Shown here: positions 1 through 21,511 of the stretch, one piece after another
Position numbering within the stretch: the first letter of the stretch is position 1
Layout of the letters: the number at the start of each line of letters is the position of its first letter
Source: a virus
IMG/VR virus record: IMGVR_UViG_3300027708_000330
Location: 1-21,511 of that record
DNA: 21,511 nucleotides
Direction: 5' to 3' (one strand)
Notes under the pieces: generated by a model
Database searches by the model: none
Seen by the model: the letters and a program-made list of their open reading frames with translations, nothing else
What the model was told of the DNA's origin: nothing
Program-made: the position numbers and the translations under genes

Positions 1-81
1 AGTTCATTGGATGAACCCAACGTAAATGAATCTGACGACAGTTTGGATTTTATTCGTAGCCTAGCTGGCATCCGTCGTTAA
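1..81 (+). CDS. C-terminal end of an unknown protein (partial)
   Basis: The first 26 codons of the window are open in frame 1 and end at a TAA at 79-81. The fragment is acidic and then ends in a short basic segment (DFIRSLAGIRR). Only the last residues are present, so no function can be given. The next gene starts 20 bases downstream on the same strand, so this is probably the preceding member of the same run of genes. Confidence 0.6.
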   Translation, partial: SSLDEPNVNESDDSLDFIRSLAGIRR

Positions 82-101
82 ATACAACTAAACAATCAAC
101 T

Positions 102-1121
102 ATGGAAATTATAAAGTCAACCAATGGCTTTCCTTATGCATGGAAAGCCGGTCGTGTCGAACATCTAATTAGACAAATACTAGAATCAAAAATCAAACAA
201 CAGCTCACCGTTGAACGAGCAATGATTATCAATCCCACATGGTTGCATGAGAATGATTTGGCTGATCAAATTGCCAGCGCAGACCCAGGGTTTGTTATTT
301 GCCATAACTTTGTGGATCCCGCAGTACCAAAAATATTTGAAGCAGTAGAACAGTCAGGTCGTCCTAATCTCATTATAGGAAACGCTGATCAATATCGTTT
401 AGATTTTTGGGCAATGGTATGCGACTTTTACTTCCGTGATTATCCCGACTATGAACTTGCACCGTTGCCAGATGCACGTAAGTTTATCTGCTTGAATCGT
501 AAACCACACCAACATCGGGTAGCCCTGGTAGAACGTTTACTAGCAGTCAAAGAGCAAGGATTTATCAGTTTGGGCTTGCCCGGTGATCGTGCGCTAACAA
601 TAGACACAGACTTTGATCCAGACCAAGGTATCAACGATGAGTTTGGCAACATGGGCACAGATGAAGGCACAGTCAGTCGTAAAATTAAAAATGACATCTT
701 TAGCCTAGGAGACTTGGCCAATTGGAATCGTAGTTTGCTATGTATAGTAACAGAAACAGAGTTTTCTAACACTAATCCGGCCAACTTTTTTATGAGTGAA
801 AAAACTTGGAAACCGGTACTGGGCTTGCGCCCTTTCTTTGTGTACGGGCAACCGCGTCTGCGTGATTATTTGAAAGCACAGGGATTTGATATATTTGAAG
901 ATATATTTGATTACAGTATTGTAAACGAACGTGCCGGCGATAGAGAACAGCAACAACAGTATGCCACAGTGGCATTAAATGGTATTGCTCGAATAAACAA
1001 TCCGCATCAGGATTATCAAAAGTATTTTTATCGTTGCGTATTGAATCGCATACGTTTCCACGCTTATGTATACGAGCAATGGGATAGACTAAACACGTTG
1101 GATTTGACTCAATATGTTTGA
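102..1121 (+). CDS. EKT-motif glycosyltransferase-like phage protein
   Basis: This 339-residue protein carries SEKTWKP at residues 232-238, followed by RPFFVYG and then an LRDYLKAQGFDIFEDIFD segment. The same layout (F-x-EKT-x(5)-GxPF-h-h-x-G, then LrdxGF-x-TFD) recurs in the gene at 1872. It resembles the nucleotide-sugar-binding half of fucosyltransferase-type (GT-B) glycosyltransferases, where an EK pair contacts the donor phosphate. That resemblance is my inference and was not checked by a search. There is no signal peptide or membrane segment. No clear Shine-Dalgarno sequence precedes the ATG. The gene overlaps the next one by 8 bases. A role in modifying a phage or host glycan fits the neighbouring SGNH hydrolase, but an unrelated virion role cannot be excluded. 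Confidence 0.55.
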   Translation: MEIIKSTNGFPYAWKAGRVEHLIRQILESKIKQQLTVERAMIINPTWLHENDLADQIASADPGFVICHNFVDPAVPKIFEAVEQSGRPNLIIGNADQYRLDFWAMVCDFYFRDYPDYELAPLPDARKFICLNRKPHQHRVALVERLLAVKEQGFISLGLPGDRALTIDTDFDPDQGINDEFGNMGTDEGTVSRKIKNDIFSLGDLANWNRSLLCIVTETEFSNTNPANFFMSEKTWKPVLGLRPFFVYGQPRLRDYLKAQGFDIFEDIFDYSIVNERAGDREQQQQYATVALNGIARINNPHQDYQKYFYRCVLNRIRFHAYVYEQWDRLNTLDLTQYV

Positions 1122-1875
1122 AGTTCCTGCATGGTCCATGATTGACAATCCATATTCCTATGTGATGCACAGACCCAACGAGTCTGCATCAACTAGGTTG
1201 TTAATCACGGTAGGCGATAGCTGGACTTACGGAGACAGCTTGGGTAACACCAAAGTACGCAATGGTATAGACGATACTGATTATAGACTAGCACACGTAT
1301 ACGGCAATGTCATGGCCGAACACATGTGGGCAGACTGGATGAACTTGGCATTACCGGGCGGATCAAATACCCTAATGCTGTCCTGGTTAGAAAAACTGCT
1401 TGCCAAAAATCTCAATTACAATGAAATAATCTGTGTAATTACTCTGACAGAATCTGGCAGACACGAAGATCTAAGATTGATTGATCGTGGCCTGGGCACA
1501 CAACAACAAACATTAGAAAAAATAGTAGCGGTGTCGTATGGGCAAATTCAAACACTGGCATTGCGATATCCCAGGATTAAATTTATTACAGCACATAACT
1601 TCACTGACGCTTGTAGTACAATGCCCGTAAAAAAATCTTGGCTAGAAGTAATGCTGGGTAAAAATATACAAAATAACACACACATTGTGATCAGTGAGCA
1701 CATTGAACAAATGAACTACGAAACACGATTTCCTGATGTACTTGATGTAATGGATCGTGCTAGTGCAAGAATGGATCTACTGGACTCTTGCGAATTTAGT
1801 TTCAAAGAAGACAGTCGGCACCCCACAGAACAAGGGCACGTTATGTGGGCCGAATACTTGTTGACACATCTATGA
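1114..1875 (+). CDS. SGNH/GDSL-type hydrolase-like protein
   Basis: The protein has 253 residues. Block I of the SGNH hydrolase family is visible as GDSWTYGDS at residues 34-42. The last block is visible near the C-terminus as DSRHPTEQGH (Asp about 233, His about 236), which supplies the usual catalytic Asp-His pair. Enzymes of this family remove or transfer acyl groups on sugars, lipids or peptidoglycan. It starts at an ATG that overlaps the preceding gene by 8 bases and ends in an ATGA overlap with the following gene. It is thus translationally coupled between two EKT-motif proteins. This suggests a three-gene glycan-modification unit, for example O-acyl removal or addition on a sugar. No export signal is present, so it probably acts in the cytoplasm or on assembling virions. 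The substrate is unknown. Confidence 0.65.
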   Translation: MFEVPAWSMIDNPYSYVMHRPNESASTRLLITVGDSWTYGDSLGNTKVRNGIDDTDYRLAHVYGNVMAEHMWADWMNLALPGGSNTLMLSWLEKLLAKNLNYNEIICVITLTESGRHEDLRLIDRGLGTQQQTLEKIVAVSYGQIQTLALRYPRIKFITAHNFTDACSTMPVKKSWLEVMLGKNIQNNTHIVISEHIEQMNYETRFPDVLDVMDRASARMDLLDSCEFSFKEDSRHPTEQGHVMWAEYLLTHL

Positions 1876-2834
1876 TAGAACAAGCAGTCACAATAGCCCC
1901 AAACGAGATAGTCATACTCGGACAGTTCTTTGTACACAAGGACTACAGTATCACACGTAAAGATTTGTTGTTAGACATTGTGGCCAAACAGTACAACGGA
2001 CAGCAGATTGTGGTTCGACTATTTGATGGTGAAAACTCAGACTTCAGTGGCTTTGAACGATTCATCAAATACCTATGTGATACTGTGGGTATTCCTTATA
2101 ATACAGTAACATTTGAAACACACAGTCCCAATCTGGATCCGGACTTTAATCTAACACAGTTGAAATTGGGAATCTTTATCAGTGTCAATCGATACTTGCC
2201 TGCGGAGTTTGATCGAGACTTGACTGCGGCTCGATTTGTTGGTACCACACTGGGACGTTATAATTTAAATCGTTTGCGTTTGGCTTACGAGTTGGATACG
2301 GCCTTTACTGGCGATACATATATAACCTTTCAGCCAAACAAGCCATTTATACATGAAACACTCAAACACTTTGGCAGTCACTACGAACGCGAGCTGGCTT
2401 GGTTACAGACCAAAACATTTGATGTGGATCTAGTAAGCAAACATCACATGGGCATGATTGATTGGTATGACGCTTGTCGCAGTTATGGCAATGTTTGGAA
2501 CCGGTTTCAAATTGAAGTAGTAAGCGAAACAGACAGTATAGATAACTTTTGGTTTACCGAAAAGACTGCCAACTGTTTGGCTACGGGCAAGCCGTTTGTG
2601 CTGGTAAGTGGACAAGGCAGCTTGCAACGCCTGCGCGATATGGGATTTGTTACATTTGATACTGTGCTAGATGAAACATATGATCTTGCCAAAACACCAT
2701 ACAGTCGCATAAAACAGTTGACAGCCGCACTCAACAAGTTGTATACTAGCACAGGTAAAGAAGAAAGCATACACGAGCTTTACCGTTTGGCTAGCCAAAA
2801 TCGAGAAATTTACCAAAACTATTGCGTTCGGTAA
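1872..2834 (+). CDS. EKT-motif glycosyltransferase-like phage protein, second copy
   Basis: I place the start at the ATG at 1872, which overlaps the previous stop as ATGA; a GTG nine codons upstream is less likely. The 320-residue product has TEKT at residues 229-232, then GKPFVLVSGQGSLQRLRDMGF and TFDTVLDETYD. This matches the C-terminal layout of the protein encoded at 102, so the two are distant paralogues with largely different N-terminal halves. The fold resembles the donor-binding half of GT-B glycosyltransferases, which is inference. No signal peptide or transmembrane helix is seen. The gene is followed by about 110 bases without a gene, holding a strong promoter, so it is probably the last gene of its transcription unit. 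Confidence 0.55.
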   Translation: MIEQAVTIAPNEIVILGQFFVHKDYSITRKDLLLDIVAKQYNGQQIVVRLFDGENSDFSGFERFIKYLCDTVGIPYNTVTFETHSPNLDPDFNLTQLKLGIFISVNRYLPAEFDRDLTAARFVGTTLGRYNLNRLRLAYELDTAFTGDTYITFQPNKPFIHETLKHFGSHYERELAWLQTKTFDVDLVSKHHMGMIDWYDACRSYGNVWNRFQIEVVSETDSIDNFWFTEKTANCLATGKPFVLVSGQGSLQRLRDMGFVTFDTVLDETYDLAKTPYSRIKQLTAALNKLYTSTGKEESIHELYRLASQNREIYQNYCVR

Positions 2835-2852
2835 TAATTTTAGAAATATTGT

Positions 2853-2882
2853 TTGACAAGCTAAATAATACTGTTATATACT
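2853..2882 (+). promoter_or_regulatory. Sigma70-type promoter for the gp32 gene
   Basis: A perfect -35 TTGACA lies at 2853-2858. TATATA at 2875-2880 (16-base spacer) and TATACT at 2877-2882 (18-base spacer) are both good -10 boxes. It sits about 70-95 bases upstream of the single-stranded DNA-binding protein gene, in the only sizeable gap of this region. A short inverted repeat, CTAGC/GCTAG at 2881-2895, spans the expected start point and could be an operator. Confidence 0.7.
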
Positions 2883-2947
2883 AGCAAGGTGCTAGAATAT
2901 ATCTAGGCATATTTAAAGACCATCTTAATTCATAAAGGAAAAACATC

Positions 2948-3937
2948 ATGGCCACAACGTTAGCAGAAATTAGAGCAAAGCTTCAATCGCAAGATACACG
3001 AGGCGGCAACAAACAATCAGGTGGCGACAACGCTATCTATCCACACTGGAACATTGCAGAAGGTTCCACAACACGCATTAGATTCCTCCCAGACGGTAAT
3101 ACTAAAAACAGCTTCTTTTGGGCTGAACGTGCAATGATCCGTTTGCCATTTGCTGGCGTAAAAGGCCAGGCAGACAGCAAGCCAGTTGTAGTTCAAGTTC
3201 CATGTATGGAAATGTACGGTGCGGCATGTCCAATCTTGGCTGAGGTACGTCCTTGGTTCAAAGATCCTAGCCTAGAGGAAATGGGCCGTAAGTATTGGAA
3301 AAAGAAGAGTTATGTGTTTCAAGGCTTTGTACGTGAGAACGCACTGAGCGATGACAAGACTCCAGCCAATCCAATCCGTCGCTTTACCATCAGCCCACAA
3401 ATCTTTAATATCATCAAGGCGGCCTTGATGGATCCAGAGATGGAAGAATTGCCAACAGACTTGCAACGTGGTTTGGATTTCCAAATTGTTAAAACAAGCA
3501 AAGGCGGCTATGCTGACTACTCTACTTCAAAGTGGTCACGTAAAGAATCTGCCATCACAGCAGAAGAACAAGCCGCGATTGATGAGCACGGCCTGTTTAA
3601 CTTGAGTGACTTTTTACCTAAACAACCTACAGAAACAGAGTTGAAGGTTATCAAAGAAATGTTTGAAGCGTCAGTTGACGGTCAACCATACGATGCCGAC
3701 AAGTGGGGTGCGTACTACAAACCTTACGGTTTAGATACACCCAATGCGGCTCCAAAAGCGTCACACGATGCCGATGCCGATGATACTCCTGCCCCAAAGG
3801 CAGTAGCAAAGCCAGCAGTTATGGCCGAAGATGAAGACGACGCACCAACTCCTACTGCTCCAGTAGAAGCTGCCAAACCTTCTAGCCAAAAGGCAGAAGA
3901 TATTTTGGCAATGATTCGTAATCGTCAGAAGAAATAA
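2948..3937 (+). CDS. 32: Single-stranded DNA-binding protein, T4 gp32 family
   Basis: This is the phage replication and recombination single-stranded DNA-binding protein, which coats single strands cooperatively and works with the replisome, UvsX and UvsY. The 329-residue sequence follows the pattern of aquatic T4-like gp32. It has a short N-terminal self-interaction segment (LAEIRAKLQ), then SGGDNAIYPHWN, an OB-fold core with RIRFLPDGN, LPFAGVKG, RPWFKDPSLEEMGRKYWKKKSY and ADYSTSKW, and a long acidic Ala/Pro/Asp-rich tail from about residue 265. The tail ends in a short Ser/Lys segment. Only two Cys (CMEMYGAAC) lie where T4 gp32 has its zinc site, so zinc binding is doubtful. An AAAGGA ribosome site lies before the ATG. 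The gene has its own strong promoter and is followed by an intrinsic terminator, as expected for a highly expressed single gene. Confidence 0.95.
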   Translation: MATTLAEIRAKLQSQDTRGGNKQSGGDNAIYPHWNIAEGSTTRIRFLPDGNTKNSFFWAERAMIRLPFAGVKGQADSKPVVVQVPCMEMYGAACPILAEVRPWFKDPSLEEMGRKYWKKKSYVFQGFVRENALSDDKTPANPIRRFTISPQIFNIIKAALMDPEMEELPTDLQRGLDFQIVKTSKGGYADYSTSKWSRKESAITAEEQAAIDEHGLFNLSDFLPKQPTETELKVIKEMFEASVDGQPYDADKWGAYYKPYGLDTPNAAPKASHDADADDTPAPKAVAKPAVMAEDEDDAPTPTAPVEAAKPSSQKAEDILAMIRNRQKK

Positions 3938-3953
3938 ATTTAACTGATCGGAT

Positions 3954-3982
3954 GTGGGGGCTTCGGTCCCCACTCTTTCTTT
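3954..3982 (+). terminator. Intrinsic terminator after gp32
   Basis: Bases 3954-3961 pair with 3966-3973 to give an 8-base-pair G+C-rich stem closed by a TTCG tetraloop. A T-rich tail (TCTTTCTTT) follows. It lies directly between the gp32 stop and the ATG of the radical SAM gene, so it should isolate gp32 transcription from the genes downstream. Confidence 0.85.
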
Positions 3983-5104
3983 ATGAATCAGATAAATTCT
4001 ATAGGGCTTGCGCTAGACCCCACAAACATTCCAAGTTTTTTACTAGACTGGGAACTGACCAAGTTGTGTAACTTGGACTGTTCCTATTGTCCCACGGGCC
4101 TAGAAGGCGGACACGATAACTCAACTCGGCATCCAAGTTTGCAGGAGTGTTTGCGTACAATTGATTTCATGTACGAGTACGTGGATCAATACATGCGTCA
4201 TAAGAAAGAATCACAACGCAAAGTGGTATTAAATGTCTATGGCGGGGAAAGTTTATTCCATCCAGATATTGTTGCAATCTTAGAAGCAGTACGCACCAAA
4301 CACAAACAGTATCAAGACAGTTGGTACCTGACCGTAACTTGTACTACCAATGGAGTAGTAGGCCAAACCCAATGGGCTCGAATTGTTCCACTGATAGATG
4401 AGTTTACAGTAAGCTATCACACAGAAAACTATCCTAAACAAAAACAGCAATACTTAGATAACATCTTGTATCTAAAAACAATGGACAAACGATTCAAATG
4501 TGTTGTTATGATGCACAATCGCGAGGACTACTTTGCGGATGCTGAAACAATCGTTGACTTTTGTCGACAACACAATATTCGTCATGTGGTCAAACCCTTG
4601 GACAATCAACAACCGGAGTGGCAGTACACAGGCGAACAATACGGTAAACTTAAGACATATTGGATGTCGCCGATTACTGTGATCAAAGATCGGGTACAAG
4701 CAATTGAAGAAGGGCGTAGTTGTTGTGGCGGCCGTAAATTGAGTCTCAATGGCGATTTAAAATCCAATGTGGGGTTTGTGGCCCGGCAAGGATTTGAAGG
4801 TTGGTCATGTAGTGTAAATTGGTTTTTCTTGTTTGTGCGGCAACTGGATGGTGCTGTGTATACCAATAAAGATTGCCTAATGAGCACAACTGGTAGTGTA
4901 GAACCGCTAGGAAATATCAACAACTCACAACAGATTATAAGTACGCTTAAGGACCAATTGGATACTGGGTCAATGCCCATTATCAAATGTAAGAAACGAA
5001 TTTGTAGGTGCGGGTTCTGTGCCCCAAAAGCCGAAAGTGAAACTGACTTTCGGGAATTAATTAAGAGAAACGTTCCAGTTGACGTTTTTCTAAAAGAGTG
5101 TTAA
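3983..5104 (+). CDS. Radical SAM protein with C-terminal cysteine cluster
   Basis: The 373-residue protein has the canonical iron-sulfur motif CxxxCxxC at C29, C33 and C36 (CNLDCSYC), followed by a VYGGE motif near residue 90 that matches the GGE of radical SAM enzymes. The C-terminal half holds further cysteines (CCGGRK, WSCSVNW, NKDC, then CKKRICRCGFC). These resemble a SPASM/twitch-type region for an extra cluster. Enzymes of this type modify peptides, cofactors or nucleotides; the substrate here is unknown. The ATG follows the gp32 terminator at once and has no visible Shine-Dalgarno sequence. No later in-frame start keeps the cluster motif, so I keep this start. It is inserted between two recombination genes without an obvious functional link to them. 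Confidence 0.85.
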   Translation: MNQINSIGLALDPTNIPSFLLDWELTKLCNLDCSYCPTGLEGGHDNSTRHPSLQECLRTIDFMYEYVDQYMRHKKESQRKVVLNVYGGESLFHPDIVAILEAVRTKHKQYQDSWYLTVTCTTNGVVGQTQWARIVPLIDEFTVSYHTENYPKQKQQYLDNILYLKTMDKRFKCVVMMHNREDYFADAETIVDFCRQHNIRHVVKPLDNQQPEWQYTGEQYGKLKTYWMSPITVIKDRVQAIEEGRSCCGGRKLSLNGDLKSNVGFVARQGFEGWSCSVNWFFLFVRQLDGAVYTNKDCLMSTTGSVEPLGNINNSQQIISTLKDQLDTGSMPIIKCKKRICRCGFCAPKAESETDFRELIKRNVPVDVFLKEC

Positions 5105-5140
5105 ACTAACAAAGTCAATTAATAAACAAGGAAGACTATC

Positions 5141-6259
5141 ATGGCTAAACCATTTGACGTATCAAAATTTCGCAAAAGCATTACCAAAAGCATCGACGGT
5201 ATCAGCGTCGGCTTTACAGATCCAACAGATTGGATCAGTACAAACAACTATGCTCTTAACTATCTAATCAGCGGAGACTTTAACAAAGGTGTTCCGCTTG
5301 GCAAAGTTACTGTGTTTGCTGGTGAGTCTGGCGCAGGTAAAAGTTTTATCTGTTCAGGTAACCTAGTCGCCAATGCACAAAAGCAAGGCATTTATGTTAT
5401 CCTGGTAGACAGCGAAAACGCACTTGATGAAAAGTGGTTACACGCATTGGACGTGGACACAAGCGAAGACAAACTGCTCAAACTCAACATGGCCATGATT
5501 GACGATGTGGGCAAAATGATCAGTGAATTTGTTAAAGAATATAAAACATTGCCCGAAGGTGAACGTCCCAAGGTCCTGTTTGTGGTAGATTCGTTAGGCA
5601 TGCTACTTACTCCCACTGACGTTAACCAGTTTGAAGCTGGTGATATGAAAGGTGACATGGGTCGTAAACCCAAAGCCTTGGCCGCACTGGTTCGTAACTG
5701 TGTAAATATGTTTGGTAGTTTAAATATTGGCCTGGTAACAACAGCACACACATACGCATCACAGGACATGTTTGATCCTGACGACAAGATCAGCGGTGGA
5801 CAGGGTTTTATCTACGCTTCCTCTATCGTTGTAGCTATGCGTAAGTTAAAACTAAAAGAAGATGAAGATGGCAACAAGATCAGTGAAGTCAAGGGTATCC
5901 GTGCCGCTTGCAAGATCATGAAAACACGCTATGCCAAGCCATTTGAATCGGTGCAAGTCAAGATTCCGTATGAAGAAGGTATGAATCCGTATTCGGGTCT
6001 AGTTGATTTGTTTGAGGGCAAAGACTTGCTCAAGAAAGAAGGCAATAGTTTGGTATATACATTGGCCACAGGTGAAATCATCAAGAAGTTCCGTAAGGCA
6101 TGGGAACGAAACGATGACACTTGTCTGGATCAAGTGATGGCAGATTATGTTGCTAACCCACATCAGAAACTGTCTGTTGTTGACGAGATTGAAGCCGAAG
6201 TGACTGCTTTGGTCGACGACAAACCCAAGAAATCTAAAAAAGAGGAAGTAATTGAGTAA
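5141..6259 (+). CDS. uvsX: UvsX recombinase (RecA/Rad51 family)
   Basis: This is the phage strand-exchange protein, which forms filaments on single-stranded DNA for recombination-dependent replication and repair. In the 372-residue sequence the Walker A motif GESGAGKS is at residues 61-68 and Walker B VLFVVD at about 145-150. The DNA-binding loop region lies around DMKGDMGRKPKALAALVRN, and the conserved SGGQGFIYASS stretch follows at about residue 220. The C-terminus is a short Lys/Glu-rich tail. A good AAGGAAGA ribosome site precedes the ATG. The 3' end overlaps the start of the next gene by 8 bases. It acts with gp32 (2948) and UvsY (7726) of the same module. Confidence 0.96.
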   Translation: MAKPFDVSKFRKSITKSIDGISVGFTDPTDWISTNNYALNYLISGDFNKGVPLGKVTVFAGESGAGKSFICSGNLVANAQKQGIYVILVDSENALDEKWLHALDVDTSEDKLLKLNMAMIDDVGKMISEFVKEYKTLPEGERPKVLFVVDSLGMLLTPTDVNQFEAGDMKGDMGRKPKALAALVRNCVNMFGSLNIGLVTTAHTYASQDMFDPDDKISGGQGFIYASSIVVAMRKLKLKEDEDGNKISEVKGIRAACKIMKTRYAKPFESVQVKIPYEEGMNPYSGLVDLFEGKDLLKKEGNSLVYTLATGEIIKKFRKAWERNDDTCLDQVMADYVANPHQKLSVVDEIEAEVTALVDDKPKKSKKEEVIE

Positions 6260-6875
6260 CATACTCATTATTGGTGACAGCTTTGCCGCAGATTGGTCAA
6301 CTAAATACAAAGATTATTTAGGTTGGCCAAATCTGCTTGCAAAACAACACACAGTAACTAACCTTGCACAAGCAGGAGTCAGTGAGTACAAGATCTATCG
6401 GCAGTTGCTTTCAGTTGACAATCTGGAACAATATGATGTTGTTATTGTAGCACATACAAGTCCGTATCGCATACCCACATGGCAGCATCCTATTCACAGC
6501 AATGATTCATTGCACAAAGATGCCGACTTGATTTACGCAGATATTGCTTATCATTCTAAGCGCATTAGGAACATATTCAATAGAAGTTTACGTGGCGCAT
6601 ACGATTTCTTTACCTATCATTATGATTCTGGTTTTTTTGAAGATAGCTACGGTTTGTTTAGAAAAGAAATAAACAGAATTTTACAAGATAAACTGGTTAT
6701 TACTCTTTTGACTTTTGGCGGATATCGGGCTTTAGAAAAAGATGTATTGGACTTTACATATTTGTTAAATACCCAACCGGGCTTAATTAATCACTACAGT
6801 GAACAAGGAAATCAGCTGGTATATCATGGTGTACTGGCCCAGTTACAAACATTATCAAAGGAAAATAAACAATGA
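6252..6875 (+). CDS. SGNH-hydrolase-like protein, possibly divergent
   Basis: The 207-residue reading frame starts at a TTG at 6252 inside the end of uvsX. A GAGGAAG ribosome site lies just upstream, and no ATG precedes the first conserved motif. Residues 3-14 (NILIIGDSFAAD) match block I of SGNH hydrolases with the nucleophile Ser at about residue 10. VIVAHTSPYRIP could be the middle block. The expected C-terminal D-x-x-H appears instead as INHYSEQGN near residues 179-187, so the catalytic Asp may be missing or shifted. The gene ends in an ATGA overlap with the next gene. It differs clearly from the SGNH protein at 1114. The substrate is unknown, and it may be inactive as a hydrolase. Confidence 0.6.
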   Translation: MSNILIIGDSFAADWSTKYKDYLGWPNLLAKQHTVTNLAQAGVSEYKIYRQLLSVDNLEQYDVVIVAHTSPYRIPTWQHPIHSNDSLHKDADLIYADIAYHSKRIRNIFNRSLRGAYDFFTYHYDSGFFEDSYGLFRKEINRILQDKLVITLLTFGGYRALEKDVLDFTYLLNTQPGLINHYSEQGNQLVYHGVLAQLQTLSKENKQ

Positions 6876-7099
6876 GCATGGACATAGAAGTTTTGATTGA
6901 AGCATATACTATTTTAAAACAGTATATCCCACAAAAAGATCGCCAAGAAGCCGCAGACAATCTCATGAGCATAATGGTTGACATGTTGAATGATGAAGAG
7001 CTTGAGCAATTTGGCGGAGCCGATAATACTCTTAAACGTGCTCTTAAAGAATATTCAGCCGACGATGATGAAGTCGAGGACGAAGAAGGTGATTGGTAA
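6872..7099 (+). CDS. Small acidic protein of unknown function
   Basis: The 75-residue protein begins at an ATG that overlaps the previous stop as ATGA, with an AAAGGA ribosome site about 10 bases upstream. Residues 1-60 are predicted to be mostly helical (DIEVLIEAYTILKQYIPQ, EAADNLMSIMVDML). The C-terminus is strongly acidic (DDDEVEDEEGDW). I do not recognise the family. Its place inside the tightly overlapped uvsX-uvsY run suggests an accessory role in recombination or replication, but nothing in the sequence proves it. Confidence 0.7.
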   Translation: MSMDIEVLIEAYTILKQYIPQKDRQEAADNLMSIMVDMLNDEELEQFGGADNTLKRALKEYSADDDEVEDEEGDW

Positions 7100-7736
7100 A
7101 TCGGGGATAATTGATAATTTTTTCACTGAGGCAGAACTGGACCCAGTGATAAAATACCTCTCAAATCTAAAATCAGCATTTGATTACGGCAACGGGATTG
7201 ATGCAAACAACAGTCTGTACCCGTGGTTTGTTAAAAAATGCTTTGTCAAAATACAACAAACGTTTGGCAAAGAACTAATTCTCAGCAGAGTCACATATTT
7301 AAATGATGGTGTTCCTATTTCGTTGCATTCAGACTACTACCAAATGGACGGCAAAGGAACACCCAAGTTTGCAATACTAATTCCAGTGTCGATTAACAAT
7401 GATAGATCGTTCAAAAACAAAGTTCATACTGTGGTGTTTAATGAAACTGATGAATTTTCCAACAAAGAAAACAAGCTAACTACATTGCATTGGAACAAAG
7501 AGTCGTGGTATCGCACCAGATCAATCAAAGAAAATAATGCCATGCAATACCGAGATCAATACCTTGGGCATATTGTCCCTGAAGATCTAGAATGTTTAAC
7601 TGTGCATACTATATCGGAATGGAAGTTTGGCAGTTTGATATACTGGGATTCACGACTATTACATACCAGTGATAATTTTACAAAAAACAATGTTACATCA
7701 AAACAGGCACTAGTACTACACACCTATGTTCTATAA
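7089..7736 (+). CDS. 2OG-Fe(II) oxygenase-like protein
   Basis: I choose a GTG start at 7089, which overlaps the preceding gene by 11 bases. The frame stays open upstream to 6990, but that part only shadows the preceding gene. In the 215-residue product an HxD pair is visible in ISLHSDYY (H80, D82) and a distal His in LLHTSDNF (H192). A basic residue follows about 13 positions later. This is the metal-binding layout of 2-oxoglutarate/Fe(II) dioxygenases on a double-stranded beta-helix. Such proteins are common in T4-like aquatic phages, where their substrates are mostly unknown. The gene overlaps uvsY by 11 bases. Metal ligands are visible, but the 2OG-binding basic residue is only tentatively placed. 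Confidence 0.65.
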   Translation: MIGKSGIIDNFFTEAELDPVIKYLSNLKSAFDYGNGIDANNSLYPWFVKKCFVKIQQTFGKELILSRVTYLNDGVPISLHSDYYQMDGKGTPKFAILIPVSINNDRSFKNKVHTVVFNETDEFSNKENKLTTLHWNKESWYRTRSIKENNAMQYRDQYLGHIVPEDLECLTVHTISEWKFGSLIYWDSRLLHTSDNFTKNNVTSKQALVLHTYVL

Positions 7737-8181
7737 TAAAATTGTTGCCAACCTTGGGGAAATTCCAAACTTCATTGATTACTATGAAGGCGAACTGATT
7801 GCGGCCAAGGCCGATATTAAAATTCGAGGCAATGTAGAACGAGCCCTGAGCAATTTGCCGGGCGAAACAGAACATCGTTTTAATCAATTACAAGAAATTG
7901 AAGCAGTACTAGAATATTTAAATATACAGTTGCGTAAAATACGCCAAACACATTATAAAAAGTATTTGGAAGCATACGCCAGAGCACTTACAAGTCGAGA
8001 TGCTGAAAAATATGCCGAAGCCGAGGACGAAGTGATTGATATGGAAACAATTATCAACGAAGTAGCATTGCTTCGTAACAAATGGTTGGGAGTGATGAAA
8101 GGTATAGAGTCTAAAAACTTTATGCTGGGACACGTTGTTCGTTTAAGAACAGCCGGTATGGAGGACATTGTGGTATCATGA
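7726..8181 (+). CDS. uvsY: UvsY-like recombination mediator
   Basis: The 151-residue, mostly helical and charged protein matches T4 UvsY (137 residues) in length and layout. It starts with a short N-terminal segment, then coiled-coil helices (RFNQLQEIEAVLEYLN, IRQTHYKKYLEAYARAL) and an acidic DAEKYAEAEDEVIDMET stretch. It closes with a segment of the form KNFMLGHVVRLRTAGMEDI. That last segment corresponds to the RGFAIKHIQDMRAFEAG end of T4 UvsY. UvsY loads UvsX on gp32-covered single strands. The presence of uvsX and gp32 nearby supports the call. It overlaps both neighbours, with ATGA at its 3' end. Confidence 0.82.
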   Translation: MFYNKIVANLGEIPNFIDYYEGELIAAKADIKIRGNVERALSNLPGETEHRFNQLQEIEAVLEYLNIQLRKIRQTHYKKYLEAYARALTSRDAEKYAEAEDEVIDMETIINEVALLRNKWLGVMKGIESKNFMLGHVVRLRTAGMEDIVVS

Positions 8182-8432
8182 TAGATTGGAAAACACGAGC
8201 TGATCAATTGTTAGAAGAGTTTGACTTGTGCATCAAGGCCAAGCCCATGCACAATGCAGTAGATATACAATTGGAAAAAGATACAGTTGCAAAGTTTGCA
8301 TATAACTTGGCCACACAGCGAGGGTGGGGATCTGATAGAGAAATTGCCGAAGCAATTTATCAACTTGAGCCCAGACTTGCACAACTTAAAAAGAAATTAA
8401 TTATAGAGATACTACAATATGGGCCTGTTTAA
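8178..8432 (+). CDS. Small protein of unknown function
   Basis: The 84-residue protein starts at an ATG that overlaps the uvsY stop as ATGA and overlaps the methyltransferase gene by 14 bases. It is predicted to be alpha-helical throughout and is moderately basic at the end. It contains DWKTRADQLLEEFD and LEPRLAQLKKKLIIEIL. No motif is recognised. Strict translational coupling to uvsY suggests co-expression. Confidence 0.7.
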   Translation: MIDWKTRADQLLEEFDLCIKAKPMHNAVDIQLEKDTVAKFAYNLATQRGWGSDREIAEAIYQLEPRLAQLKKKLIIEILQYGPV

Positions 8433-9174
8433 AAACTCATACGCTAGCCATGATCATAGTTTAGAATTTTTAAACATGATCTATGGGTATGATACCTTTC
8501 TTGAAAATTTAGAAGTCATTGCAGACATGGGCTGTGGCGAAGGCCGGGACACAGAGTGGTGGGCAACGTTAACCACACGCGATGATCCGCCAGTCCCGCA
8601 CAATTATTTGGTATATGCAGTAGACAAAGACATTAGACAAATAGAACCAGACATATTAAAAAACAACACCAACATAAAAACCATTGAAGGCAACTTTGAA
8701 ACTCGTATCATTCCAAGGAATGTTGATTTAATTTGGTCGCACGATAGTTTTCAATATGCTCGTGATCCATTTAAATGTCTGAACACATGGAAAAGTACAT
8801 TGAATGTCAACGGTATGTTGTTGATGACCATACCACAGACCACATATCTGTACAACAATCGTCTGGTGGTTGCTAATTACAGTCAGCAATATTATAACTA
8901 CAACATACTGAACATGATGTACATGTTGGCCATAAGCGGATTTGACTGCCGCGACGCATATTTCTATCGCAAAGAAAATAGCCCCTGGTTATATATTGGC
9001 GTGTATGCCAGTGAACATGAGCCGCTGACTCAAGATGCCACATGGTATGATTTGGCAGATCGTAATCTAATCAACGACAGCGTGATCAACAGCGTGAGTA
9101 AATATGGATACGCTAGATTAGAAGATGTAATTGTAAGTTGGTTCGATAAAAATTTATATCAGATAACAAATTAA
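8419..9174 (+). CDS. Class I SAM-dependent methyltransferase
   Basis: The 251-residue protein has the SAM-binding motif I DMGCGEGRD at residues 36-44. A VYAVDKD motif II follows, then a DLIWSHDSFQYARDP segment that resembles the post-motif region of UbiE-type methyltransferases. GMLLMTIPQ follows at the place where these enzymes have a G-G-x-L-x-h-s strand. The fold is therefore a Rossmann methyltransferase for a small molecule, sugar or protein; the substrate cannot be read from the sequence. The start overlaps the preceding gene by 14 bases, and only one base separates its stop from the next ATG. The next gene is a sugar-nucleotide-type enzyme, so a role in glycan decoration is possible. 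Confidence 0.82.
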   Translation: MGLFKNSYASHDHSLEFLNMIYGYDTFLENLEVIADMGCGEGRDTEWWATLTTRDDPPVPHNYLVYAVDKDIRQIEPDILKNNTNIKTIEGNFETRIIPRNVDLIWSHDSFQYARDPFKCLNTWKSTLNVNGMLLMTIPQTTYLYNNRLVVANYSQQYYNYNILNMMYMLAISGFDCRDAYFYRKENSPWLYIGVYASEHEPLTQDATWYDLADRNLINDSVINSVSKYGYARLEDVIVSWFDKNLYQITN

Positions 9175-9175
9175 C

Positions 9176-9910
9176 ATGAAAATAGTTTTATGCACCGGAG
9201 GATTTGATCCCATACACAGCGGACATATTGCATACCTAAAAGAGTCTCGTACTTTGGGCGATATGCTGATTGTGGGAATCAACAGTGACGAATGGTTAGA
9301 GCGCAAAAAAGGTCGTGCGTTTATGCCCTGGAATGAACGGCTATGTATTGTAAACAATCTTGCCATGGTCGACGAAGTTTATACATTCAACGACGAAGAT
9401 GGATCGGCTAGACATTTCATACAACAGGTACGAGCACATTATCCCGGTGCAGAATTGATATTTGCCAACGGCGGAGATCGCACATCAAATAATATTCCTG
9501 AGATGTCAGTGCCAGGCGTAACATTTGCTTTTGGCGTTGGTGGGAACAACAAAGCCAACAGTAGCAGTTGGATCCTTGGGGAGTGGAAATCGCCTAAAAC
9601 CTACCGCCAATGGGGATATTACCGAGTGCTATATGATGTTCCTGGAACAAAAGTTAAAGAACTAGTAGTCGAGCCGGGCAAAAGCCTAAGTATGCAACGT
9701 CATCGTATGCGGTCTGAATACTGGAAAGTGGCTGAAGGTATGGCCAGGATTGTTAACGAAACTGGAACAACCACACTGGGAGTACACGGCAGCTACTTTG
9801 TAGCTCGCTCCGAGTGGCACCAGCTGACTAATCCGTTCAAGGATCCGCTCAAACTGGTAGAAATCCAGTACGGTCCGGACTGTGCAGAAGAAGATATAGA
9901 ACGCAGATAA
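9176..9910 (+). CDS. Cytidylyltransferase-cupin fusion (sugar-nucleotide type)
   Basis: Residues 1-110 form a nucleotidyltransferase domain with the HxGH signature in GGFDPIHSGH (8-17). VGINSDEWLERKKGR follows, as in TagD, HldE and related cytidylyl- or adenylyltransferases. The usual ISSTxxR motif is replaced by other sequence (NNKANSSSWILG near 124-135). Residues about 145-244 match the cupin of mannose-6-phosphate isomerase/GDP-mannose pyrophosphorylase: RQWGYYRVLYD, VKELVVEPGKSLSMQRH, RSEYWKVAEG, EWHQLTNP, LVEIQYG, AEEDIERR. His176, Glu181 and His215 are candidate metal ligands. The fusion suggests activation plus isomerisation or epimerisation of a phosphorylated sugar. It starts one base after the methyltransferase stop. 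Confidence 0.8.
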   Translation: MKIVLCTGGFDPIHSGHIAYLKESRTLGDMLIVGINSDEWLERKKGRAFMPWNERLCIVNNLAMVDEVYTFNDEDGSARHFIQQVRAHYPGAELIFANGGDRTSNNIPEMSVPGVTFAFGVGGNNKANSSSWILGEWKSPKTYRQWGYYRVLYDVPGTKVKELVVEPGKSLSMQRHRMRSEYWKVAEGMARIVNETGTTTLGVHGSYFVARSEWHQLTNPFKDPLKLVEIQYGPDCAEEDIERR

Positions 9911-9917
9911 ATACTTG

Positions 9918-11510
9918 ATGCGCGATCTAATCAACATTATCACTGAAGCTACCATTGCAGACTATCCATTGGGTACATCGTATCTGATCAGTGGTAGCAA
10001 TGCTGGTCGCGCACTAGCGGCCGCATTGGCGTATCAAGGCATTGATATTGAAGAACCAATGGTCACTGTTGATCAGTCTCAAATTGATCCCAAAGAAATC
10101 AAAGCCACAGTAGGTAAAAACAAACCAGGTGTAAGTAGCCAGGCATTTCGTGATGCAGACAGCAAACTATGGATTTATTATGGCGGCGCCAGCGGAATGA
10201 ACAGTTGTTTTATACACGCAGACAAACTGGCCAATCGTGGGGAAATTGCAGAAGGTATTCTTGGTGCCGCAATGTTTGCCAAGTTTACTAAACGTGCTCC
10301 GCAAGAAGAAATAGCACAGGTCACAATACAAGATGTAGAACGTGTTCTTGCACAGTTAAATCCCAAAGAAAAAGACGTGTACTCTGTCACAGTAAACGAT
10401 GCTGACAATCGTCACGCTGACACTATTACATTTGATTTATTCTTAAAAACAAAACCATATCAAGACCTAATGGATTTGAAAAAACGAGAAGCACTTAAAC
10501 AAGAGTTTTCAAGTGCGGCTGCCTACGTAAACACGCCCAATGCAGAACGTTATAGCCGTTACTTTTATGTCAATGGCAAAACAGATGCAATTGAAATTAT
10601 TGCCAATGGTGCGATTGCTGAAAAAGAAAGCAAGGTTGATGTATTTGTAAAAGTCAATGATAAAAAATTAAGATTAAATGCCAGTCTCAAAGTGGGTGGA
10701 ATCAAACAGTTCGGCCAGGTCGGCGGCAGTGAAATGTCTAGCATGATCAAGTTATGGAACTACTTTGGTGTTGATGTTACCTCAATGACCAAACAGTTTG
10801 AAAAACTACGCAACACCGATCAGTTTGCCGCACTGGAATACATGTATCGTAACATTGCCGATCAATTGAGTCAAGAGTTGCGTGGCAACAGCGATAGAAC
10901 CGAAGCATCCTTTGTGGTAAAAATTGCCAATGCCGTTTCCTATTTTGCCACATTGGGCGAAAAAAACGTGGAAATAGTAGACTTCAGTAAAGGTGGCTTC
11001 AAGATTTTGCGTTTTAACGAATTAGCATACAAGTTACATGATATCAATTTGACTGCCACATACAAAGAAGCCAAGGGTCGCCCCGAAATTGGTATTCATG
11101 ATGTGTCTGATCCTTCACGTGAACTAGTAAGTATTCGTGTCAAAATTGAAAACAAAAAGGAAGGCCCTTATGTTCGAAACATTATTGAAAAAGGACCACT
11201 ACTGGAAGAATTAACCGCAGTAAAACGCACCGGATGGGAGCCGTCCACTGGTGCTAAGACAATTAAAAAAGCCCCACCCGCAGTTAAATCGGCACCAGCC
11301 GCAACAAAAGATCCTGTACAGCCTACTAGATCGGCTGCTACTAAATTACAAGGCACAGATTTTGTTTCCCAAAAACGGCCAACCAAACCAACTCAGGATT
11401 ACATTCCTCCTGGCAGTCCTGACTACGTTGAGCCCGAAGATGAGCTTAGATATTCGGAATCGGCAAGACCCAAACGCAGTCTATCCGAAATACCGCGCCA
11501 GCGCCGTTGA
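9918..11510 (+). CDS. Probable internal capsid protein, possible PD-(D/E)XK nuclease domain
   Basis: From the ATG at 9918 (a TTG one codon earlier is less likely) the product has 530 residues. Its first ten residues, MRDLINIITE followed by Ala, match the length and cleavage rule of the T4 capsid-targeting sequence (MKTYQEFIAE before Ala). In T4 the gp21 prohead protease cuts there after I/L-x-E. The middle part holds AEGILGAAMFAKF (about 111-123), then KVDVFVKV (D241) and NASLKVGG (S256-L257-K258). This is an order seen in PD-(D/E)XK-type restriction nuclease folds with a variant S-x-K. The last 100 residues are Pro/Ala/Lys-rich and disordered, ending basic. I infer a protein packaged in the head and injected with the DNA. 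The nuclease assignment is weaker than the targeting peptide. The ribosome site is weak. Confidence 0.55.
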   Translation: MRDLINIITEATIADYPLGTSYLISGSNAGRALAAALAYQGIDIEEPMVTVDQSQIDPKEIKATVGKNKPGVSSQAFRDADSKLWIYYGGASGMNSCFIHADKLANRGEIAEGILGAAMFAKFTKRAPQEEIAQVTIQDVERVLAQLNPKEKDVYSVTVNDADNRHADTITFDLFLKTKPYQDLMDLKKREALKQEFSSAAAYVNTPNAERYSRYFYVNGKTDAIEIIANGAIAEKESKVDVFVKVNDKKLRLNASLKVGGIKQFGQVGGSEMSSMIKLWNYFGVDVTSMTKQFEKLRNTDQFAALEYMYRNIADQLSQELRGNSDRTEASFVVKIANAVSYFATLGEKNVEIVDFSKGGFKILRFNELAYKLHDINLTATYKEAKGRPEIGIHDVSDPSRELVSIRVKIENKKEGPYVRNIIEKGPLLEELTAVKRTGWEPSTGAKTIKKAPPAVKSAPAATKDPVQPTRSAATKLQGTDFVSQKRPTKPTQDYIPPGSPDYVEPEDELRYSESARPKRSLSEIPRQRR

Positions 11511-11535
11511 CCTTTAAACAGCAATAATATATACT
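11507..11535 (+). promoter_or_regulatory. Sigma70-type promoter for the first tRNA group
   Basis: TTGACC at 11507-11512 and TATACT at 11530-11535 are separated by 17 bases. The -35 overlaps the stop codon of the preceding gene. The expected start lies around 11542, just before tRNA-Ile at 11548. Confidence 0.65.
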
Positions 11536-11547
11536 GCATGTGTAGTT

Positions 11548-11622
11548 GGGCCAATAGCTTAATGGTAAAGCAATCGACTCATAATCGATTGAGTCTTGGT
11601 TCAATTCCAAGTTGGCCCACCA
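11548..11622 (+). tRNA. tRNA with CAT anticodon, probably Ile2 (lysidine type)
   Basis: A full cloverleaf can be drawn: acceptor GGGCCAA/TTGGCCC, D stem GCTT/AAGC, anticodon stem ATCGA/TCGAT with loop CTCATAA, T stem CTTGG/CCAAG, A73 and an encoded CCA. The G1-C72 pair rules out an initiator. The anticodon arm core CGACTCATAATCG is identical to that of E. coli tRNA-Ile2, and C4-G69 and C5-G68 are also as in Ile2. I therefore favour an AUA-reading tRNA modified by host TilS over elongator Met. AUA is frequent in the surrounding genes. Confidence 0.9.
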
Positions 11623-11646
11623 AAATCAATTGATAAGTAACACAAT

Positions 11647-11731
11647 GCCCCGATGGTGGAATTGGTAGACACGCTGGTCTTAGAAGCCAGTGCCGAAAGG
11701 TGTGCGAGTTCGAGTCTCGCTTGGGGCACCA
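11647..11731 (+). tRNA. tRNA-Leu (TAG)
   Basis: This is a class II tRNA with acceptor GCCCCGA/TTGGGGC. The anticodon stem CTGGT/GCCAG encloses loop CTTAGAA (anticodon TAG). It has a long variable arm, T stem GCGAG/CTCGC, A73 and an encoded CCA. It reads CUA and other CUN codons. It lies 24 bases after tRNA-Ile in the same orientation. Confidence 0.95.
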
Positions 11732-11747
11732 GATTTAAGGAAGTAAA

Positions 11748-11948
11748 ATGAACATGGATCAAGCCGCAGTATTTTTAGCGGCAAGTATTTTAACAGTATT
11801 AGGGTTTATTGTGTTTGTTATTGGTGTAGTATTAGTAAACAATATTTTTTATAAATACTGGAAGCCAATCAAGTGGTCACAACAATTTGAATTTTCTCCA
11901 AGGTTTGTAGAAGAGCTTAAAAAAGATCAAGAGTCTAGATTTAAGTAA
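11748..11948 (+). CDS. Small single-helix membrane protein
   Basis: The 66-residue protein starts at an ATG preceded by AAGGAAG. Residues about 7-34 form one long hydrophobic segment (VFLAASILTVLGFIVFVIGV), and a charged tail with EELKKDQESRFK follows. It is therefore probably a one-pass inner-membrane protein with a short outer N-terminus. No family is recognised. It sits between two tRNA-Leu genes, starting 16 bases after one CCA and ending 5 bases before the next tRNA. It probably shares their transcript. Candidates include a small holin-like, superinfection or lysis-control protein, but nothing specific supports these. Confidence 0.75.
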   Translation: MNMDQAAVFLAASILTVLGFIVFVIGVVLVNNIFYKYWKPIKWSQQFEFSPRFVEELKKDQESRFK

Positions 11949-11953
11949 AATTT

Positions 11954-12039
11954 GCGACTGTGGTGAAATAGGTAGACACAAGAGACTTAAAATCTCTCGC
12001 TATAATGGCGTGCCGGTTCGATTCCGGCCAGTCGCACCA
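11954..12039 (+). tRNA. tRNA-Leu (TAA)
   Basis: This is a class II tRNA with acceptor GCGACTG/CAGTCGC. The anticodon stem AGAGA/TCTCT encloses loop CTTAAAA (anticodon TAA). It has a long variable arm, T-arm core GCCGGTTCGATTCCGGC, A73 and an encoded CCA. It reads UUA, a common Leu codon in the neighbouring phage genes. It ends 6 bases before the stop codon of the convergent minus-strand gene. Confidence 0.95.
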
Positions 12040-12045
12040 ATTAAT

Positions 12046-13197
12046 TTATTCTATAGGATAGAATCTAAAACATCCTTTAATACCACGAGTTATGTCAGTG
12101 GTATCGTTGAGCCAGCTGTCTCCGATACGTTTGACCATTTCTTTGATGCCTTCTTGAGCATTACGAACAGCTATGTTAGTTTCTGGATTTTGTGCCCAAA
12201 ACCAGTTGTCTCTTTCGCTCAGCATTAAATTTTGTGGTTTAGGCGCCACTAAGGTTGTAGGATCCCAACCAGGATATATCAGCTGATGATAAATGTCATT
12301 TCTGAGTCGCTGACCCGATGGATGCAACGGCAAATAATTATGTTCGCCTGGTGCTAGCCACGAAGCTATTAACTTATCGCTGGCCCGCATAACTTTTAAT
12401 AATATGTGGCATTGTTTTGCTATAATAGGAGCAGACGTGGGAGACCAAAAGAACCATTCATCAAAGTAGCCCTGAGTGTCAAGTGACTGTAACCGTAAGT
12501 TTGTTTCGGAAAAAACATCAACAAATAAAGTATGATACTTTCCGTTGATTCTTCTAATTCTAGGTTTTTCGGCGCCCCATAAAAAGCACATCTTTTTACC
12601 ACTGTCCATAATACGTTTATAGTCGTCGGTGTAATCTCGGATATAACTCCTGGCCAAACTATTTGCAGACATGATGCCTTTGATATTATATATGTACTCG
12701 TACTTAACATCCGGTCGTAGATACAAGTCGTCGATGATAGTACTGAGATCGATTACACGGTGTCGTATATTGGGATACTTTTCGATTATTTTTTCTGTAT
12801 GTGGTATCGCTGTAAAAAAGATTTCTTCGTTAAATACACTATGTTTGTCACGATCGGCAGCATAACTATGTATTTGCACAATCTCATCAATTTTAATATC
12901 ATTCTTTAAAAACGCATTTAGCATACACCAACTATCGGCACCGCCGCTGTAGAATAAAACTACATAGTCGTAGGCATCTCGTATTTCTTGTGCTCTTCGT
13001 CGATACAACTCATCCAACGATTCGGTGGGTTCCTGAGTCCAAGGATACGCATCATAAATTTTATCATTGAAGTGCCATACCAGTGGTGTACCGGTACGTT
13101 GCATTTCTTCGATTGCTTGCAATTTGCTGTAAGTTTTGAATGCGGTGCCAACGGTATAATAACCAAATTGGTCACCAGAATATGGTAGAATGGGCAT
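12046..13197 (-). CDS. PP-loop ATP pyrophosphatase-type protein
   Basis: This is the only minus-strand gene. Its 383-residue product has the PP-loop SGGADS at residues 84-89 inside VVLFYSGGADSWCML. That is the AMP-binding signature of N-type ATP pyrophosphatases, which include asparagine synthetase, NAD synthetase, QueC and tRNA-thiolation enzymes. The rest has no recognised domain, so the substrate is open; adenylation of a carboxylate, tRNA base or small molecule is possible. The length exceeds that of QueC, and there is no glutamine amidotransferase domain with N-terminal Cys. It is convergent with tRNA-Leu (6-base gap) and divergent from the dehydrogenase at 13262. A palindromic -10 at 13226-13235 lies in the shared upstream region. 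It may be a later-acquired or separately regulated cargo gene. Confidence 0.75.
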   Translation of the reverse strand: MPILPYSGDQFGYYTVGTAFKTYSKLQAIEEMQRTGTPLVWHFNDKIYDAYPWTQEPTESLDELYRRRAQEIRDAYDYVVLFYSGGADSWCMLNAFLKNDIKIDEIVQIHSYAADRDKHSVFNEEIFFTAIPHTEKIIEKYPNIRHRVIDLSTIIDDLYLRPDVKYEYIYNIKGIMSANSLARSYIRDYTDDYKRIMDSGKKMCFLWGAEKPRIRRINGKYHTLFVDVFSETNLRLQSLDTQGYFDEWFFWSPTSAPIIAKQCHILLKVMRASDKLIASWLAPGEHNYLPLHPSGQRLRNDIYHQLIYPGWDPTTLVAPKPQNLMLSERDNWFWAQNPETNIAVRNAQEGIKEMVKRIGDSWLNDTTDITRGIKGCFRFYPIE

Positions 13198-13205
13198 TTA
13201 GATTA

Positions 13206-13234
13206 TTGTATTTTAAATTGAAAGATAGTATACT
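13206..13234 (+). promoter_or_regulatory. Sigma70-type promoter for the dehydrogenase unit
   Basis: TTGTAT at 13206-13211 and TATACT at 13229-13234 are separated by 17 bases. The -10 lies in a perfect palindrome TAGTATACTA (13226-13235), so the same bases also read TATACT on the minus strand toward the PP-loop gene. No good minus-strand -35 is seen. Confidence 0.55.
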
Positions 13235-13261
13235 ACAACAACATGAATATTTACCACTCAT

Positions 13262-14026
13262 ATGACCTTTGATAGACTTAATACTCTCCAAGACCAAGTA
13301 GCAGTTATTACCGGCGGCACCGGTAAAATTGGGTATGCTACCGCTATCCGGTTAGCTGAAAAACGAGCCCGCATAGTAGTACTAGTGCGTAGAAATTTAG
13401 ATCAAGCACAAGCAATGATGGATGCTTTGCCAAACCCAGAGCTAAATCATTTTGCCATACTAGCGTCAGTTGCTGATACCACAGCACTTGAATCTGCCGC
13501 ACAACAAGTACGTGATCGATGTGGTAGGTGTGATATACTAGTTAACAATGCTGGTGTTTCAAAAACTATAAGAACTAAAGAACTGGATGAATACACCGAT
13601 ACATTTGTTGATGCAATGCTAACAATTAACTTACGTTCAGTATTTTCAACCATCAGAGTGTTTTTGCCATTGCTAAAACAAAGTCATGAAGGAATGATTG
13701 TTAACATTGGATCGGGCTCTGCCCTGCGTCCCGGCCACGGCAGTAATATGGCATATACAGCGGCCAAGGCAGGTATAGAAACATTGACTAAAAACTTAGC
13801 ATTAAGATTAGCACCCAATATTCGTGTTATATCAATCTGCCCGAGTTCTGTAAATACAGGATTTCTAGACAACCCCGATGAATTTTATATCAAAGCCGCG
13901 GAACAAACGCCACTTAAAAGAATTGCTGTCCCTGATGATATAGCATCGGTGGTTGAAGCATGTGCAACCATAATGCGTTTTGTTACTGGCAACTGTTTTG
14001 TAGTGGATGGCGGAAGAATTTTATGA
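13262..14026 (+). CDS. Short-chain dehydrogenase/reductase
   Basis: The 254-residue protein is a classical SDR of standard length. It has the cofactor motif TGGTGKIG at 17-24 and NNAG at 95-98. The catalytic Ser is at about 151-153, and YTAAK gives Tyr165 and Lys169. A PSSVNTGF segment and a C-terminal VVDGG close the family pattern. It oxidises or reduces a hydroxyl/keto pair with NAD(P)H. Arg residues after the second strand (LVRRN) hint at NADP(H). It overlaps the next gene as ATGA, and that gene encodes a beta-keto acid cleavage enzyme. The plain reading is a two-step route in which the SDR interconverts a beta-hydroxy and a beta-keto acid that the partner cleaves. Such metabolic cargo is unusual in T4-like phages. 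The ribosome site is weak. Confidence 0.92.
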   Translation: MTFDRLNTLQDQVAVITGGTGKIGYATAIRLAEKRARIVVLVRRNLDQAQAMMDALPNPELNHFAILASVADTTALESAAQQVRDRCGRCDILVNNAGVSKTIRTKELDEYTDTFVDAMLTINLRSVFSTIRVFLPLLKQSHEGMIVNIGSGSALRPGHGSNMAYTAAKAGIETLTKNLALRLAPNIRVISICPSSVNTGFLDNPDEFYIKAAEQTPLKRIAVPDDIASVVEACATIMRFVTGNCFVVDGGRIL

Positions 14027-14901
14027 AGACGATATTGACCTGCGCGGTAACTGGTAGCGGGACTACATTAAAACAAAATCCTAACTTACCGATTACTCCT
14101 GAGCAAATTGCTACCAGTGCATTAGACGCTGCCACTGCCGGTGCCGCAGTAGTACATCTACATGTCAGGGATCCGGTCACTGGAGAACCCAGCATGGATA
14201 TTAACTTATACAAAGAAGTTTTTGATCGAATCAAGCAAAAAAATACAGATGTTATTATTAACTTGACCACAGGCCCGGGATCAACAGGATCATCCGGTGT
14301 AGTTTTTGGTCAAGCAGATCCGTTATTTAAATCAGCAGAAGAACGTGTAGCACACATATTAGAATTGCATCCGGATATTTGCAGTTTAGACTTTAATACG
14401 ATGAACAGAGGTCCAAAAAATATTACAGTAAACTCTATTCCAGTGGTACGAGAAATGGCACGTCTTATCAAGCAGACTGGTGTTAAGCCCGAGTTAGAAA
14501 TTTTTGATAGCGGTGACTTGCATATTGCCAAAACATTAATTGCAGATGGCCTAATAGAAGGAGAACCACTGTGGCAAATTGCCACAGGCATTAACTATGG
14601 CTGGAACTCATCAATTGGAACACTACTGTATGCCCATCAATTGTTACCAAAGGATGCAACGTGGTATGCATTTGGTATAGGATCCAAACAAATGCCATTT
14701 GTAGCATTATCAACAATACATGGTGGACATGCCAGGGTAGGACTTGAAGACAATGTATTCATTGAACGTGGGGTATTAGCCAAAACTAATGCTGAATTAG
14801 TTACTAAAGCAGTTAGAATTATACAAGATTTAGGTAACACTATAGCAACTCCTGCAGAGGCAAGAAATATACTACAACTATCAAGAGTAATTCGTACCTG
14901 A
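14023..14901 (+). CDS. Beta-keto acid cleavage enzyme (BKACE, DUF849)
   Basis: I start the gene at the ATG at 14023, coupled to the preceding stop as ATGA; the open frame upstream is a shadow of the SDR gene. The 292-residue product has the family length and motifs: TCAVTGSG, LPITPEQIA, AGAAVVHLHVRD with metal ligands His45 and His47, GHARVGLEDN with Glu242, and a closing ATPAEARNIL. BKACE enzymes use Zn and acetyl-CoA to cleave a beta-keto acid into acetoacetate and a new acyl-CoA. Known substrates include 3-keto-5-aminohexanoate and dehydrocarnitine. All visible catalytic residues are kept, so activity is likely. The substrate of this copy is unknown. No terminator follows, and a solute-binding-protein gene starts 48 bases downstream. 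Confidence 0.92.
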   Translation: MKTILTCAVTGSGTTLKQNPNLPITPEQIATSALDAATAGAAVVHLHVRDPVTGEPSMDINLYKEVFDRIKQKNTDVIINLTTGPGSTGSSGVVFGQADPLFKSAEERVAHILELHPDICSLDFNTMNRGPKNITVNSIPVVREMARLIKQTGVKPELEIFDSGDLHIAKTLIADGLIEGEPLWQIATGINYGWNSSIGTLLYAHQLLPKDATWYAFGIGSKQMPFVALSTIHGGHARVGLEDNVFIERGVLAKTNAELVTKAVRIIQDLGNTIATPAEARNILQLSRVIRT

Positions 14902-14913
14902 ATCAGGTAAAAT

Positions 14914-14921
14914 GATAAATA
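14914..14921 (+). promoter_or_regulatory. Candidate T4-late-type promoter box
   Basis: GATAAATA at 14914-14921 differs from the T4 late box TATAAATA at one base. It lies 28 bases before the start of the solute-binding-protein gene, leaving room for a short leader with AGGAG. A similar arrangement precedes the paralogue at 17482. Confidence 0.4.
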
Positions 14922-14949
14922 AAAATAAGAACTTCAGGAGATTTCCCAC

Positions 14950-15921
14950 ATGAATCAACCACGCAAAATCCGTTGGCTATTAGAACACGAACCAGTTGAG
15001 CTTTTCTTACGCACAGCTAAAGAGTTTGACAAGCGTATTCGCGCTCTAACAAACGACGAAATCCAAGTAGAAATGTATAAAAAAGAAGAATACCAAGCTA
15101 AATTTGGTGTTGCTAACGAAATGATGGACTCAGTAGGCTTAATGCACTCTGGCGATATCGAAATGACACAGACACAAATTGGCAACGTTGGTCAGTGGTA
15201 CTGCCCAGACTTCTTTGCACTAGAGATGCCATTCTTATTTGACAGTCACGAACACGCTACTCGCGTACTTGACGGCAAAATTGGTGAAAATCTATTAGAT
15301 ACAATCGAGCAAAATGCAAGTGCTAAAGGTTTAGCATTTACGTACTCAGGTGGCTATCGTGTGTTTGCATCCAACGACAAACTAACCACAGTTGAAGATC
15401 TAAAAGGTCTAAATTGTGTAACTGACATTAGTACTGTTCGTATTGATACAGCTAAAGCGTTTGGCTTGAATGTAATTCCATTTAAAGATGCTAGTTTACA
15501 AGGTGATCAATCTTATGTTAAGATTGACCGTTACGAAGCAAGCCAAACACGTGAAACAACATTGCCACGTTACGAAGCAGAAGCTTACCATGCTGGTCAT
15601 CACCACATTGGTGTTACTAACCACAGCATGTATCTAACTACTATCTTAGTTAACAAAGATTTCTTTGCCAGCTTGACAGCAGATCAACAAGCCGCAATGA
15701 AACAAGTTGCCATGGAAGTTGCTAAGTTAGAACGTGAATGGTCAGTGACTGATGCAGATACATTGGCCACAGACACAGCTAAACACGCTGAAATGGGTAT
15801 TACCTATACAGAGTTTGCTGATAGCGAAGTAGCTAAATTAAAACAAGCAGTTGAGCCATTGTACGAAAAATATCGTGCAATTTTTAGCCCATTGTTAATT
15901 GACAACATTCGCTCTGCTTAA
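14950..15921 (+). CDS. TRAP-type solute-binding-protein homologue without signal peptide (copy 1)
   Basis: The 323-residue protein follows the DctP family along its length. It has SGDIEMTQTQIG, ALEMPFLFDSHEHATRVLDG (90-109), YSGGYRVFAS (132-141) with the structural Arg137, TVEDLKGL (147-154), a late FFASLTADQQAAMKQ segment and a C-terminal helix. Two features are odd. There is no signal peptide or lipobox, since the conserved fold begins at residue 7. Where TRAP proteins have the carboxylate-selecting Arg after LKGLKI, there is Val157. It probably stays in the cytoplasm or virion and binds a different ligand, or none. An AGGAG ribosome site and a late-type box suggest strong expression. A Prx-like gene starts 8 bases after its stop, as after the paralogue at 17482. 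Confidence 0.8.
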   Translation: MNQPRKIRWLLEHEPVELFLRTAKEFDKRIRALTNDEIQVEMYKKEEYQAKFGVANEMMDSVGLMHSGDIEMTQTQIGNVGQWYCPDFFALEMPFLFDSHEHATRVLDGKIGENLLDTIEQNASAKGLAFTYSGGYRVFASNDKLTTVEDLKGLNCVTDISTVRIDTAKAFGLNVIPFKDASLQGDQSYVKIDRYEASQTRETTLPRYEAEAYHAGHHHIGVTNHSMYLTTILVNKDFFASLTADQQAAMKQVAMEVAKLEREWSVTDADTLATDTAKHAEMGITYTEFADSEVAKLKQAVEPLYEKYRAIFSPLLIDNIRSA

Positions 15922-15929
15922 TTAATCCG

Positions 15930-16553
15930 TTGAAGTATCCTGAAAAACAATTCGAGTTGTATGACAAGAATTGTTTTTCTACGACTAGCTGGCAAGAAAT
16001 ATTTTCTGGGCGAAGAGTTTTAATTTGCTCATTGGTGAGACCGCCATTGTGCTTTACACAGAATTATCTAATAGATTTACAAATCTATAGAGAAATGTAC
16101 AAGGCACTTGGTGTAGACGAAGTTTATTTATTAAGTCGATCTCGGCTTGGGCTGGTTAGTTTGTTAAACAGAACAACAACGCCTTGTATTGCTGACGTAA
16201 ATGCAGAGTTTACTTTACATTTAAATAGTCTGGTCAATAAAAAAGAATACACTAAGCAACATTTGTCATCTTTTTGGGCGTATCAGGTGTTAATCAATGA
16301 TGGTGAAGTGGAACAGATCACACAACAACCTCTAGAAAATTACTTGGCCACCATGCTCAAGGATACCAAGAACATTGCCGCACTCAAAGCCATTGGATTA
16401 AAAAACGAAAAGTTGATTTGGACACCAACCTTCTTGACCCGAACTATCAAGTTGGCCAGGGATATTTTTTACTACCGACTACACCCAAACATTGAACTAA
16501 AAAAACATTTGTTTTCAACTTATCCAAACTTGGTTGACAATAAAGATAAATAA
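15930..16553 (+). CDS. Prx5-type peroxiredoxin-like protein lacking catalytic residues (copy 1)
   Basis: The 207-residue frame begins at a TTG 8 bases after the preceding stop; no better start keeps the fold. Residues 25-130 follow the Prx5/AhpE-like redoxin pattern: RRVLICSL, FTQNYLIDLQIY, MYKALGVDEVYLLS, DVNAEFTLHLNSLVNK, SFWAYQVLINDGEVEQI. In active Prx5 enzymes FTPTC carries the peroxidatic Cys and SWRY carries the catalytic Arg. Here these read FTQNY (42-46) and FWAY (115-118). A Cys at 41 lies just outside the normal place. It is probably not a peroxidase, and the fold may serve as a binding module. The last 60 residues are basic and helical, unlike Prx. It always travels with the solute-binding homologue in this window. 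Confidence 0.65.
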   Translation: MKYPEKQFELYDKNCFSTTSWQEIFSGRRVLICSLVRPPLCFTQNYLIDLQIYREMYKALGVDEVYLLSRSRLGLVSLLNRTTTPCIADVNAEFTLHLNSLVNKKEYTKQHLSSFWAYQVLINDGEVEQITQQPLENYLATMLKDTKNIAALKAIGLKNEKLIWTPTFLTRTIKLARDIFYYRLHPNIELKKHLFSTYPNLVDNKDK

Positions 16554-16562
16554 ATGTATAAT
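16534..16562 (+). promoter_or_regulatory. Perfect consensus sigma70 promoter
   Basis: TTGACA at 16534-16539 and TATAAT at 16557-16562 are separated by exactly 17 bases, which is the full consensus. It lies across the end of the preceding gene. The expected start is about 16569, at the 5' end of a strongly structured RNA that ends in an intrinsic terminator. Confidence 0.85.
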
Positions 16563-16568
16563 TGATAA

Positions 16569-16780
16569 CATTATGACACTAAGAACTTGTAAACATCTTT
16601 CATCTACACAGCCAGTATTAGGCGGGTTAGCCTATTGGCCTGTGTCAGCACCGATGTTTAATAGTAATGATCGTGGCACAGAGATTAACAGTAGGGTCCA
16701 AGAGGGATGGGATGATTAAGTAACACACTTAACAACCACAAACTTAAAGGACCCTAGGATTAAAAACCCTAGGGTTTTTT
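16569..16780 (+). ncRNA. Structured RNA with attenuator-like 3' end
   Basis: The transcript from the consensus promoter can fold into nested helices. These are 16590-16597 with 16653-16660 (8 perfect pairs), 16606-16611 with 16640-16645 (6 pairs), and 16619-16623 with 16630-16634 (5 pairs). A second domain has 16692-16699 pairing perfectly with 16749-16756, and a small hairpin 16716-16721/16727-16732 inside it. The 3' arm of that second helix overlaps the 5' arm of the terminator, so the two structures exclude each other. This is the layout of a riboswitch or attenuator, or of a stand-alone small RNA. No known class was recognised. The exact 5' end is an estimate. Confidence 0.65.
16573..16719 (+). 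CDS. Possible short ORF inside the structured RNA
   Basis: A 48-codon frame from ATG 16573 to TAA 16719 encodes a peptide starting MTLRTCKHLSS. It would begin about four bases after the predicted transcription start, so it would be leaderless and has no ribosome site. The same bases form long helices, which argues that the RNA itself is the product. It is listed because a leader peptide that controls the downstream terminator is a real alternative. Confidence 0.2.
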   Translation: MTLRTCKHLSSTQPVLGGLAYWPVSAPMFNSNDRGTEINSRVQEGWDD

Positions 16781-16785
16781 GTTTT
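16751..16785 (+). terminator. Intrinsic terminator with competing upstream pairing
   Basis: Bases 16751-16758 (ACCCTAGG) pair with 16768-16775 around a 9-base loop, followed by a T run at 16775-16785. The bases 16749-16756 can instead pair with 16692-16699, which would break the terminator stem. The downstream genes (51-residue protein, structured RNA, tRNA-Tyr) would then be switched by the choice of fold. Confidence 0.8.
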
Positions 16786-16797
16786 AAGGAGCAGGAA

Positions 16798-16953
16798 ATG
16801 TTAGAAAAACAAAAATTATTAGAAAATCAGTTTTTGCTAACGTCAGAGCAGAAAATTGCTTTAATGGAAGCAAAGGTTGCGAGAGCAGAAGCTCAAGTCA
16901 AACAGCTGGTAGAACATACTAAACTGTTGGAACAGGCTCGCGCTTGCAAGTAA
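16798..16953 (+). CDS. 51-residue coiled-coil protein of unknown function
   Basis: A consensus AAGGAG at 16786-16791 lies six bases before the ATG. The 51-residue product begins MLEKQKLLENQFLL and continues as one amphipathic helix with heptad-like Leu/Ala spacing (LMEAKVARAEAQVKQLVEHT). It ends in Ala-Cys-Lys. The sequence predicts a short dimeric or trimeric coiled coil. No family is recognised. It lies directly after the terminator at 16751-16785 and directly before the 345-base structured RNA, so its expression depends on read-through or on a further promoter that I do not see. Confidence 0.65.
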   Translation: MLEKQKLLENQFLLTSEQKIALMEAKVARAEAQVKQLVEHTKLLEQARACK

Positions 16954-16959
16954 GGAGTA

Positions 16960-17305
16960 AGTGTATAAAGAGGAAACGAGGTCCTCGCTAGGCACTATAA
17001 ACATCTAGCAAACGGGCGGACAGGATACATAAAAGCCGGGCGATAACCGGTTAGTAAGACTCCTGGGTAGGGTACCATCCCTATCATATCCTGCGGCAAC
17101 GCAGGGTATTCTAAAGCATACGAGACGAGAGCGTCCAAAGGTCCTGAACACCTTGTGGGACAGGGCACCGGAATCACCGTGACACTAGTATGCTTTATAA
17201 TACCCTTTAGAAGAACACGCCCAAGCACCGCACCGATAAAGCGGACTGCCAGAGCAACCGTCAGATAAACGGCCGCTGTTATCCAACACAGCAACTAAAG
17301 GGTAG
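16960..17305 (+). ncRNA. Large structured RNA of unknown class before tRNA-Tyr
   Basis: About 345 bases without a credible gene fold into many helices. The strongest is 17104-17121 with 17188-17205 (7 plus 9 pairs around a 2x2 loop). Others are 16987-16991/17005-17009, 17021-17027/17087-17093, 17036-17039/17047-17050, and 17068-17072/17079-17083. There is also 17090-17095/17100-17105 with a GCAA tetraloop, 17240-17244/17273-17277, and inside it 17258-17261/17269-17272. The tetraloop stem competes with the 17087-17093 strand, so two states are possible. The motifs of RNase P RNA and tmRNA are absent. Large phage RNAs beside tRNAs (GOLLD, ROOL) are known, but this one is shorter and I cannot match it. 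Strand follows the tRNA and G-U pattern and is inferred; the ends are approximate. Confidence 0.65.
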
Positions 17306-17313
17306 ACTCATAC

Positions 17314-17398
17314 GGAGAAGAAGCATCAATGGTGATGCAGTGGACTGTAAATCCGCCACCTTCGGGTACGACTGGTTCGATTCCAGTATTCTCCACCA
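17314..17398 (+). tRNA. tRNA-Tyr (GTA)
   Basis: This is a class II tRNA of 85 bases including CCA. It has acceptor GGAGAAG/ATTCTCC with a G-A mismatch at the seventh pair, and D arm GCATC/GATGC. The anticodon stem GTGGA/TCCGC encloses loop CTGTAAA (anticodon GTA). A long variable arm and T stem ACTGG/CCAGT follow. It lies directly after the large structured RNA, so the two probably come from one precursor. Confidence 0.93.
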
Positions 17399-17415
17399 TA
17401 TATTCCTGATTTTTA

Positions 17416-17454
17416 TATAAATAATTGAGCAGTATTTCAGATTGCACATAAATA
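17416..17454 (+). promoter_or_regulatory. Two candidate T4-late-type promoter boxes
   Basis: A perfect TATAAATA lies at 17416-17423. A second ATAAATA, preceded by C, lies at 17448-17454. Both are in the 83-base gap between tRNA-Tyr and the second solute-binding-protein gene, 28 or more bases before its ATG. Late boxes of this type are read by the phage gp55 sigma factor in T4. Confidence 0.5.
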
Positions 17455-17481
17455 CATATATAAAATTCCAGGAGATTCTTG

Positions 17482-18429
17482 ATGCAAAAAACTAACAAAA
17501 TTAAGTGGCTAATCGCACACGAGCCGGTACATCTTTTCTTACGTACAGCAGAAGCATTTGCCGCTGATGTTAAGTCTAAAACAAATGGCGAAATCGATAT
17601 TGAAATTTATACAGCAACTGAGTACGCTGATAAATTCCACAACGGTCACAAAGAAAACCCATTGACACACATGGAAAATGGCACACTAGAAATGAGCCAG
17701 TTACACATTAGTCAATTATGGAAATACAACACACCGGCATTTATGGCTTTAGAAATGCCATTCTTGTTTAGCGATCATGATCATGCTACTCGTGTACTAG
17801 AAGGCAACATTGGTCAAGACATGCTATTGAACTTGAAAGAAAAATCACCAGCACGTGGATTAGCGTTCACATACTCAGGTGGTTATCGTGTTATGGTTAG
17901 CGATACAGAAGTTAACGAATTAGCTGACTTCCGCAACATGAAGTTCTACACAGGTACAAACCCAATCGGTATGGACACTATCGAAGCAATTGGCGGTCAA
18001 CCTGATCCACACGCTATCGATCATTTCTGGCAAACAATTGGTAAAGAAGGCGACAACCACGATGCGGTTGATACAACTTTACCACGTGTACTAGCCACAG
18101 TTAACCAAACTAGCAAGCGTTATGTTACAGACACCAAGCACAGCTTGTTCTTGACCAGTATCATCGTTAGCGAATCATGGTGGAACAGTTTGACAGAAGA
18201 ACTAAAAGAAATTTTAGCTACTGCCGCTACTGATGCCGCACGTTTAGAGCGCAAGTGGTCCATTGCAGACAGCGAAGCAATCATGAACGATGCACCAAAG
18301 TACGGTTTAGAGTACAAAGCATTAGAACAATCCGAAATGGACAAGTTCCGTGCTTTAACAGAACCATTGTATACCAAGTATGAATCTATTTTCATGCCAG
18401 GTTTAATTAACGGAATTATCCGCGGTTAA
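17482..18429 (+). CDS. TRAP-type solute-binding-protein homologue without signal peptide (copy 2)
   Basis: I use the ATG at 17482, seven bases after AGGAG; a TTG one codon earlier is too close. The 315-residue protein is a clear paralogue of the one at 14950. Shared blocks include KWLIAHEPVHLFLRTAEAF, ALEMPFLFSDHDHATRVLEG (89-108), GLAFTYSGGYRVMVS with Arg136, and KLERxWS-like ARLERKWS with a C-terminal LTEPLYTKYESIF. It too lacks a signal peptide. At the place of the TRAP selectivity Arg it has Tyr156 (FRNMKFYTG). Divergence from copy 1 is considerable, so the duplication is not recent or was brought in from different sources. Two late-type boxes and a strong ribosome site point to abundant late expression. 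A Prx-like gene follows, as after copy 1. Confidence 0.8.
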   Translation: MQKTNKIKWLIAHEPVHLFLRTAEAFAADVKSKTNGEIDIEIYTATEYADKFHNGHKENPLTHMENGTLEMSQLHISQLWKYNTPAFMALEMPFLFSDHDHATRVLEGNIGQDMLLNLKEKSPARGLAFTYSGGYRVMVSDTEVNELADFRNMKFYTGTNPIGMDTIEAIGGQPDPHAIDHFWQTIGKEGDNHDAVDTTLPRVLATVNQTSKRYVTDTKHSLFLTSIIVSESWWNSLTEELKEILATAATDAARLERKWSIADSEAIMNDAPKYGLEYKALEQSEMDKFRALTEPLYTKYESIFMPGLINGIIRG

Positions 18430-18435
18430 TAATCG

Positions 18436-18464
18436 TTGCAATAGTTTTAGTTTTAGTATATAAT
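18436..18464 (+). promoter_or_regulatory. Sigma70-type promoter before the second Prx-like gene
   Basis: TTGCAA at 18436-18441 and a perfect TATAAT at 18459-18464 are separated by 17 bases. The start would be near 18471, only about two bases before the ATG at 18473, so a transcript from here would be leaderless. Confidence 0.6.
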
Positions 18465-18500
18465 CAGACTCTATGAAAGATAATCTTTTAGAGTCTGATT
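18462..18500 (+). repeat. 11-base inverted repeat around a start codon
   Basis: AATCAGACTCT at 18462-18472 is perfectly complementary to AGAGTCTGATT at 18490-18500, with a 17-base loop that begins with the ATG of the Prx-like gene. The left arm overlaps the -10 box and the presumed start of transcription. It may be an operator in DNA. In a read-through transcript it may be a hairpin that holds the start codon in its loop. Confidence 0.75.
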
Positions 18501-18934
18501 CCTTTTGTGCAAACCGAATTCTAGTATTTGGTATTAATCGAATTCAAAGTCATCCTACAATAAACCACGTTAAACAAATCAACGAAATGCATGAGCAGTT
18601 TATTTCTGCCGGCATTGACGAAGTGCTGTTTGTTTCAGTATGTGATTTTTTGTTGTTTGAGCCAATGATGGCCAAGCTGGCACCAACTGTTAAATCAATA
18701 CAATTGGATAACCCAGACAATGTGACTGCATTACAAAAATTGTTTGGTAGAAAAGGAAATCTTAGATTCCTGCAAGAGTACTGGCAATTTGCGGCTGTTG
18801 TGAATAAACAACAGGTTGAATACTATGTAGAGCAACCGTTTACTATAAAACTTGGACCAGATACCAGAGCTGACATTTACAGCAATGTACATCCAGAAAA
18901 AGTTCTAGCATGGTTGTCCAATAAATCAGTTTAA
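18473..18934 (+). CDS. Prx5-type peroxiredoxin-like protein lacking catalytic residues (copy 2)
   Basis: The 153-residue protein follows the Prx5 pattern closely: RILVFGIN, HPTINHVKQINEMHEQF, SAGIDEVLFVSVCDFLLFEPMM, LFGRKGN, YWQFAAVVNKQQVEYYVEQP. In active enzymes TPTC carries the peroxidatic Cys and SWRY the catalytic Arg. Here they read HPTI (27-30) and YWQF (103-106), so both are lost, as in copy 1. The only other Cys are at 12 and 57, away from the active site. Copy 2 lacks the long basic C-terminal extension of copy 1. No Shine-Dalgarno sequence precedes the ATG, which lies inside an inverted repeat next to a promoter. The recurring partnership with a TRAP-type homologue suggests the two proteins interact or share a ligand. 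Confidence 0.68.
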   Translation: MKDNLLESDSFCANRILVFGINRIQSHPTINHVKQINEMHEQFISAGIDEVLFVSVCDFLLFEPMMAKLAPTVKSIQLDNPDNVTALQKLFGRKGNLRFLQEYWQFAAVVNKQQVEYYVEQPFTIKLGPDTRADIYSNVHPEKVLAWLSNKSV

Positions 18935-18942
18935 TGTACAAT
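18914..18942 (+). promoter_or_regulatory. Sigma70-type promoter for the second tRNA cluster
   Basis: TTGTCC at 18914-18919 and TACAAT at 18937-18942 are separated by 17 bases. The sequence before the -10 (TTTAATG) is the same as before the -10 at 20141, which supports a shared promoter type. The start would be about 18949. Confidence 0.55.
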
Positions 18943-18948
18943 TGATAC

Positions 18949-19169
18949 ATCAAGTAAGAAATTACACGTTCTTTAAAAATTTAAACCCATAGAACCCTGT
19001 GAAGGGTGCTATATTGAAGTGCATTTTTAAAACTGTCTACCATCCGATAGACAAGGTTGTGATGATGAAGCAAGTCGCTCTTGTGGAAAACACCATCGGT
19101 ACAATGAACAGGACTGATTCGCGGTAGTAGGTCTGAGTAATTGGGAATGTATTTCAATATAGTAAATTT
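18949..19169 (+). ncRNA. Leader RNA of the tRNA cluster with rrn-type boxA
   Basis: This 220-base stretch has no credible gene. Bases 18968-18983 (GTTCTTTAAAAATTTA) resemble the boxA antitermination element of proteobacterial rRNA leaders, to which NusB and S10 bind. After it come a hairpin with ATAG/CTAT and ACCCT/AGGGT stems and a GTGA tetraloop (18989-19012), a hairpin TGTCTA/TAGACA (19034-19053), and CAAG/CTTG (19071-19083). The layout suggests a stable-RNA transcript equipped against early termination. It could also contain an independent small RNA processed from the leader. Confidence 0.5.
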
Positions 19170-19246
19170 GGAGAAGTAGCTCAGTTGGTTAGAGTGCCTG
19201 CCTGTCACGCAGGAAGTCGCGGGTTCGAGTCCCGTCTTTTCCGCCA
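19170..19246 (+). tRNA. tRNA-Asp (GTC)
   Basis: The acceptor stem is GGAGAAG/CTTTTCC, with D arm AGCTCAGTTGGTTAGAGT. The anticodon stem CCTGC/GCAGG encloses loop CTGTCAC (anticodon GTC). T stem GCGGG/CCCGT, discriminator G73 and an encoded CCA complete it. It is the first tRNA of the boxA-led cluster. Confidence 0.95.
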
Positions 19247-19252
19247 AGTTTT

Positions 19253-19313
19253 GAGAGCCACATCGCCTGGATACTTCCTCTTCGGAGCACTAGGTCCTGC
19301 AACCGTGGCTCTC
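19253..19313 (+). ncRNA. 61-base hairpin RNA between tRNA-Asp and tRNA-Glu
   Basis: GAGAGCCAC at 19253-19261 pairs perfectly with GTGGCTCTC at 19305-19313. The inside can form a smaller stem with a CTTCGG-type loop (TCCTCTTCGGAG). It has no T-loop and no anticodon arm, so it is not a tRNA. It could be a processed small RNA, like the stable RNAs C and D in the T4 tRNA cluster, or a structured processing spacer. Confidence 0.5.
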
Positions 19314-19321
19314 CCTTATTT

Positions 19322-19397
19322 GCTCGGTTCGTCTATCGGTCTAGGACACCGCCCTTTCACGGCGGGAAGAGGGGTTCGATTCCCCTACCGAGTACCA
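19322..19397 (+). tRNA. tRNA-Glu (TTC)
   Basis: The acceptor stem is GCTCGGT/ACCGAGT with a G-T first pair. The anticodon stem CCGCC/GGCGG encloses loop CTTTCAC (anticodon TTC). T-arm core AGGGGTTCGATTCCCCT, A73 and an encoded CCA are present. Confidence 0.95.
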
Positions 19398-19404
19398 ATG
19401 TTAT

Positions 19405-19480
19405 GCGGGATTAGCTCAGTTGGTAGAGCGCAACCTTGCCAAGGTTGAGGTCGCGAGTTCGAGCCTCGTTTCCCGCTCCA
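19405..19480 (+). tRNA. tRNA-Gly (GCC)
   Basis: The acceptor stem is GCGGGAT with 3' strand GTTTCCCGC. The anticodon stem CAACC/GGTTG encloses loop TTGCCAA (anticodon GCC). T-arm core GCGAGTTCGAGCCTCGT, T73 and an encoded CCA are present. Confidence 0.95.
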
Positions 19481-19486
19481 AGTTAT

Positions 19487-19562
19487 GTATCCTTAGCTCA
19501 ATTGGCAGAGCGTTGGTCTCCAAAACCAAAGGTTCGCGGTTCGAGGCCGTGAGGGTACGCCA
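19487..19562 (+). tRNA. tRNA-Trp (CCA)
   Basis: The acceptor stem is GTATCCT/AGGGTAC. The anticodon stem TTGGT/ACCAA encloses loop CTCCAAA (anticodon CCA). T stem GCGGT/GCCGT, G73 and an encoded CCA are present. Confidence 0.94.
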
Positions 19563-19570
19563 AGTCCTTA

Positions 19571-19644
19571 GCGGGATTAGTTTAATGGTAAAACAGCAGA
19601 TTTCCAATCTTCGGTCAAGAGTTCGATTCTCTTATCCCGCTCCA
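19571..19644 (+). tRNA. tRNA-Gly (TCC)
   Basis: The acceptor stem is GCGGGAT/ATCCCGC, with D arm AGTTTAATGGTAAAAC. The anticodon loop TTTCCAA (anticodon TCC) sits on a stem GCAGA/TCTTC that has one C-T mismatch. T-arm core AGAGTTCGATTCTCT, T73 and an encoded CCA are present. It reads GGA and GGG and complements tRNA-Gly(GCC) in the same cluster. Confidence 0.92.
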
Positions 19645-19653
19645 TTTTAACAT

Positions 19654-19857
19654 ATGACATTAAACGATTTAAAAGAAAAAGACCAGGCAGTGATACTCAG
19701 TGTCACCAATGAGCGTTTACAGCAAATGGGTCTTGTTCCTACAAGAACTGTAACTGTTTTAAGACGCATGGCCTGTTGTCTTCACATACGTGTGGGTTCC
19801 ACTGAATGGGCCATACGTGATCAAGACGCTCAGTTAGTAACGATTATTCCCCGATAG
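19654..19857 (+). CDS. FeoA-like small SH3-fold protein
   Basis: The 67-residue product follows the FeoA family along its whole length. It has TLNDLKEKDQAVILSV at the start, then RLQQMGLVPTRTVTVLRR, LHIRVGSTEWAIRDQDA and a final hydrophobic strand. FeoA (about 75 residues) helps the ferrous iron transporter FeoB, and the same domain ends iron regulators such as DtxR. No FeoB or regulator lies nearby, so a separate phage role, perhaps binding a host iron protein, is possible. The gene sits inside a tRNA cluster, 9 bases after tRNA-Gly. Its last ten bases, with the TAG stop, are also the first ten bases of tRNA-Asn. No Shine-Dalgarno sequence is seen, so translation may be weak. Confidence 0.7.
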   Translation: MTLNDLKEKDQAVILSVTNERLQQMGLVPTRTVTVLRRMACCLHIRVGSTEWAIRDQDAQLVTIIPR

Positions 19858-19922
19858 CTCAGCGGTAGAGCAGTAGACTGTTAATCTATTGGTCGGTGGT
19901 TCGATCCCACCTTGGGGAGCCA
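19848..19922 (+). tRNA. tRNA-Asn (GTT)
   Basis: The acceptor stem is TCCCCGA/TTGGGGA. The anticodon stem GTAGA/TCTAT encloses loop CTGTTAA (anticodon GTT). T stem GGTGG/CCACC, G73 and an encoded CCA are present. Its 5' end overlaps the FeoA-like reading frame, so processing of the tRNA removes the stop codon of that message. Confidence 0.94.
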
Positions 19923-19926
19923 ATTA

Positions 19927-20040
19927 TGTTTGTGTAGTAGCTACACTGGAACAACTCTGAACTCTACTAGGAAGCCGGCGGACGTAGAGAGGAGCCAGGA
20001 AGAGTTGGGGCTACCGCGGATTCAAGCGCCAACACAAACA
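19927..20040 (+). ncRNA. Structured RNA of about 114 bases between tRNA-Asn and tRNA-Cys
   Basis: Four nested helices can be drawn. They are 19927-19935 with 20032-20040 (9 perfect pairs), 19937-19941 with 20010-20014 (5), 19952-19958 with 20001-20007 (7), and 19962-19967 with 19984-19989 (6). A side hairpin 20015-20017/20026-20028 carries the loop GGATTCAA. The closing stem and side hairpin recall a tRNA acceptor and T arm, but no anticodon arm or CCA is present. An ORF that crosses it runs on into tRNA-Cys and is a shadow. No known class is recognised. Confidence 0.6.
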
Positions 20041-20047
20041 CCCATAT

Positions 20048-20125
20048 GCAACGGTGGCGGAGTGGCCCAACGCAAGGGATTGCAAATCCCTAAAACCGTC
20101 AGTTCAAATCTGACCCGTTGCTCCA
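20048..20125 (+). tRNA. tRNA-Cys (GCA)
   Basis: The acceptor stem is GCAACGG/CCGTTGC. The anticodon stem AGGGA/TCCCT encloses loop TTGCAAA (anticodon GCA). T stem GTCAG/CTGAC, T73 and an encoded CCA are present. Its 3' end doubles as the -35 of the next promoter. Confidence 0.93.
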
Positions 20126-20146
20126 TAAATCCATTTAATGTATAAT
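20118..20146 (+). promoter_or_regulatory. Sigma70-type promoter for the DUF7448-kinase-phosphatase genes
   Basis: A perfect TATAAT lies at 20141-20146, with TTGCTC at 20118-20123 at a 17-base spacing; the -35 is only half consensus. A transcript from about 20153 would have a 33-base leader made largely of AAAC repeats, followed by AAAGGA. Confidence 0.5.
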
Positions 20147-20153
20147 AAACATT

Positions 20154-20171
20154 AAACAAACAAACAAACAA
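20154..20171 (+). repeat. Short AAAC tandem repeat in a leader
   Basis: Four copies of AAAC and a further AA lie between the promoter and the ribosome site of the gene at 20186. The run is unstructured and could keep the ribosome site open or change length by slippage. Confidence 0.6.
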
Positions 20172-20185
20172 GAAAGGAAAAAGCC

Positions 20186-20614
20186 ATGACTGTATTCAAA
20201 AATTTGATTGGAAGACGCATCAATGGCATTTTCCTGGGTAACGATGCTTGGACTGTAGTATTTCGTACTACCGAAGGCGAGTACTTTCGTTATGACACCG
20301 GAAATGATTGTTGTAACAGCGTGTGGTTCAATCACATCAACGGAGTAGATGCAGTAGGTAGAGGCAACAGCTTTGACCTGTTACGTGGAGCAATGGTATT
20401 GTCCGTAGAGGACAAAGACTGGGTTCGGCAAGACAACGACAATGCTTACGAAGTTATCGAAGACGTTTGTTTCACTTTGCGTACAGACCGCGGATATATA
20501 GACATTGAAGTTCGTAACAGCCACAATGGCTATTATGGTGGTCGTGTGACAGAAGATGAAGATGTTGATTTAAACAGCATTGAGGACTTGAAAGAAGTTG
20601 TGGAGGACTTTTAA
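20186..20614 (+). CDS. DUF7448-like protein
   Basis: The 142-residue protein has the pattern LIGRRINGIFLG, then FRTTEGEYFRYDTGNDCCNSVWFNHINGVD. This matches the DUF7448 domain seen in many phage proteins, whose mark is a CCxSV/W segment. No biochemical role is known to me. The C-terminal third is acidic (TEDEDVDLNSIEDLKEVVEDF). An AAAGGA ribosome site precedes the ATG, and its stop overlaps the kinase start as TAATG. A link to nucleic-acid repair with the kinase and phosphatase downstream is only suggested by the operon. Confidence 0.7.
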   Translation: MTVFKNLIGRRINGIFLGNDAWTVVFRTTEGEYFRYDTGNDCCNSVWFNHINGVDAVGRGNSFDLLRGAMVLSVEDKDWVRQDNDNAYEVIEDVCFTLRTDRGYIDIEVRNSHNGYYGGRVTEDEDVDLNSIEDLKEVVEDF

Positions 20615-21075
20615 TGCCACGGTGTTATCAGTTGATTGGTATTCCAGGTTCAGGTAAAAGTACCTGGATTAAAAACCAAGCATGGGCTTTAGGGTTAACT
20701 GTGATTTCTACAGATCCGTTTGTAGAAGATTATGCTAGGTCTCAAGGTAAGACTTATACAGAAGTGTTTAAGTCTTACATGCCCCGAGCAGTTGAATTGA
20801 TGGCTGACCAAGTGATATTTGCACGTGACCATGGTCATACAGTAATTTGGGATCAGACCAGCACCACAGTTGCCAGTCGTGCCAAAAAGTTTCGTATGTT
20901 ACCCGACTACGAGCACATTGCGGTAGAATTTCCAGCAGTACCTAAGGATGAATTAGTAAAGAGGTTAAATTCCCGTCCCGGCAAAGAAATTCCCTGGGAG
21001 ATAATTGACCAGATGATTATTTTTTATGAAAAGCCTACTGTAGAAGAAGGCTTTAAAGAAATTTGGAGGGTATAA
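20614..21075 (+). CDS. Polynucleotide-kinase-like P-loop kinase
   Basis: The 153-residue protein has the Walker A motif GIPGSGKST at residues 9-17. ISTDPFVEDYARSQGKTYTEVF follows, then a DHGHTVIWDQTSTTVASRAKKF segment with a DxTxxxxxxR layout. A lid-type KRLNSRPGKEIPWEIIDQM region comes last. This is the pattern of the 5'-kinase domain of T4 polynucleotide kinase (T4 PnkP begins with a comparable kinase domain) and of related AAA_33 kinases. The 3'-phosphatase domain of T4 Pnk is absent. It may phosphorylate 5' ends of cleaved tRNA or DNA, or a small molecule. In a phage with many tRNA genes, tRNA repair is an attractive but unproven role. It overlaps the genes on both sides by one base. Confidence 0.78.
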   Translation: MPRCYQLIGIPGSGKSTWIKNQAWALGLTVISTDPFVEDYARSQGKTYTEVFKSYMPRAVELMADQVIFARDHGHTVIWDQTSTTVASRAKKFRMLPDYEHIAVEFPAVPKDELVKRLNSRPGKEIPWEIIDQMIIFYEKPTVEEGFKEIWRV

Positions 21076-21511
21076 TGCCTTGGATTGAAAATGTCGCGGC
21101 AGTAGATGTATCCAGCGGATTTCATCATGCCGCTGGCCCTAACAGTATGCTGATCAGCATTGCTGATTGTGGTGGTTGGCGCCCCGATGCCCGGCACGAA
21201 TTCAAGGAGCGTCATGACTTTGAGTTTCTTGACATTGAGCTTAACGACTTTGCGTTAGATGAAGCCATGCGTTGTAGCCAAGAACAGGCCAATGAGTTGG
21301 TTCGTTTGTTGCAACATGCACTAGAGAATCGCATGAATGTGGTTGTACATTGTACCGCAGGTATTTGTAGATCTGGTGCAGTAACAGAAGTTGGTGTTAT
21401 GTTGGGCTTTACAGATACTGAGCGTTTTCGTAGCCCCAACTTGTTAGTAAAGCATCGTATGATGAAAGCCCTGGGCTGGACCTACGATGAAAACGAAAAG
21501 CCAAACATTGC
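21075..21511 (+). CDS. Dual-specificity/tyrosine-type phosphatase (3' end cut by window)
   Basis: Starting at the ATG that overlaps the previous stop (TAATG), 145 codons are open to the window edge. The product has the Cys-phosphatase signature HCTAGICRS at residues 92-100, with nucleophile Cys93 and phosphate-binding Arg99. It is preceded by the hydrophobic strand MNVVV. An upstream LDIELNDFA segment could supply the general-acid Asp. Such enzymes remove phosphate from Tyr/Ser/Thr, from RNA 5' ends or from lipids. Its coupling to a P-loop kinase suggests an end-processing pair, but protein dephosphorylation is equally possible. The C-terminus lies outside the window. Confidence 0.8.
   Translation, partial: MPWIENVAAVDVSSGFHHAAGPNSMLISIADCGGWRPDARHEFKERHDFEFLDIELNDFALDEAMRCSQEQANELVRLLQHALENRMNVVVHCTAGICRSGAVTEVGVMLGFTDTERFRSPNLLVKHRMMKALGWTYDENEKPNI

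Follow-up and report, generated by a model that had tools for sequence, protein, structure and literature searches.

The DctP-like proteins encoded by the window, a 21,511-base contig of a T4-like phage (an IMG/VR record with RecA/UvsX-like and gp32-like genes and eleven tRNAs), may well be virion-associated accessory proteins, each served by a dedicated peroxiredoxin-like (Prx-like) partner; we give this reading a probability of roughly 0.5. What is new is that the DctP genes have their own late promoter and capsid- or sheath-like codons and stand within virion modules of relatives, and that the Prx genes have neither such a promoter nor such codons. Automatic annotation names these genes 'TRAP transporter' and 'peroxiredoxin', and they would thus be taken as metabolic helpers. 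The evidence presented below says that the pair works neither as part of a transporter nor as a peroxidase.

Both pairs lie on the forward strand. In cassette A, the late promoter motif ATAAATA (14915–14921), which also marks late genes in the relative G001, is located 28 bases before the ATG and is followed by a ribosome-binding site AGGAG (14936–14940), a DctP-like gene of class III (14950–15921, 323 aa), and a Prx5-like gene of the same class (15930–16553, 207 aa), which starts with TTG and encodes an additional C-terminal segment. Cassette B has the motif at 17448–17454, 27 bases before the ATG, with a second ATAAATA found farther upstream by motif scan (17417–17423), AGGAG at 17470–17474, a class I DctP-like gene (17482–18429, 315 aa), and a class I Prx5-like gene (18473–18934, 153 aa). 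The start of the second DctP-like gene is taken as the ATG at 17482, the TTG at 17479 being merely the mechanical first start of the open reading frame. Neither DctP-like protein has a signal peptide, and the canonical arginine is replaced by valine in copy A and by tyrosine in copy B. Both Prx-like proteins lack the TPxC site, and their catalytic arginine is replaced by alanine and glutamine, respectively. The first-pass annotation had reported the same gene order occurring twice with diverged members, and both statements hold: open reading frames are found at 14950/15930 and 17482/18473, and identity between the copies is 37% for DctP (E = 2e-76) and 22% for Prx (E = 1e-7). Its term 'duplicated' is to be understood as two representatives of cassette classes that diverged long ago. 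Recent tandem duplication is ruled out, since the copies belong to different ancient classes common to other phages.

Pfam DctP (PF03480) matches both window copies (E = 3.5e-37 and 4.2e-39, scores 129 and 135 with a cut-off of 23.4 bits). The AlphaFold model of copy B has a pLDDT of 89.7, and its best PDB matches are TRAP solute-binding proteins (TM about 0.75–0.86, Foldseek E 1e-25). With these proteins (SiaP, 4p47, 4pdd) the phage family shares the sequence family, the full-length two-lobed fold, and the arginine of 'GG[YF]R' together with several other motif residues. In contrast to them, the signal peptide is absent in all 62 distinct phage proteins from the best 80 of 422 loci, with at most 6 residues preceding the first strand, TT-x-PR stands in place of QENP, and the genes have a T4-type late promoter. 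A missed start codon hiding a signal peptide is ruled out by the strong AGGAG before the ATG and by the same start in all relatives. Another difference is that no DctQ/DctM membrane genes of TRAP systems were recognised by eye among the listed neighbouring open reading frames, on contigs that are mostly fragments. The protein descends from the DctP superfamily, but, having lost both the signal peptide and the arginine, it falls outside the definition of a TRAP binding protein.

The number of relatives detected in IMG/VR depends on the query: single sequences recover few, an alignment of three yields 19 loci, and an alignment of 15 yields 422. The best 80 of these 422 were read; near-identical contigs recur, and distinct proteins are counted where stated. 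No member of the family is found in 50,697 deposited phage records by tblastn with DctP queries, which reports only distant matches below 30% identity. The family is therefore widespread among uncultured phages but has no member among the deposited ones. The distant matches fall mostly in unannotated records, and one record carries an annotated bacterial TRAP receptor.

As for the partner, neither window Prx gene has a Pfam match; phrog_2281 ('peroxyredoxin antioxidant') matches them at 2.4e-9 and 2.6e-10. The AlphaFold model of copy B (pLDDT 86.8) has the Prx fold, with hybrid-Prx5 1nm3 and Prx3 5k2j as top PDB matches (TM about 0.65–0.69). Hence both fold assignments of the first-pass annotation, misassignment of which it had set beforehand as grounds for refutation, are supported by the models. 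The DctP-linked proteins are homologous to the phrog_2281 peroxiredoxins of T4-like cyanophages, but none of the 26 linked proteins has a complete TPxC or the catalytic arginine, whereas cysteine, threonine, and arginine are kept in 51/51 phage Prx that are not linked to DctP (one with T for P of TPxC). The active-site loop is also shortened by a one-residue deletion in all 26. A cysteine still aligns near the old site in L142 and L146, and another lies in its vicinity in the class III window copy; the description 'no cysteine' would therefore go too far. In the Prx tree, a branch supported at 99/97 has all unlinked active-type proteins on one side, which agrees with a single origin of the pseudo-Prx group, although the internal branches of that group are long. 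The linked protein is a member of the Prx5 superfamily by descent, but without an active site it does not qualify as a peroxiredoxin.

The 62 distinct DctP-like proteins (best 80 of 422 loci) form two branches, 27 with an LFxRTA signature, to which the window belongs, and 35 with an RAA signature. Proportions among these relatives are descriptive only, since related sequences are not independent. The canonical carboxylate-binding arginine of the KxR motif is lost in 27/27 members of the LFxRTA branch (Y, V, A, I, T, or G instead). The RAA sister branch keeps the arginine in 34/35 members and GG[YF]R in 34/35. A Prx-like gene follows DctP in 25 of the 27 LFxRTA members (the script reports 24, as the Prx of L142 is masked by overlap with an early alternative start), and in none of the 32 RAA members with enough sequence. 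The two exceptions, L019 and L022, have a TctC-type binding protein downstream instead. Obligate pairing is thus confined to the LFxRTA branch, where both active-site losses coincide, and the Prx-free RAA branch shows that DctP does not need a Prx partner in general. The earlier statement that both families have lost their defining residues is accurate for DctP of the window's branch and for linked Prx, but RAA-branch DctP and unlinked Prx retain them.

Conserved adjacency in this branch and congruent trees favour a joint function, as had been deduced from the preserved pairing, although the obligate pairing is limited to one branch. Homologues occurring singly, which were to count against a joint function, are found in the families at large, where the majority of phage Prx5 proteins have no DctP beside them and an intact active site, and where a second DctP branch has no Prx; they are not the state of the window's branch. 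The Prx-like gene is the next gene after DctP in loci L006–L018, and in three pairs the two genes overlap by 20 bases. Between one and three cassettes are present per phage in these uncultured T4-like water phages: G003 has two, and G001, a 180 kb relative with recognisable gp17, gp18, gp20, gp21, gp23, and gp55, has three, one of each class. Trees of 12 DctP-like proteins and of their 12 Prx partners agree on three classes, namely I (window 17482, G001-a, G003-a, L010), II (G001-c, L013, L014), and III (window 14950, L018, G001-b, G003-b, L016). The distance matrices of the 12 pairs correlate with r = 0.81 in a mirror-tree comparison (permutation p about 5e-5). DctP and Prx are thus inherited as a unit without partner swapping; congruent trees do not by themselves prove contact, since adjacent genes share inheritance. 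Prx diverges faster, e.g., the class I pairs of the window and G001 differ by 15% in DctP and by 58% in Prx.

Regarding expression, a sense-strand ATAAATA typically lies about 25–60 bases before the start of DctP genes. Within 80 bp of the start it is found before 62/84 DctP genes versus 9/84 in antisense orientation, before 84/643 other genes, and before 1/27 Prx genes, the counts including near-identical contigs. By branch, the late motif T/NATAAATA stands close upstream in 26/27 LFxRTA and 25/35 RAA members. The sequence NATAAATA/TATAAATA is the late promoter of cyanomyoviruses (T4-like cyanophages) and of T4 (PMC2984593). Genome-wide motif and codon analysis covers G001, in which gp55 is present and the motif precedes 27/174 genes in sense versus 4/174 in antisense orientation, among them gp6, gp25, gp20, gp18, and tail-fibre-like genes. 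Overall ATAAATA counts are at chance level, the signal residing in position and strand; mere AT-richness is ruled out by this bias in G001 and relatives. The motif was not found within 120 bp of gp23, which served as a positive control and probably has no motif of its own because it is located inside an operon.

Codon adaptation, a proxy for expression, was computed relative to gp23 and gp18 of G001, a reference of our choice. According to this measure, DctP copies A and B rank 1 and 2 of 22 window genes (the two scores being 0.76 and 0.75, with 0.78 for G001 gp23 itself), and their partners rank 15 and 8, respectively. In G001 the ranks are 6, 7, and 10 of 165 for the three DctP genes and 80, 118, and 127 for their Prx partners. 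Among RAA-branch members, DctP scores reach the level of tail sheath and tube in L161, L163, L153, and L160, and in the gp23-containing L185 and L192 they lie alongside gp22 and below gp23. Motif and codon bias together suggest that DctP is expressed late and abundantly, and that Prx is apparently expressed from the DctP promoter at a much lower level. RAA-branch DctP genes are flanked by gp19 and gp20 or by gp16 and gp17, lie next to gp13, or follow gp23 or gp4, the neighbouring portal gene being confirmed by phrog_213. The cassettes of G001 and the window are located in or near the tRNA region, outside the structural module.

These data suggest the following scenario. Phages would have taken over a TRAP-type binding protein, removed its signal peptide, and placed it under a T4-type late promoter; the product, made late and in large amount, would most likely join or assemble with the virion in a decoration-like manner. 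In the window's branch, the carboxylate-clamping arginine would then have been lost and a dedicated partner acquired, a peroxiredoxin-5 relative with a decayed peroxidase site, transcribed from the DctP promoter at a lower level. The target of this partner is probably the DctP of the matching class, for which it would serve as an adaptor or as a chaperone of folding or assembly, occupying or reshaping the DctP binding cleft. Late and abundant expression, virion location, physical contact, and the helper role are inferred from the comparisons. A virion decoration had been among the roles proposed at first pass, and the late promoter, capsid-like codon usage, and place within structural modules favour it indirectly. 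However, a late and abundant product encoded next to virion genes need not be part of the particle, and some phage late genes are not structural. More tentatively, one could speak of a widespread and so far undescribed kind of virion protein in T4-like phages that derives from the binding protein of a transporter, one branch of which would have a co-diversified pseudo-peroxiredoxin filling the emptied ligand site, with up to three orthogonal pairs per phage forming several non-interchangeable binding modules on the particle.

Phage systems in which a late accessory virion protein has a helper are already known, although the parts used here have not been described in that role. Phage tail-fibre proteins with dedicated chaperones and the T4 decoration proteins Hoc and Soc serve for comparison. 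The expected likeness is an abundant late protein with a low-copy, fast-evolving, locus-matched helper; the differences are that the folds are unrelated and that for the DctP/Prx pair the virion location is a prediction. We know of no T4 decoration protein with a DctP fold, and no papers on the pair were found in the open-access literature, in agreement with the first-pass annotation, which knew of no described phage system of this kind. If the late, abundant, particle-linked reading is true, the family is an unrecognised accessory protein present in uncultured phages of fresh and marine waters by the hundreds, and the paired decay of two active sites is a rare, testable case in which a binding protein and an enzyme were jointly repurposed. 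Should their function be another one, the pair could stand further from known systems.

Among other explanations, the one that deserves most weight, although it is itself doubtful, is an abundant late cytosolic ligand-binding protein that, in aid of virion production, would sequester, store, or sense a metabolite, its ligand site being tuned by the Prx-like protein. A cytoplasmic sensor or sink had also been among the roles proposed at first pass. The lack of a signal peptide in all 62 proteins and the intact fold agree with it, and ligand binding is probably still selected in the RAA branch, as its conserved arginine and GG[YF]R indicate. The window's branch has lost this arginine throughout, however; moreover, repeated insertion into head and tail modules is unexpected for a metabolic helper, and capsid-level codon bias is a high price for a sensor. 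Considerably less probable is a receptor mimic, in which the binding-protein fold on the virion would dock at entry to an inner-membrane complex of the host (TRAP or a relative) or to an envelope ligand, with paralogous classes matching different hosts. Late and abundant expression, the retained fold, and several diverged classes in one phage suit such a role, but the carriage of two or three classes together argues against it.

In comparison with the virion-associated reading, a defence, counter-defence, or redox complex is improbable. A two-gene operon with a fast-evolving partner resembles such systems, but late timing suits counter-defence poorly, and redox chemistry is unlikely given that no linked Prx keeps a complete site. 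The defence or counter-defence role raised at first pass gained nothing in its support, and no defence genes were noticed beside the cassettes. Least probable of all is an ordinary auxiliary metabolic gene, copied from the binding protein of a host transporter and boosting uptake as proposed for cyanophage PstS: the DctP homology is clear and some relatives also carry TctC/Bug binding proteins, which keep their signal peptides, but phage DctP cannot work in the periplasm without one, TRAP membrane subunits were not recognised by eye in the neighbourhoods, and the canonical arginine is gone from the window's branch.

The nearest bacterial relatives of phage DctP come mainly from Bdellovibrionota assemblies (about 32–40% identity; L202–L204, L206, and others). 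They share the FTYSGG[YF]R and HEP motifs with the phage proteins, but the intact ones mostly have a signal peptide (15–49 residues before the first strand), and most keep the arginine. Two of them, L202 and L203, are clustered with genes for AMP-ligase, acyl carrier, MBOAT, and ABC-transporter proteins.

A tRNA array in the window is headed by a structured non-coding RNA (16960-17310) lying before tRNA-Tyr (17314-17398). Its predicted structure is strong, with a z-score of −5.3. Relatives of this RNA occur in 18 distinct loci, where the start of a phage tRNA array is a frequent position. Regarding covariation, 36 pairs are supported by 12 sequences, with compensatory changes in 19 of these pairs. 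According to Rfam 15, the loci tested show no convincing family match to the RNA itself, and no match was found among deposited phages. It appears to represent a novel family of phage RNAs. As judged by eye, its long stem can surround a tRNA-like segment.

A small conserved stretch with a short ORF (MTLRTCKHLSS...) occupies 16582-16782; it is shared with the related contig L001 at approximately 82% DNA identity and is followed by a terminator-like hairpin.

Between tRNA-Leu and the DctP-like gene (a homologue of TRAP solute-binding proteins) lies an island of three genes (12046-14901). One, on the minus strand, is ATP-pyrophosphatase-like; the others encode a short-chain dehydrogenase and BKACE, a beta-keto acid cleavage enzyme (E-value 9e-94). 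The close relative L003 lacks this island, its DctP-like gene directly following tRNA-Leu. ATP-pyrophosphatase-like proteins with "NPKLGYY... YSGGADS" are found repeatedly near DctP cassettes, namely in the window (12046-13197), L112 (3208-4521), L113 (7308-8603), L205, and L116, the last having several in a row.

In three contigs, a DctP-like gene of the type that keeps the TRAP carboxylate arginine is broken at one common place (L116 4896-5874, L137 1989-2940, and L144 1982-2939), giving N-half and C-half ORFs that overlap by about 16-22 bases. A two-chain protein, a frameshift, or a shared lesion might each explain this split. In several phages, DctP-like genes are adjoined by TctC/Bug-type binding proteins that retain signal peptides (L114 1-784 and 3565-4464, L116 5962-6876, L019 5572-6654, and L022 4372-5349). 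Three of these match Pfam TctC, one of the three below the curated cut-off.

Two of the Bdellovibrionota relatives of phage DctP, L202 and L203, carry signal peptides and lie within a Dlt-like gene set, which is also accompanied by an NMT1-type ABC transporter. MBOAT belongs to this set in each of them, and L202 has AMP-ligase and acyl carrier genes too. Theirs is an orphan binding protein, whose ligand could point to the ancestral one.
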